A stretch of 55,592 nucleotides of DNA from Acidimicrobiia bacterium (GTDB lineage: Bacteria; Actinomycetota; Acidimicrobiia; Acidimicrobiales; UBA8592): NCBI GenBank assembly GCA_030431575.1, contig JAUIIS010000004.1:1-55592 (forward strand). Direction: 5' to 3'. Under the pieces are notes generated by a model. That model saw only the letters and a list, made by a program, of their open reading frames with translations, was not told the origin of the DNA and made no database searches. Positions 1 to 55,592 of the stretch are shown in pieces. How positions within the stretch are numbered: position 1 is the stretch's first letter; every line of letters begins with the position of its first letter. Made by a program: the position numbers and the translations under genes.

Positions 1-677
1 TAATGGCCAACGTCGGTGTCACCGGGAGTCACGAGACCGCTCTCGTAAGCGAATACAACAGCTTGGGCGCGGTCTCGGAGCCCCAGCTTGGCAAGAATGC
101 TGGACACGTGGCTCTTGACCGTGGCTCCCCCAATGAACAGTGCTTCAGAGATCTCGGAGTTGTGTGAACCTTTGGCAAGCTCGACAAGAACCTCCCGCTC
201 CCGGTCGGTCAGCGTGTCCAGCCGACGACTGATCCCGACGTCCACTGCTAGCGCTGTCGCAAAGCGACCAATCAGACGGCGGGTGATAGTGGGATCAAGC
301 AGTGCGCCTCCATCCACAACGGTGCGAACCGCAGGAGCGAGTTCCTCAGGCCGCAGGTCCTTGAGGATGAATCCGCTGGCGCCCGCTTGAAGCGCCTTGT
401 ACACATACTCATCGGGGTCGAAGGTGGTGAGAATAATCACCTTCACAGGCCAGTCAGCCATCTCGACGATCGCAGCGGTTGCCGAGAGGCCATCCATCTC
501 GGGCATGCGGATGTCCATCAACACGACGTCGGGGCGATGCTGGAGCGTTACCTCGACGGCCTCGCGACCATTCCCTGCCTCGGCGACAACCTCAATATCT
601 GGCTGAGTCCCAAGCACCATCGCAAGACCGCGACGAACCAGCGCCTGGTCATCGATCACTGCGACGCGAACGGTCAT
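1..677 (-). CDS. LuxR/NarL-family response regulator (3' end at window edge)
   Basis: Cytosolic transcriptional response regulator, partner of the histidine kinase encoded just upstream. The receiver domain spans about residues 1-120 with the acidic pair D9-D10, phosphorylation site D55 in LMDIRMPEMDG, T84/T85 and K106 in GFILKD. The C-terminal LuxR-type HTH begins at LTDREREVL and continues through ATVKSHVSSILAKLGL, about residues 155-215. The ATG at 677 overlaps the TGA of the kinase gene by 4 bp, so translation is probably coupled. 225 codons are visible; the next codon begins TA at the left edge, and the family is usually 210-230 residues long, so the stop may be immediately outside. Its targets are likely this operon's exporter genes (inferred). 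Confidence 0.93.
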   Translation of the reverse strand, partial: MTVRVAVIDDQALVRRGLAMVLGTQPDIEVVAEAGNGREAVEVTLQHRPDVVLMDIRMPEMDGLSATAAIVEMADWPVKVIILTTFDPDEYVYKALQAGASGFILKDLRPEELAPAVRTVVDGGALLDPTITRRLIGRFATALAVDVGISRRLDTLTDREREVLVELAKGSHNSEISEALFIGGATVKSHVSSILAKLGLRDRAQAVVFAYESGLVTPGDTDVGH

Positions 678-1948
678 GAGCGCTCCGGCCCCAAGGGCAA
701 GTGCGCCTCAACGCGGAACTGATTGGGAGGCTGCGCCCCGGCAACCAACGTCCCTCCCAGCAAGATCGCTCGCTCGCGCATGCCCGAAATACCAAACCCT
801 GAAGTGGGCAAGCCCGGAGCCGCGCTGCTGATCGTGTTGGTCACTTCAATGACAAGTCCGATGTCGTCAAGGCCGATGCAGATAGCAACGTGAGGACGAG
901 GTCCTGCGTGCTTGATGACATTGGTCAGCGACTCTTGAACGATCCGGTAGGCAGAGAGTTCGACTGCGGCCGAGGTATGGGCCGGAAGCGAGACAACACA
1001 CAAAGAAACCTGGGCTCCAATGTGGGTGAGTTCCTCGGCCAAAGCGGGAACGTCGGCGAGGCTGGGCTGAGGCCCAAGACTGGGCTCTTCGGGTTGGTTG
1101 GGCCGAAGTACCCCCAGCAGGTGCCTGAGCTCTCCAAGTGCTTGTCGGCCGGCTGTTTCCACATCGCCCATCGCGGCCACCGCTGCATCGACATCTTCTC
1201 GAGCGATGGTTCGGGCCGCGCCGGCCTGAACCGTCATCATTGATACCTGGTGGGCGACAACGTCGTGGAGTTCTCTGGCGATCCGTGACCTCTCATCAGC
1301 CACGGCTTTGCGAGCCTGCGCTTGCTGGTCAGCCTCAAGGCGTTCTGTTCGTTCTTGGAGCAACGCCAGATAGTCTCCGCGGTTCCGAACCCGTCGGCCC
1401 AGATACCAGGGCAGCCAGCTAAGGACAACGGCCGGGAACACGTCGACACGTTGGTGGCTGTCGATGAGCGTTGCGACGATGCTCACGCCAATGGCAGCGC
1501 CAACAGCTGCGAGGCCCGTGCGCTGATCGTCGGTGTATCTACCCACTGCATAGAGCGCGACCACCAAGGCGACTTCCTGGCCGTCCCCGTAGCCAGAGAT
1601 GCTCCACCCAATCAGAACAACCATCTGAAACGCCGAGACGGCGACCGGCCGGTGTCGTCGCCACAGTAAAGCCCCGGCTGCAGCGCCCAAGAGGGCGACG
1701 GCACCGGCTGGGTGACCGCCAATAGCCGCGAACGTGATGTCCTCGCCGTCCTTTCGCGCACTGGCCGCAACGGTGACCAGGGAAACAGCGAACACCGCTA
1801 GCGTGAGGAGACCATCGGTGGCTCGGGGCCACCGGGCAAACGGCCCTCGCGCCGCGTGCGGTTCGCCGGGTAGGAACCAGCTCAGGACGGCGCTCGGAGA
1901 GGAGGCCTTCGCCGAGACTTCCTGAGGAGGGTGGTTGACCGCGTGCAT
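674..1948 (-). CDS. DesK-type sensor histidine kinase
   Basis: Membrane sensor kinase of the HisKA_3/HATPase family (DesK/LiaS type). From the chosen start, about four or five hydrophobic segments lie between residues 45 and 185, followed by a short coiled linker rich in E, Q and R. The phospho-acceptor is H228 in RIARELHDVVAHQ, and a C-terminal HATPase domain has the N-box ESLTNVIKHAG and the G-rich GFGISGMRERAILLGG. The open frame extends upstream to 2056, but that part uses rare AGG/AGA codons and looks non-coding, so I prefer the ATG at 1948; there is no clear ribosome binding site at either. It follows the ABC permease gene on the same strand, consistent with a kinase sensing a compound the transporter handles (inference). 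Confidence 0.88.
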   Translation of the reverse strand: MHAVNHPPQEVSAKASSPSAVLSWFLPGEPHAARGPFARWPRATDGLLTLAVFAVSLVTVAASARKDGEDITFAAIGGHPAGAVALLGAAAGALLWRRHRPVAVSAFQMVVLIGWSISGYGDGQEVALVVALYAVGRYTDDQRTGLAAVGAAIGVSIVATLIDSHQRVDVFPAVVLSWLPWYLGRRVRNRGDYLALLQERTERLEADQQAQARKAVADERSRIARELHDVVAHQVSMMTVQAGAARTIAREDVDAAVAAMGDVETAGRQALGELRHLLGVLRPNQPEEPSLGPQPSLADVPALAEELTHIGAQVSLCVVSLPAHTSAAVELSAYRIVQESLTNVIKHAGPRPHVAICIGLDDIGLVIEVTNTISSAAPGLPTSGFGISGMRERAILLGGTLVAGAQPPNQFRVEAHLPLGPERS

Positions 1949-2071
1949 AGCTAGGCCCACGTTAAACCGCCGCCACCTGCTGGTCACCCCCTTAGCGGCG
2001 GATGCCGGTCTCCTCCCCATGACGGATAGGCGGTCGGTACGGACCCAAAGCCCCATGGGGGATCAAAGGCG

Positions 2072-2818
2072 TCAGACCACATCCCTGCGATTGACCGCTA
2101 ACAAACCGGCGATCGCTGGTACCACCGCCCAAACGCATAAGGCGACGAGCGCGGCTGGCTTGCTCACCTCGTTGCCCACACCGGTGAGCACCGTGGCCAG
2201 AACGCTGGGCATCCAAGAAGCGGTCTCGGTTGCGAGTTGAGCAATCAGGGGCGGCGCAATGAATAGCACCAACACTGCACCGGTTACCGTTCCGCCTACG
2301 TTGCGAACCAGCAGACCGATACCAGCACCAAGAACAGCGCCAGCGGCTCCGGCGAACGCCGAGGCTGCCAGTATCTGCGTGACGTTCCCCACCGAGACCA
2401 TGAACCCGAAGTCGGTGGCGGGCAAGGCGAGCGCTACGGCGACAACGGTCAGCGCTGCACCCACAAGACCAAGGACCCCACCCCCCAAACCGATAGCACT
2501 TAGCTGGGCCACCACTGCCCGGCTTCGTCGAGGTGACGCCAAGAAGGTGGGCACAACCGTGTGGTGGCCGTACTCTCTCGCTGCAGCAATGGCACCGAAC
2601 AGCCCCGCGATGGCGAGCGCGTTGGCAGCAAAGGCCATCAGGGACTGTTGATCGAACTCAGTGGCAATGAAGGCCTTGCTGCCGTCAAAGTCTGTCCCTG
2701 CAATCACAGCGAACGCGTTGATTCCGGCAAGCACTACCAGCACAGCCAGGAACGCCCATGGCATTCTGGTTGTCGTGAGCTTCCGGAGCTCAGATCGAAT
2801 GAGTCTCTTCATAATCAT
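2072..2818 (-). CDS. ABC-2 type transporter permease
   Basis: Integral membrane subunit of an ABC-2 type exporter, 248 residues, with about six hydrophobic helices. The N-terminus MKRLIRSELRKLTTTRMPWAF is typical of ABC-2 permeases that pair with a single ATPase: a positively charged amphipathic helix followed by the first membrane segment. The start overlaps the stop of the upstream ATPase gene by 4 bp (ATGA), and the stop lies shortly before the kinase gene. Such ATPase/permease/kinase/regulator sets usually handle antimicrobial peptides or drugs. The substrate cannot be read from sequence. Confidence 0.88.
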   Translation of the reverse strand: MIMKRLIRSELRKLTTTRMPWAFLAVLVVLAGINAFAVIAGTDFDGSKAFIATEFDQQSLMAFAANALAIAGLFGAIAAAREYGHHTVVPTFLASPRRSRAVVAQLSAIGLGGGVLGLVGAALTVVAVALALPATDFGFMVSVGNVTQILAASAFAGAAGAVLGAGIGLLVRNVGGTVTGAVLVLFIAPPLIAQLATETASWMPSVLATVLTGVGNEVSKPAALVALCVWAVVPAIAGLLAVNRRDVV

Positions 2819-3735
2819 GATGCGTCGACCTCCTGGCCGATCCGTGTGTTGGTCCAGTTGAGGAAGAGCTCCTCGAGCGATCCGGCTTGCGGTGACAGTT
2901 CGTGCAGCACAATCCCAGCGGCGAAGGCCTGCTCTCCGATTTCGTCGATTTGGATGTCTCGCACAACCACTCCGTCCGAATCGTGGTGCTCAATGGTTGC
3001 GCCTGCGTCTTCCAGGACACGACAGAGCCGGTCCCTGTTATCGGTCCGGACCAGCGTGGCCGCCTGCTGAAGTTCGGCAAGGGGCCCCTGGGCCACGATC
3101 CGCCCCTCGTTGATCACGACAACATCGTCGGCCAGGTGCTCGACTTCGGCAAGCAAGTGACTCGAGACCAGCACAGTCCCTCCCCTGCCTGATTGTGCTC
3201 TTAGCCGATCCCGCAGGGTCCGAATCCCTTCGGGGTCCAGACCGTTGCCTGGTTCGTCGAGGATCAAGACAGGCGGTTCGCCCAACAGAGCCGCGGCTAG
3301 GCCAAGTCGCTGACGCATGCCCAGTGAGTAAGCCCCGACTTGCCTGTCTGCAGCGTGCGACAGCCCCACCTCTCCAAGCACTTCAGCGACTCGACGCTGG
3401 GGTATGCCGGTGGCGTCGGCCAGGATTCGCAAGTGGTTCCGCCCGCTTCGGCCGGGGTGGAACGCGTCGGACTCGATCATCGCCCCGACCGTGTGGGCAG
3501 GGTTGTCGAGATCTCGATAGTTCCGGCCAGAAACTGTGACGCGGCCGCGATCTGCTGAAGCGAGACCGAGCATCATCTTCATCGTGGTTGACTTCCCCGA
3601 GCCGTTGGGTCCAAGGAACCCAGTGACTCGGCCGGGCTGAACGGTGAAACTGAGATCGTCGACCACGGTGTTCTCGCCGTATCGCTTTGTTAGGTGCTCA
3701 ATGACAATGGGGTGTGACCCCGTTGCAGATGTCAT
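2815..3735 (-). CDS. ABC transporter ATP-binding protein
   Basis: Cytosolic ATPase of the ABC-2 exporter, 306 residues. Walker A is GPNGSGKST at about residues 42-50, the signature region is YSLGMRQRLGLA, and Walker B with D-loop reads LILDEPGNGLDPEG; the switch His is in VLVSSHLL. The C-terminal 80 residues form the usual extra domain of drug/bacteriocin-type ABC-2 ATPases. The true start is the ATG at 3735; a longer open frame upstream (to 4380) runs antisense-frame through the MFS gene and is not coding. The ATG overlaps the TGA of the MFS gene by 4 bp, and the 3' end overlaps the permease start, so the three genes form one tightly coupled operon. Confidence 0.95.
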   Translation of the reverse strand: MTSATGSHPIVIEHLTKRYGENTVVDDLSFTVQPGRVTGFLGPNGSGKSTTMKMMLGLASADRGRVTVSGRNYRDLDNPAHTVGAMIESDAFHPGRSGRNHLRILADATGIPQRRVAEVLGEVGLSHAADRQVGAYSLGMRQRLGLAAALLGEPPVLILDEPGNGLDPEGIRTLRDRLRAQSGRGGTVLVSSHLLAEVEHLADDVVVINEGRIVAQGPLAELQQAATLVRTDNRDRLCRVLEDAGATIEHHDSDGVVVRDIQIDEIGEQAFAAGIVLHELSPQAGSLEELFLNWTNTRIGQEVDAS

Positions 3736-5063
3736 GGCAGTTGCTCCTCTGGTTTGGGTAGGCGGTTGGCGGTGAGGCTGTCGGCAAAGATGCGTAATCC
3801 GGGTCGACCAGCGCTCCATATGGCGGTGGCCACGACCAAGGCGCCTGCGGTCAGGAATAGGGCATCGAGGCTCCAGCGCGAAACCATGCCAGCGGCAGCC
3901 TGAGAGATCGAGACCAACCCAAGGCTGGTGAATGTCACCAAGCTCATCGTTCGGCCCAACATGGCCTCGGGCGTTCGGGCTTGGATCCACGTGAAGAGAT
4001 TGATGGCCAGATAGCCGTTGCCGAGGCCGAGGCCAGCGAGGAGCACTGCGTCGATCCAGAGATTCGCAGCCACTCCCAGTGACGCAACCACAACACCAAA
4101 CCCCGAAAGGACAGCTAGGACGACCAGTCGCATTGCGGCGCTTGAGGGCTTGCGCGTAACCCCAGCCAACAGGTAGCCGCCCAGGTTGCCCACAGCGAAT
4201 GAGCCCATCAGAACGCCAAACGCCAAGGCCCCTTCGGAGAGTCGCTGGTGAGCGAGCAGAGGGATACCGACAAGCAAGGGGCCCACGACGAACAGATTCA
4301 CGGCAATGAGTACTGAGAAGACAAAGCGGAGTGCTTCGTCTTCCCAGGTGTTGCGAATGCCCTCCGCAATGGACTCCCATAGCTTTGCGTCGAGAACGTC
4401 ACCATGGCCGCGTCCACCGCGCTGGATCGCCCCGACGGCAGCCGCGGACACGATGAACGTCAACGCGTCGAAACCGTAGGCCAGCCCAATGCCCAACAAC
4501 GACGTGGAGTAGCTGGCTATGACGATTCCGGCGAGTGCGGGGCCGGCAAACCCAGCCAGCTGGGCCGCCGTCATCTTCAAGGCATTGCCAGCCTCCAGAT
4601 CGTTACGTTCCACAAGAGAAGGAACGATGCTGTTCTCTGCGGGGATTGCGAGTCCGCTGAACAATCCAAAGCAGAGGGCGTAGCCGTAGATCATCCACAT
4701 CTGCGTGGCATCGCTCAGGACCACAAAAGCCATAGCCGCAGTAAGTGCGGCACGGGCTATGTCAGCACCGACCATGACGCGACGCGGTGCAAACCGGTCA
4801 GTCACGGCACCCCCGATAAGCATGGAGCCTGCACGTGGGAGGCCCTCAAGGGCCAACACCAAACCGAGCGCAAAGGGATCGGCCGAGATCTGCAGAACCA
4901 ACCATGGCGTGGCAATCAACGCAAACTGATCGCCGAGTAGCGAGGCGGAGGAGCCCGCCAGAAGTAGGCGAAACTCACGCGCTGCCATGACCCGCCGGAG
5001 TGATCCGGCGTGAGCAGCCCCGCTCTTGACCTGAGCTTCGATGGGGTTTTGATCCGTTTTCAT
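3732..5063 (-). CDS. MFS transporter (enterobactin exporter/macrolide efflux-like)
   Basis: Twelve-helix major facilitator, 443 residues from the chosen ATG. The N-terminus SLRRVMAAREFRLLLAGSSASLLGDQFALIATPWLVLQ and the loop GGAVTDRFAPRRVMVGADIAR (a motif-A variant, D-R-x-x-R-R) place it with EntS/macrolide-efflux-type MFS exporters. The frame stays open to an ATG at 5174, but MKTDQNPIEAQ at 5063 has GGAACAG just upstream and is the better start. It is the first gene of the exporter/two-component operon. An MFS and an ABC-2 exporter together suggest a resistance or export module, with the kinase as its sensor (inference). Confidence 0.9.
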   Translation of the reverse strand: MKTDQNPIEAQVKSGAAHAGSLRRVMAAREFRLLLAGSSASLLGDQFALIATPWLVLQISADPFALGLVLALEGLPRAGSMLIGGAVTDRFAPRRVMVGADIARAALTAAMAFVVLSDATQMWMIYGYALCFGLFSGLAIPAENSIVPSLVERNDLEAGNALKMTAAQLAGFAGPALAGIVIASYSTSLLGIGLAYGFDALTFIVSAAAVGAIQRGGRGHGDVLDAKLWESIAEGIRNTWEDEALRFVFSVLIAVNLFVVGPLLVGIPLLAHQRLSEGALAFGVLMGSFAVGNLGGYLLAGVTRKPSSAAMRLVVLAVLSGFGVVVASLGVAANLWIDAVLLAGLGLGNGYLAINLFTWIQARTPEAMLGRTMSLVTFTSLGLVSISQAAAGMVSRWSLDALFLTAGALVVATAIWSAGRPGLRIFADSLTANRLPKPEEQLP

Positions 5064-5476
5064 CTGTTCCAACTCGTGCTCGATAGACACGATCAAACAA
5101 CGCTTGGAGAGCCACGTCACCCCCCTGGGAGCGGATCCAATGTCCGTCGCGTGGGGGATTGCGGTTGCAATCACACCGCGCGGACGCGACCGGAAGCAGA
5201 GCTGCGTCTACTGAGATCGCTCATGTGCGTGCTGTACCTTGATGACAAGCAAGCTGCTCAAGCGACCAGGCGAGACGAATCGCTGTTGCACCCATCGGGG
5301 GCAACAGGCTAGGCCGCCGGGGAGTGGTGCCACCGCTGGCACCGACACCGCTTCGGGCAACACCGGCGCGTTACCCATTAGTAAGGCGAATGTTGCGATT
5401 ACCCCTGTCGCATGTCACACCCACCCACTAGGTTGCGGTCTCTAAACCCATTCACACGGGGAGACAGGGAGAACCA
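5064..5476. other. Non-coding divergent region with small inverted repeats
   Basis: About 410 bp between the divergent MFS operon and the phosphoesterase gene. I see no convincing gene. There is a perfect 7-bp inverted repeat GGTGCCA/TGGCACC with a 4-nt loop at 5326-5343, and just before it a looser TGTTGC/GCAACA pair around 5284-5306. The two could form adjacent stems in a leader of the phosphoesterase mRNA, but they do not match a riboswitch I recognise. The region must hold promoters for both directions; no consensus pair stands out. Confidence 0.4.
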
Positions 5477-7357
5477 ATGAGTTTGAATAGCCGTAAAACC
5501 GGCCTGATGGTGTCGCTCGCGGCACTCATGGCCCTGATGGCCACGCTCTTTGTGCCAGCTGGCGCAGAGTTGGACACGTCAGGCAAACAAGGCGCCGTCA
5601 AAGTGAACGATGGTGGCAGCGTCACCTATTGGCTCACGATTTTGCACAACAACGACGGCGAATCCGCGATTGTTGAAGACGACGGCGAAGGCGGCGTCAA
5701 CCGATTCCGCAACGTGGTGCGCGCTGAGCGCAAAGAAGCCAAGAAGAACTCCACGGCAGCCAAGAAGCGCTCCTCCATCTTCGTTTCAAGCGGCGACAAC
5801 TTCCTTGCCAGCCCTGCCTTCGCCGCCTCACAAGCCGACGATGTCTACTACGACGCTCGAGCGCTGAACATCTTGCGTTACGACGCCATTGCGCTCGGCA
5901 ACCACGATTTCGACTTCGGACCCGAGGTGTTGGCAGACTTCATCGAGTCGTTCCCCAACAAGAAGCGCCCGCCCTACCTCAGCTCTAACATCAACTTCAA
6001 GGGTGAGACGTCGCTTCAAGACTTGGTCAACTCCGGCGCAATCGCCAAGTCCACTGTTGTCACAAAGCGTGGCGAAAAGATCGGCATCATTGGGGCCACC
6101 ACGCCCAACCTGCCCTTCATCTCAAGCCCAGGCGACGTGGTCGTTCGCGAGAACGTGGCCAAGAACGTCCAGAAGCAGGTCAAGCGCCTTCGCAAGCAAG
6201 GCGTGAACAAGATTGTGTTGATCTCCCACCTCCAAGGCATCGAGGAAGACATTGCGCTGGCATCCATGATTAGGGGTGTCGATGTCATGGTCGCCGGCGG
6301 CGGCGATGAACTGTTGGCTAGCGATGGCGACGCTCTGTTGCCCTCCGACGAGGAAGACGAAGAGAACAACGAGACTGGCGAAGACGGCGCAGACGGAATA
6401 CCCGATGCGCTCTACGGCGACTATCCGCAGTACGCCATGGACGCAGCTGGAAAGAAGATCCCGGTTGTCACCACCTCGGGCAGCTACGGCTACCTTGGCA
6501 AGCTTGTGGTCGGCTTTGACGCCAAGGGCCGAGTTGTCAAGGTCAACAACACCAAGAGCGGGCCGGTGCGAGTTGTCAGCCCAACCATTGGCGACGACGG
6601 CGTCAAGGAAAACAAGAAGATGGAACGTCGCGTTACCCGCCACGTCCGAACGTTCGAAGACAGCTTGGCCACCAACGTCATCGCCACCAGCGAAGTAGCG
6701 CTTGATGGCCGACGCAGCCCCGGCGTTCGTACGACCGAGACCAACCAGGGCAACCTGATTGCGGACTCCCAGCTTTGGCAAGCCCAGCAAAGCGCAGCAG
6801 AGTTTGGGGCTCCCCAGCCCGACGTTGCTATCCAAAACGGTGGCGGTATCCGAAACGACAGCGTGATCGCCGCTGGCGACGTGACCGAGCTTGACACCTT
6901 CGACATGGTGCCGTTCGCGAACTTCATCACCGTCATGGAAGGCGTTGACCGCGAGGTATTCAAGGCGATCCTCGAGAACGCCGTAAGCCGCATCGATGCC
7001 AGCGGTGACCCCTCCGGTGACGGCACTGGGCGCTTTGCTCAGGTTGCGGGCTTCACCTTTACCTACGACTCCAGCGCAGCGGTGGGCTCCCGAGTAAGCA
7101 GTGTTGTCCTCGATGGCGGCACCGCCATTGTCACCGCCGGCGCAGTTGTTCCCGGCGACGACCTCAACGTTGCAGTAGTCGACTTCACCGCACGCGGTGG
7201 CGACGAATACGAGTGGGGCGACGGTGAATTCACCGTCCTCGGCGTGTCGTACCAGCAGGCGCTGTACAACTACATCGTCGATGAACTCAGCGGAAGCATC
7301 ACCGCTGCTGACTACCCCGAGGGTGGCGAAGGCCGCATCGTACGAAGCAATGGCTAA
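5477..7357 (+). CDS. Secreted bifunctional metallophosphoesterase / 5'-nucleotidase
   Basis: Exported phosphoesterase, 626 residues. It has an N-terminal signal peptide (hydrophobic residues 9-29, likely cleavage after PAGA), a calcineurin-like metal domain and a C-terminal 5'-nucleotidase substrate domain. Visible motifs are LTILHNNDGES (about 53-63), SSGDNF (104-109), GNHDFDFG (141-148), ISHLQG, and in the C-terminal domain NQGNLIADSQLW, IQNGGGIRND and FDMVPFANFI. A very acidic stretch (residues 294-308) lies next to the metal domain. Two canonical ligand motifs differ: the usual ND-x-H is NNDGES, and the usual GGHxH is AGGGDELL, so this is a variant subfamily. The ribosome site GGGAGA sits 7 nt before ATG. 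It probably releases phosphate and nucleosides from nucleotides outside the cell. Confidence 0.9.
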   Translation: MSLNSRKTGLMVSLAALMALMATLFVPAGAELDTSGKQGAVKVNDGGSVTYWLTILHNNDGESAIVEDDGEGGVNRFRNVVRAERKEAKKNSTAAKKRSSIFVSSGDNFLASPAFAASQADDVYYDARALNILRYDAIALGNHDFDFGPEVLADFIESFPNKKRPPYLSSNINFKGETSLQDLVNSGAIAKSTVVTKRGEKIGIIGATTPNLPFISSPGDVVVRENVAKNVQKQVKRLRKQGVNKIVLISHLQGIEEDIALASMIRGVDVMVAGGGDELLASDGDALLPSDEEDEENNETGEDGADGIPDALYGDYPQYAMDAAGKKIPVVTTSGSYGYLGKLVVGFDAKGRVVKVNNTKSGPVRVVSPTIGDDGVKENKKMERRVTRHVRTFEDSLATNVIATSEVALDGRRSPGVRTTETNQGNLIADSQLWQAQQSAAEFGAPQPDVAIQNGGGIRNDSVIAAGDVTELDTFDMVPFANFITVMEGVDREVFKAILENAVSRIDASGDPSGDGTGRFAQVAGFTFTYDSSAAVGSRVSSVVLDGGTAIVTAGAVVPGDDLNVAVVDFTARGGDEYEWGDGEFTVLGVSYQQALYNYIVDELSGSITAADYPEGGEGRIVRSNG

Positions 7358-7403
7358 CTAGTCAGTCCCACCACGCTGGCTTCGGCTAGCTGGGTTTGCA
7401 TGT

Positions 7404-7439
7404 GAGACTGCCCCGTCGCTTCGGTGACGGGGCAGTCTC
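7404..7439 (+). terminator. Strong hairpin terminator after the phosphoesterase gene
   Basis: Near-perfect 16-bp stem (GAGACTGCCCCGTCGC paired with GTGACGGGGCAGTCTC, one G-T wobble) closed by a C-TTCG-G tetraloop, 46 bp past the phosphoesterase stop. No T-run follows, as is common for actinobacterial terminators. Confidence 0.85.
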
Positions 7440-7622
7440 GCGTAGTGGGCAGAGTTCAGCTTCTTGCGCGATCACCTTGAGATCAAAGATGCCGACTGGT
7501 TTGGTTGTGCTCTCGCCGCCCGCCGGTAGACCACGTCGACTATCTTGACCCTCGTTGGGCGCAGAACTCCCTGCGAAGCTAGGCCGACGCGTAAATCTGT
7601 CACCGCACTGGAACCCCGTTTG

Positions 7623-8138
7623 ATGAACACCACAGTCCCCTACCGATCGAACATGCTCTTTCTCGTTGTGATCCTCGCCGTCGCCGCCTTTGCCTGCGGT
7701 GGCGACGACGATGACAATTCGGGCACCGCGGAGGACCAGCCAACCGCAGCTTCGGCAACCGAGAACCCCTCCGACGCTCCCGAAGAAGGGTTAGTCGAGG
7801 AGGAGGCAGAGCAAGCAGTCGGGGCGAGTCTCGCCGCCGCTGCGCAATGCCTGGACGAGCTGGGCTTCAACACCGCTGCCGGCGACGAGAGCTCAACTGG
7901 ACTGACGCCAGACATGATGGAGGGCCTCGGCATTTCCGAGATCCTCACGTTCGACAAAGGCGCAGGTTGGGGTGGCACCATCGAGTCCTACGCATCGTCC
8001 GCACAAGCCGATGTCGCCGAGGACGGATACGCCGGTTCACCCCTTGGCTACGAGGTGGACCGGGTCGACGACATCGTCTTCAAGACCACCGGCCCCGCCG
8101 AGGACCTGTCCGAGATCGCCGGCTGCCTCACCAGCTAG
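7623..8138 (+). CDS. Small secreted lipoprotein of unknown function
   Basis: 171 residues from the ATG at 7623. A hydrophobic N-terminal segment (MLFLVVILAVAAFAC) ends in an AFAC lipobox-like site, followed by GGDDDDNSGTAEDQP and a low-complexity Ala/Glu/Asp/Ser linker to about residue 60, as in many actinobacterial lipoproteins. The C-terminal 100 residues are compact (AAAAQCLDELGFNT ... DRVDDIVFKTT ... EIAGCLTS) and contain two cysteines that could form a disulfide. No family is recognised. The frame is open to 7545, but that part lacks a signal sequence and reads as non-coding. It stands alone, after the terminator of the phosphoesterase gene. Confidence 0.72.
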   Translation: MNTTVPYRSNMLFLVVILAVAAFACGGDDDDNSGTAEDQPTAASATENPSDAPEEGLVEEEAEQAVGASLAAAAQCLDELGFNTAAGDESSTGLTPDMMEGLGISEILTFDKGAGWGGTIESYASSAQADVAEDGYAGSPLGYEVDRVDDIVFKTTGPAEDLSEIAGCLTS

Positions 8139-8210
8139 TCCCACTCCGAACCCCACTACCTCAACTGGCGGACGATGACACCGCCTGGCCACTCTGACCT
8201 TATCATCCAT

Positions 8211-8234
8211 TAATCACGTACTAGTACGTGATTA
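8211..8234. promoter_or_regulatory. Perfect 24-bp palindrome, likely MarR operator
   Basis: Arms TAATCACGTA and TACGTGATTA around a CTAG centre, 100% symmetric, ending 6 bp before the -10 box of the MarR gene. It covers the -35 region, so binding would block transcription; autoregulation is inferred. Confidence 0.8.
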
Positions 8235-8240
8235 CTCATG

Positions 8241-8246
8241 TATACT
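8241..8246 (+). promoter_or_regulatory. -10 box of a leaderless MarR transcript
   Basis: TATACT followed by exactly 6 nt and then the ATG at 8253, so the transcript would begin at the start codon. Confidence 0.6.
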
Positions 8247-8252
8247 GCGGTC

Positions 8253-8678
8253 ATGGATACGCACGAACTTGTGAAGGCGCTCCTGCGCGCCGCAACGAAG
8301 ACAACGAATAGGCTCGACGGGTCGCTGGCATCGATCAAGGGAATCTCGTTTAGCGAGTACCAGCTGCTGTCGGCCCTCGAACAACGACCGGGCATGGTCT
8401 CCACGAGAGTCGACCTCGCCGCCGAGGTTGGCCTGACACCCTCAGGTGTCACCCGAGCATTGAAGCCGCTAGAGAAACTAGGTTTCGTGAACACCGTCAA
8501 AGACGTACGCGATGCCCGACGCTCGCTGGCCACGCTCACAGCCGCTGGTATCGAACTGGTCCAAGATGCCGCTGGCGTCGTGGCCGACACCGTCGCGGAG
8601 ATTGATGGGATAACCGCCCTGTCTGACCAAGACCGCGATGCCCTCGGCCAACTCCTGGGCAGCATGGCGCGGTCTTAA
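8253..8678 (+). CDS. MarR-family transcriptional regulator
   Basis: Winged-helix DNA-binding regulator, 141 residues from the ATG at 8253 (an in-frame ATG at 8238 exists, but the -10 box lies between the two). The core ISFSEYQLLSALEQRPG, the recognition helix region GLTPSGVTRALKPLEKLGFV and the wing DVRDARRSLATLTAAG follow the MarR pattern, with dimerisation helices at both ends. It is preceded by a perfect palindrome. The lipoprotein gene upstream and the SnoaL-like gene downstream run in the same direction; the latter is 72 bp away and could share regulation. The ligand is unknown. Confidence 0.9.
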   Translation: MDTHELVKALLRAATKTTNRLDGSLASIKGISFSEYQLLSALEQRPGMVSTRVDLAAEVGLTPSGVTRALKPLEKLGFVNTVKDVRDARRSLATLTAAGIELVQDAAGVVADTVAEIDGITALSDQDRDALGQLLGSMARS

Positions 8679-8750
8679 GCGACTGCAGCCCCCTGGAAGC
8701 GATTACGGTTCGTTTGGTGCTGTCCGCACCACGATCTGGGGGTTCTGCAG

Positions 8751-9188
8751 ATGTCTGATGGTCAACGGTTGTCGGTTGCCGATCGTGTGGAGATCCACGA
8801 GCTGCCGGGTCGGTATGGCGATGCAATCGACGACCGCAACTGGGACCTCCTTGACCGGGTATTCACCCACGACGCCGTGTTCGACCTCACCGGCGTAGGG
8901 TCGCGTGTGTGTAACGGCCTCGATGACATCAAGGCCTTCATGGAGCACGAGGCTGCTCACCCCAAAACCCACATGATGACCAACGTCTATGCCGACCCCG
9001 ATGGCGACGGCGCACAGATGCGCTCACGCATTGTCGCCCTGCTTGGCAAAGGCCGCACCGGCACCGCCAGCTACTACGACCGACTGGTCCGCACCCCTGA
9101 CGGTTGGCGCATCGAACACCGCATCTGCAGCACCCACCGCCTCCACAAACGCGAAGCCGAAGTCGACCGCCTTGGCATCGCCCTCTAG
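8751..9188 (+). CDS. SnoaL-like (NTF2-fold) protein
   Basis: 145 residues of the SnoaL_4/nuclear-transport-factor-2 fold, a small cone-shaped cavity often used by isomerases, dehydratases or as a binding domain. The N-terminal helix VADRVEIHELPGRYGDAIDDRNWDLL, the strand VFTHDAVFDLTGVG and the C-terminal YYDRLVRTPDGWRIEHRI are typical. His residues in FMEHEAAHPKTHMMTN lie where related dehydratases carry catalytic His. Substrate unknown. It follows the MarR gene on the same strand. Confidence 0.8.
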   Translation: MSDGQRLSVADRVEIHELPGRYGDAIDDRNWDLLDRVFTHDAVFDLTGVGSRVCNGLDDIKAFMEHEAAHPKTHMMTNVYADPDGDGAQMRSRIVALLGKGRTGTASYYDRLVRTPDGWRIEHRICSTHRLHKREAEVDRLGIAL

Positions 9189-9309
9189 CGCCGCCTCCCA
9201 GTCGCCCATCTCCCCGCCCAACTGGCGGACCAGCGTCCCGGCCACGACCACGCCCATCCGCCAGTTCAGAGCGCTCTGAAGGGATGGCGGGACGTGCGAG
9301 ACTGGGGAG

Positions 9310-10116
9310 ATGTTGCATGCACTGTTTCTTCCACCCTTTGGGGAGCTTGCCGATCCGTTGGCCCTTGTCGAGCTCGCTGTCGCTGCCGAAGGGGCCGGGT
9401 GGGATGCGGTGTTCTTGTGGGATCACGTGCTGCGCCGCGAAGGTGAACCTCAGGAGATTGCAGACCCCTGGGTAGCCATGGCGGCTATGGCGATGGCCAC
9501 AGATCGCGTGCGGCTAGGGCCGATGGTTACGCCCATCACCCGTCGTCGACCAATCAAACTGGCGCGGGAAACAACCACGCTCGACCATCTCTCTGAGGGC
9601 CGACTCACTCTGGGCTTGGGGCTCGGGGTCGACACCACCCGAGAGCTAAGTGGCTTCGGTGAGATTGTGGACGAACGCATTCGGGGCCAGCGGCTAGATG
9701 AAGGCGTCGACCTGCTGACCCAGTTCTGGACAGGCGAGGAGGTCAGCTACCACGGCGAACACTTCATCGCTGATGGTGTTGTGGTGGCCCCCCGGCCGTT
9801 CCAGCAACCACGCATTCCGCTTTGGTTCGCTGCAAGAGGGAGTGCCCGCAAACCGGTTCGCCGGGCTGCTCGCTATGACGGCCTCTTTCCCATTGAAGTC
9901 GACGAACCGGGTCTGGTCTCGATGCTGGACGTTGTCCGTGAGGAGCGAGGCTCTTTGGACAACTTCGACGTCATCAAGCACCCAGCAGACGCGGCGCAAT
10001 ACAGCCGGTTCGAGGAGCTGGGCGTGACCTGGGCTGCGACGGGCCCGGGACCCGGCGATACCGGCGTGCTCCAACTTGCTTCGACGCCACCCAAAGACGT
10101 CTTCACCGCAGGCTGA
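9310..10116 (+). CDS. LLM-class flavin/F420-dependent oxidoreductase
   Basis: 268-residue TIM-barrel of the luciferase-like monooxygenase family. It shows FLPPFGELADPLALVELAVAAEGAGWDAVFLWDHV, the conserved LGPMVTPITRRRPIKLARETTTLDHLSEGRLTLGLGLG region and RGQRLDEGVDLLTQFWTGEEVSYHGEHF. Members bind FMN or F420; actinobacterial ones are often F420-dependent (family knowledge). At 268 residues it is somewhat short for the family (about 290-340): the region after YDGLFPIEVDEPG is compact. The next gene starts 3 bp past its stop, so the two are probably co-translated. Confidence 0.9.
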   Translation: MLHALFLPPFGELADPLALVELAVAAEGAGWDAVFLWDHVLRREGEPQEIADPWVAMAAMAMATDRVRLGPMVTPITRRRPIKLARETTTLDHLSEGRLTLGLGLGVDTTRELSGFGEIVDERIRGQRLDEGVDLLTQFWTGEEVSYHGEHFIADGVVVAPRPFQQPRIPLWFAARGSARKPVRRAARYDGLFPIEVDEPGLVSMLDVVREERGSLDNFDVIKHPADAAQYSRFEELGVTWAATGPGPGDTGVLQLASTPPKDVFTAG

Positions 10117-10119
10117 GCA

Positions 10120-10851
10120 GTGGGTTGGGAGGCGCTCAACCAATGGGGTGACGATGCTGTCCGCATCGAACGCTTTACTGACGGAGTGGCCAACGACGTC
10201 TGGGGCGTTCGCGTCAACGATCGGGTCGCCGTAGCCCGTCTGGGATCGAGGAGCGATGCCGACCTTGCGTGGGAGACAGAACTCCTGCGCTACCTAGACG
10301 GGCAAGGCATGAACGTACCGCTGCCGGTCGCAACCACCGATGGCCGGTACTTCGTAGATGGCCTCGTCGTGCTGACCTACGTAGAGGGCGAGCCACCCAA
10401 GACTGAAGATGATTGGCGTCGGGTTGCCAGCACGCTGCGTCAACTCCATCAACTCACCCGTGGCTGGCCGCAACGACCAGGTTGGTGCTCTTCTCAAGAC
10501 CTGCTCACCGCTCAGACCGGCACGAAGGTCGACCTGAGGGCCATGCCCGCAGACGGAGTCGCTCGGTGTCGCGCCGCCTGGGCCAAACTTGCTGACCGCG
10601 AAACCTCGGTTGTCCATGGCGACCCCAACCCCGGCAACGTCCGCATGACCGCCGACCGCGTGACGCTGATCGACTGGGATGAGTCCCACGTCGACGCACC
10701 GGACCTCGACCTTGTTCTGCCACACAACGCAGCAGACCTCGACGATGCCAGCCTCGCCATAGCGTCGCAGGCGTCAGCGGCATGGGAAGCCACTGTCTGT
10801 TGGGACGATGACTACGCCAAAGACCGGCTAGCCGATGTTCGCCCCGTCTGA
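10120..10851 (+). CDS. Aminoglycoside-phosphotransferase-like kinase
   Basis: 243 residues of the APH/choline-kinase fold. The catalytic loop VVHGDPNPGNVR (Brenner-type HxDxxxxN) and the metal-binding LIDWDESHVDAPDLDL are intact; the N-lobe has a short Gly-poor loop in FTDGVANDVWGVRVNDRVAVARL. It begins with GTG 3 bp after the oxidoreductase stop. Substrates in this family include small alcohols, sugars and antibiotics, so the target is not readable here. The C-terminus (AAWEATVCWDDDYAKDRLADVRPV) is shorter than in true aminoglycoside kinases. Confidence 0.8.
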   Translation: MGWEALNQWGDDAVRIERFTDGVANDVWGVRVNDRVAVARLGSRSDADLAWETELLRYLDGQGMNVPLPVATTDGRYFVDGLVVLTYVEGEPPKTEDDWRRVASTLRQLHQLTRGWPQRPGWCSSQDLLTAQTGTKVDLRAMPADGVARCRAAWAKLADRETSVVHGDPNPGNVRMTADRVTLIDWDESHVDAPDLDLVLPHNAADLDDASLAIASQASAAWEATVCWDDDYAKDRLADVRPV

Positions 10852-10890
10852 CCCTGAGGCACACTGCACCGATTGCTTCCGCAAGTAATA

Positions 10891-10924
10891 CTGGATAATC
10901 TATATCCGGATATGTAGTATCCGG
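10891..10924. promoter_or_regulatory. Triple half-site operator upstream of the Rrf2 gene
   Basis: CTGGATA-N5-TATCCGG (10891-10909) overlaps a perfect CCGGATA-N5-TATCCGG (10906-10924). A TAGTAT -10 box (10915-10920) lies inside the second dyad, 7 nt before the ATG at 10928. This is the layout expected for autorepression. Confidence 0.75.
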
Positions 10925-10927
10925 GTT

Positions 10928-11452
10928 ATGAGATTGGGAGATGGAGTTGAGTGGGCCTTGCACTGCTGCACGGTGCTGGGCGCCCTGCCGCCGGAGCAAA
11001 CAATCCCTTCGTCGGTGTTGGCCGAGTTCCACGGGGTGCCGTCGGCGTACCTGGCCAAGCAGATGCAGGCACTCTCACGAGCAGGGATCGTCCAGTCTGT
11101 TCCAGGCCGCAACGGCGGCTACAAGCTGGCTCGCGCTGCGGATGACATCAGCATCCTCGACGTCGTCCTCGCGGTCGAAGGTCCAGAGCCGGCGTTCCGA
11201 TGCACCGAGGTACGCCAACAAGGTCCCAGCGCAGTCGCTCCTGCTCGCTACGTGAAGCCATGTGGCATCGCCGCCGCCATGTGGCGAGCTGAGGAGGTGT
11301 TCCGCCAAGAACTCGACGCAACGACCCTTGGCGATCTTGTCTCCGAACTCGACACCGGGGTCGATCCCGAACAAACCGAGAAGGCCATTATCTGGCTTAG
11401 CCAACGGCTCGGTCCAGCTACCACACCCGTCAATACACCGGAGAAGTCATGA
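10928..11452 (+). CDS. Rrf2-family transcriptional regulator
   Basis: Winged-helix Rrf2 protein, 174 residues: an N-terminal HTH (EWALHCCTVLGALPPEQTIPSSVLAEFHGVPSAYLAKQMQALSRAGIV), then the family hallmark PGRNGGYKLAR and the ISILDVVLAVEG helix. The Fe-S type (IscR/NsrR) carries three spaced Cys in the dimerisation region; here I see only RCTE and PCGI, so cluster binding is doubtful and a redox or NAD(P)-linked sensing role is possible. Its stop overlaps the start of the epimerase-like gene by 4 bp, and that gene overlaps a membrane protein gene, making a three-gene operon likely controlled by its own product. Confidence 0.9.
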   Translation: MRLGDGVEWALHCCTVLGALPPEQTIPSSVLAEFHGVPSAYLAKQMQALSRAGIVQSVPGRNGGYKLARAADDISILDVVLAVEGPEPAFRCTEVRQQGPSAVAPARYVKPCGIAAAMWRAEEVFRQELDATTLGDLVSELDTGVDPEQTEKAIIWLSQRLGPATTPVNTPEKS

Positions 11453-12348
11453 AGAAGATCCTGGTCACCGGCGCTACCGGCGTGATTGGGCGCCGGGTCG
11501 TGCCCGCACTAGTCAAAGCAGGGCACCAGGTAACAGCCGTTGCCCGCACACCCGAAAAGGCCGCAGCACTCACCAAGGCTGGTGCCGACCCGGTAACGGT
11601 TGACCTGTTCAACGCCGACGACGTCGCGTCAGCGGCTGCCGGCCGCGATGCGATCATCCATTTGGCGACCAACATCCCACTCGGGATCTCTGCTGCTCGG
11701 CCCAGCGCCTGGAAAACCAACGACAGGTTGCGCACAGAGGCAGCCAACAACCTGGCATCGGCCGCGATCGACGCCGGAGCGGCTACCTATGTCGGCGAAT
11801 CCATCGCCTTCCCCTACCTCGACTCCGGCGCGGCTTGGATCGACGAGACACAACCGTGTGGCTACCACTCGGGTTCCCAAACCTCGGTTGACGCAGAAGC
11901 AGCGGCTCAGCGAGTAACCGACCACGGCGCCGCTGGCGTGATGCTTCGGTTCGCGATGTTCCACGCAGTCGACAGTGGCCACATCGGGACGTTCATGAGC
12001 ATGGCCAAACGGGGCATCTCTCCCTTCTTTGGTGGGCCGGACGGCTACCAGTCATTTATCGATGCAGATGATGCCGCCCGAGCAGTCGCTTCCGCACTTG
12101 ACGTTCCCGCCGGCATCTACAACGTGGCCGAACCCAACCCGACAACGCGAGCTGCGCACGCCGCAGAACTCGCCAGCCTCCTGAACAAGAAGAAGCTTCG
12201 ATCGATACCCACACTTCTTCAGAAGGCCGGGGGCAAACCCGTCACCGAACTCGGCCGATCCCAGAGAATCAGCAGCCGGAAGCTTCAAGAAGCCAGCAGC
12301 TGGGAACCACGCGTCGACGTGATTACCCGCTGGAAGGATCTCACATGA
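11449..12348 (+). CDS. NAD(P)-dependent epimerase/dehydratase (atypical SDR)
   Basis: 299 residues with an N-terminal Rossmann motif TGATGVIGRRVVPAL and a conserved TAVARTPEKAAALTKAGADPVTVDLFNADDVASAA, as in NmrA/extended SDR proteins. The following DAIIHLATNIP region is intact; the classic YxxxK is not obvious (the segment is YLDSGAAWIDETQPCGYHSG), so it may sense or use NAD(P)H without standard SDR chemistry. It overlaps the Rrf2 gene and the downstream membrane gene by 4 bp each. Rrf2 regulators commonly control such NAD(P)-binding proteins in response to redox or electrophile stress (inference). Confidence 0.85.
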   Translation: MKKILVTGATGVIGRRVVPALVKAGHQVTAVARTPEKAAALTKAGADPVTVDLFNADDVASAAAGRDAIIHLATNIPLGISAARPSAWKTNDRLRTEAANNLASAAIDAGAATYVGESIAFPYLDSGAAWIDETQPCGYHSGSQTSVDAEAAAQRVTDHGAAGVMLRFAMFHAVDSGHIGTFMSMAKRGISPFFGGPDGYQSFIDADDAARAVASALDVPAGIYNVAEPNPTTRAAHAAELASLLNKKKLRSIPTLLQKAGGKPVTELGRSQRISSRKLQEASSWEPRVDVITRWKDLT

Positions 12349-12761
12349 CCCACCGCACCGTTGCCCGCATTGGCCTCGCCTACCTCGGCATCAACGCCCT
12401 GGTGCTTGGGATATGGGCCGCCATTGCGCCCCAATCTTTCTACGACAGCTTCCCGGGCCTTGGACGGTCCTGGGTGTCCGTCGACGGCCCCTACAACGAG
12501 CACCTCATTCGCGACGTCGGAGCCCTGAATCTTGCGCTCGCCGCTGTCCTCGTTGCTGCGCTCATCACGTTGTCCAAGGAGCTGGTGACGGTGGCCGCAG
12601 TGGCAGCGCTTGCCTGGGGTATACCGCACTTCCTCTACCACGCATTCAATACCGATCCATTGAGCACCGGAGACAATGTGCTCAGCCTTGGCGCGTTGGC
12701 ACTTGCGTCGCTCTACCCCATTGGCTTGCTCTACCTCGCTCCCCGCCTGAAGGGGTCATAG
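12345..12761 (+). CDS. Four-helix integral membrane protein, function unknown
   Basis: 138 residues with four hydrophobic segments (about 9-27, 60-80, 82-97 and 110-132) and an outside-type loop SFYDSFPGLGRSWVSVDGPYNEHLIRD between the first two. The motif NEHLIRDVGALNLALA recurs in small actinobacterial membrane proteins of unknown role. The ATG overlaps the epimerase-like gene by 4 bp, so it is the last gene of the Rrf2 operon. A DoxX-like or DUF4345-like assignment is possible but not provable here. Confidence 0.75.
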   Translation: MTHRTVARIGLAYLGINALVLGIWAAIAPQSFYDSFPGLGRSWVSVDGPYNEHLIRDVGALNLALAAVLVAALITLSKELVTVAAVAALAWGIPHFLYHAFNTDPLSTGDNVLSLGALALASLYPIGLLYLAPRLKGS

Positions 12762-12890
12762 CGGTCCGCGCACCCACCTGGCCATGAACGACATGTTCAC
12801 TGCCGCCATCGAGTTGCTCGACCAACGCTGGCACCAAGTAGCGCCAGCCAGGGGCACTCACTGCGGCGTCGCTCTCACGAGACGGTCTGC

Positions 12891-12960
12891 GACTGTGCCG
12901 TCGCATCGCTTGGGCGGTCTGTTGAGGCAACCCCACCAGAGCGCTCTATAGGATGACGCG
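12891..12960 (+). other. Gap before RidA gene
   Basis: This end of the 12762-12960 gap holds only the RidA promoter. An open frame of about 55 codons from ATG 12784 (starting MNDMFTAAIELLDQRWHQVA) covers the gap but ends without a clear fold or ribosome site and is not called. Confidence 0.4.
12949..12954 (+). promoter_or_regulatory. -10 box of a leaderless RidA transcript
   Basis: TAGGAT, then 6 nt, then the ATG at 12961. The preceding 187 bp (12762-12948) hold only a weak 55-codon open frame from ATG 12784 that I do not call. Confidence 0.55.
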
Positions 12961-13350
12961 ATGAACGAACCTGAGATCGCTGCGGGCCTCGCCGAGACCC
13001 CGGGCTACCGGTACGTAGAACTGGCCGGCGACCGGCTGTTTGTTTCCGGTCAAGTGCCCCTCGATGGGTCCAGCTCGCTCGTCGGCGCGGGTGATCCAGC
13101 GGCCCAAGCAACGGCGTGTCTCACAAACCTGCGCACGCTTCTGGGTGTACACGACTTCGACCTGGACGATGTGAGACACCTTGTGGTGTACGTGGTGGGT
13201 GAGCACCAGAACCTGTTAGATGCGTGGGCCGCGGTCACCGACTGGTTCGCCGACAACGTTCCACCTGCAACGCTGCTTGGCGTCAACCTCCTGGGCCATC
13301 GCAATCAACTGGTAGAGATCGACGCGACCATCGTGCGTCAGACTCCTTGA
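12961..13350 (+). CDS. RidA/YjgF-family enamine/imine deaminase
   Basis: 129 residues of the RidA fold, a homotrimeric protein that hydrolyses reactive enamines and imines such as 2-aminoacrylate. Visible features are GDRLFVSGQVPLDG near the N-terminus, DVRHLVVYVVGEHQNLLDAWAAVTDWFADNVPPATLLGVNLLGHRNQLVEIDATIV at the C-terminus, and the Gly-His-Arg turn. True RidA has an arginine in R-x-C/x that binds the carboxylate (R105 region); here the corresponding segment is PPATLLGVNLLG, so this may belong to a Rid subgroup lacking deaminase activity. The transcript is probably leaderless. Confidence 0.88.
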   Translation: MNEPEIAAGLAETPGYRYVELAGDRLFVSGQVPLDGSSSLVGAGDPAAQATACLTNLRTLLGVHDFDLDDVRHLVVYVVGEHQNLLDAWAAVTDWFADNVPPATLLGVNLLGHRNQLVEIDATIVRQTP

Positions 13351-13389
13351 CCCATCCAACAGCCGCACCCACCAAGGATTCAGCCGCCG

Positions 13390-14052
13390 CTACACGGCAA
13401 GGCGCGCGAAGATGCCAGCTTGGGGCGTTGTCTCGTGAGCCAACTCCGCCTCTCGCCACCACCGCGCTCGTACATCGAACCCCGCCTCGCCCAGCGACGC
13501 AGCAACGTCTTCGAGCATGTGCCGGTAATGGCGAAGCGTCGAGCCGGTGCCATGTGCGTTGGGTTGGACTTCTTTGTCATTGCCGCCAGCCTGGAACGCA
13601 ACCAAGAGGTGTCCTGGGCTGGCCAGCACCCGCCGCAGCTCATGCCACACCTGGGGCAAGTCGGGCAGTGCGGTATGAATGATCGAGTACCACAGCACTG
13701 CGCCACTGAGCGACTCCCGATCGAATGGCAGAGCGGTGAGCGAGCCCACCTCGAAGCGCAAGTCTGGATGGGCACTGCGAGCAACCTCAACCATGCCCGG
13801 TGAGAGATCGACGCCCCTAATGTCGAGGTTTCGATCTGCGAGGTAGGCAGTGACGCGTCCCACGCCACAACCAACGTCCGCCACAGGCCCGCCGCCGCTC
13901 TCCTCAACCTGGCGAACGAACGCACCCAACACTCCCCGATCAATCGGAGTTTCGAAGGCGGGCGACACCGTAGTCCCAACCGCTTCTGCATAGTCGGCTG
14001 CCGACTTGTCATACACGTGGCGGGTGGATGCGAGGTGGTCCGGGTCAGTCAT
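13390..14052 (-). CDS. SAM-dependent class I methyltransferase
   Basis: 220 residues from the ATG at 14052, which has GGGAG upstream. Motif I is GGPVADVGCGVGRVTAYLAD, motif II-III region GVDLSPGMVEVARSAHPDLRFEVGSLTALPF, and post-motif ALPDLPQVWHELRRVLASPGHLLVAFQAGG, all typical of Methyltransf_11/25 proteins. The open frame reaches 14178 but overlaps the regulator gene that starts upstream, so the shorter start is preferred. Substrate unknown; similar proteins methylate small molecules or quinones. It lies on the same strand as, and 28 bp past the end of, the large regulator gene. Confidence 0.88.
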   Translation of the reverse strand: MTDPDHLASTRHVYDKSAADYAEAVGTTVSPAFETPIDRGVLGAFVRQVEESGGGPVADVGCGVGRVTAYLADRNLDIRGVDLSPGMVEVARSAHPDLRFEVGSLTALPFDRESLSGAVLWYSIIHTALPDLPQVWHELRRVLASPGHLLVAFQAGGNDKEVQPNAHGTGSTLRHYRHMLEDVAASLGEAGFDVRARWWREAELAHETTPQAGIFARLAV

Positions 14053-14080
14053 CGGTTGATACTCCCAGCAACAGCGTGCA

Positions 14081-16768
14081 TCATCCAGCCGGTTCCGCGT
14101 TGTCACTACGCACGACCCAGGCAATAGGTTGCTCTGGGTTGTAGCTACAGAACAGTCCCGTGGAGATGGACACCTCAAGGTGACGGCCGAGTTCGGGGTG
14201 GGCGGTTGCCAGCTTCTTGATTGCCGCTCGGATTCTCTTCGTTACCGTGGAGCGTGCGCGTTCAGCTGTGCTTGAGGTCCGACGAGTACGCCCCCCAATG
14301 CCTGCGGCTGCCGCGAGCTGCTCAACAAGAGCATCGAGCTCGTGCTGCGCGCGCTCGGACTTATGGATGTCGCCGGCTTCGTCGGCTTCCCTGAGTTCTT
14401 CCTGGAGCTCCTGAATCCGGTTGCGGTAGGCATCCATCGCGGTCGCATCGGCGACGACATCGGCGGGTCTTTCGACGACACCGGCGCCGATGAGATCGAA
14501 AATGTGGACCTCGCGTCCGGGCGACGAAAGCAGCTTGGCGATATCGCCGAGACCTTTGCTGTGGCGAAGAGATGTTGTGCGGCCCCCAAAGGTCGCAGAC
14601 CAGTTCTCCCCCATGCGTTCAAGCCGAGCCTCCTGTCTTTTTTCGTTTCTGGTGCTCGGCTCGGCGAGTCGCTGTTCAGGCATGGTCGCGCCCGCCGCAG
14701 CGCGTTGGGCGGGGCCTTCAGGCGCAACCTGCGTGAGCGCCGCTCGGCAGACCTGGAGGGCCCGAGACGGAGCTATGGAGCGGCCGACGTTGCTGTCTGG
14801 CACTGCGAGGTCATCCAGCGATCCACTGTCTAGAACTGGTGCCGCTGACCAACCTCGAGCCAGCCTGAGGATTTCGTCGACGTCAGGATGCTCTGCCTCT
14901 CTGAGCACTGCAGTGCCGATGAGCAGCGCCATGCCCTGTTCTCCAAGGTTGCGAGCCGACTGCACATGGTCAAGGAGCAGCAATACTTGGCGGGCGGCCT
15001 GGCGATGGTCGCCGTGTTCGAGGCTTCGCAGCGCAAGCAGGCGCAGGCTTGCCCCCACACCGAAGATGTAGCCAGCCTGTTCTGACAACTGCAGGGCGAG
15101 GCCGAGAGCGCCACCAGCATCATCTGAGTCGTCCACTAACCCAGCCATACCCTCTACAAGAAGAGCAAACATGTGGTTCAAGTCGCTCGGGTTCGTCTCT
15201 GTAACCACGGCTGCGGTTATCGCCCGAGACTCAGCAATCTGCCCCTGGGAAGCAAATACCTGGGCCAGAAACAGACGCATCTCCCGCTCGTTTGCGGTGA
15301 GACCTGCCCCCGATGCAGCCTCGATCACCTTTCGTGCATGATCTGCGGCGGCATGGGGATCACTGCGACGTCGTAGCAGGGCCAAGATCCGATGAAGCAT
15401 GACCTTCGCCAGCGCGCTGTTTTGCGCGTGCCGGAGTGCGTCGTTGGCCAATGCCAACGCGTCTTTCTGCTTTCCCAACTCCCGCAGCGCTGTTGCAGTA
15501 GTGGCAGCAACCTCCGGCCACTGGTTCATGCTGGGGTCGGGCCAGCGTTCAAGAGCTGCCAACCCAAGTTCAGCGATCTCCGCGCAGTGGGCATGTGGAA
15601 CCACGCCCCACAGAACGGTCAACAAACCAAAGGCCCGCTGCGGTTCATCGTCGCCGAGCGCGATCCTGGCAGCGGCCAAGTAGTCGTCAACACGGTCGAC
15701 CAGTGACGCAAAGGCTGCCGTATCCCAATCGTCGCCACTCAGCTCGGCGCTGACAAACGCCTGTTGACAAACCGCATTCACGTACGCCTGCGTTGTCGAC
15801 TCTCTCTCGGCGGCTTCTTCGAGTCGCTCCTCGGCGTAGGCCCGCGTCGTATCGAACAGCCGGAACTGGCTGGACCGACGGCCCGCCTCTACCGCAACCA
15901 GCGAATGATCGACCAACCCCGTGAGAAGGTCTGCTGTGTGCAGGAGCGGCGCTCCAGGGTCGATCATACGGTGGACCAACTCGGCGTCGAACCGCCCGGG
16001 GAAGACCGCGAGCTTGCGGAACAACACACGTCCTTCTGGCTCAAGCAGGTTGAAGGACCAGTCGATTGTGGCCCGTAGGCTCCGGTGTCGCGACTCACCA
16101 CGAAATCGACGGCGGGCCAACACTTCGACACCATCTTCCAGATGGGCCAACATCTCGTTGGGGGTCATCGACCTGGCCCGGGCCGCGGCCAGCTCTATCG
16201 CTAGCGGCATGCCGTCAAGACGACGGCAGAGCCGTGCGATCGCCGCCACATCACTAAGGGCGGACTCCGGAGCTCCGCCATCGCGAGCTCGCTGCACGAA
16301 CAACTGCACTGCTGGCGAGTCTGTTAAGCGTCCAGTGCCGTTCACTGGCTCAACGGCAAGCGGAGCCAATACATAGAGGTGTTCCTCAGGAACACCCAGC
16401 GGGACACGGCTGGTAGCGAGGACGCTACAGCCCACGGCCCGGTCCAGTACCGCCATCGCGACCTCGGCGGCGCCATCCACTACGTGCTCGCAAGTGTCGA
16501 GCACGATGACCGTAGGTTGGCCAGCGACCCACTCGATCATCTCCGCAAGCCCACTGAACCCAAGTCGCCTCGACACCACGTCGCCGAAATCATCGGTCGG
16601 CGTCGCGCCAGAAAGCTCGACGAAAAGGGTCAGCTTGTCTGCGGTTATAGCCCGAGCCAGCGTGGTCTTGCCGATGCCGCCCGGACCGACGATAGTCACG
16701 AGCCGTTGCTCGGAGAGCCTAAGGCCGAGTGCGTCAATGTCGGTGTCTCGTCCTATCAGCGGCTGCAT
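14081..16768 (-). CDS. STAND (NB-ARC-like) ATPase regulator
   Basis: 895 residues. An NTPase domain comes first: Walker A GPGGIGKTT at 28-36, Walker B region TVIVLDTCEHVVDGAA, sensor LATSRVPLGVPEEHLY, and the arginine/GxP module LCRRLDGMPLAIELAAARA. The middle, about 320-690, is helical and Ala/Leu-rich like TPR repeats. A C-terminal domain starts near FGGRTTSLRHSKGLGDIAKLLSSPGREVHI and continues through a charged coiled coil (NRIQELQEELREADEAGD). This order is seen in AfsR/LuxR-like actinobacterial regulators, normally behind a winged-helix domain in the same chain; here that domain is on a separate upstream ORF. The ATG at 16768 has AAGGG 11 nt before it; an in-frame GTG lies at 16792. Confidence 0.88.
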   Translation of the reverse strand: MQPLIGRDTDIDALGLRLSEQRLVTIVGPGGIGKTTLARAITADKLTLFVELSGATPTDDFGDVVSRRLGFSGLAEMIEWVAGQPTVIVLDTCEHVVDGAAEVAMAVLDRAVGCSVLATSRVPLGVPEEHLYVLAPLAVEPVNGTGRLTDSPAVQLFVQRARDGGAPESALSDVAAIARLCRRLDGMPLAIELAAARARSMTPNEMLAHLEDGVEVLARRRFRGESRHRSLRATIDWSFNLLEPEGRVLFRKLAVFPGRFDAELVHRMIDPGAPLLHTADLLTGLVDHSLVAVEAGRRSSQFRLFDTTRAYAEERLEEAAERESTTQAYVNAVCQQAFVSAELSGDDWDTAAFASLVDRVDDYLAAARIALGDDEPQRAFGLLTVLWGVVPHAHCAEIAELGLAALERWPDPSMNQWPEVAATTATALRELGKQKDALALANDALRHAQNSALAKVMLHRILALLRRRSDPHAAADHARKVIEAASGAGLTANEREMRLFLAQVFASQGQIAESRAITAAVVTETNPSDLNHMFALLVEGMAGLVDDSDDAGGALGLALQLSEQAGYIFGVGASLRLLALRSLEHGDHRQAARQVLLLLDHVQSARNLGEQGMALLIGTAVLREAEHPDVDEILRLARGWSAAPVLDSGSLDDLAVPDSNVGRSIAPSRALQVCRAALTQVAPEGPAQRAAAGATMPEQRLAEPSTRNEKRQEARLERMGENWSATFGGRTTSLRHSKGLGDIAKLLSSPGREVHIFDLIGAGVVERPADVVADATAMDAYRNRIQELQEELREADEAGDIHKSERAQHELDALVEQLAAAAGIGGRTRRTSSTAERARSTVTKRIRAAIKKLATAHPELGRHLEVSISTGLFCSYNPEQPIAWVVRSDNAEPAG

Positions 16769-16773
16769 GACAT

Positions 16774-17076
16774 TCAGGACCCTTCGGTGCACCGGTTGGC
16801 CGGACCGTTGTCACTCACTCCAACCAACGCAGCCATCTCGGCCGCGCTTCCTTCGAGGTCTTTCATACGGGCGGTCAACGCAGACTCTGACACAAATTGC
16901 TCACTCGACACCGTGTCTAGAAGCTCTGCGTTGCCGATCACGCGCTCGGGTCTCGTTGCCAATACCCACAACACATCGCATGCCTGCGGCTCCGGATGAC
17001 GCAGTTCATTTCGAACCCGCACCTCCCGAGCCGCCAGGCCAATGACGACGTCGCCGAACTTGATCATGCTTTCCAT
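16774..17076 (-). CDS. Degenerate stand-alone winged-helix (Trans_reg_C-like) protein
   Basis: 100 residues resembling the OmpR-type winged-helix domain that normally precedes the ATPase in this regulator family: FGDVVIGLAAREVRVRNELRHPEPQACDVLWVLATRPERVIGNAELLD, then EQFVSESALTARMKDL. Two things are off: the conserved W-G at the start of the recognition segment (usually TVWGEQ-like) is TVSSEQ, and the final wing hairpin (IxTVxGxGYRF) is missing, the chain instead ending in DNGPANRCTEGS. The stop sits 5 bp before the ATPase start, in a different frame. It may be a separated DNA-binding partner or a decayed half of a former fusion. Confidence 0.7.
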   Translation of the reverse strand: MESMIKFGDVVIGLAAREVRVRNELRHPEPQACDVLWVLATRPERVIGNAELLDTVSSEQFVSESALTARMKDLEGSAAEMAALVGVSDNGPANRCTEGS

Positions 17077-17092
17077 TCAAGCAGACGGCGTT

Positions 17093-17114
17093 GAGTGCCT
17101 CACTTGAGGCGCTC
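17093..17114. promoter_or_regulatory. 22-bp dyad upstream of the regulator genes
   Basis: GAGTGCCTCA and TGAGGCGCTC flank a CT centre (9 of 10 positions symmetric), 16 bp upstream of the wHTH start and in the divergent gap to the acyl-CoA-dehydrogenase-like gene. Candidate operator for the regulator pair. Confidence 0.55.
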
Positions 17115-17307
17115 CGCACGCTCACCACGTCGAGCAACTGCCAGAGCAAACGTCAGAGCGCACTACTGATGTGCAGGCGACGTTCGGTGTCCCAGAAAGT
17201 TTCTTCTTTGTCACGTCGTGACCCAATAACTCACGCCTTACCAGTAGAAGCGCTCCCCGGACCGGACACGCGCTACTCACAATCACATCTATGAAAGGGC
17301 TAACGCC

Positions 17308-18486
17308 ATGACCACCGCACTCCTCAAGCGACCAACAACGCTCGACACCGACCTTCTCCTTGAGTTTCGCCGGCTTGCCGCGATCGACGATGCCAACAAC
17401 ACGTTCTTCGACGAGACCCATCGCCATCTTCAAGCAGCGGGCCACTACACCATCAACCTTCCCGTCGAGGTGGGTGGCGGTGGACTGAACTTGCTGGATA
17501 CGGCTCGTCATCAACGCCTCCTTGCCCGTTACGCGCCTGCCGCTGCGCTGGCAACCTGCATGCATCTCTACTGGACTGGTGGGGCCACAGACCTCCGCAA
17601 CCTTGGCGTCGAGGGCCTCGACTGGGTGATCGACGACGCCATGTCTGGTGAGATCTTTGCGTCTGGTCACGCAGAGGCGGGCAACGACGTCTCGACCCTC
17701 ATGTCGACCACCGTCGCCGAACCCGTTGATGGCGGCTATCGCATCTCGGGACGGAAACACTTTGGCTCGCTTGGGCCCATATGGACCCAGTTGGGTTTCC
17801 ACGCGATGGATTCAACAAACCCCGAGCAGCCACTGGTCATCCACGGTTTCGTCAAGCGCAGCGACCCTGGTGTCACGGTGGTCGAGAACTGGGACACCAT
17901 TGCGATGCGCTCGTCACAGAGCCACGACACCGTTCTGGAATCGGTCTTTGTGCCACACGAGCGGATCGCGGCAAAGGTCCCCATCGGGGAAGACGAAGGC
18001 GCTGCAGGAACGGCGTTCGTGTGGGGCCTGGCCTTGATCAGCAACGTCTATCTCGGCGTTGCACAGCGAGCGCTCGAACTTGCAACTGAAGCACTAAAGG
18101 CAAAGACTTCAATCGCGCTTGACGGCCGGACCTTGGCGCACAATCCCATGCTTCAGCATCAGGTCGCAGAAATGTGGATTGCCCTGGACGGCGCAGCCTC
18201 GTCGCTCGACATGTTCGCAACCGATTGGGTCAATGGCGTCGACCACGGGCCGGAATGGGACATGAAGCTCTTTGCGGTCAAATACCGCACCAGTGAAGTC
18301 GTTCGACGCGTGCTGGACATCGCGGCCGACGTCGCCGGCGGTGGCGCCATCCGCACCGACTCTGAGCTTTCGCGCCTCTTGCGGGACTCCCGGGCCGCTG
18401 CCTACCACCCGCCTTCCCACGCACTGGCTCACGAGTTCATTGGTAAGGCCGTGCTGGACATCGACCCCGAGGGACCCAGGTGGTGA
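17308..18486 (+). CDS. Acyl-CoA dehydrogenase-like flavoprotein
   Basis: 392 residues with the three-part acyl-CoA dehydrogenase fold: an N-terminal helical part to about 120, a beta part with FASGHAEAGNDVSTLMSTTVAEPVDGGYRISGRKHFGSLG, and C-terminal helices. The usual catalytic glutamate lies in a Y-E-G-T motif near the C-terminus; here the corresponding segment is LLRDSRAAAYHPPSHALAHEFIGK, with no such glutamate, so it may be a flavin monooxygenase-like (DszC/SfnC) or an atypical dehydrogenase. The ATG has GAAAGGGC upstream. It is divergent from the STAND regulator and is followed by a methyltransferase and a homocysteine S-methyltransferase-like gene. Confidence 0.85.
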   Translation: MTTALLKRPTTLDTDLLLEFRRLAAIDDANNTFFDETHRHLQAAGHYTINLPVEVGGGGLNLLDTARHQRLLARYAPAAALATCMHLYWTGGATDLRNLGVEGLDWVIDDAMSGEIFASGHAEAGNDVSTLMSTTVAEPVDGGYRISGRKHFGSLGPIWTQLGFHAMDSTNPEQPLVIHGFVKRSDPGVTVVENWDTIAMRSSQSHDTVLESVFVPHERIAAKVPIGEDEGAAGTAFVWGLALISNVYLGVAQRALELATEALKAKTSIALDGRTLAHNPMLQHQVAEMWIALDGAASSLDMFATDWVNGVDHGPEWDMKLFAVKYRTSEVVRRVLDIAADVAGGGAIRTDSELSRLLRDSRAAAYHPPSHALAHEFIGKAVLDIDPEGPRW

Positions 18487-18562
18487 CCAGTAACAAGCCC
18501 ACCGCTCTGGCGGGCGTACAGCATCACCGAGAGCTCCAAGCGAAGCCTAAGGATCCAAGACC

Positions 18563-19234
18563 ATGACCATCACGAGACCACAACAAGACCACGCTCCAAG
18601 CCCGAAAGTATCGAGCGGCCGCGGCGCTTTCAACGCCTGGTTCTTCGATACCTTCGACCGCTACATCAACTTCATCACGAAGCCTTCCAAGCGCGCGGCG
18701 TTCGCGGACATCGCCCCTGGCCGGATCCTCGAGATAGGGCCGGGGACCGGAGCCAACTTTGCCTACGTCCCCGCTGACAGCAAGTACCTGGCGCTGGAAC
18801 CCAACAGAGCAATGCACCAGCGCCTCGCACGCCGAGCGGCGCAGCGAGGGGTCGATCTAGAGCTGCTGCCTTACCCCGGCGAGTCCGTACCACTGGAGTC
18901 ATCGTCGGTCGATACGGTCATCTGTTCTCTGGTTCTTTGCACAGTGCACGACCCTGCTGCGGTACTGCGCGAGGTCAAGCGGGTGCTGCGCCCTGGGGGA
19001 ACGTTCCGATTTGTCGAACATGTGGCGGCTCACCCAGCGTCACCTCGGCGATGGCTCCAAGCAAGCATTAGTCGGCCGTGGAGCTGGATCTTCGAAGGGT
19101 GCCAGCTCTGCCGCCACACCGGCGCCGTTGTTGAAGGTGCGGGCTTCGGGTCGGTACAGATCCGCAAGCAGCGCCTTCGACTATCCATGTTCGTCCCGGT
19201 GAACAGCTCGATCCACGGCATCGCGACCAAGTAG
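18563..19234 (+). CDS. Class I SAM-dependent methyltransferase
   Basis: 223 residues. Motif I is ILEIGPGTGANFAYVP, then YLALEPNRAMHQRLARRAAQRGVDLELLPYPGESVPL, VDTVICSLVLCTVHDPAAVLREVKRVLRPGGTFRFVEHVAAHP, which is the pattern of Methyltransf_11 proteins close to methyltransferase-like 7A/UbiE. The C-terminus FEGCQLCRHTGAVVEGAGF with two Cys is also seen in that group, whose members methylate thiols. A ribosome site AAGGA lies 15 nt before the start. It follows the acyl-CoA-dehydrogenase-like gene by 76 bp on the same strand. Confidence 0.9.
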   Translation: MTITRPQQDHAPSPKVSSGRGAFNAWFFDTFDRYINFITKPSKRAAFADIAPGRILEIGPGTGANFAYVPADSKYLALEPNRAMHQRLARRAAQRGVDLELLPYPGESVPLESSSVDTVICSLVLCTVHDPAAVLREVKRVLRPGGTFRFVEHVAAHPASPRRWLQASISRPWSWIFEGCQLCRHTGAVVEGAGFGSVQIRKQRLRLSMFVPVNSSIHGIATK

Positions 19235-19309
19235 GGCGCGGCCCCTCCCACTGCCGAATACGCAACGCACGACCAATCACTTCCTCACCCTCATCAAGGA
19301 ACCCTGCAA

Positions 19310-20248
19310 ATGAAGACTCCAACGCAATACCCAGACCTGCCCCAACTCGGCGGACCGGTGTTTCTCACCGAAGCCGGTCTTGAAACCGAACTCATCTTTG
19401 ACCACGGCATCGACCTTCCCGACTTTGCCAGCTTCCCGCTACTGCAGAACCAAGCCCAGCGCGAGTTACTCGCTCGCTACTACAGCGCCTTCCTGGACAT
19501 CGCTCGCCGAGATGGCGCAGGCGTCGTCTTTGAAACACCAACGTGGCGAGCCAACCCCGACTGGGGCACTCGCCTCGGCTACGGCGCTACTAGTCTCGAT
19601 CGCGCCAACCAAGACGCTGTTGCCTTTCTCAAAGAGCTTCGCTCCGCGAACCCAGACGTCACGATCGTTATCAGCGGCAACGTTGGGCCCCGCGGCGACG
19701 GCTACCAGGTCGATCAGGCAATGACCGAGAGCGAAGCGTCCAGCTACCACGGCCCTCAGATCGAATCGCTGGCAAACGCCGGTGCCGACCTAGTTACGGC
19801 ACTGACCCTCAACTACTGCGACGAAGCGATCGGTATCGTCGCTGCCGCCGATGCTGCGAAGATCCCGGTTGTGATCTCCTTCACCGTCGAAACCAATGGC
19901 CTCCTCCCGTCAGGCCAACCGCTAGCTGACGCGATTGAGGTCGTCGACGAAGCGACAAACCAGCGAGCTGCCTACTTCATGGTCAACTGCGCGCACCCCA
20001 GCCACTTCGTGGACGTCTTCGCGCAGCCTGGACCATGGGAACGAATTCGTGGCGTCAGAGCCAACGCCTCGACGATGAGCCACGAAGAACTCGACAACGC
20101 TGAAGAACTCGACCGGGGAGACCCACACGAGCTTGCGAGCGCCTACCTCGCACTTCGAGATGTGCTCCCCGCGCTGTCCGTGGTTGGCGGATGCTGCGGC
20201 ACCGACCTTGCTCACGTAGATCACATCAGCGCAGCATTCTCGGCGTAG
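19310..20248 (+). CDS. Homocysteine S-methyltransferase family protein
   Basis: 312-residue zinc-dependent methyltransferase of the Pfam S-methyl-trans family. The N-terminus FLTEAGLETELIFDHGIDLPDFASFPLL and the active-site cysteines in MVNCAHPSHF and VGGCCGTDLAHVDHI (the Cys...CC zinc triad) are intact. Members move a methyl group from S-methylmethionine or another donor to homocysteine or a related thiol. The leading ETELIFDHG variant is common in uncharacterised members, so the acceptor is uncertain. The ribosome site AAGGAA lies 9 nt before ATG. It probably belongs to the same transcript as the methyltransferase before it (75-bp gap). Confidence 0.9.
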   Translation: MKTPTQYPDLPQLGGPVFLTEAGLETELIFDHGIDLPDFASFPLLQNQAQRELLARYYSAFLDIARRDGAGVVFETPTWRANPDWGTRLGYGATSLDRANQDAVAFLKELRSANPDVTIVISGNVGPRGDGYQVDQAMTESEASSYHGPQIESLANAGADLVTALTLNYCDEAIGIVAAADAAKIPVVISFTVETNGLLPSGQPLADAIEVVDEATNQRAAYFMVNCAHPSHFVDVFAQPGPWERIRGVRANASTMSHEELDNAEELDRGDPHELASAYLALRDVLPALSVVGGCCGTDLAHVDHISAAFSA

Positions 20249-20410
20249 CCGCAGTCGATCAACAGCGGCCACCCCCCGTCACCCAGACGTGAATGTTGTA
20301 TGTCTGACCCCGATTGGCTGTAACCGTGGCAGCCTGGCGTCGTCCAGAACGCGTCGTGCGAGGCGGACGTGCGCGAAACTGACTCCCCCAGACCCCAGAG
20401 GTAGCTCCCC

Positions 20411-20899
20411 ATGGCGATGATCGATTTCACCAAGAAGATTCACAAGCATTGTGCCGATGACCTCGAGCCGGGCGAAGAAGTTCTGGCCTCAACCTTCGGC
20501 CAGCCGCCTGGCGCCATCCGTCGCCAGGTTGCCTTTGGCGCGATCGGCGGGGCGGTGGGCGCAGTGGCAGGTGATGCGCTCGCGAACAAGCGCATCAAAG
20601 ACTCGGACCAGCGCGACGGCGAAGGCATCACGATGGACATTCCAAAGGGCAAGGCAGTCCTTGGGTTGACGTCGCAACGCCTCCTGGTGTTTGGCCATAG
20701 CGCCATGTCTGGCCGGCCCAAAGGCTTGAACGCCGCTATCCCGTTAGACCAGATCCAGTCAATCAACGTCGATCAGGGCAAGATGGCTGGCAAAATGCTC
20801 ATCACCTTCGCTGACGGTTCATCGGTTGACTTCGACATCGTGAAGACAGCAGGTCCTCGGCCGTTCGCAGACAAGTTCACCGAACTCACCGGACGCTAG
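20411..20899 (+). CDS. PH-like-domain protein of unknown function
   Basis: 162 residues. After a short helix (FTKKIHKHCADDLEPGEEVLAS) comes a Gly/Ala-rich hydrophobic hairpin (FGAIGGAVGAVAGDALANK) and then strands such as KAVLGLTSQRLLVFGHSA, AAIPLDQIQSINVDQGKMAGKMLITFADGSSVDFDIVKTAGPRPFADKFTELT. The latter pattern of a basic strand set closed by an amphipathic helix is typical of bacterial PH-like domains. Function unknown. It is a single gene ending in a bidirectional hairpin shared with nadC. Confidence 0.65.
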   Translation: MAMIDFTKKIHKHCADDLEPGEEVLASTFGQPPGAIRRQVAFGAIGGAVGAVAGDALANKRIKDSDQRDGEGITMDIPKGKAVLGLTSQRLLVFGHSAMSGRPKGLNAAIPLDQIQSINVDQGKMAGKMLITFADGSSVDFDIVKTAGPRPFADKFTELTGR

Positions 20900-20908
20900 G
20901 TTCGTTTC

Positions 20909-20936
20909 GGTCGCTGGACCGGATGGTCCAGCGACC
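20909..20936. terminator. Bidirectional hairpin terminator
   Basis: Perfect 12-bp stem GGTCGCTGGACC/GGTCCAGCGACC with a GGAT loop, lying exactly between the convergent PH-like gene and nadC. Confidence 0.85.
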
Positions 20937-20938
20937 GC

Positions 20939-21850
20939 TTACAGAACTTCGGCCAGGTCGACGCCCAAATCCAGCACCGGCGCGGAGTGGGTAAGTTCGC
21001 CGACGGCGATGAAGTCGACCCCGGTGGCGCCAACAGCTTGTGCTGTGGCTAGTGTCAGTCCGCCGCTGGCCTCGAGCTTTGTCTTCGATCCAAGGTCGGT
21101 TCGTAGCGCAACCGCAGCTCGCATCTGCTCGGTCGAGAAGTTGTCGAGAAGGACCTCATCCGCCCCGGCGTCGAGGGCGACCCGGAGATCTGCGAGGCTG
21201 TCGACCTCTATCTCTACCGGCATCGATCCCTGGAGGGCCCGGACAGCTCGGTAGGCCTCGGCAACTCCCCCGGCGCTGGCGACGTGGTTGTCCTTGACTA
21301 GTGCCATGTCGTAGAGACCCATCCGGTGGTTCAGGCCGCCACCGCAGCGAACGGCGTACTTCTGCAAGGCGCGTAAGCCGGGGAGCGTCTTGCGGGTGTC
21401 GCGTACCCGCGCACCCGACCCTTCGAGCGCATCGGCCCACTGGCGTGTGCGTGTCGCGATGCCCGACAGATGGCACAGGAGATTCAGTGCAGTGCGTTCG
21501 GCCGTGAGCATGCTGTTGGTTCGGGCAGTGACGCTGGCAACAATGTCGCCTGACTGGACGCGGTCGCCATCGTCCTTCAAGTACTCGAAGTCACTAGCGT
21601 CGCCGCCGCACACGATGTCGACAACCGCAGCAGCGACGGGCAGACCAGCAACCACGCCACTGGCACGCGACCCAAAGGTGGCTGTGCTTCGCTGTAGGGC
21701 GGGGATGGTGGCCGTGGACGTGACATCGACGCCGTCGGCCAAGTCTTCGTGGAGGGCGGTGAGAATAGTGTTTTCAATGGCGTCGGGGTCTAGGCGTGCG
21801 GCTTGCAGCCGCTTTGCTGTTTCGGCCGAAATCGCATGGGTCTCAATCAC
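20939..21850 (-). CDS. nadC: Nicotinate-nucleotide diphosphorylase (carboxylating)
   Basis: 303 residues. The enzyme converts quinolinate and PRPP to nicotinate mononucleotide, CO2 and pyrophosphate in de novo NAD synthesis. The signature is clear: RDTRKTLPGLRALQKYAVRCGGGLNHRMGLYDMALVKDNHV, then EIEVDSLADLRVALDAGADEVLLDNFS and LEASGGLTLATAQAVGATGVDFIAVGELTHSAPVLDLG. The GTG at 21850 is the start; TACGGT 7 nt upstream (6-nt gap) suggests a leaderless mRNA. No nadA or nadB is seen nearby, unlike many actinobacteria where the three genes form an operon. Confidence 0.97.
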   Translation of the reverse strand: MIETHAISAETAKRLQAARLDPDAIENTILTALHEDLADGVDVTSTATIPALQRSTATFGSRASGVVAGLPVAAAVVDIVCGGDASDFEYLKDDGDRVQSGDIVASVTARTNSMLTAERTALNLLCHLSGIATRTRQWADALEGSGARVRDTRKTLPGLRALQKYAVRCGGGLNHRMGLYDMALVKDNHVASAGGVAEAYRAVRALQGSMPVEIEVDSLADLRVALDAGADEVLLDNFSTEQMRAAVALRTDLGSKTKLEASGGLTLATAQAVGATGVDFIAVGELTHSAPVLDLGVDLAEVL

Positions 21851-21856
21851 AGCCCC

Positions 21857-21862
21857 ACCGTA
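21857..21862 (-). promoter_or_regulatory. -10 box of leaderless nadC
   Basis: TACGGT on the minus strand, 6 nt before the GTG start of nadC. Confidence 0.5.
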
Positions 21863-21928
21863 GCGAAGGCACAGCGATCCGGGCCGTCCCAGGCGCCGCG
21901 GCTCGCCGCCGGAGGCTGAACGGAACGG

Positions 21929-22360
21929 TTAGAAAAACTGGTCGATGAGAATCAAGTTCCCATCTGGGTCGGTGAGCGTGATTGAGGCTGGACCTTCGGT
22001 TCCTGGTTCGACCTCCGAGGTGAGTGGCAGGTCCGCCTCTCGCAGAGATGTCTGAATGTCTCGGATGTCGGTGAAGGCCTCGAGGCGTTCCATCCGGTTG
22101 GTAAGGCCCGGGTTGAAGGTGAGGATGTTGGTGTCGAACATCCCGTGGAACAGGCCGATCGTGGTCTCCCCGTTCTTAAGGATTAGGTAATCCTGCGAAG
22201 CGTCTCCGCCGCTGACCGCAAAGCCGAGCTTCTCGTAGAAGTCCTTGGAACGTTTCAGGTCGGCCACCGTGAGCGACACGGAAAACGCTCCGAGCTCTGT
22301 GGTCCCAGGCAAGTTGGGATCCGCGGCTGGCACTGTTGGTAGGTCAAATTCTTCGGTCAC
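21929..22360 (-). CDS. VOC-family (glyoxalase/bleomycin-resistance-like) protein
   Basis: 143 residues. Two paired beta-alpha-beta-beta-beta modules are visible: [52 protein letters not shown] and [48 protein letters not shown]. Metal-binding His/Glu of the fold are only partly present: the HGMF segment has one. Such proteins serve as metal-dependent enzymes or as binding proteins; the ligand is not readable. The start is GTG with TACGCT (22368-22373) 7 nt upstream, again leaderless-like. It lies 78 bp upstream of nadC on the same strand. Confidence 0.88.
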
Positions 22361-22499
22361 AGCCTCAAGCGTAGTTGGATGTCTATGCGACCTTTGGATG
22401 ACACAGCGAACGACGTCTGCCTGATTCGCCAGACGCCGAGACCCGTCATCGTGTTCCTTGTGAGCTCAACCCAGAGCTGGCCAACCAAGGAGACGAACC

Positions 22500-23477
22500 A
22501 TGTCAACCGTTATCCACGCCCCAAAGGGAGAGGCCTCAAGCGCGGCGCCCGACCCAACCGGTGCCTCGGCGACTCCCGACGAACGCATCGCCGCCTCTAG
22601 GAGCAACAGACCGAGACGCATAAGACACTTCCTCAAGCGCTCATTCATGGCACTCGCTGCGCTTGTGGCACTGCTGGGCGTCTTCGTGGCCTACTCGTCC
22701 CGCCAAACTGAGGCTGACATCCAGGACTTACGCGACCGAGTGTCAGTGATCGGGTTGGCAAACCCGGCGCCCGTGTACGACGCCGCAGCGGTCGCTGACC
22801 TACCGGAACCGGTTCAGCGGTACTTCGACTACACCTTCGTAGATGTCCGCGAGCCGCTCGGCTACGCAGAGGTATCCATGGAGGGAGATTTCCGCAGGCC
22901 GTTGACCGACGGATTCTCACCCACATCCGCCGAACAGACCATTGCGGTGGGCCACCCAAGCCTGATGTTCTCAGCACGCACGACCATGTTTCCCGGCCTG
23001 TGGGCTCGTGCCTACGACTTCTACGCAAATGGCGAGATGGAGATGAAGGCGAAGGTCATGTCGACGCTGACCGTCGTAGACGAGTCCGAAACGCCTGAAC
23101 TCAACCAAACATCGTTGCAACGGTGGTTGCTGGAAAGCCCCACGTACCCCGCAGCCCTTCTGCCCGGAGGCCCGGTGCGCTGGGAGCCAATAGACAGCAC
23201 GCATGCTCGGGCAATCGTCGCCGCCGATGGACTTGAAGCTTCGCTCGTTGCCACCTTCCGTGCCGATGGCAGTCTCGAATCCTTCTCCGCAGAAACCGAC
23301 GGTGATCTCACCACCTCCTACCACGGCTCGGGTGAGCACGTGCTGCGAGGCGACTATCGGCTGGTCGACGGCATGATGATCCCCCACACCTTCACCATCT
23401 CTCGAGCTGCCGGCGGCCAGCTCTTCCCCTTCTGGACAGGCGAGATCCGGTCAATCCGCTTCTTCGCCGCGGGCTGA
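22500..23477 (+). CDS. DUF6544-like membrane-anchored protein
   Basis: 325 residues. An N-terminal Ser/Ala/Pro/Arg tail precedes one membrane helix (about 45-65, FMALAALVALLGVFVAYSS), followed by a soluble domain. The domain carries VADLPEPVQRYFDYTF, a hallmark of DUF6544-type proteins, plus MMIPHTFTISRAAGGQLFPFWTGEIRSIRFF at the end. The function is unknown. The ATG follows an AAGGAG ribosome site. It precedes the kinase/regulator pair by 41 bp on the same strand, so it may be their target or an accessory sensor. Confidence 0.72.
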   Translation: MSTVIHAPKGEASSAAPDPTGASATPDERIAASRSNRPRRIRHFLKRSFMALAALVALLGVFVAYSSRQTEADIQDLRDRVSVIGLANPAPVYDAAAVADLPEPVQRYFDYTFVDVREPLGYAEVSMEGDFRRPLTDGFSPTSAEQTIAVGHPSLMFSARTTMFPGLWARAYDFYANGEMEMKAKVMSTLTVVDESETPELNQTSLQRWLLESPTYPAALLPGGPVRWEPIDSTHARAIVAADGLEASLVATFRADGSLESFSAETDGDLTTSYHGSGEHVLRGDYRLVDGMMIPHTFTISRAAGGQLFPFWTGEIRSIRFFAAG

Positions 23478-23518
23478 GCTGTGGGAAGATCGCCGGCCCG
23501 GCAGACTGGACAGCTGTG

Positions 23519-24709
23519 ATGACACTCTCAAGGACCGACAGCGGCCAGCTCCCCAGCCGAGGCGACTTGGCCTTGGCTGGGAGCCTGCTGGTTGTAGCGA
23601 TCTTGTCGGGCTTCTTTGTCGACGCCAACCGGCCCGACACCATCGAACCGTCCACTTGGTGGCATTGGGCCCTCATTGCCACCCCGCCCGTTCTGGTGGC
23701 CGTGCGTCGCGTCAATCCCGTCCGGGTCACCGTGCTCGCCACGATCGCACAGTCTGCAATCTGGGTCAGCAACCTCCCCGAGGTCCTCCTGGCAGTGATC
23801 GTCATCCTCTACACCGCTGCGTCCGATGAAGACAGTCGCGGCATCCCGGTCGCTACCGGTGCCAGCGTCGTGCTTACGGTCGTGACCGGAGTCGGCGTTG
23901 CTGTGGCCGAAGACGTCACGCTCTACCAGTTGCCACTCATTGCGCTCACTTGTGGGACCGCGATCGCTTTGGGTGTCAACGCCCGACGCCAACGACTTGC
24001 GGCCGCACAACTTGCGACCGACGTAACCGAGACCCGCATCCTCGCCGACCAAGAACGAACACAGGCTGTGTCAAGAGAACGGGCGCACATCGCTCGAGAA
24101 CTGCACGACATCATTGGCCACACGTTGTCGGTCATCGCGGTGCGAGCCGAAGCTGCAGACCGGGTGGCCCAAGCTCAACCGGCCGCAGCTGGCGAGGCCG
24201 TTAGCGACATTGCCGAAGCTGCCCGGGCTGCCCTAGGTGAAACGCGACAGGTACTGGCCGGCTTACGCGAGTCTGGACCAGCCGCACTAAGCCCAACACC
24301 AGACCTCCAGGCAACCCGCCAACTCGTCTCAGACCTTGCGAAAGCTGGAGTCGATGCCACCCTTACCGAACACGACTGCGACAAACACAACCCCCCGGCC
24401 GTCGTGGCCAGCGGAGCACACCGGATCGTGCAGGAATCTCTAACCAACGCAGTGAAACACGGCGGTCCCAATGTCACCATCCACGTCGAACTCACCTGCA
24501 GGCAGACCGCGCTCAACATCCGTGTGACCAACACCGTCACAGCAGAGGCAAGCACTGCACCCACGGGTACCCAGGGTGCAGGGCTAACCGGCATGGCAGA
24601 GCGAGCCGACATCCTTGGGGGCGTGTTCAATGCGAAGCGAGAGGATAAGCGCTTCGTTGTCCACGCCAGCTTGCCCTTCGACTCTTTGGCCGGAAAGGAC
24701 ACCCCATGA
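23519..24709 (+). CDS. DesK-type sensor histidine kinase
   Basis: 396 residues. Four to five membrane helices span about 18-150, then a short helix with ARRQRLAAAQLATDVTETRILADQ, the H-box with H196 in RAHIARELHDIIGHTLSVIAVRAEAADRV, and the HATPase domain with HRIVQESLTNAVKHGG and GAGLTGMAERADILGGVF. The start could be the GTG at 23516 or the ATG at 23519 directly after it. Its stop overlaps the start of the response regulator gene by 4 bp, so the two are a coupled pair. The signal is unknown; the kinase resembles the one at the left edge of the window. Confidence 0.9.
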   Translation: MTLSRTDSGQLPSRGDLALAGSLLVVAILSGFFVDANRPDTIEPSTWWHWALIATPPVLVAVRRVNPVRVTVLATIAQSAIWVSNLPEVLLAVIVILYTAASDEDSRGIPVATGASVVLTVVTGVGVAVAEDVTLYQLPLIALTCGTAIALGVNARRQRLAAAQLATDVTETRILADQERTQAVSRERAHIARELHDIIGHTLSVIAVRAEAADRVAQAQPAAAGEAVSDIAEAARAALGETRQVLAGLRESGPAALSPTPDLQATRQLVSDLAKAGVDATLTEHDCDKHNPPAVVASGAHRIVQESLTNAVKHGGPNVTIHVELTCRQTALNIRVTNTVTAEASTAPTGTQGAGLTGMAERADILGGVFNAKREDKRFVVHASLPFDSLAGKDTP

Positions 24710-25374
24710 TCAGAGTTGCCATCGCCGATGACCAGGACATGATCCGAGCTGGCTTCGCGCTCATCATCGACAATGAAACCGACATGAGTGTCGTCGCATC
24801 GGTCGCCAATGGCATCGAGATCATCGATGCTTGCCGAACCCGCCACATCGACGTCGTGCTCATGGATATCCGGATGCCACACCTCGACGGCTTGGCCGCC
24901 ACCGAGCAGATCATGGCTCTGCCCGACCCGCCCCGCGTTGTCATCCTCACTACGTTTGGGCTTGACGAGTACGTGTCCACGGCCATCGTTGCTGGTGCCT
25001 CAGGCTTTCTCCTCAAAGACGCATCGTCGAGCGACCTCGTCGACGCCATCCGAGCCGTCGCTGCGGGAGACGTTGTCATTGCCCCTTCGCTCGTCAAGAC
25101 CGTCGTCGAGCAAGCACGGACCTCTATCCAGACGCACGCGGTTCCAGGGATCGACCAGCTCACCGAACGAGAACTCGAGGTGCTCCAACACCTGGCGGCC
25201 GGTCGATCAAACGCCGAGATTGCCGAGCAACTCTTCCTTAGCGAAGCAACTGTTAAGACCCATCTCAGCCGTGTGCTCGCCAAACTCGGCGTTCGCGACC
25301 GGGTCCAGGCAGTAATCGCTGCCTTCACCGCAGGCATTGCACAACCCAACGACAACCCCGACGAGAAGGCGTGA
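24706..25374 (+). CDS. LuxR/NarL-family response regulator
   Basis: 222 residues: receiver domain with D8/D9, phospho-acceptor D54 in VVLMDIRMPHLDG, T-rich VVILTTFGLDEY and K in GFLLKDASSSDL; LuxR HTH with LTERELEVLQHLAAGRSNAEIAEQLFLSEATVKTHLSRVLAKLGVRDR at about 155-205. Coupled to the kinase gene by a 4-bp overlap. The LysE exporter gene begins 8 bp past its stop, so it may be a target or part of the same transcript. Confidence 0.94.
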   Translation: MIRVAIADDQDMIRAGFALIIDNETDMSVVASVANGIEIIDACRTRHIDVVLMDIRMPHLDGLAATEQIMALPDPPRVVILTTFGLDEYVSTAIVAGASGFLLKDASSSDLVDAIRAVAAGDVVIAPSLVKTVVEQARTSIQTHAVPGIDQLTERELEVLQHLAAGRSNAEIAEQLFLSEATVKTHLSRVLAKLGVRDRVQAVIAAFTAGIAQPNDNPDEKA

Positions 25375-25381
25375 CACGCTG

Positions 25382-26026
25382 ATGCCGACCTACGAGACTC
25401 TCCTCAGCTTTGCGGCTGCCACGATTGTTCTGGTCATGCTGCCGGGCCCAAACTTGCTGTACATCCTTGGCAATGGAGTCAGCGGTGGAAGGCGCGCCGC
25501 CTTGGCCTCCGCTGTAGGGGTGGAAATCGGCACCCTTGTCCATGTCGTTGCCGCTGCGATGGGTTTGTCGGCTGTTCTGCAATCCTCTGCTGTGGCTTTC
25601 TCCACCATCAAGTACCTCGGCGTCGCCTATCTCGCCTACCTAGGGGTCAAAGCCCTGAGATCCAAACCGGGCATTGAACCGGGCTTGGTCGTGGCGCTGC
25701 AGCCAACGCGCAGGATCTTGGGACGAGGGCTCGTGGTCAACGTCCTGAACCCGAAGGTCTCCCTGTTCTTTCTGGCCTTTTTGCCGCAATTCATCGATGC
25801 AGACCGAGGCTCAGCTACCAGGCAGATACTGATCCTTGGGGCAGTGTTCTTCGTGATTGCGCTCAGCATCGACCTCATCTACGCCGTCGGCTCAGGAGCG
25901 GTGGGCCGCTGGCTCAGCCGTCGGCCTCGACTGTTCCGCCAGCAAGAGCGATCCGCTGGCGTGGTCTACCTCTGCCTCGCCGGCTTCGCTGCCACCCAAG
26001 GCGGCCACCAGCCCGCCTCGACCTAG
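25382..26026 (+). CDS. LysE/RhtB-family amino acid exporter
   Basis: 214 residues with six hydrophobic helices and the LysE-family hallmark LPGPNLLYILGNGVSGGRRAALASAVGVEIGTLVHVVAAAMGLSAV at the N-terminus, then IKYLGVAYLAYLGVKALRS and VNVLNPKVSLFFLAFLPQFI. Members export amino acids or related small molecules from the cytosol. The ATG lies 8 bp past the response regulator stop; an open frame extends further upstream but only through that gene. Confidence 0.93.
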   Translation: MPTYETLLSFAAATIVLVMLPGPNLLYILGNGVSGGRRAALASAVGVEIGTLVHVVAAAMGLSAVLQSSAVAFSTIKYLGVAYLAYLGVKALRSKPGIEPGLVVALQPTRRILGRGLVVNVLNPKVSLFFLAFLPQFIDADRGSATRQILILGAVFFVIALSIDLIYAVGSGAVGRWLSRRPRLFRQQERSAGVVYLCLAGFAATQGGHQPAST

Positions 26027-26078
26027 CGGCCACAGCTTGCGACGTCCAGCGATCAACCAGCGCCGCGATCGCGATGTC

Positions 26079-26084
26079 TAGTCT
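26079..26084 (+). promoter_or_regulatory. -10 box of leaderless epoxide-hydrolase-like gene
   Basis: TAGTCT, then 6 nt, then the ATG at 26091. Confidence 0.5.
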
Positions 26085-26090
26085 GAACTG

Positions 26091-26474
26091 ATGTCGCCAT
26101 CTGAAACTGTGACGAAGTTCATTGCCGCAATCGAAGCCAAGGACGTTGACGCCGCCGCCGCTCTGGCGGCCCCAGACATCTCGTACGAGAACATGCCGAC
26201 CACACCCATTGTGGGACGGGAGGGACTGGCCGCGACCCTGCGTGCTTTCCTGGCACCAGCCAACAAAGTCGAATGGCCAATCCTCAACCAGTGGGAAGTG
26301 GGGCCAACGGTCATCAACGAACGCCTAGACCGATTCCAGATCGGCGATGGATGGCTCGAGCTTCCCGTCGCTGGCGTGTTCACCGTGAACGACAACGACC
26401 AGATCTCGTTGTGGCGCGACTACTTCGACATGGATACCTACACACGCCAACTCGCGGAACTCACCAAGTCCTAG
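26091..26474 (+). CDS. Limonene-1,2-epoxide hydrolase-like protein
   Basis: 127-residue NTF2-fold protein. The Arg and two Asp that make the LEH catalytic triad appear to be present as ERLDRF (R and D two apart) and RDYFD near the C-terminus, and the helix SPSETVTKFIAAIEAKDVDAAAALAAPDISYENMP is typical. Members open epoxides with water without a metal. A non-catalytic SnoaL-like role cannot be excluded. It is a single gene between the LysE exporter and the glycogen cluster. Confidence 0.8.
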   Translation: MSPSETVTKFIAAIEAKDVDAAAALAAPDISYENMPTTPIVGREGLAATLRAFLAPANKVEWPILNQWEVGPTVINERLDRFQIGDGWLELPVAGVFTVNDNDQISLWRDYFDMDTYTRQLAELTKS

Positions 26475-26553
26475 CCATCGCTAGCTTTGAGCCGCTCGGG
26501 GTTCGGGTCGGTCCGTTGTGGGGGACGATAGCATCGAAGATTCTCTAAGAAGC

Positions 26554-28554
26554 ATGGAGGCGGAAGCCTTGGACACCCAAAGTCTGCGCTCGGGCCTCCT
26601 TGCGCTCGCACAAAACCATCACTGGACATGGACGACCGAGGTGCAGCGATCCTTCGCCGCGCTACCGGGCGCCACGCAACACCAGCACCCGGCCGCCATG
26701 GTCGAAGCCCTTACCGAGACCGATCTCAACGTCATCCTTGCGGACGAGGCACTCAGCGGGACCCTTCAAGCCCAGATCAACGAGTGTTCCGAGCTGACGG
26801 CCCAGATCCCCAGCCCGCCCGATGTCGCCTACTTCTCACCCGAGTTCGGGATCAGCGACCTCGTGCCGCAGTATTCGGGCGGCTTGGGCATCCTGGCAGG
26901 CGACCACCTCAAAGCAGCAAGTGACCTGGGCACCTCGCTTTGCGGTGTTGGCCTTTTCTATCGTGAGGGGTTCTTCCGCCAGTCCGTAGCAGCAGGCAAC
27001 CAACAAGAGCGCTATGAGCGCTACGAACCCGAGGATCTGGGCCTCATTGACATTGACGTTGAAGTCACCATCCCCGTGGGCGGCCGAGACGTTGTAGCCA
27101 AAGCCTGGCGCCTAGACGTGGGCCGCGTTGCCCTCATTCTTGTCGACACCGACCTTCCCCAGAACAGTACTGCCGACCGAGCCATCACCGACCGCCTCTA
27201 CAGCGGCGACCGACGCCACCGCCTAGAGCAAGAGCTCGTCCTTGGCGTTGGCGGCGCCCGGGCCTTGGCTGCGATTGGCTGGGATGCGCCGGTCAGCCAC
27301 CTAAACGAAGGCCACGCGGGTTTCTTGATTTTGGAGCTGCTGGATCGTCAGATCAGCAGTGGTGCGAGCCTGACCGAAGCCTTGAGCGCCATCCGACCCG
27401 GGCTGGTGTTCACCACCCACACGCCAGTGCCGGCCGGGATTGACCGCTTCGAACCAGCACTCGCGTTGGGGTACCTAGAGCCTTGGGCCAAACGCTGGGG
27501 TGTCCCCATCGATGTCGTCATGTCGCTGGGCGTTGACCCCACCGACGATCCGGCAACGTTCAACATGGCCGCGCTGTGTCTCCAAGCTGCAGGACGCGCC
27601 AATGGCGTGTCGAAGCTGCACGGCGAGGTCAGCCGGAAGCTTTTCGCCAACGTACCGGGAGGCACCGACATCGGGTCGGTTACAAACGGCGTTCACGCAC
27701 GCACCTGGGTGATGCCCCGCCTCCAAGAGACGTTCGATGAGACACTGGGACGTGGCTGGGACAACGGCCATGCAGATGCATGGGACCGTGTTGAAGACAT
27801 CGATCAAGACACCATCCGGGGGCTTCGCAAAGCCGGGAGCGGTGACCTTCGTGACCTGGTGGCCGAGCGCACCGGCGCGAGCATCGACCCCGACTCGCTG
27901 ATCGTCGGTTTTGCTCGTCGCTTCGCCACGTACAAGCGGGCCACGTTGATGCTCGAACACCGGGCCGAACTCGAGGCCCTCTTGGCTAATGAGGACCAAC
28001 CGGTCACCTTTGTCTTCGCTGGCAAAGCGCACCCAGCCGACAACGAGGGCAAGGCGCTACTGGCAGAGGTCGTTGCGTTCGGCGCCAGCGACGCAGCATG
28101 TGGTCGATTCTTGTTTGTGCCCGACTACGACATCGCCGTAGCTCGGGCCATGTACGCCGGCTGCGATGTCTGGCTCAACCATCCGGTACGTCCCCGCGAA
28201 GCTTCTGGTACCAGCGGTGAGAAGGCCGCGTTGAACGGCGGCTTGAACTGTTCCATCAGCGATGGATGGTGGGACGAGATGGCGGACGGCGAGAACGGCT
28301 GGACCATCCCTGCGTCAGCGGCCACTGACGCAGCCCTCCGTGACGCAGCGGAGGCAAAGGCAACTATTGCTTTGTTCAGGGATCAGATCGTCCCCGAGTA
28401 CTACGCAGACGGTGATTCGATGTCGGCCCGTTGGGTTGCCCGCCTTCGCCACAACTGGCAAAGCCTCGGACCCAAGGTCACCGCAGCGCGCATGGTCACC
28501 GACTACCGCGAGCACTTTTACGGCCCAGCGCTCGCCGACGTCGAGCGTCGATGA
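26554..28554 (+). CDS. glgP: Alpha-glucan (glycogen) phosphorylase
   Basis: 666 residues from the ATG at 26554 (an in-frame GTG at 26518 adds 12). The enzyme releases glucose-1-phosphate from glycogen. Motifs are VAYFSPEFGISDLVPQYSGGLGILAGDHLKAASDLG, HLNEGHAGFLILELL, TTHTPVPAGIDRF, NGVHARTWV, VGFARRFATYKRATLML, and the PLP-binding region GTSGEKAALNGGLNCSISDGWWDE with its lysine. It belongs to the shorter non-E. coli phosphorylase type. The stop overlaps the glgX start (ATGA), so phosphorolysis and debranching are co-translated. Confidence 0.95.
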   Translation: MEAEALDTQSLRSGLLALAQNHHWTWTTEVQRSFAALPGATQHQHPAAMVEALTETDLNVILADEALSGTLQAQINECSELTAQIPSPPDVAYFSPEFGISDLVPQYSGGLGILAGDHLKAASDLGTSLCGVGLFYREGFFRQSVAAGNQQERYERYEPEDLGLIDIDVEVTIPVGGRDVVAKAWRLDVGRVALILVDTDLPQNSTADRAITDRLYSGDRRHRLEQELVLGVGGARALAAIGWDAPVSHLNEGHAGFLILELLDRQISSGASLTEALSAIRPGLVFTTHTPVPAGIDRFEPALALGYLEPWAKRWGVPIDVVMSLGVDPTDDPATFNMAALCLQAAGRANGVSKLHGEVSRKLFANVPGGTDIGSVTNGVHARTWVMPRLQETFDETLGRGWDNGHADAWDRVEDIDQDTIRGLRKAGSGDLRDLVAERTGASIDPDSLIVGFARRFATYKRATLMLEHRAELEALLANEDQPVTFVFAGKAHPADNEGKALLAEVVAFGASDAACGRFLFVPDYDIAVARAMYAGCDVWLNHPVRPREASGTSGEKAALNGGLNCSISDGWWDEMADGENGWTIPASAATDAALRDAAEAKATIALFRDQIVPEYYADGDSMSARWVARLRHNWQSLGPKVTAARMVTDYREHFYGPALADVERR

Positions 28555-30662
28555 CCGCCTGGCCAGGCGACGCCTACCCCCTGGGGGCCACCTACGAGGG
28601 CGGGGGCACCAACTTTGCCGTCTACTCCGAGGTTGCTGACCTAGTAGAGATCTGCCTGTTCGACGATGACGGCACCGAAACTCGCCACAAGCTGCCCGAA
28701 GTCACGAGCTTCATCCACCACGGCTACCTCCCCGGCATCAGTCCGGGCCAACGCTACGGCTTCCGAGTCCATGGCCCCTGGGCCCCCGGCGACGGATTGC
28801 TGTGCAACCCGGCCAAGCTCCTGGTCGACCCGTACGCTAAGGCCGTCACCGGCCCTATGCAGTGGGGGCGCGAAGTGTACGCACACGCTGGCGATGACCA
28901 CGATGTTCGCGACGTCATCGACAGCGCGCCGTTCATGCCGAAGTGCGTCGTCATCGACCCCAGTTTCGATTGGGGTACCGATCAACCCCCCAGTATCCCG
29001 TTGCATGAGACCGTGGTGTACGAAACCCACGTTCGGGGTATGACCATGTGTCATCCAGACGTCCCGCCTGAGCTCCGAGGCACCTACGCTGGCATGACAT
29101 CGCCGCCGATCCTCAAGCACCTCACAACCTTGGGCATCACCGCTGTAGAGCTGATGCCGGTCCATCACTTTGTGCCCGAGCACAGCATTGTCGAGCGAGG
29201 CCTCACCAACTATTGGGGCTACAACTCGCTGGCCTACCTGGCACCACACGGCCCCTACAGCGCCTCGGGCGACACGGGCGGCCAGGTCGCCGAGTTCAAG
29301 GCCATGGTCAAGGCATTCCACGCGGCTGGTATCGAAGTCATCTTGGATGTCGTCTACAACCACACAGCCGAAGGTAATCAGCTGGGGCCGTTGTTGTCGC
29401 TAAAAGGCTTCGACAACCCTGCCTACTATCGCCTCGACCCAGAAGACCAGCGTCGGTACGTCGACTTCACAGGGACCGGCAACAGTCTGAACATGCGCCA
29501 CCCCCAGTCATTGCAGCTAGTCATGGACAGCCTGCGGTACTGGATCTTAGAGATGCACGTCGACGGGTTCCGTTTCGATCTAGCAGCGGCTCTGGCCAGG
29601 GGTCTGCACGAGGTTGACCGATTGTCATCCTTCTTCGATCTCATCCACCAAGACCCTGTCATCAACCAGGTGAAGCTCATTGCCGAACCGTGGGACGTGG
29701 GCGAAGGTGGCTACCAGGTGGGCAACTTTCCGCCCTTGTGGTCGGAATGGAACGGCAAGTACCGCGACGAAGTCAGAGACTACTGGCGCAGCAGCGACCA
29801 GTCACTGGCCGAGTTCGCGTCGCGCCTGACCGGCAGCAGCGACTTGTACGCCTGGTCGGGGCGCAAGCCATCAGCCAGCATCAACTTCATCACCGCCCAC
29901 GATGGTTTTACCCTCGCCGACCTGGTCTCCTACGACCACAAGCACAACGAAGCCAACAACGAAGAGAACCGCGACGGCGACTCACACAACCGTTCATGGA
30001 ACTCCGGCATCGAGGGACCGACAGACGACCCAAACATCCTCGAGGTTCGCTCGACGCGCCGGCGTTCTCTGCTGGCCACGCTGTTCTTGTCCCAAGGTGT
30101 CCCCATGCTGTTGGGCGGCGACGAGCTTGGAAGATCCCAAGGGGGCAACAACAACGCGTATTGCCAAGACAACGAGGTCTCTTGGTTTGATTGGGACAAC
30201 GTTGACACCGAGTTGTTGAACTTCGTCCGGCGCCTCATCCGGTTCCGCTATGAGCATCCGATCTTTCGGCGCCGACGATGGTTTGAGGGCCGTCCCATCC
30301 ATGGCGAGGACGTGCACGACATCTACTGGTATCGCCCCGATGGCACACCAATGCTGGACGAGGACTGGGCGGTTGGCTACGCCAGGTCGCTCGCGGTGTT
30401 CCTCAATGGCAACGCCATCACCGCTACCGGGCCCCGAGGCGAACCCATCGAGGACGACAGTTTCTTGATGATGTTCAACGCGCACCAAGAGCCCATCATG
30501 TTCGTGATCCCCGAGCCGATGGGTGGAAGCAGTTGGACGGTAGAGATCGACACCGCAACCGACTCGGACCGCGGAGCTAACGTAAGCGCCAACGACAAGT
30601 GGGAAATCGCCCCCTGGGCTGTCGTGGTTTTGCGCCGACTGGACACAGGAGACCAGCGATGA
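28551..30662 (+). CDS. glgX: Glycogen debranching enzyme (isoamylase-type)
   Basis: 703 residues, GH13. It removes the short limit branches left by phosphorylase. An N-terminal CBM48 begins PLGATYEGGGTNFAVYSEVADLVEICLFDDDG; the catalytic barrel carries DVVYNHT, nucleophile D in GFRFDLA, acid/base E in IAEPWD and D in TAHDGFTL. A C-terminal beta domain is present (FLNGNAITATGPRG ... SFLMMFNAH). The ATG overlaps the glgP stop, and the final TGA overlaps the glgA ATG. Confidence 0.97.
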   Translation: MTAWPGDAYPLGATYEGGGTNFAVYSEVADLVEICLFDDDGTETRHKLPEVTSFIHHGYLPGISPGQRYGFRVHGPWAPGDGLLCNPAKLLVDPYAKAVTGPMQWGREVYAHAGDDHDVRDVIDSAPFMPKCVVIDPSFDWGTDQPPSIPLHETVVYETHVRGMTMCHPDVPPELRGTYAGMTSPPILKHLTTLGITAVELMPVHHFVPEHSIVERGLTNYWGYNSLAYLAPHGPYSASGDTGGQVAEFKAMVKAFHAAGIEVILDVVYNHTAEGNQLGPLLSLKGFDNPAYYRLDPEDQRRYVDFTGTGNSLNMRHPQSLQLVMDSLRYWILEMHVDGFRFDLAAALARGLHEVDRLSSFFDLIHQDPVINQVKLIAEPWDVGEGGYQVGNFPPLWSEWNGKYRDEVRDYWRSSDQSLAEFASRLTGSSDLYAWSGRKPSASINFITAHDGFTLADLVSYDHKHNEANNEENRDGDSHNRSWNSGIEGPTDDPNILEVRSTRRRSLLATLFLSQGVPMLLGGDELGRSQGGNNNAYCQDNEVSWFDWDNVDTELLNFVRRLIRFRYEHPIFRRRRWFEGRPIHGEDVHDIYWYRPDGTPMLDEDWAVGYARSLAVFLNGNAITATGPRGEPIEDDSFLMMFNAHQEPIMFVIPEPMGGSSWTVEIDTATDSDRGANVSANDKWEIAPWAVVVLRRLDTGDQR

Positions 30663-32035
30663 ACGTTCTGTTCGCGACCGCCGAGTTCACGCCTGTGGTG
30701 CGCGTCGGCGGCCTGGCCGAAGCTGCTGCTGGCCTTGTCAGAGCGCTCCGCTCGTCTGGGGTTGACGTTGAAGTCGTCCTGCCAGACTATGGCGGGGTCG
30801 AGCTCAGCGGCCAAACCGAAGTGCACGTAGAGGTCCCTGAATGGGTGGGCGACGTCCGCGTACGACGCGGCGCTCATCCCAGCGTTGGCGACCTCACCCT
30901 CGTTCATGTGCCAGGAATGGATCGCCCGCACCCCTACGTGGACGCACATGGCGAAGGCTGGGCCGACAACGATCACCGGTTCATGGGCTTCGCTGCGGTT
31001 GTGGCCGCACTTGCGGCAAGCACAGGGCCTGACGTCATGCACCTCAACGACTGGCATACAGCTGCCGCATTGGGGATGACGCATGCACCGGTCCCGACAG
31101 TGCTGACCATTCATACCCTCGGCTACCAGGGAGTGACCCACCGCGGCTGGCTCGACCATCTCGGGCACGATGCGCACCGTTTTGCCTGGTACGACGGCAC
31201 AAACCCGCTTGCCGGAGCCATCGAGCTGGCCGACCGGGTAATCGCGGTCAGCCCAAACTACGCGTCCGAAATCGTGACTCCCGAGGCAGGCATGGGGCTA
31301 CACGACCGGCTGGCCGCTTTGGGTGAGCGCTTGGTGGGTATCCGCAACGGCATCGACACCGCACTATGGGACCCCGAAACCGATCCGCATATCGCCCAGA
31401 ACTACTCCCGCATTGACCTCGCTGGCAGAGACGTCTGCAAGAACGCGCTGGTCGAGATCGCAGGCTGGGAGCCTGCGCCGATCCCCACTGTTGGTGTGGT
31501 GTCGCGGCTGGTAGAGCAAAAGGGCATCGACCTCCTGCTCCACGCCTTTCGCTTCCTGCACACCATGCCCGGCCGGCTCGCAGTGTTGGGGGCCGGGTCG
31601 GCTGATCTGGCTGGCGCACTCGCCGATGCGGCAGCGGCCTCCCCGGACCAGATCTGGTTCTTCGACGGGTACGACGAAACCCTCGCCCACCAGATCTTCG
31701 CTGGCTCTGACCTTTTTGTGATGCCGAGCCGGTTTGAGCCATGCGGGCTGGCCCAGATGCAAGCGATGACCTACGGGTCCATCCCGGTGGTCACCGACGT
31801 TGGTGGCCTCCATGACACCGTCGTCGATGCTGACACGGACCGTAGTTATGGCACCGGCTTCGTCACCCCAACCGTCGATGCCGTCGGCCTAGTCGACGCG
31901 CTCCACCGCGGCGTTCGGGCGGTGCGCCACGCGGGACGCCGCGGTGCGATTCAAAAACGGGGGATGTCGGCTGACTGGTCCTGGGAAATTCCGGCTGCGC
32001 ATCACCGAGACGTCTACGCCGAGATCTCCCGATAG
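30659..32035 (+). CDS. glgA: Glycogen synthase (GT5-type)
   Basis: 458 residues. The enzyme elongates alpha-1,4 glucan from ADP-glucose. GT-B fold motifs: MNVLFATAEFTPVVRVGGLAEAAAGLVRAL (the sugar-nucleotide loop normally K-T-G-G-L is R-V-G-G-L), HLNDWHTAAALG, TIHTLGYQG, VSRLVEQKGIDLLLHAF and PSRFEPCGLAQMQAMTYGSIPVVTDVGGLHDTVVD. The K-to-R swap is at a residue tied to ADP-glucose binding in the E. coli enzyme, but all other signatures are kept. It is the last gene of the glgP-glgX-glgA operon and converges with glgC 16 bp away. Confidence 0.93.
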   Translation: MNVLFATAEFTPVVRVGGLAEAAAGLVRALRSSGVDVEVVLPDYGGVELSGQTEVHVEVPEWVGDVRVRRGAHPSVGDLTLVHVPGMDRPHPYVDAHGEGWADNDHRFMGFAAVVAALAASTGPDVMHLNDWHTAAALGMTHAPVPTVLTIHTLGYQGVTHRGWLDHLGHDAHRFAWYDGTNPLAGAIELADRVIAVSPNYASEIVTPEAGMGLHDRLAALGERLVGIRNGIDTALWDPETDPHIAQNYSRIDLAGRDVCKNALVEIAGWEPAPIPTVGVVSRLVEQKGIDLLLHAFRFLHTMPGRLAVLGAGSADLAGALADAAAASPDQIWFFDGYDETLAHQIFAGSDLFVMPSRFEPCGLAQMQAMTYGSIPVVTDVGGLHDTVVDADTDRSYGTGFVTPTVDAVGLVDALHRGVRAVRHAGRRGAIQKRGMSADWSWEIPAAHHRDVYAEISR

Positions 32036-32051
32036 GCGCCCCGGCTCTTCA

Positions 32052-33305
32052 TCACTTTGGCGCGACGACTGAGGCGCCCTTGGCTAGAACCACTACCCCG
32101 GCGTCAGACACTGTGTAGTTCGCGGCGTCGTGGTCGGCGTCATAACCAATGCGTGCACCGGGCGGTACCACAACATTCTTGTCGAGGACGGCATTGCGGA
32201 CGCTAGCGCCCTCGCCGATAACTACATCGTCCAGGAGCACAGCGTTCTGTACGATCGCTCCGCCCTGCACGCGCACCCCTGGCGACAGCACCGAGCCTTC
32301 GACGGTGCCACCCGAGACAACAACGCCATTGCTCAGGAGCGACGTGTGCACTGTTGAGAACCCATGCGTCCCATCGCTAACAACCTTCGCTGGTGGCAGG
32401 GTCCGAGCCAAGGTATGGATAGGCCACTCGGCGTTGTAAAGATCGAATGCGGGGAAATCGTCGATGAGATCCATGTGAGCGTCGAAGTAGCTGTCGATGG
32501 TTCCGACGTCGCGCCAATAGTGGCGTTGATCCAGCTGCCCGGGCACCTTGTTGTGCGTGAAGTCGTAGACATGTGCTTCGCCTTTGCCAACCATGAGCGG
32601 GATGAGGTCGCCGCCAATGTCGTGTCTGGTGGCTTCACTGGCAGCGTTCTCGTGAAGCAACTCGACAAGAGCGTCGGCGGAGAAGATGTAATTGCCCATT
32701 GATGCCAGGATCTCGTCGGGATCGTCGGCGATCCCGACAACCTCATCCGGCGCAGGCTTCTCCACGAAGCTCCCAATCTTGGAACCGTCAGAAGGCTGAA
32801 TTACACCAAATTGTTCGGACTCGTCCTTGCGAACACGAATCCCCGCCACGGTCACCCCAGCGCCGGTATCGATGTGATGATCGAGCATCTGCCTCGGATC
32901 GATCCTGTAGATGTGGTCGGCCCCAAACACAAAAACGTAATCGGGTTTCTCGTCATCCAGCAGGTTCAAGTTCTGGTACATGGCGTCGGCCGACCCCAAG
33001 AACCAACGCGGCCCCTGACGCATCTGTGCTGGGACCGAGGTCACGTAGTTTCCAAGTAGGGTGCTGAGCCGCCATGTCTTCGACAAGTGAACGTCCAAGC
33101 TGTGACTCTTATATTGGGTCAACACCACGATCTTGCGGTATCCGCCGTTGGCCAGGTTGGACAAGGGAAAGTCGATCAGCCGATAGTGCCCACCGAATGG
33201 CACGGCTGGCTTGGCTCGATCAAGCGTCAATGGCGCCAGGCGCTTCCCCTCACCTCCTGCGAGAACGATGCTGAGGACTTTGGGGCGCGATGCGAATTCG
33301 AGCAT
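32052..33305 (-). CDS. glgC: Glucose-1-phosphate adenylyltransferase
   Basis: 417 residues. It makes ADP-glucose, the committed step of glycogen synthesis. The N-terminal nucleotidyltransferase carries [65 protein letters not shown] and [10 protein letters not shown]; the C-terminal left-handed helix has [54 protein letters not shown] hexapeptide repeats. The ATG is 29 bp from the divergent glgB start, leaving very little room for two promoters; a CATTCT-N6-ATG suggests a leaderless mRNA here too. Confidence 0.97.
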
Positions 33306-33322
33306 ATGTCAAGAATGGCTCA

Positions 33323-33328
33323 TATCTT
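33323..33328 (+). promoter_or_regulatory. -10 box of leaderless glgB
   Basis: TATCTT, then 6 nt, then the ATG at 33335, inside the 29-bp glgC/glgB gap. Confidence 0.5.
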
Positions 33329-33334
33329 GGCGAC

Positions 33335-35212
33335 ATGGAAAACCCCGCACCAAGCGATACGCCTCCGCCTATCGGCGAGCTCGATTTGTGGAGATTCAAC
33401 GAAGGGTCCCACGACGGGTTGGCGCATGTTCTCGGTGCTCATGTCGACTCAGATGGCTGCACCTTTCGGGTGTGGGCGCCAGCGGCAACGTCGGTCAGTG
33501 TCATTGGCGACTTCAATGATTGGCGCCCATCGGCTGCACCGCTGAAAGGGTGCAATGCCGGCATCTGGAGCGGCCGTGTATCCGGTGCCCGGCAAGGACA
33601 ACGCTACAAGTACCGCATCACCGGCCCTGACGGCACGGTTCTGGAAAAGGCCGACCCCCTTGGTTTCGCAGCTGAGGAGCCACCGTTGACAGCCTCAAGG
33701 ATTTGGGACCTCGATTACACCTGGGGTGACGACGAGTGGATGGCCACGCGGGCAGCTCGAAACCGCCACGACGCTGCCATCTCTATCTATGAAGTACACC
33801 TAGGTTCGTGGCGGTACGAACCAGGTGGCTTCCGTGCGCTTGCCCATCAACTCGCCGATCACTTGGCGTTCATGGGGTTCACCCACGTCGAACTTCTCCC
33901 CGTCATGGAGCACCCGTTTTATGGCTCATGGGGGTACCAAACCACCGGTTACTTCGCCCCCACTGCTCGCTACGGGTCGCCCCAAGACCTTATGTATCTC
34001 ATCGACTTGCTCCACCAGCGCGGCTTCGGTGTGCTGCTGGATTGGGTGCCTAGTCACTTCCCGACCGACGCCCACGGGCTGGCGCAATTCGATGGCACCC
34101 ATCTGTACGAACATGCGGACCCTCGCCTTGGGTTCCACCCAGACTGGCAAAGCGCCATCTTCAACTACGACCGTCACGAAGTTCGTAGCTTCTTGCTGTC
34201 CAGCGCCCGCTTCTGGATGGAGCAGTATCACGCGGACGGTCTCCGCGTAGACGCGGTGGCGTCCATGCTCTATCGCGACTATTCACGGTCCGATGGTGAA
34301 TGGATCCCCAACGAGCATGGCGGCCGCGAGAACCTGGGCGCCGTGGCGTTGCTCCAAGAGCTGAACCGCCGGGTGTATCTGCATCATCCAGACGCCATGA
34401 CCGTGGCCGAAGAATCCACCGCCTGGCCCGGCGTGACTCGCTCCACAGACAGCGACGGCCTGGGCTTTGGGTTCAAGTGGGATATGGGTTGGATGAATGA
34501 CACTCTCAATTACCTCGGCAACGACCCCATCCACCGTCGTTGGCACCACGACGAGCTGACGTTCCGTATCGTCTATGCGTTCAACGAGAACTTCGTGTTG
34601 CCCCTCTCGCACGACGAAGTCGTCCATGGCAAAGGCTCGCTGCTCACTCGCCAACCCGGCGACCGCTGGCAACAACTGGCCGGTCTACGCCTGCTCTTTG
34701 GCTACCAGTACGGCCAGCCCGGCAAGAAGTTGCTGTTTATGGGCTCCGAACTCGCCATGGAAAGTGAGTGGAACCACGAAGAGGAACTTCCCTGGGGCCT
34801 GTTGAACGAACCAGGAAACGCAGGCGTGACCGAATGGGTTGCTCGCTTAAACCGGCTGTATCGCGACGAGCCATCCTTGCACGTGGCCGACACCGATCCA
34901 GCTGGCTTTGCCTGGCTCATTGGCGACGACGCCGAGAACAGCGTCATTGCGTTCCTACGCTTGGCCGATGGCCATCGCCCGGTCCTGGTGGTTTGCAACT
35001 TCACGCCCGTACCCCGCCACGAGTACCGGGTCGGTGTGCCCGTCCCCGGGCAGTGGATAGAAGTCACATCCTCGGATGAACTGAGCTTCGGAGGGACCGG
35101 CACGACCAACATTGATGTTCAGACGACTGAGGTTCCTGCTCACGGTCACGAGAACTCGATCGTCATCACGTTGCCCCCCTTGGCGGTCGCCTATTTCGCT
35201 CCTGCTTCTTAG
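33335..35212 (+). CDS. glgB: 1,4-alpha-glucan branching enzyme
   Basis: 625 residues from the ATG at 33335. It adds alpha-1,6 branches. A CBM48 (GCTFRVWAPAATSVSVIGDFNDW) is followed by the GH13 barrel: VELLPVMEHPFYGSWGYQTTGYFAPTARYG, VLLDWVPSHFPTDAHGL, nucleophile D in GLRVDAVASMLYRDY, acid/base E in TVAEESTAWPGVTR, and D in LPLSHDEVVHGKGSL. Compared with the 720-750 residue enzymes it lacks the long N-terminal extension, like many bacterial forms. The frame extends upstream to 33290 but into the glgC gene, so the inner ATG is preferred. Confidence 0.97.
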   Translation: MENPAPSDTPPPIGELDLWRFNEGSHDGLAHVLGAHVDSDGCTFRVWAPAATSVSVIGDFNDWRPSAAPLKGCNAGIWSGRVSGARQGQRYKYRITGPDGTVLEKADPLGFAAEEPPLTASRIWDLDYTWGDDEWMATRAARNRHDAAISIYEVHLGSWRYEPGGFRALAHQLADHLAFMGFTHVELLPVMEHPFYGSWGYQTTGYFAPTARYGSPQDLMYLIDLLHQRGFGVLLDWVPSHFPTDAHGLAQFDGTHLYEHADPRLGFHPDWQSAIFNYDRHEVRSFLLSSARFWMEQYHADGLRVDAVASMLYRDYSRSDGEWIPNEHGGRENLGAVALLQELNRRVYLHHPDAMTVAEESTAWPGVTRSTDSDGLGFGFKWDMGWMNDTLNYLGNDPIHRRWHHDELTFRIVYAFNENFVLPLSHDEVVHGKGSLLTRQPGDRWQQLAGLRLLFGYQYGQPGKKLLFMGSELAMESEWNHEEELPWGLLNEPGNAGVTEWVARLNRLYRDEPSLHVADTDPAGFAWLIGDDAENSVIAFLRLADGHRPVLVVCNFTPVPRHEYRVGVPVPGQWIEVTSSDELSFGGTGTTNIDVQTTEVPAHGHENSIVITLPPLAVAYFAPAS

Positions 35213-35231
35213 GCGATGGCACGGCGTCGCT

Positions 35232-36440
35232 TCAGCAGACAGTAACCGCTAGTGATGCGGGGCGGCGGCCCAGTGTGGACACCCACTCCACGTTGGACGG
35301 CTCTGAAAGGTCTACGGCAGGGACGACCGTCTCCCCCAGCCCGGCCACAGCAGCGCTAGTGATGACCTCGGCAAGCGTCATCCGGGCTAGAGCTGCCCCA
35401 AGGCAGTAGTGCGGGCCTGACCCAAACGACAGCAGCTTCGGCGCGTCAGGTTCGCCAAACCGGCCAGGCCGGAACGCATCCGGGTCGCCCCAGATGTCTT
35501 CTTGGCGGCTAGCCGAGGCGCTGGACAACAAGACCAGCGAGCCAGCGGGACGTTCGACGCCACCCACCACAGCCGCTTCCAAGAGCGTGCGAGGCACGAC
35601 CGTGATACTCGGTTCAAACCTGATGGTCTCGTCGACAACTGCAGCAGCGATCGATGGATCGGCTCGTAGATCGTCGAGCGTCTGAGGGTGCCGCAACAGT
35701 GTGAGCAGCGAGCACCCGATTTGGCTGGCGGTGGTGTCGTCGCCACCGACGATGAGGTTGCCCACCATGGTGATTACCTCGTCGTGGCTCAACCGGTCGC
35801 CCGCGTCTTCGGCGTCAAGCAGTCGGCTGATCAAATCTTCCCCGCGCCGGTCCCGGCGCGATGCAATCATCTGGTCGACGTCTTTGCTCAAGCCAACTAC
35901 TGCTGCCTCGGCGGCAGCAACTTGGTCCGGGGTCATGAACCCGAACACGGGGCTGAGAGCCTCGCCATAGGCAATGAACTCTGAGATCTGGTCCTCGGGC
36001 ACACCAATGAGTGTGCAGATCACCCGGATCGGCAGATCTTGGAACGAAGCGACAAGGTCGCCGCCGCCAGCCTCGACGACGGCCTCCATCCGCTGGGTGG
36101 CCAAGGACCCGGCCAGCGCTCGGTGCCGTTCTACGGACCGCGGCGTAAATGCCTTGGAAGCTAGCCGTCGCAGGCGATGGTGATCATCGCCGTCGAGCGT
36201 GAACATGATGCTCGAATACCAGGTTCGCAGTGGCCCGTCGCCAATCCCAAGCATGTCGAACAACGTGAGCCCGATTCCAGCCAGCCGCTGATCATGGGTG
36301 AGGCGCTGCACTTCTTCATAATCCAACGCGACGACTGCGCCTGTCCTCGCATCTATTGCCCCCGGACCCGCCGCTCGAGCCAACCGGTGTGCAGTGTGCA
36401 TCGTGTCGTCGATGGAGTACTCAATGGTCGTATCCGACAT
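35232..36440 (-). CDS. Cytochrome P450 monooxygenase
   Basis: 402 residues, a soluble class I bacterial P450. The heme loop FGSGPHYCLGAALARM holds the ligand C346, the I-helix oxygen-binding motif is VGGDDTTASQ (an acid-Thr pair with D instead of the more usual E/A-G-x-D-T-T pattern), and the K-helix ExxR is ETIRFEPS. A strong ribosome site (GAGGAGGTG) precedes the ATG. The substrate is unknown, and no ferredoxin gene lies beside it. It converges with glgB. Confidence 0.95.
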   Translation of the reverse strand: MSDTTIEYSIDDTMHTAHRLARAAGPGAIDARTGAVVALDYEEVQRLTHDQRLAGIGLTLFDMLGIGDGPLRTWYSSIMFTLDGDDHHRLRRLASKAFTPRSVERHRALAGSLATQRMEAVVEAGGGDLVASFQDLPIRVICTLIGVPEDQISEFIAYGEALSPVFGFMTPDQVAAAEAAVVGLSKDVDQMIASRRDRRGEDLISRLLDAEDAGDRLSHDEVITMVGNLIVGGDDTTASQIGCSLLTLLRHPQTLDDLRADPSIAAAVVDETIRFEPSITVVPRTLLEAAVVGGVERPAGSLVLLSSASASRQEDIWGDPDAFRPGRFGEPDAPKLLSFGSGPHYCLGAALARMTLAEVITSAAVAGLGETVVPAVDLSEPSNVEWVSTLGRRPASLAVTVC

Positions 36441-36650
36441 TCCGTCACCTCCTCACGGTCCGCCGCACCGGCTGGTGTGGCAATCCCTTTCTACACCCTC
36501 AACCGGCTTTGTCCAGCCCAGTGGTCGGGACTTACGAAGAGTTCCCTATTTGATCGGGACCCGGATCACTGGCCGTCGTCAAGCCTTCGTTATCCCCAAA
36601 TCCCACTAGCCGAAGGCACGATCATGAATGACGTCCTAGTTCTTTAGGGC
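36441..36650. other. Non-coding upstream region of the P450 gene
   Basis: About 210 bp between the P450 start and the yjjW downstream region. No gene is supported; it should hold the P450 promoter. A 7-codon frame (MNDVLVL) at 36624 is too short to call. Confidence 0.5.
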
Positions 36651-36719
36651 CTAGCAACCCGGGTTGCATGCACATTTCCCCAACCCACCCATGCCGGCGC
36701 CGACCAGCAGGGTGCCTGC
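36651..36719 (-). other. In-frame Gly/Cys-rich extension past the yjjW TGA
   Basis: Directly after the TGA of yjjW, the same frame stays open for 22 codons to a TAG and reads AGTLLVGAGMGGLGKCACNP then GC. If the TGA were read as selenocysteine, C248-V-V-U would form a CxxU redox motif. The first bases after TGA can form a GCAGG-CAC-CCTGC hairpin and a second 6-bp stem about 10 nt on. A 14-bp palindrome GCAACCCGGGTTGC spans the last codons and could instead be part of a terminator. No ribosome site precedes the internal ATG. Confidence 0.4.
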
Positions 36720-37472
36720 TCAGACGACGCAGATGTCGAAAGGCGCAACCGACCGGAGCGTCTCCGCAGCGGCGTTGAGAGCATCTCGCGACGGCTCGAT
36801 CAGCGGCAGACTGGACTTGCGGGCGCCATGGGCCCGAAAGCCGATGATCTTCACGCGCATGCTCTGGTCCACGTCTGCCAGCCACTCCCCCGTCCTCTGC
36901 AGCAGACCGGTTTCGTCGTTCACCCCGGCAATGAGCAGCAACCTCACCTCGTACAGCAAGCCCAGGTCTTGCAGGTGCCGAATACTGGCCAAAACGGGGC
37001 CGTTGTCCATGCCGGTAGTGCGCTGGTGGATCTGAGGGTCGAGGCACTTCAGGTCAATCATCGCGCCGTCCATGACCGGCATCAGGTCATCCCACACCCT
37101 CAGGTCGCACGAGCCGTTCGAGTCGACGAAACATGAGAGATGGCCGAGGTCTCGGTCCGCCTTGACTGCCGCAAACAAGGCGTGAAGAAACTCGGGTTGC
37201 TGCGTAGCCTCACCGCCAGAAACCGTTATGCCACTAACGAACGGAGCCGCCCGCCGGATCGAGTGCAGGAGCTCTTCGACCGCCGTGTGTTGTGGATGGA
37301 ACCCCGCTACGGGTCCATGGCCGGGGATGGTTTGCGGGTTGTGACATGCCAAGCAATCAAAGTTGCAGCCCTGGAGGAATACGACGAAGCGGTTTCCCGG
37401 ACCATCGACGCTGCTGAATGAGATCGTGTCGGCAACGAAGCCCGTCGGCTGCCTATCTCGGTGCACGCTCAT
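36720..37472 (-). CDS. yjjW: YjjW-family glycyl radical enzyme activase (radical SAM)
   Basis: 250 residues. It uses S-adenosylmethionine and a [4Fe-4S] cluster to install the glycyl radical on its partner, YjjI. The cluster motif is C36-x3-C40-x2-C43 in QGCNFDCLACHNP; VSGITVSGGEATQQPEF, CFVDSNGSCDLRVW and DGAMIDLKCLDPQIHQRTTG match the YjjW group. Unlike E. coli YjjW as I recall it, it lacks the Cys-rich ferredoxin-like insert after the CxxxCxxC motif, so it has a single visible cluster. It overlaps the 3' end of yjjI by 20 bp. The stop is TGA, followed by an in-frame extension described separately. Confidence 0.93.
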   Translation of the reverse strand: MSVHRDRQPTGFVADTISFSSVDGPGNRFVVFLQGCNFDCLACHNPQTIPGHGPVAGFHPQHTAVEELLHSIRRAAPFVSGITVSGGEATQQPEFLHALFAAVKADRDLGHLSCFVDSNGSCDLRVWDDLMPVMDGAMIDLKCLDPQIHQRTTGMDNGPVLASIRHLQDLGLLYEVRLLLIAGVNDETGLLQRTGEWLADVDQSMRVKIIGFRAHGARKSSLPLIEPSRDALNAAAETLRSVAPFDICVV

Positions 37473-39012
37473 GGCAACCGACCCGCTTCACCGCACGTTC
37501 GGTCAAGTGGTATGCGTCTTCGCTGCCCGCAGCCAACTGGTCGCTGGTGTGGCGAACCATCCCGTCGTCGGCGATGGTGGCCAGGTCGCTCTTTCGAACC
37601 AGGTAGCCGGTGATGCGGACGAACTCGTTGCCGTCGAGGTTGAACGTGAAGTCACGCATCCCGCTGGTGAACGCACCACGAATGATGTCGACGACCGCCT
37701 CCGGGTTACGCACCGCGGTTTCGTCGACGTGGAAGATGTCGCTGACACCCGCGTCGAAGTAGTGGTGAAGCGGAGCGCATGTTCCAATGTGATCGAGCAT
37801 TGCTGGCTCGTCTCCAACCGGAATGCGTGTACCCGCGGTGACGGCATCGTCGATGTCGATCCCGCCTTGGCTGTGCAGGTAGCTTCGACCGTTACCGCCT
37901 TCGCAGTATGGCATCGGGCGAGCGGCCACCAGTTCCGCAACGCGGTCTATGAGGCGGACAGCAAGCGCGTCGGCGCCAGCGTCGTGCCCGTACCTCGCCT
38001 CGCCGCCTCGGTCGCGACCATCGTGCGCCATCAGCAGGTTGACGCATTCGGCCAAGCCGAACACGCCGAACATGGCCGAGAAGCGGTCAATGTCGACCAG
38101 ACCCTCAGTGGCTAGCCAATGGGTCTCGAAGAACCGCTGATCCTCGACCAGCGACCGGGTACGGGCCTCTCCGAGTTCGGCGGTGAGTTCCACATACTTG
38201 GTCAGCGTCGTTGCGAGGAACTCGTCGGAGCTGCCAACATGCGCTAGCGCCGCCTCTTTAAGGTTGAGCCGAACCAAGGTGTGCGCGCCACCACCGATCT
38301 TCAAGGAGTTATAGCAGCTCACCGCGGCGTAGTGTTCGCCATGATCACCGACCATCATTGGATGGTTCACGAAATGCGGCTTGCCCGTTTCGAACACGGT
38401 GCGCACCCCATCAAGGACCAGATCATCAGGGGTGGTCTCAGGGTCGACCTTGAGTGTGATGTTGGGTACCGCTTGGCGAAGCGACCGCTCGACCCGAAAA
38501 ATGGATCGCGTGATACGGCTGTCGTGCGGGCCCAGGTCCAGGTGCGCGAACGCATCGGGCTGCATGCGATCGATCCCGATCCAGAACCTGCGAAGCTTCC
38601 GGTCGAGCTGATCGTCGCTGATGTCGTCGGTGACGAAACGTTCGAGGAGCTTGTCGAGGTCGCCCAAGTACACGGGGTAGGTGGTCACGCTGGGCACGTG
38701 CGCATACATGATCTGGAGGAAGGCCAGAGCATCGTCAAGGTCTGCCGGCGGCGCCAACTCAAGGAACGTCAGCCCCTGGCGAAACGCCCGCTCGTAGTCG
38801 GGAAGGACGTATCGAGGTGTGTAGGGCGCGTTGCCCTCAAACATGTCGCAAATGATCCGCTTGTCAAGGGCCTCCCTGCAGGCAGGCGACAGATCCGGAT
38901 AAGCCACCGCGTCAGTTGCCAACGCAGCCAAGCGTCGAATTTTCTGGTCGTACCCAAGCGTTGCGTCTCGAACTACTTCGGTGGCCAGGCTCTGCAGTTC
39001 GGCTCCATCCAT
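37453..39012 (-). CDS. yjjI: YjjI-family glycyl radical enzyme
   Basis: 519 residues of the YjjI (formerly DUF3029) glycyl radical family, whose reaction is not established. The radical glycine is in FVRITGYLVRKSD (G469) near the C-terminus, and a cysteine in HIGTCAPLHHYFDAG is the best candidate for the active-site thiyl. Other conserved-looking segments are MFEGNAPYTPRYVLPDY and NHPMMVGDHGEHYAAVSCYNSLKIGGGAHTLVRLNL. Glycyl radicals are destroyed by oxygen, so this implies life with microaerobic or anoxic phases. TACGTT 6 nt upstream of ATG predicts a leaderless mRNA that also carries yjjW. Confidence 0.94.
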   Translation of the reverse strand: MDGAELQSLATEVVRDATLGYDQKIRRLAALATDAVAYPDLSPACREALDKRIICDMFEGNAPYTPRYVLPDYERAFRQGLTFLELAPPADLDDALAFLQIMYAHVPSVTTYPVYLGDLDKLLERFVTDDISDDQLDRKLRRFWIGIDRMQPDAFAHLDLGPHDSRITRSIFRVERSLRQAVPNITLKVDPETTPDDLVLDGVRTVFETGKPHFVNHPMMVGDHGEHYAAVSCYNSLKIGGGAHTLVRLNLKEAALAHVGSSDEFLATTLTKYVELTAELGEARTRSLVEDQRFFETHWLATEGLVDIDRFSAMFGVFGLAECVNLLMAHDGRDRGGEARYGHDAGADALAVRLIDRVAELVAARPMPYCEGGNGRSYLHSQGGIDIDDAVTAGTRIPVGDEPAMLDHIGTCAPLHHYFDAGVSDIFHVDETAVRNPEAVVDIIRGAFTSGMRDFTFNLDGNEFVRITGYLVRKSDLATIADDGMVRHTSDQLAAGSEDAYHLTERAVKRVGCHERAPR

Positions 39013-39018
39013 CCATCT

Positions 39019-39024
39019 AACGTA
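39019..39024 (-). promoter_or_regulatory. -10 box of leaderless yjjI-yjjW
   Basis: TACGTT on the minus strand, 6 nt before the ATG at 39012. Confidence 0.5.
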
Positions 39025-39269
39025 AGCCGATCGCTCTGTTTCAGCGAGGGCCGAAGGTCCTTACTGAACCTGAGCCCAGCCGTTTGAACCAGCTAGGCAG
39101 CCGGTAGCGGCGTACGCGCCCACGAGTTGCCAACCTACTGATGAACAGCCCGACGACGGGTACTTCGGACTTGCTACCGCAGAGGAGCAAGCGGTTCTGC
39201 ACACGACCGTCGTGAGGAGTGTCTTGGCCTCATGCTCCTAACCTTCGAGCACGCAACAGCCGGCGGTTC

Positions 39270-39275
39270 TAGCGT
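39270..39275 (+). promoter_or_regulatory. -10 box of leaderless SDR gene
   Basis: TAGCGT, then 6 nt, then the ATG at 39282. The 245 bp between this and the yjjI -10 box contain no supported gene. Confidence 0.5.
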
Positions 39276-39281
39276 GAAGAC

Positions 39282-40019
39282 ATGACAGATCTTGTTGGGC
39301 AAGTGGCTTTTGTCTCCGGCGCCAGCCGTGGGATAGGTCGAGCTCTGGCCGTCGGGTTGGCAACCGCAGGCGCCCACGTTGTCGCGGCCGCAAGGACGAC
39401 GAACGAATTGGGGACGCTGGCTGGTGAACTCGACGACTCGACTGGCGGGGCGTCGACGATCGAGGTCGACGTTACCAAGCCAACCATGGTGAGCGCCGCG
39501 TTCGACACGATTGCTCAAACCCATGGCCGGCTTGACCTTGCCGTCCTGAACGCAGGCGTTTTTCCCGACCCCGCTGCGGTGGCCGACTCATCCGAAGCCG
39601 ACTGGGCCGAGACCTTCGCCGTGAACCTGTTTGGCGTGGTCTCCTGCGCACAATCAGCGATCCCGCTACTTCGCCAAGGCGGCGGGGGCAAGATCATTGT
39701 GGTCGGGTCCGGCACGGGCCATCAAGCCAACCCCGGGCTTGGCGCTTACGCAGCCTCAAAGGCTGCCGTTGCTTCACTGGTCCAAACACTTGCCGTCGAG
39801 CTACGAGATGATCACATTGCCGTCAACGAACTGATCCCCGGCCCAGTGGCCACCAACCTGAACCCCAGGGCAGGCCAAGCGGGGACGTCACTTGGCGGGG
39901 CCCAGACCGAATGGATCAAGCGGCCGGAGGACGTGGTTGACCTTGCAGTCCTGCTGGCCCGGTTCCCAAACCACGGCCCCACCGGCCAGACCTTCAGCCT
40001 CATGGCGAGACCGCTGTGA
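39282..40019 (+). CDS. Short-chain dehydrogenase/reductase
   Basis: 245-residue classical SDR. Cofactor loop VSGASRGIGRALAVGLA, then NAGVFPDPAA (NAG), catalytic Ser in VVGSGTGHQANPGLGAYAASKAAV with Y-x3-K (YAASK), and the C-terminal PGPVATNLNPRAGQ. D in IEVDVTKP follows the second strand. It oxidises or reduces an unknown alcohol/ketone. It stands alone and converges with the PaaX-like gene, so a role in aromatic metabolism is possible but unproven. Confidence 0.94.
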   Translation: MTDLVGQVAFVSGASRGIGRALAVGLATAGAHVVAAARTTNELGTLAGELDDSTGGASTIEVDVTKPTMVSAAFDTIAQTHGRLDLAVLNAGVFPDPAAVADSSEADWAETFAVNLFGVVSCAQSAIPLLRQGGGGKIIVVGSGTGHQANPGLGAYAASKAAVASLVQTLAVELRDDHIAVNELIPGPVATNLNPRAGQAGTSLGGAQTEWIKRPEDVVDLAVLLARFPNHGPTGQTFSLMARPL

Positions 40020-40040
40020 GTGATGCTCAGGTACGGGCGA

Positions 40041-40883
40041 CTAGTCCGATTCGAATGCCTTCTCGGTTTCACCCCACCAGCGCTTAGCAGCCGGCCCCCA
40101 CGCCGCTCGGTGCGTGGCAAACGCCTCGGCAGCCAAGGACGCGGGCCAGTCGACGGGAAGGACCGCAGGGGGTAGGTCGGGGTCGAGGAATGGAAACTGC
40201 CGCCAACGATGCACCAGGAGCACGAGCTCGCGAACCGCGGCCTCAGGGCTATCCAGGCCGTCTGCGACGGCGGGGAGGTCGGCCAGGAAGGCCTCGTACT
40301 CATGTCGAAGTGCAGGGAGGTCCCACGCTCGGGCCGCAAGCTCCATCGGGCTGCCCAGCTCGCCCGACTCGGCTCGAAACGACACCGCTCCGTCGACCCC
40401 GAGTTCTTCAACCACTCTGGTGGCCTCGACCTCTCGCTCCAGCCAGGGCGATACCCAGACCCCCTGACCCAGCGAGCCAAATCCGGCCCAGGTGAGACCG
40501 CTGGTCAGTCGGTAGCGGTCGTTGCGCTGGCGCTCGGGCACGGTGGCCATCACCAGCAACCACCGCTGGTCCCATTGCGGCGATGCGCTCCCAAAGCCAT
40601 AGATGCGCTCGGCACCTTGGCCCAGCAGGTCAACGGCAGACTCGGTGAGGTGCCAACGGGTCTTGCGTCCAACACGCTCGGGCTCCAGCCAACCCCGTTG
40701 CTGCAGGCGACTGATGGCCTGACGTGCTGCCTTGTCACGAACCCCCACGGCGGCAAGGGCCGTGGCCAACGATTGGGTCCACGCTGCCCCGCCTGCGGCC
40801 AGGACGAGTTCACCGAGCACGGTGATCAGCAGGCTGCGGCTGGAGGCAACACTCGCGGCGCCCGAGCTGGTCGCACCCAACAC
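40041..40883 (-). CDS. PaaX-family transcriptional regulator
   Basis: 280 residues from the GTG at 40883 (the frame stays open to 41045 but runs through the promoter region). The N-terminal winged helix is SLLITVLGELVLAAGG...ALAAVGVRDKAARQAISRLQQRGWLEPERVGRKTRWHLTESA; the centre has WDQRWLLVMATVPERQRNDRYRLTSGLTWAGFGSLGQGVWVSPW; the C-terminus matches PaaX_C (LVHRWRQFPFLDPDLPPAVLPVDWPASLAAEAF). PaaX proteins respond to aryl-CoA thioesters; the divergent boxC-boxB genes make benzoyl-CoA the likely effector. Confidence 0.93.
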   Translation of the reverse strand: MLGATSSGAASVASSRSLLITVLGELVLAAGGAAWTQSLATALAAVGVRDKAARQAISRLQQRGWLEPERVGRKTRWHLTESAVDLLGQGAERIYGFGSASPQWDQRWLLVMATVPERQRNDRYRLTSGLTWAGFGSLGQGVWVSPWLEREVEATRVVEELGVDGAVSFRAESGELGSPMELAARAWDLPALRHEYEAFLADLPAVADGLDSPEAAVRELVLLVHRWRQFPFLDPDLPPAVLPVDWPASLAAEAFATHRAAWGPAAKRWWGETEKAFESD

Positions 40884-40910
40884 ATGACGTTCTACAGATT
40901 CTTGGTGTTC

Positions 40911-40943
40911 AGTGATGATTTCATAGTATATGATCTGGTCACT
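40911..40943. promoter_or_regulatory. 33-bp dyad between the PaaX-like gene and boxC
   Basis: AGTGATGATTTCATA and TATGATCTGGTCACT flank a GTA centre, with 11 of 15 symmetric positions and a perfect TCATA/TATGA core. It overlaps -10-like sequences on both strands (TATGAT forward, TATACT reverse), so it can control both genes. Confidence 0.7.
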
Positions 40944-40961
40944 CCCGGACAGGATGGATTC

Positions 40962-42605
40962 ATGACCTTGGCCGAGGCCGACCCACAAATCGATCACATC
41001 ACCTTCGAGCGCCATCCCGACTCGTATCGGCACTGGCAACTCCAACTCGACGCTCCCGTCGCCCGACTGAGCATGGACGTCGACCCAGAAGCCGGCCTCC
41101 TGGGCGACTACGAACTCAAACTCAATAGCTACGACATCGGTGTCGACATCGAGCTAGCCGACGCCATCCGCCGGCTCCGCTTCGAACATCCCGAGATCAA
41201 GTGCGTCATCATCGACAGCGCCATTGCCGGGGTCTTCTGCGCTGGTGCCAACATCCGCATGCTTGCCGCAGCCAGCCACGCCCACAAGGTCAACTTCTGC
41301 AAGTTCACCAACGAGACTCGCCTGGAGATTGAGGAAGCGTCGGCTAACTCCGGCCTCCGTTTCCTGGCCGCCATCAACGGTGCCTGCTCCGGCGGCGGGT
41401 ACGAGCTGGCCATCGCGTGCGACCACCTTCTCCTCGTCGACGACAGATCTAGTGCAGTGTCGCTGCCGGAGGTGCCGCTACTTGGTGTTCTTCCCGGCAC
41501 AGGCGGCCTCACCCGACTGACCGACAAACGCTACATCCGCCGCGACCACGCCGATGTCTTCGCCACCAAAGCCGAGGGCGTCCGAGGGGCCGAAGCCGTC
41601 CGCTGGCGGCTCGTCGACGAAGTCGCGGCACCGTCGGTATTCTCAGACGCGGTCCGCGAACGAGCCCTAGCACTGGCAGCCACCTCCGACCGCGATGCTG
41701 GTTCCGCCCCCACTGTTCTGGAACCGCTAGATCGCGACGTTACCGACGATGCCGTTGCCTACCGGTACGTGAGCGCCCGGCTCGACCGACCAGGTCGCAC
41801 GGTCCATCTGCAGATTCGAGCCGATGCAGGCCAAGACTGGCCGCTGCGATGCGCCCGCGAGCTGGACGACATGTTGTGCCACCTCCGGTTCAACGAAGCT
41901 GAACTCGGCACCCTCGTCATCACCACCGTCGGGTCGGCCAGCGATGTTCTCGCCCACGACGATGTCCTGAGCCATCCCAACAACCACGCTCAACGCGAAA
42001 CAGCGCTGCTTTGGAAGCGAGTACTCTCCCGGCTCGACCTCACCGCACGATCCATCATTGCCACCATCGAACCCGGTTCGTGCTTCGTGAGCGTCCTGGC
42101 CGAACTGGCATTCGCCGCAGACCGCACCTACATGCTCGAAGGCATCTTCGAGGACCACGACACCCCGCTCCCCCCAGCGGAGATCCAACTAACCCATGTC
42201 AACCTCGGGCCGATGCCCATGGCCAACGGGCTGAGCCGCCTGCAATCGCGTTTCTGGGGCCACCCCGAGCTCTTGGAGGCCGCCACTGCAGCCGCAGGGT
42301 CAGCACTAGGTGGCGCCGAAGCCCTCCAGTTAGCGCTGGTCACGTTCGCTCCGGACGACCTGGACTGGGACGACGAGGTGCGTCTCGCCATCGAAGAACG
42401 CGCCAGCCTATCTCCGGACGCACTCACCGGTATGGAAGCCAACCACCGGTTCTGCGGTCCAGAAACCATGGCCACCAAGATTTTCTCTCGCCTCAGCGCC
42501 TGGCAGAACTGGATCTTCATCCGCCCCAACGCCAGCGGGCCCGAAGGCGCCCTGCGCCGCTACGGCACCGGCAGCCGCGCCAGCTTCGACCACAATCGCA
42601 CCTGA
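40962..42605 (+). CDS. boxC: 2,3-epoxybenzoyl-CoA dihydrolase (benzoyl-CoA-dihydrodiol lyase)
   Basis: 547 residues. It hydrolyses the BoxB epoxide product to 3,4-dehydroadipyl-CoA semialdehyde and formate. The N-terminal half is crotonase-like: DVDPEAGLLGDYELKLNSYDIGVDIELADAIRRLRFEHPEIKCVIIDSAIAGVFCAGANIRML, then AAINGACSGGGYELAIACDHLLLVDD and SLPEVPLLGVLPGTGGLTRLTDKR; a second crotonase-like part follows. The ATG at 40962 has AGGA 7 nt upstream. The frame stays open far upstream (to 40209), but only antisense to the PaaX-like gene. BoxB follows after 22 bp. Confidence 0.96.
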   Translation: MTLAEADPQIDHITFERHPDSYRHWQLQLDAPVARLSMDVDPEAGLLGDYELKLNSYDIGVDIELADAIRRLRFEHPEIKCVIIDSAIAGVFCAGANIRMLAAASHAHKVNFCKFTNETRLEIEEASANSGLRFLAAINGACSGGGYELAIACDHLLLVDDRSSAVSLPEVPLLGVLPGTGGLTRLTDKRYIRRDHADVFATKAEGVRGAEAVRWRLVDEVAAPSVFSDAVRERALALAATSDRDAGSAPTVLEPLDRDVTDDAVAYRYVSARLDRPGRTVHLQIRADAGQDWPLRCARELDDMLCHLRFNEAELGTLVITTVGSASDVLAHDDVLSHPNNHAQRETALLWKRVLSRLDLTARSIIATIEPGSCFVSVLAELAFAADRTYMLEGIFEDHDTPLPPAEIQLTHVNLGPMPMANGLSRLQSRFWGHPELLEAATAAAGSALGGAEALQLALVTFAPDDLDWDDEVRLAIEERASLSPDALTGMEANHRFCGPETMATKIFSRLSAWQNWIFIRPNASGPEGALRRYGTGSRASFDHNRT

Positions 42606-42627
42606 TCAGCCCAACGAGGAGCACGCC

Positions 42628-44043
42628 ATGACGGCGATCGACTACACCGCACGCATCCCCAACAACGTGAACCTGTCCGAAGACCGGCGCCTTCAGCGGG
42701 CACTCGAGAACTGGCAGCCCAGGTTTGCTGAGTGGTGGGCGGAGATGGGCCCAGTGGGCTTTCAGGAAGCCGAGGTCTACCTCCGCACAGCGGTCGACGT
42801 TGGCCGCGACGGCTGGGCACACTTCGGCCACGTCCGCATGCCCGACTACCGCTGGGGCATATTCTTGTCCGAACCCGAACAAGACCGCACCATTGGCTTC
42901 GGCGACCTGAAAGGTCAGCCAGTCTGGGCAGAGGTGCCAGGTGAGTTCCGGACCGATCTCCGCCGACTCATTGTGGTGCAAGGCGACACCGAGCCAGCCT
43001 CGGTAGAACAGCAACGCCAACTCGGCAAAACCGCCCCATCGCTCTATGACCTGCGCAACCTCTTCCAAGTAAACGTCGAAGAGGGCCGCCACCTTTGGGC
43101 CATGGTGTACTTGCTCCACGGCTACTTTGGCCGAGACGGCCGAGACGAAGCCGACGCAATGCTCGAACGCCACTCAGGCGATGCCGACCACCCGAGGATT
43201 CTGGGAGCATTCAACGAGGAAACGCCAGACTGGCTCTCGTTCTTCATGTTCACCTACTTCACTGACCGCGACGGCAAGTACCAGCTGGGCGCCCTGCGCG
43301 AATCGGCTTTCGACCCGCTAAGCCGTACCTGCGACTTCATGCTCAAAGAGGAAGCACACCACATGTTCGTGGGAGCAACCGGTGTTGGCCGGGTGATTCA
43401 GCGCACGGCGGAACTGATGAACGAGCACGACACTGACGACGTTGTCCCGCACGGTGCCATCAACCTCGACACCCTTCAGCGCTACATCAACTTCCACTAC
43501 TCGGTCTCGCTCGATCTCTTCGGATCCGAACGCAGCACTAACGCAGCCAACTACTACGCTGCCGGCCTCAAAGGTCGCTTCGGCGAAGCGAAGTACGAAG
43601 ACGACCACGTCTTGGACAACACCGAGGACACCTTTCTCACCATCGACAATGGACAGCTCGTCGAACAGCCCATGACCGCCCGGGCGCTGGTCAACCAGGA
43701 GTTGCGCAGCGAATACACAGAAGACTGTCGCAAGGGCGTGCGGCGTTGGAACCGCACACTCGCCGAGCACGGCATCAATGTCGAACTCTCACTACCCCAC
43801 GTTGGCTTCAACCGCGAGGTCGGGGCCTTCGCCGACCATCACATGAGTCCCGAGGGCGAGATCCTCGACGCCAACGGCTGGGCGGCGCAGAAATCCAAAT
43901 GGCTACCATCGGATGACGAGCGGGGCCATGTCGGTTCGCTCATGGTTGGCGAGTTTCGGCAAGGCAAAATGGCTGGCTGGATTGCTCCGCCAGCCACCGG
44001 CATCAACACCAAGCCCATCGACTACGACTACGTACGGCTCTAG
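42628..44043 (+). CDS. boxB: Benzoyl-CoA 2,3-epoxidase, oxygenase component
   Basis: 471-residue di-iron oxygenase. It epoxidises the ring of benzoyl-CoA with O2 and electrons from BoxA. The ferritin-like iron ligands sit in NVEEGRHLWAMVYLLHGYFG (E-x2-H), NEETPDW and MLKEEAHHMFVG (E-x2-H). Preceded by a good GAGGAG ribosome site and by boxC, so they form a two-gene operon. The reductase BoxA and a benzoate-CoA ligase are not in the window, so the pathway needs genes elsewhere. Confidence 0.97.
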   Translation: MTAIDYTARIPNNVNLSEDRRLQRALENWQPRFAEWWAEMGPVGFQEAEVYLRTAVDVGRDGWAHFGHVRMPDYRWGIFLSEPEQDRTIGFGDLKGQPVWAEVPGEFRTDLRRLIVVQGDTEPASVEQQRQLGKTAPSLYDLRNLFQVNVEEGRHLWAMVYLLHGYFGRDGRDEADAMLERHSGDADHPRILGAFNEETPDWLSFFMFTYFTDRDGKYQLGALRESAFDPLSRTCDFMLKEEAHHMFVGATGVGRVIQRTAELMNEHDTDDVVPHGAINLDTLQRYINFHYSVSLDLFGSERSTNAANYYAAGLKGRFGEAKYEDDHVLDNTEDTFLTIDNGQLVEQPMTARALVNQELRSEYTEDCRKGVRRWNRTLAEHGINVELSLPHVGFNREVGAFADHHMSPEGEILDANGWAAQKSKWLPSDDERGHVGSLMVGEFRQGKMAGWIAPPATGINTKPIDYDYVRL

Positions 44044-44135
44044 GCGGACCAGCGGCGGTCCAACTACCCAGGTGCCAGGGCAAGCGACACGGGTATTCGT
44101 TGGTGGAGCCGAAGTCTTCAGCCGCAGACAGGTGA

Positions 44136-44864
44136 TCAGGCGCCAAAGCTGTCCCCAACCGCCACGAGGCCGGGTTCTGCCACCAACGCTCCCACCGACA
44201 GCGTGTTGTTTCGTTCGGCGATGATCTGCTTGAGCACACCAAGATCTCGCTCAAGACCAGGTTGTGGGCGGGTCACCATGACGCAGCGGTCAATCTGCTT
44301 CATTACTTCGAGGCGAGCGGTTCCCAGCATTGCCGATGAACCCACAAGACGGTCCTCACCCTCGCCGTCGACAACCACATTGGTCCGGAAACGACGCACG
44401 TCGAACTCACCAAGAGCAGCGGTGCCAACAATTGAGATCTGCGAGGCCTTGGAATCATGAAAGGACCAATCTGGACCTTGCCAGCTAACCCAGTCGGCTT
44501 CGTTCTCGACATCCATTGGATTCTCGTATCGAGCGCTGGTGGTTCCCGGGCGCTTGAGGCTGACCTCTCGCCCCAGCCAGCTAGACAACGCCGTATCGAC
44601 GCCCTCGTCGCTGCTGGCGACCTCGGACCCATCAGGCAGCGTGATGATCACGTGACTTGTGCTATCCGGGGCCGTCTCGGCCAAACGGGCTGAGGCAAAC
44701 AGCAGCTCAGGAGCGCGTCTGGCGGTGAGGACGGTGTCGGTTTCGGGATGGTAGATACCCCATGTCCGGTCGCCCACCAAGCCAGCGGAGCCGACATCCA
44801 CGGACTTAAGGCGTTCGCCACCCAGTGACTTCACCGGGTAGCGCCAAAGTTGCAGAACTCGCAT
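44136..44864 (-). CDS. MOSC domain protein
   Basis: 242 residues: an MOSC_N beta-barrel (LQLWRYPVKSLGGERLKSVDVGSAGLVGDRTWGIYHPETDTVLTARRAPELL) followed by an MOSC domain (FRTNVVVDGEGEDRLVG..MLGTARLEVMKQIDRCVMVTRPQPGLERDLGVLKQI). The C in DRCVMVT is the conserved molybdenum-ligand cysteine of the mARC/YiiM group, so it probably binds molybdenum cofactor and reduces N-hydroxylated compounds (family knowledge). TACCCT lies 6 nt before the ATG, so the mRNA is probably leaderless. It converges with boxB. Confidence 0.92.
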   Translation of the reverse strand: MRVLQLWRYPVKSLGGERLKSVDVGSAGLVGDRTWGIYHPETDTVLTARRAPELLFASARLAETAPDSTSHVIITLPDGSEVASSDEGVDTALSSWLGREVSLKRPGTTSARYENPMDVENEADWVSWQGPDWSFHDSKASQISIVGTAALGEFDVRRFRTNVVVDGEGEDRLVGSSAMLGTARLEVMKQIDRCVMVTRPQPGLERDLGVLKQIIAERNNTLSVGALVAEPGLVAVGDSFGA

Positions 44865-44870
44865 CCACGG

Positions 44871-44876
44871 AGGGTA
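44871..44876 (-). promoter_or_regulatory. -10 box of leaderless MOSC gene
   Basis: TACCCT on the minus strand, 6 nt before the ATG at 44864. Confidence 0.5.
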
Positions 44877-44921
44877 ACTCAGCCCACACCCGCTTTGTGC
44901 CCGACCCCAACGTCACTGCGG

Positions 44922-44939
44922 CATCTACACAGGTAGATG
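44922..44939. promoter_or_regulatory. 18-bp palindrome upstream of the permease gene
   Basis: CATCTAC-ACAG-GTAGATG, perfect 7-bp arms, ending 6 bp before a TAGGAT -10 box (44946-44951) that itself sits 6 nt before the ATG at 44958. The palindrome covers the -35 position: a candidate operator, with the same geometry as the MarR palindrome. Confidence 0.65.
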
Positions 44940-44957
44940 ATGTCGTAGGATTGAGCA

Positions 44958-46013
44958 ATGTCCGCTGTCGATCGCGACGCCACAGCCGCCGTTGCCCCCT
45001 CAGTGTCCGACAACGGCGAACCCCTCGCAACCAACTCACATGACCACCATCATCACGGTGATACTCCCGAACGTGGCTACGGTCCGTGGATCCTCGTAGC
45101 CGGACTAGCCGTCGCCCTGTTGCTACGCGACCGGGTCGGCTGGCTCTCCGACACCGACGTAAGGCTTTGGTCGACGCTGTTCGTATCGGTCTGCATCCAA
45201 GCGCTGCCTTTCTTGGTGCTAGGGGTCGTGGTGAGTGGGCTGATCGCCGCGTTCGTTTCGCCCGAGTTCGTACAACGCATCGTTCCCAAACGAGCATTCC
45301 TCGCGGTTCCCTCCGCTGGCCTAGCCGGTATGGCGCTGCCGGGATGCGAATGCGGCTCGGTCCCGATCGCTGGTCGGCTCGTCGCGGCGGGTACCCCACA
45401 AGCTGCGGCCCTCACCTTTCTTCTGGCTGCGCCAGCCATTAACCCCGTGGTTCTGGTGTCTACTGCGGTGGCGTTCCCTAACGATCGCGAGTTGGTCCTG
45501 GCCCGCTTCGTGGCCTCATTCCTGACTGCCATAGCCGTTGGAACCTGGTGGGCTCGGCGAACCAATACCTCGCTGCTGGACTCAGTGGGTCACCTCCACA
45601 AACACCGTGAGGGCAAGTGGGAACGCTTCGTTGACGTCGCCTCCCGGGACCTCGTCCACGCTGGCGGGTACCTGGTGGTTGGGGCCATGGCCGCAGCCAC
45701 CCTTCAACTCGTCGTACCCAGGTCGGTCCTAACCTCGGTAGCTGACAGCGAAGTGCTCTCGGTTCTCATGTTTGCGGCGCTGGCGGTTGTCTTGTCGATC
45801 TGTTCAGAAGCCGACGCCTTCGTGGCCGCAGGACTGCCGCAGTTCTCGTTGACGTCGCGTCTGGTGTTTCTCGTCGTTGGCCCCGTCATCGACCTGAAGC
45901 TTGTAGCGATGCACGCTGGCATCTTCGGTCGGCGCTTCGCCATCGTCTTCGCACCGGTCACCCTGGCCGTCGCCGTGATAAGCGCAGTAATCGTTGGGCA
46001 GGTGATCCTGTGA
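44958..46013 (+). CDS. DUF318/ArsP-type permease
   Basis: 351 residues with about eight hydrophobic helices. The family core PGCECGSVPIAGRLVAAGTPQAAALTFLLAAPAINPVVLVSTAVAFP is intact, and a second repeat-like segment CSEADAFVAAGLPQF is also present. The N-terminal tail NSHDHHHHGDTPERG is His-rich and could bind metal. Members are predicted permeases; some export methylated arsenic, others are linked to zinc. The downstream TIGR03943 gene overlaps its 3' end by 4 bp, the usual partner arrangement. Confidence 0.9.
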   Translation: MSAVDRDATAAVAPSVSDNGEPLATNSHDHHHHGDTPERGYGPWILVAGLAVALLLRDRVGWLSDTDVRLWSTLFVSVCIQALPFLVLGVVVSGLIAAFVSPEFVQRIVPKRAFLAVPSAGLAGMALPGCECGSVPIAGRLVAAGTPQAAALTFLLAAPAINPVVLVSTAVAFPNDRELVLARFVASFLTAIAVGTWWARRTNTSLLDSVGHLHKHREGKWERFVDVASRDLVHAGGYLVVGAMAAATLQLVVPRSVLTSVADSEVLSVLMFAALAVVLSICSEADAFVAAGLPQFSLTSRLVFLVVGPVIDLKLVAMHAGIFGRRFAIVFAPVTLAVAVISAVIVGQVIL

Positions 46014-46738
46014 ATCGCATGGGCAGAGCAAGCCTCATGCTTGTTCTAGGAGCGGTGATTGCCCGGCTCTTGAGGTCTGGTGGTTTTGGCATGTTCGTGC
46101 AACAACACATGCAATACCCCCTGATGGCGGCGGCGGTCGTGTTGTTGATCTTCGGTGGCTACGAGGCAATCGCTGGCGTCCGCGAGGAACGGCGAGACGC
46201 CGCATCTGTGAAGAGGTCCACCGGCCCAACCATCGGCTGGCTACTGATGTTGCCGCTGCTGGTCTTGGTGGCAGTAGCCCCGACCGCCTTAGGGGCTGCA
46301 GCAGCAGACCGAGTCGATGCGTATACCCCGACCCAAACGAACTCTTCGTACAGCCCCCTGGACACTTCTAAGGGACCCGTCGAGATGCGAGTCTTCGAGT
46401 TCCTGGACCGAGCACTGTGGGACGACACCAGAACGCTCGAAGGAGCAGCCGTGCGGCTAGAGGGACTCGTCGTAAACGACCCAGATGTACCGGATGGCTT
46501 CAAGCTCACCCGATTCATGGTCAGCTGCTGCGCAGCCGACGGCATCCCCTTGCAGGTATCAGTCCACGCTCCTTCTGTAGCGCTACCCGACGACACGTGG
46601 GTAGTGGCCGACATCGTCTGGCGACCACCAGATCAGCCCTACCACTCCCCCGGCGGCCCGTCGTCTGTGGAAGCTGACGCCGTCTCCGTCGTCGAAGTCC
46701 CTGACGCCCCAAACGACCCCTACGAATCCCCGTACTAG
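46010..46738 (+). CDS. TIGR03943-family membrane protein
   Basis: 242 residues. Two N-terminal membrane helices (residues 6-24 and 32-50), a third near 75-95, then an exported OB-like domain with VEMRVFEFLDRALWDDTRTLEGAAVRLEGLVVNDPDVPDGFKLTRFMVSCCAADGIPLQVSVH; the double Cys in VSCCAAD is the family hallmark. It is nearly always encoded beside a DUF318 permease and likely forms a complex with it. Coupled to that gene by a 4-bp overlap. Confidence 0.9.
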   Translation: MNRMGRASLMLVLGAVIARLLRSGGFGMFVQQHMQYPLMAAAVVLLIFGGYEAIAGVREERRDAASVKRSTGPTIGWLLMLPLLVLVAVAPTALGAAAADRVDAYTPTQTNSSYSPLDTSKGPVEMRVFEFLDRALWDDTRTLEGAAVRLEGLVVNDPDVPDGFKLTRFMVSCCAADGIPLQVSVHAPSVALPDDTWVVADIVWRPPDQPYHSPGGPSSVEADAVSVVEVPDAPNDPYESPY

Positions 46739-47035
46739 TCGCCCGGTCCTACCCTGGCTCAACCATGCTGCGACGTGGTCCGGTGGCAGGTGGCTCGACA
46801 CCGCACTCCCAACCGGCGAGTCCGCAGGTCCAGGTCTCGATGCCTGGCTGGCGTACTTCCAGCGCCCCGCATTCCGAGACATCGGTGCCCTCTTTGGCCG
46901 AGCCGTTCAAGCACGCCAGCTAAGCGACGCGGAGATAGCGGGGTACAACGCCCCGTTCCCCGACGAGCGCTTCCTCGCCGGCGCCATTGCGTTCCCCGCT
47001 CTCGTCCCCATCACGCCCGAGCACGATGCGGTGGC
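46739..47035 (+). pseudogene. Haloalkane-dehalogenase-like alpha/beta hydrolase remnant
   Basis: Open frame without a start codon that reads PVLPWLNHAATWSGGRWLDTAL, then LDAWLAYFQRPAFRDIGALFGRAV, then LSDAEIAGYNAPFPDERFLAGAIAFPALVPITPEHDAVAE. The YxAPFPDE...AGAxxFPxLVP pattern is characteristic of the cap-domain region of haloalkane dehalogenases. The upstream catalytic half and the C-terminal half are missing, and the frame then turns into unrelated sequence (RYLTPIAQGHGRAD). Decayed fragment between the TIGR03943 gene and the sulfatase. Confidence 0.65.
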
Positions 47036-47241
47036 CGAGCGATACCTCACCCCCATAGCCCAAGGTCATGGGCGCGCTGACCGACCGCTTGACACGCGCA
47101 GTGCTCAACGGCCCCACCCACATCATCCACTGTCCGGTCAGGGCTTCGGCTGTGCGCCTCACCACGCCAGGGATGTGAAGGCGTGTTGTCATGAGGATTG
47201 CGTCAAGACCTCATGGCGACCCGGCGTGGGGGCCGCTGTCT

Positions 47242-48687
47242 TCAGCCTCGGTAGGGCAGGTCATACTCGGCAAGCGTTGCGGGGTCGTTCGGGTCGACGT
47301 GGCTGAGCGTCACTGGATTGTCGACTCGGCCAATCGGGCGACATCCCGAGCCGATGATCCCGCTCGCCTGATCGCCCAGATCGGCTCGACCCGCTTCGAT
47401 GAGGGCGAGTAGCTCGACCACGATGTCGGGATGCCCCGCGGCAACGTCGTTGGCCTCGCCGATGTCGTCGACCAGGTCGTAGAGCTCGCAGATCTCGGTG
47501 CCGCCCTTGCGTACGTGCAGCTTCCAACGACCGACACGCACGGCCTCGATGTTCGCTCCCGCGATAAAGAAGAACGAGCGATCGTCCTCGACGGCTGGTC
47601 CGTCGAGGCCCACAAGTGCGGCGATGTTCTCGCCGTCAATCCGCCGGTCGGCCGGCACGGACCCACCGGCGATGCCGGCCAGTGTTGGCAACAGATCTAG
47701 AGCAGAGGTCATCTCGGCGACGCGGGTCCCGGGCGCAATCCGGCCAGGCCAGCTCATTAGGCAAGGGACGCGCTGGCCGCCTTCCCAGGTCGTTCCCTTC
47801 GAGGCCCGCAACGGTGCGTTGCTCCCAGCACCATCGGGGCCCGGGGCCAGCGCACCGTTGTCGCTGGTGAAGATGATGACAGTGTCGTCGGCCAGGCCTT
47901 GGCGCTCTAGCTCTTCGGTGATCACTGCGGTGGCCCAGTCGATACTGGCAACGGCCGCACCGTAGGCGCCGTTGCGAGACTGCTGATGAAAGTGCTCCTC
48001 GACGTAGATGGGCACGTGCACATACATGTGAGCGAGGTACAAGAAGAACGGCTTGTCACTGTGCTCTCGAATGAACTCCGTCGATCGTTCAACGTAACGA
48101 CGCGTCAGGGATGCTTGGTCGGGCTGACACTCAATCAGCTCGGTCCCCTCCATCAGCGGGAGCGGCGGCCATTTGAGTTCGAAGTCCAGGCCCGCTGCCC
48201 TGATGCGCTCATTCAGACTCTCCAACGTGGGTTGGCCCTCGGCGCGCACTTGGCGGCCCATGTCGTTGCTGTAGGGCAACCCAAACCACTCGTCGAACCC
48301 GTGGTTGGTTGGCAAGAAGTCGGGCTGGTCGCCGCAGTGCCACTTACCCACCGCCAGCGTGGCGTACCCGGCGTCGCGCAGCATCGACGCAATCGTGACC
48401 TCGTCTGGATGCAGTCCGACGCCATGGCCAGGAAACAGCACCCGCATGTTGTCCATCGAGTCGCCCCCGAAGCCGATGCGAGTCGGGTAGCTCCCGGTGA
48501 GCATTGCTGCCCTGGAGGGCGAGCACACGGGCGAGGCCATGTAGAAGTCAGTAAACAAGGCCCCACCAGCGGCGATGGCATCGAGCGCTGGGGTGTCGTG
48601 AAGATCGGACCCGTAGCAACCAAGATCCCCATAACCGAGGTCGTCGCAGTTGATCAGCACAATGTTTGGTCTGCGATGGGCGCTCAT
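47242..48687 (-). CDS. Type I sulfatase
   Basis: 481 residues of the alkaline-phosphatase superfamily. Metal-binding D15-D16 in INCDDLGYGDLG and the formylglycine site C55-S-P-S-R-A in VCSPSRAAMLTGSYPTRIG define a Cys-type arylsulfatase that needs formylglycine maturation. VGKWHCG, FFLYLAHMYVHVPIY and VIIFTSDNGA are further conserved parts. There is no signal peptide, so it is probably cytosolic, which fits desulfation of imported sulfate esters. The ATG at 48687 follows TACGAT (48695-48700) by 7 nt; the open frame to 48963 overlaps the methyltransferase remnant and is not coding. Confidence 0.93.
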   Translation of the reverse strand: MSAHRRPNIVLINCDDLGYGDLGCYGSDLHDTPALDAIAAGGALFTDFYMASPVCSPSRAAMLTGSYPTRIGFGGDSMDNMRVLFPGHGVGLHPDEVTIASMLRDAGYATLAVGKWHCGDQPDFLPTNHGFDEWFGLPYSNDMGRQVRAEGQPTLESLNERIRAAGLDFELKWPPLPLMEGTELIECQPDQASLTRRYVERSTEFIREHSDKPFFLYLAHMYVHVPIYVEEHFHQQSRNGAYGAAVASIDWATAVITEELERQGLADDTVIIFTSDNGALAPGPDGAGSNAPLRASKGTTWEGGQRVPCLMSWPGRIAPGTRVAEMTSALDLLPTLAGIAGGSVPADRRIDGENIAALVGLDGPAVEDDRSFFFIAGANIEAVRVGRWKLHVRKGGTEICELYDLVDDIGEANDVAAGHPDIVVELLALIEAGRADLGDQASGIIGSGCRPIGRVDNPVTLSHVDPNDPATLAEYDLPYRG

Positions 48688-48799
48688 GCGGGCGATCGTA
48701 CACCGTGGCACAAATGCGACTACCGGCCGCCGGGCGGTGGCCCGTTGAACGGCGCAGCAGTACCATCGGCCGCCTTCTAGACGGCGGGCTTCGATGCGC

Positions 48800-48946
48800 T
48801 CACCAACCGAATCCGCATCCGAGGTCCACCACCTCGAGGCCGGCCTGCGGCCACTCGGCAGCGCCATCCAGTCCGTGGACCTGGCGGTCCAGCGTCTCGT
48901 AGCCGGCCAAGAAGTCAGGGTTGTCATAGATGTTCTGCGTGCCCAT
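48800..48946 (-). pseudogene. Truncated methyltransferase remnant
   Basis: 48 codons starting MGTQNIYDNPDFLAGYETLD and ending VVDLGCGFGW then TGA. The start matches SAM methyltransferases that begin IYDNPEFF.GY..L, and VDLGCGFGW is motif I, but the 10-15 residues expected between EWP and VVDLG are missing and nothing follows the motif. It still has a ribosome site (AGAGGGA). A decayed gene, no longer a working enzyme. Confidence 0.7.
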
Positions 48947-49031
48947 GATTCCCTCTGCACCAACGCTAGCTCTGCGAAGGGACAGCGGCATGCGACGTCG
49001 AACTCGAACGCCGAGCTGGTGAGGGGCAGTT

Positions 49032-50435
49032 TCAGAAACGGAGCCCCCAGTCACCGTGAACATACAGGCGGCCCTCCGACTCGGTGACGGGTTGGACGCC
49101 GAGCGGCTCGCGAACGGGTTTGCGGGTTGGCTGGCCTGTTCGCAGGTCGAATCGGCCGTTGTGCCTGGGGCACTCGATCTCGCACCCCAAGACCACACCC
49201 TGCGACATGTCGGCCTCGCCGTGGGTGCAGATCCGGTCGGCCAACACGTAGCTGCCCTCTTCGGTGCGGGCCAGGACGAAGTCTTGGCCATCGATCCTCA
49301 CTGGCCGGAGGCCTCCGCGTGCCAGGTCGGCCGGGCCCAGGTCAATGCTGTCACCCGCCCTGCCCCAGGCAATGTCCTGAACAATCGGGGCGCGCCTGCC
49401 TGAGACATCTGGGATCTCGCGGTTTGGGATCTCCCAGTCCGGGTCGACACTCTGGTGACGGAAGGCGGTGAAGATCTCTCGATAAGCGTGCAACGTAGAG
49501 GGATTCGGAGCAGGGAGCTGCTGCTTGATCTCTTCATGCAGTGCCCGAAGCCGGTAGTAGGGCACGCTGGGATACATGTGATGTTCGATGTGGTAGTTCA
49601 TGTTGAGATACAGGAACCGCAGGATCGGGTTCATCAACACCGTGCGGGTGGAGTAGCGATGATCCAGGACGTTCTCCTGAAGTCCAGCGTGTTGGGTGAT
49701 GCCAAAGAACACCATGAGCCAGCCGCCATAGATGGTTGGCCCGCCTATGTACAGGATTGGCCAGAGGGTGCCAGTCCAGATGACTGCGGCAATGGCAGCG
49801 ACCCATAGCGATGTGAACACTCGTGCATCTCGCACCATGCGAGGCAGGTCATCGCTGGGCATGAGTTGGCGTTCCACATCGGTGATGCGGCCGAGGGCGG
49901 TCGAGATCGTGTCGCGAAACATCGTGAACGCACCCTGCACGTGGGTGAACCGCAGCAGTGCTTCAGGGACGGTCGTGGGCCGTTGGAAGGCAATCTCTAC
50001 ATCTCGGCCCCGGATGATGGTGTCGGTGTGATGACGGAAATGGGACCAGCGCCAAAACAGAGGGCGGCGCGCCAACATGAAGCAGGCCGGGTAGTAGACG
50101 AGGTCGTTGAGGGTGTTGCTTCGAAAGGCCGTGCCGTGGCCGCATTCGTGCCATCGAGCATCCGCAGCCCCGCCAACCAGTGCCCCGTAGGCAAGGAACG
50201 CCGGCACCGCCCACCAGGTTGATCGCACGTTCCAGGCCAACACCCCGGCAGCAATGATCAGGCCAACCCACACCAGCGTGTCGACAGCAGCCCTGGAGTT
50301 GGACCGTTCTGACAGCTCAGAAAGGCGCTTGAGGTCCACCTCTGCCTGGAACCAATGGCCTTCGGCGAGTCCCGACGCTACCGCTGTTGCCGCCTCGGCC
50401 CCGGTCAACGAATAGTCGCGGCGCATTGCTGGCAA
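49032..50435 (-). CDS. Fatty acid desaturase fused to a Rieske [2Fe-2S] domain
   Basis: 467 residues. A membrane desaturase part has the three His boxes: H96ECGH, HFRHH (132-136) and YHIEHH near 285, with membrane segments around 55-90 and 190-240. After a linker comes a Rieske domain with C403-T-H405 and C422-P-R-H425. Desaturases normally draw electrons from a separate ferredoxin, rubredoxin or cytochrome b5, so the fusion suggests a built-in electron carrier. The start overlaps the 3' end of the Fur-family gene by 31 bp, so they are co-transcribed. The natural substrate (acyl lipid, carotenoid or alkane) is unknown. Confidence 0.92.
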   Translation of the reverse strand: MPAMRRDYSLTGAEAATAVASGLAEGHWFQAEVDLKRLSELSERSNSRAAVDTLVWVGLIIAAGVLAWNVRSTWWAVPAFLAYGALVGGAADARWHECGHGTAFRSNTLNDLVYYPACFMLARRPLFWRWSHFRHHTDTIIRGRDVEIAFQRPTTVPEALLRFTHVQGAFTMFRDTISTALGRITDVERQLMPSDDLPRMVRDARVFTSLWVAAIAAVIWTGTLWPILYIGGPTIYGGWLMVFFGITQHAGLQENVLDHRYSTRTVLMNPILRFLYLNMNYHIEHHMYPSVPYYRLRALHEEIKQQLPAPNPSTLHAYREIFTAFRHQSVDPDWEIPNREIPDVSGRRAPIVQDIAWGRAGDSIDLGPADLARGGLRPVRIDGQDFVLARTEEGSYVLADRICTHGEADMSQGVVLGCEIECPRHNGRFDLRTGQPTRKPVREPLGVQPVTESEGRLYVHGDWGLRF

Positions 50436-50854
50436 GTGCCGGTGAGGGGGAAGTGCGTGAGGTCGAGGGTGACGCCAGTGTGCTTCGAGACGCGCTCAAC
50501 GAAGGCGCGGGTATGGGATCGATTGATGTGAAAGGTCGCGCCACAGGCGCTACAGAGCACCGGGACAGTGGGCAGCCCAGCCAACCGATAGACGGCTTGG
50601 CCGTGGCCGAGGTGAAGGTGTTCGGCAATGCCGAGCTCCTCGAACTGAGCGAGGCTGCGATAGATCGCTGATCGATCATGATCGCCAAGAAGCGCGACGA
50701 TTTCGTCTGCGGTGAGCGAACGTTGTTCGGCGTAGAGCAGTTCAGCGAGCGCTCGCTTTCCGGCGGTTACCCGGCCCCCGTGGCTTCGGATGCGCTCGAT
50801 CGCGCTATCCAGATCGGCCGGAGGTGCAAGGCTGCTGGTACCTGGTCTGGTCAT
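50405..50854 (-). CDS. Fur-family metal-responsive regulator
   Basis: 149 residues: winged helix (SAIERIRSHGGRVTAGKRALAELLYAEQRSLTADEIVALLGDHDRSAIYRSLAQFEELGIAEHLHLGHGQAVYRL) and a dimerisation domain with structural zinc pairs C101-x2-C104 and C141-x2-C144. The HHHxH stretch normally just before the first CxxC is replaced by AGLPTVPVL, so the sensing site differs from classical Fur/Zur. The Tyr-rich recognition helix DRSAIYRSL is normal. It lies divergent to the CbiMQO-type transporter and in one operon with the desaturase-Rieske gene. Confidence 0.9.
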   Translation of the reverse strand: MTRPGTSSLAPPADLDSAIERIRSHGGRVTAGKRALAELLYAEQRSLTADEIVALLGDHDRSAIYRSLAQFEELGIAEHLHLGHGQAVYRLAGLPTVPVLCSACGATFHINRSHTRAFVERVSKHTGVTLDLTHFPLTGTCQQCAATIR

Positions 50855-50920
50855 CTCGCACCTGTCGGCAGATCGGCTACCCCGTCAGGCTAGCCAATGG
50901 AGCCGATTGCTGTACGAAAC

Positions 50921-50945
50921 CTTACTGCGACACGATTGCGATAAG
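50921..50945. promoter_or_regulatory. Imperfect dyad, NUR-box-like, between fur-like gene and cbiM
   Basis: CTTACTGCGAC-AC-GATTGCGATAAG. Within it CTGCGA-N5-TTGCGA resembles the Streptomyces nickel-regulator box (TTGCAA-N5-TTGCAA), 9 of 12 bases. It sits 62 bp upstream of cbiM in the divergent gap. Confidence 0.45.
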
Positions 50946-51007
50946 ACTGATGGGGCGGCTAGGGTCCATTCGCTGCTCGGTCCACGAGCGCTGGAAGGAC
51001 TGGGTCG

Positions 51008-52000
51008 ATGTCGATTGTCGCCATGCACGCACCAGATGGGTTCTTAGAACCTGGTGTCGCGCTTGTCACGGGGCTGATCGCGTTGGCAGTCATGGCCGCG
51101 GCGGTTCGGTCGTCATCACAAGAGCTAGGCGACCGCCAGGTACCGCTGGCTGGCATGGCCGCGGCGTTCATATTCGCCGCGCAGATGTTCAACTTCCCGG
51201 TGGCGTCAGGCACAACCGGCCACCTGTTGGGCGGTGCATTGGCCGCCATCCTGCTGGGCCCGTGGGTGGGTGCTCTGGTGGTTGGCGTTGTGGTGCTGGT
51301 GCAGGCGCTGATCTTCGCCGACGGCGGGCTAACCGCCCTGGGATACAACGTGATCAACATGGCCATCGTGCCCGCGTTCGGTGGATGGGCCATCTACTGC
51401 CTGGTCCGGCGCGTGCTGCCCAGCAACGCCGCCGGCGTCATTGGGGCAACGGCAGTGGCGTCAGGGCTGTCGGTGGTTTTTGCGGCCAGCGCGTTCTCGA
51501 TCCAGTGGCTGTTCGGTGCCACTGCGCCGGTGCCGTTCGACACCGTTTTTGGGGCAATGGTCGGGGTCCATGTGCTCATCGGGATCGGCGAGGCAGCCAT
51601 TTCAGCGATGGCTATTGCCGCAGTATTGGCGGCCCGCCCAGACCTCGTAGTCGGGGCTCAGGATCTCAACGCAACACAACTTGCCGATCGCCCGCGTGTC
51701 GGCGCCCGTCCGTTCGTGATTGGGGGGTTGCTTGTTGCTGTGTTCCTCGCAATGGTGGTCAGCCAGTTCGCCGCAAGTAGCCCAGATGGCCTCGAGAAGG
51801 TGGCCGAGGACAAAGGCTTTAGCGACAGCGCCACCGACCACACCTTCGCCCAGAGCATGTTCGCGGACTATGCCACTCGAGGCATCGATAACGAGAACCT
51901 CAGCCTCGCGATCGCGGGGGTCACCGGCGTCACGCTGACCCTGGCCGTCGGGACAGGTATGGCCGTTGGCGCTCGACAGCTTCGACGGGCCGCTACCTAA
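51008..52000 (+). CDS. cbiM: ECF-type metal transporter substrate-binding subunit CbiM/NikM, fused to a PDGLE domain
   Basis: 330 residues. The core MHAPDGFLEPGVALVTGLIALAVMAAAV, then FNFPVASGTTGHLLGGALAAILLGPW, matches CbiM/NikM; the conserved M-H near the N-terminus and the H in TGHL bind cobalt or nickel. In known members that Met is residue 1 (or exposed by cleavage); here the ATG with a good ribosome site (GGAAGG) is 5 codons earlier at 51008, and the family-like start would be 51023. The C-terminus carries a PDGLE domain (SSPDGLEKVAEDKGF) and one more helix, taking the role of CbiN/NikN. The stop overlaps cbiQ. Confidence 0.92.
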   Translation: MSIVAMHAPDGFLEPGVALVTGLIALAVMAAAVRSSSQELGDRQVPLAGMAAAFIFAAQMFNFPVASGTTGHLLGGALAAILLGPWVGALVVGVVVLVQALIFADGGLTALGYNVINMAIVPAFGGWAIYCLVRRVLPSNAAGVIGATAVASGLSVVFAASAFSIQWLFGATAPVPFDTVFGAMVGVHVLIGIGEAAISAMAIAAVLAARPDLVVGAQDLNATQLADRPRVGARPFVIGGLLVAVFLAMVVSQFAASSPDGLEKVAEDKGFSDSATDHTFAQSMFADYATRGIDNENLSLAIAGVTGVTLTLAVGTGMAVGARQLRRAAT

Positions 52001-52773
52001 TGGGCGGCGGGCACGCGCCCAACAAGATTCACGACCTAGTGATCTCAGGCGAGTCGAGCGTCCACCGACTGCCGCCCGACGTCAAACTGGTCGCGCTTGT
52101 GGCCTTCGTGTCCTCCATCGCCATGACGCCACGGCACGCAGTCTGGGCTTTCGCTGTCTATGCCGCGATACTGGCAGCGGTCACTGCGATTGCCAGAGTC
52201 CCCATTGCGGTAATCGGCCGGCGTCTGCTGATTGTCGCACCGTTCCTCATGGCCGCAGCGCTGGTGCCCTTCATTGGTGACGGGCCACAGACCAAGGTCG
52301 GCCCGTTCAACCTGTCGACCGATGGCCTGTGGGCCGCGTGGAACATCTGTGCGAAAGCGCTGCTCGGCGCCACTGCCAGCATTCTGCTCACCTCAACAAC
52401 GCCGATCCCTGATCTTCTCGTCGGCATGACCAGACTTCGCGTTCCTCGACCGGTGGTGTCCATCGTGGCATTCATGGTCCGCTACCTCGACCTACTCGCC
52501 GATCAGTTTCAACGCATGCGCCTTGCCATGGCGGCCAGAGGCCACGACCCCCGATGGCTGTGGCAAGCCCGTCCGGTAGCAAGTGCTGCAGGCACCTTGT
52601 TCGTCCACGCCTACGAACGTGGCGAGCGTACGCATCAAGCCATGTTGGCCCGAGGTTTCACTGGCCACATGCCGGACCTCGACACACCGACGCGCAGCTC
52701 GGGGGCGTGGCTTACCGCGCTGGGGCCAGCAGCACTTGCGGTATCGGTTTGCATCGTCGCAATCGTCCAATGA
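52000..52773 (+). CDS. cbiQ: ECF transporter T-component CbiQ
   Basis: 257 residues with five or six hydrophobic helices and the two coupling motifs of the T-component as QRMRLAMAARGHDPRW and ERTHQAMLARGFTG (the A-R-G signatures that contact the ATPases). N-terminal VKLVALVAFVSSIAMTPRHAVWAFAVYAAIL is typical. It links the substrate subunit CbiM to the ATPase. The ATG overlaps the cbiM stop by one base and its stop overlaps cbiO by 4 bp. Confidence 0.93.
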   Translation: MGGGHAPNKIHDLVISGESSVHRLPPDVKLVALVAFVSSIAMTPRHAVWAFAVYAAILAAVTAIARVPIAVIGRRLLIVAPFLMAAALVPFIGDGPQTKVGPFNLSTDGLWAAWNICAKALLGATASILLTSTTPIPDLLVGMTRLRVPRPVVSIVAFMVRYLDLLADQFQRMRLAMAARGHDPRWLWQARPVASAAGTLFVHAYERGERTHQAMLARGFTGHMPDLDTPTRSSGAWLTALGPAALAVSVCIVAIVQ

Positions 52774-53516
52774 CCGCCGCCATCTCCATCCGAAGTCTCA
52801 CCTATCGCTACCCCAACAGCCACAGGAATGTGCTCGACGGAATCGAGCTCGACATCTACCCAGGCGAACGGGTTGCCCTCCTGGGCCCAAACGGGTCCGG
52901 CAAAACCACGATGGCCCTACACCTCAACGGTCTCCTGCCAATCCAGGCAGGTTCGATAACTATCCAGGACACCTTGGTGGCTGATGCCAACCTCGCCGAT
53001 ATCCGCCGACGCGTCGGCATGGTGTTCCAAGATCCAGACGATCAGCTATTCATGACTACGGTCGGCGATGACGTCGCATTCGGGCCTGCCAACCTCGGCA
53101 TCAACCCACCCCAGCGCGACCTAGTTGTGCAGGACGCCCTGGCCGCAGTGGACGCCACCCACCTCGCCGAACGGCACCCACACCACATCTCCGGCGGTGA
53201 GAAACGCCGCGCCGCAATCGCCACCGTGCTGGCCATGAGCCCAGACATCGTTGTCCTTGACGAACCAACCTCGGGCCTCGACCCTGTGGGGCGACGAGAG
53301 CTCGCCGAACTGTTGGCCACCATCGGCGCCACCCAATTGGTCATCACCCACGATCTCCCCTTTGCGTTGGCTACCTGCCCCCGATCGGTCATCGTCGACC
53401 AAGGCCGCATCGCCGCAGACGCTCCAACCATCGACCTGCTCAGCGATCCCGAACGGTTGATCCAGCACCGCCTTGAGCTGCCCTACGGCTTCCAACTTCG
53501 TGCCCCCGGTGCCTAG
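52770..53516 (+). CDS. cbiO: ECF transporter ATPase CbiO
   Basis: 248 residues. Walker A LLGPNGSGKTTM, Q-loop VFQDPDDQLFMTTVGDDVAFGP, signature ISGGEKRRAAIATVLAMSPDIVVLDEPTSGLDPVG and switch VITHDLPFA. It energises cobalt/nickel uptake through CbiMQ. The gap after it (53517-53680) holds a 15-bp direct repeat with one mismatch (53627-53641 and 53666-53680) and, in frame after the cbiO TAG, an open stretch (VIIDVGRNWTSWEDSVTLW) that I cannot assign. Confidence 0.95.
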   Translation: MTAAISIRSLTYRYPNSHRNVLDGIELDIYPGERVALLGPNGSGKTTMALHLNGLLPIQAGSITIQDTLVADANLADIRRRVGMVFQDPDDQLFMTTVGDDVAFGPANLGINPPQRDLVVQDALAAVDATHLAERHPHHISGGEKRRAAIATVLAMSPDIVVLDEPTSGLDPVGRRELAELLATIGATQLVITHDLPFALATCPRSVIVDQGRIAADAPTIDLLSDPERLIQHRLELPYGFQLRAPGA

Positions 53517-53680
53517 CCACTAGCCGATGCTCCGGTGCTTTGTCGCACTGGAACCAGCCCAGTGATCATCGACGTCGGACGTAATTGGACATCTTGGGAG
53601 GACTCAGTCACGTTGTGGCGCCGGTTCGTTGGGCCAACGGCATTCCGGCCTGAGCTGCCGATCAACGTTGGGCCAGCGGC

Positions 53681-54529
53681 TTAGGCGATGCTTGGCGTGC
53701 GGGTAGTTCGGTGAAGCGCAGCCAATGCCTCGCGAGCGGCAAGTACCACGAAGAACTGCAGAACGCTGAACCCGGCAATAGTGGCACCGCCTGCGGTTCC
53801 GTGATGGAAGCTCACGAGTAGCCCGGCAACCACAGCCACCGCACCAAGTAAGGTCGAGGTGACCATGATGGCCGGGACACGGTTCACCAGAAGCGAAGCG
53901 GTGGCGGGTGGCCCTACAAGCAGGCCAAAAACCAGCAGGGTGCCAATGGCCTGGAAGCTTGCGACGATGCTCAGCGCCAGCAAAGCCAACAAAGCCGCTT
54001 GAGCCAGCTGGGGGCGCATACCAAGGGTCTGGGCCTTCGCACGATTGAACGTCAACGCCAAGAATGGGCGGTACAGCACGACCGTGCAGATAACGACAAC
54101 GGCGGTCGCGATTGCTTGATTCTGGATATCCCCACTGGTTACGCCAAGGACATCACCAAAGAGGAGCGCTGTCACCTCGGTCGAGAACGACTGCGCCCTC
54201 GACACAATCACGATGCCCAGCGAAAGCATTCCCACGAACAGCAACCCAATCGCGGTGTCCTCGCGCACGATCGTGCGGTTTGAGACGACGCTCACGAGTC
54301 CGCTCATCACCAACGCTGCAACGAACGCACCGATGAGTGGGCTAAACCCCCAAAGGACTGCCAGCGCGATACCCGGAATGACGCCGTGGGCCAGCGCATC
54401 GCCAAGAAACGCTAACCCCCGAAGCACCACCCACGTTCCGACCAGCGATGTAGCCACGACCGCGATCAGGCTCCCGATAAGTGCCCTTTGCATGAATGCG
54501 GGTTCAAACGCATCGAAGAGAAAATCCAT
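53681..54529 (-). CDS. znuB: Metal (zinc/manganese) ABC transporter permease
   Basis: 282 residues of the ABC-3 family with eight or so helices: FMQRALIGSLIAVVATSLVGTWVVLRGLAFLGDALAHGVIPGIALAVLWGFSPLIGAFVAALV, then REDTAIGLLFVGMLSLGIVIVSRA and FQAIGTLLVFGLLVGPPATASLLVNRVP. The D-A-L-A-H-G coupling region is intact. It lies 15 bp past the substrate-binding protein gene. No cognate ATPase gene follows; it may lie upstream of the binding protein outside the window, or another ATPase may serve. Zinc is favoured by the His-rich binding protein. Confidence 0.9.
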   Translation of the reverse strand: MDFLFDAFEPAFMQRALIGSLIAVVATSLVGTWVVLRGLAFLGDALAHGVIPGIALAVLWGFSPLIGAFVAALVMSGLVSVVSNRTIVREDTAIGLLFVGMLSLGIVIVSRAQSFSTEVTALLFGDVLGVTSGDIQNQAIATAVVVICTVVLYRPFLALTFNRAKAQTLGMRPQLAQAALLALLALSIVASFQAIGTLLVFGLLVGPPATASLLVNRVPAIMVTSTLLGAVAVVAGLLVSFHHGTAGGATIAGFSVLQFFVVLAAREALAALHRTTRTPSIA

Positions 54530-54544
54530 GGCCGAATGGAAGCC

Positions 54545-55592
54545 TTAGCTGGTCAGGGCCGAGACAATGCGTTCGGCGTTCGTGCGGACCATATCGAGAT
54601 ATGTCGCTCCGTCGGAATCGTCTGCTCCGAGCGACTCCGAGAATAGTTCGACCACCTCGATATCACCGACTTCGCTGGAGAGCGTCTGTGCAAGCTCGTC
54701 AGACGACGATGTGTCGGCGAAGATCGCAGGCACGGCCTCGTCCTCGATCAGTTCGGCGAGCTCGGCCAGCGCTTGGGCGCTGGTTCCATCAGCGGTGCTC
54801 CCTGACGGGATGACCGTGCCCACGACCTCGAATCCATAGCGGTCTGCGAAGTAGCCGAACACCTCGTGGTTAGTGAGCAGAACCCGGTCGTCCGTGTCGA
54901 TTGCTGCCAGCATTTCGTTGACTTCGCTGTCAAGTTTCTCGAGTTCACCCACATAGGCATCTGCGGCCGCAGCTAGAGCATCGGCATCGATGGAATCGAC
55001 ATTCTCGACGAGAAAGTCTGCGATGCCAGCAGCGGCCAACGCCATGCGAGTTGGGTCGGTGAAGAAGTGTGGGTCCACGCCCTCATGATCATGCCCATCA
55101 TGGTCCTCATCACCATGATCTCCATCGTCATGGTCCTCATCGTCATGGGCCTCATCGTCATGGGCCTCATCGTCATGGGCCTCATCGTCATGGACCTCAT
55201 CGTCATGGACCTCATCGTCATGGACCTCATCGTCATGGTCCTCATCGTCATGGTCCTCATCGTCATGATCTTCATCACCGTGATCGTGACCGCCTTCGCC
55301 GAACTCGATGGTCCCGACGGCTTTAATCGCCTCGAACACAAGGACGCCATCGGCCTCCGCGGCCTCTATAACGTCGAGCAGGCCTTCTTCGAAACCAGCG
55401 CCATTGACGATCACTACATCGGCGTCACCGATCTCAGCTACCTGCTGCGCAGACGCCTGAAAGTCGTGCGGATCCGCGCCGACCGGCATGATCGTGATGA
55501 CATCAAACTGATCTCCGGCCAGGTTTTCGACAACATCGCCGAGGATGTTGGTGGTCACCACGATCACTGGCTGTTCAGCATCAGATTCGACG
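54545..55592 (-). CDS. znuA: Metal ABC transporter substrate-binding protein with His/Asp-rich loop (5' end outside window)
   Basis: At least 349 residues; the 5' end (signal/lipobox) is cut by the window edge: the frame stays open to the last base as VESDAEQPVIVVTTNILGD. ZnuA-like metal ligands are visible: H in GADPHDFQAS, H in GVDPHFFTDP, H in LLTNHEVFGYF and D in AIFADTSSSDEL. Between the first and second lies a long HDDED-type repeat about 65 residues long, as in zinc-binding proteins where it captures extra metal. It starts the operon with the permease gene downstream. The GTG at 55567 is not the true start. Confidence 0.92.
   Translation of the reverse strand, partial: VESDAEQPVIVVTTNILGDVVENLAGDQFDVITIMPVGADPHDFQASAQQVAEIGDADVVIVNGAGFEEGLLDVIEAAEADGVLVFEAIKAVGTIEFGEGGHDHGDEDHDDEDHDDEDHDDEVHDDEVHDDEVHDDEAHDDEAHDDEAHDDEDHDDGDHGDEDHDGHDHEGVDPHFFTDPTRMALAAAGIADFLVENVDSIDADALAAAADAYVGELEKLDSEVNEMLAAIDTDDRVLLTNHEVFGYFADRYGFEVVGTVIPSGSTADGTSAQALAELAELIEDEAVPAIFADTSSSDELAQTLSSEVGDIEVVELFSESLGADDSDGATYLDMVRTNAERIVSALTS
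55126..55275 (-). repeat. 15-bp tandem repeat inside the metal-binding protein gene
   Basis: Nine near-identical units CGTCATGGNCCTCAT (55126-55260) plus a degenerate one; each encodes D-E-x-H-D on the minus strand. The variable base runs T, GGG, AAA, TT along the plus strand, so x is D, then V (three), then A (three), then D, a pattern of stepwise block duplication. Confidence 0.9.

Follow-up and report, generated by a model that had tools for sequence, protein, structure and literature searches.

A probable MocD-MocE fusion oxygenase, linked with inositol genes in most acidimicrobial relatives, overlaps a Fur-family gene in a single genome

The window analysed here is a stretch of 55,592 nt from an Acidimicrobiia bacterium (contig JAUIIS010000004.1). 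At nt 49032–50426 of its minus strand, it encodes a protein of 464 residues in which an FA_desaturase-fold di-iron oxygenase is fused to a C-terminal Rieske ferredoxin domain. The gene is most likely a one-piece version of the known oxygenase pair formed by MocD and its electron carrier MocE. Homology to rhizobial proteins, the linkage with inositol catabolic (iol) genes at 39 of 64 loci, the phylogenetic tree and a MocF-type reductase in the window's genome together make it quite probable that the protein is a reductase-fed membrane di-iron oxygenase of a small polar substrate, one whose gene is iol-linked in most acidimicrobial relatives and was placed behind a fur gene here.

Identity of the fusion protein

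The 464-residue frame starts at an ATG; an alternative TTG start at nt 50435 would add three residues. The FA_desaturase domain covers residues 69–309 (nt 49500–50222, minus strand; Pfam E value 2e-39), and the Rieske [2Fe-2S] domain covers residues 366–441 (nt 49104–49331, minus strand; E value 2e-12). Both exceed the Pfam gathering cut-offs. The His boxes H93-ECG-H97, H129-FR-H132-H133 and H279-IE-H282-H283 are invariant in an alignment of 36 relatives, as are H246 and H256. The Rieske ligands, read from the sequence, are C400-X1-H402-X16-C419-X2-H422. With these domain matches and ligands, the predicted order of a three-His-box desaturase fold followed by a Rieske domain is borne out. The AlphaFold model, made with 36 homologues, has a mean pLDDT of 85.6; its membrane part is helical, and its Rieske part is rich in beta structure. 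The best Foldseek matches of the model are Rieske ferredoxins, mostly from aromatic dioxygenase systems, with TM scores of 0.8–0.9 over the Rieske domain.

His-box motifs alone cannot tell a hydroxylase from a desaturase. DesA/DesB, CrtR and the arginine hydroxylase GntB share the Pfam fold and the three His boxes with the fusion, but their curated models give it only 19–38 bits against cut-offs of 380–500 (for DesA/DesB/CrtR, 19–32 bits against 475–500). The catalytic part is about 45–49% identical, over the full domain and with the same His boxes, to the rhizobial MocD encoded together with mocE and mocF. The original prediction of a lipid or carotenoid desaturase was rejected on the low model scores and the identity to MocD. 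MocD of R. johnstonii and the window protein have their distant model matches in common. For the Rieske domain, the best NCBIfam match is MocE (TIGR02377); its 62 bits lie under the cut-off of 136, which counts against the MocD-MocE assignment. MocE of R. johnstonii, a separate gene on pRL11, scores 184 bits, above this cut-off.

MocD is described as the rhizopine oxygenase converting 3-O-MSI to SI (PMC2593844), and mocDEF is listed among the rhizopine catabolism units (PMC10107442). In the accessible papers the MocD reaction is cited and not demonstrated by enzyme assay, which counts against the assignment. In the rhizobial loci, MocD, MocE and mocF follow one another in order; a LacI gene in divergent orientation and a gene for a TIM-barrel protein lie alongside. 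This order of LacI, TIM barrel and mocDEF agrees with the description of mocDEF clusters beside FixV homologues (PMC3538637). The window protein shares the catalytic part, and a Rieske ferredoxin whose nearest model is MocE, with the MocD-MocE-MocF rhizopine ferredoxin oxygenase complex of Sinorhizobium meliloti L5-30 and Rhizobium leguminosarum. It differs from the complex in that D and E form one polypeptide, and in that neither a linked mocF nor a moc regulator or LacI gene was found in the window neighbourhood. Another similarity to the rhizobial system is that most acidimicrobial relatives have iol pathway genes alongside; the window's genome, in which no iolB or iolD was found, differs in this respect.

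The Rieske domain had been taken to suggest a self-contained electron route. The fusion has no reductase domain, however, and an NAD(P)H:ferredoxin reductase would still be needed. In relatives, this supply is provided by mocF (rhizobia) or by a fused NqrF-like domain (Verrucomicrobiota). The window's genome carries a MocF-type reductase of 40% identity on another contig, and a small ORF, ferredoxin-like by reading of its sequence, adjoins it.

Relatives and domain architectures

Relatives were scanned in one genome per GTDB species. Full-length relatives of the fusion reach 69% identity within Acidimicrobiales, and identity falls to about 40% for those of rhizobia, Verrucomicrobiota and Acidobacteriota. 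Since they occur in hundreds of candidate stretches, and in fused form in the Acidimicrobiia, the window fusion is neither a chance frame nor an assembly artefact.

Three architectures were observed. In rhizobia and other Pseudomonadota, MocD and MocE are encoded by two neighbouring genes, and in most cases mocF comes next. Acidimicrobiia, the window included, have a single fused D-E protein. Verrucomicrobiota, Acidobacteriota and Bacteroidota have a D-E protein with a C-terminal extension, about 750 residues in all (L042, L058, L060, L067 at nt 7980–10238, L077 and L082). The extension of L067 is a reductase domain of the NqrF-like FAD/NAD type, which by domain content would complete the oxygenase electron chain within a single polypeptide. 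The tri-domain proteins are 41–43% identical to the window protein and have the same D-E order and the same His and Rieske ligands; unlike it, they carry an added reductase domain, shown for L067, and so may be self-contained. The literature search for fused desaturase-Rieske or MocE-desaturase proteins returned no relevant paper in the searchable literature, where both the acidimicrobial D-E and the tri-domain fusions appear to be undescribed.

A maximum-likelihood tree of the relatives, computed without an outgroup, places the window protein with those of L005 and L006 in one clade (support 100/99). The sister group of this clade comprises the iol-linked L007, L008, L009 and L127 (support 100/100). 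Among relatives of known family, the nearest, at 69% identity, belongs to another family than the window genome, and the copies from the window's own family are only 47–48% identical to the window protein. In AT-rich genomes of the same family (L131:6552–8737 and L133:10066–12280), the neighbours of the fusion are a VOC protein, an HD-domain protein resembling PhnZ/TmpB and an alpha/beta hydrolase lipoprotein. Such surroundings possibly represent a second oxidative pathway.

Neighbourhoods of the fusion gene

At 39 of the 64 distinct acidimicrobial fusion loci sampled, two or more of iolB, iolC, iolD and iolG were present; in L009/L010 the IolB, IolC, IolD and IolG models exceed their NCBIfam cut-offs. 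With a Fur profile, no Fur gene was found near the fusion at any of the 64 loci, nor at the other loci fetched, and the profile detected all of its positive controls (the window's own Fur and three Fur-cbiM loci). Thus the acidimicrobial fusion is linked with inositol catabolism and not with metal regulation. The domain order recurs in other genomes and the regulator neighbour does not, so the regulator-desaturase pairing of the original prediction fails outside the window.

Within the window, the overlap itself is real. The end of fur (TGA) and the start of the fusion (ATG) share 22 bp on the minus strand (nt 50405–50426). The 31 bp first reported for this overlap fits the TTG start at nt 50435. 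No clear Shine-Dalgarno sequence for the fusion start was seen at the overlap. A promoter and terminator scan of nt 48700–51100 found no terminator, and one weak promoter-like site off the fur start at chance level; an Rfam search of the window gave no RNA element match. Judging from the overlap, it is plausible that fur and the fusion are co-transcribed in this one genome; the pairing was found at none of the other loci sampled.

Two metal importers adjoin, as had been predicted, and family models confirm the CbiM, CbiQ, ZnuA and ZnuB assignments. Divergent from fur on the plus strand are the genes for CbiM with a fused PDGLE (CbiN-like) domain, the S component of a Co/Ni ECF importer (nt 51008–52000), CbiQ (nt 52000–52773; TIGR02454 above cut-off) and a CbiO-like ATPase (nt 52770–53516, start approximate), whose 38–65% identical relatives lie within cbiMQO operons of other genomes. 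On the minus strand follow a Zn-type ABC permease of the ZnuB/AztB type (nt 53681–54529; AztB NF040871 above cut-off) and a Zn-binding protein of the ZnuA/AztC-like kind (nt 54545–55567). The metal loop of this protein is a long acidic-histidine repeat of the form (HDDE[V/A/D])n.

On the other side, downstream of the fusion and on the same strand, lies a sulfatase-family gene (nt 47242–48741; PF00884). Its identity as a choline-sulfatase was rejected, with 120 bits against a cut-off of 433. Between the two genes, just downstream of the fusion, is an apparent methyltransferase remnant (nt 48800–48946, minus strand; MGTQNIYDNPDFLAGYE...VVDLGCGFGW, then a stop). It is about 48 residues long and without a family match; it resembles a class I methyltransferase and stops after the glycine-rich SAM motif.

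The overlap on the same strand, the adjoining metal importers and the iron requirement of the enzyme would all suit a lipid or carotenoid desaturase with a built-in electron carrier, tied to Zn, Ni, Co or Fe through the Fur-family gene. We regard this as a very unlikely account of the locus, given a sequence that is that of MocD, the lack of Fur at the relatives' loci and a regulator that pairs with cbiM where the enzyme is absent. The position beside a metal regulator is a single-genome juxtaposition, and with it the proposed link between lipid or carotenoid desaturation and metals.

The Fur-family regulator and its partner

The Fur-family gene (nt 50405–50854, minus strand; PF01475, E value 1e-9) encodes 149 residues. 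The closest solved relative of the protein is Nur (3EYY; E value 2e-12). The window Fur retains H79/H81/H134 and the CxxC pairs C101/C104 and C141/C144. In the alignment to 3EYY, H79, H81 and H134 match Nur H70/H72/H126, and no histidines stand opposite Nur H33/H86/H88/H90, taken here as the four-His M site. The window protein thus shares the three-His set with Nur, the Ni-responsive Fur-family protein of Streptomyces coelicolor, and differs from it in lacking the four-His set and in having cbiMQO as the partner operon. In Nur, the M site consists of four histidines and the Ni site of three (PMC7055735).

The fur gene is divergent from cbiM in the window, in G030, in G022 and in G002, a genome of the same family as the window's. 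In G002 the pair is present and the fusion gene is absent. The conserved partner of fur is therefore the divergent cbiM and not the fusion. Elsewhere in the regulator subfamily, many members adjoin ZnuA-type genes. In the genomes of L005 and L006, which have the closest fusion relatives, cbiM lies on other contigs and has no Fur gene beside it. No convincing Fur/Nur-type palindrome was found in the fur-cbiM intergenic region of the window. The window Fur and the protein of L138:2525–3055 (plus strand), both cbiMQO-adjacent, lack the HxHxH before the first CxxC that is common in most subfamily members. Such proteins are possibly a Co-sensing variant.

In this lineage a MocDE oxygenase could also have moved out of inositol catabolism and been recruited into the operon of a Co/Ni-sensing Fur-family regulator, so that transition-metal status would switch the oxidation of a methylated metabolite. 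We consider such a recruitment very unlikely.

Substrate and reaction in the window genome

Searches of the window's genome found no close IolB or IolD; as this genome is 83% complete, the absence is suggestive only. The exact substrate here is accordingly uncertain, and an inositol route cannot be assumed. IolB and IolD were not found in G002 either. The absence in the window's genome weighs against the MocD-MocE reading, as do the settings of the nearest relatives, beside an ABC importer in L005 or with the VOC and HD-domain proteins in the same-family genomes.

The importer of L005 is of the choline/betaine type and lies directly upstream of a fusion that is 69% identical to the window protein (L005:3762–7751). 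It comprises divergent ProX, ProV and a doubled ProW, with the ProV and permease models above cut-off. This ProXVW-type importer, the missing iolB and iolD of the window's genome and the departure of the window/L005/L006 clade from the iol cluster would suit a MocD-family enzyme whose substrate has shifted within this clade, for example from a methyl-inositol to an N-methylated osmolyte of the betaine or choline type. Such a shift is conceivable though unlikely: the L006 fusion has no such importer alongside, the L005 and L006 genomes keep iolD and iolB away from the fusion, and the window fusion adjoins no betaine genes, the nearby sulfatase scoring under the choline-sulfatase cut-off.

The simplest account of the position in the window is that the fusion gene would have moved to a new site behind fur; its clade is sister to iol-linked loci, iolB and iolD were not found and a methyltransferase remnant lies downstream. 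A stronger version holds that the gene is decaying or recently transferred, that a rearrangement brought it behind fur and that it is a passenger there with no settled role. Besides the remnant and the missing iol genes, it could draw on the absence of the fusion from G002 and on the low identity of the same-family copies beside a 69% relative in another family. The frame of 464 residues is intact, however, and every metal ligand is kept, which renders this version rather improbable.

For the MocD-MocE fusion, the reaction type, the substrate class and the electron path proposed here are those we consider most likely. In the family, a separate reductase feeds the Rieske domain with electrons, which then reach the di-iron site, where O2 is activated. 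A separate NAD(P)H:ferredoxin reductase would give electrons to the Rieske domain of the fusion, which would pass them to the membrane-embedded His-box di-iron site. This site would activate O2 and hydroxylate a small polar molecule. Hydroxylation would typically occur at an O-methyl (or N-methyl) group, which would then be lost as formaldehyde. For the majority of acidimicrobial relatives, a methylated or otherwise modified inositol that would feed the iol pathway is the probable substrate. A search for pinitol-demethylase found nothing. In the window genome, where the fusion would have been put behind a Fur gene whose own conserved target would be cbiMQO, the substrate is probably related and methylated cyclitol-like.

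Significance

The reading of the window gene as a desaturase tied to metals was misleading and is corrected here. The enzyme kind, a MocDEF ferredoxin oxygenase, is known; the fused, iol-linked lineage appears to be new, and the position in this one genome is unusual. The rhizopine-type oxygenase known from separate mocD, mocE and mocF genes also occurs in graded fused forms: D-E in Acidimicrobiia, and D-E-reductase in Verrucomicrobiota and others. These fusions offer simple one- or two-protein systems in which MocD chemistry could be measured. The usual iol-cluster setting of the acidimicrobial fusions predicts that Acidimicrobiia would degrade methylated inositols.
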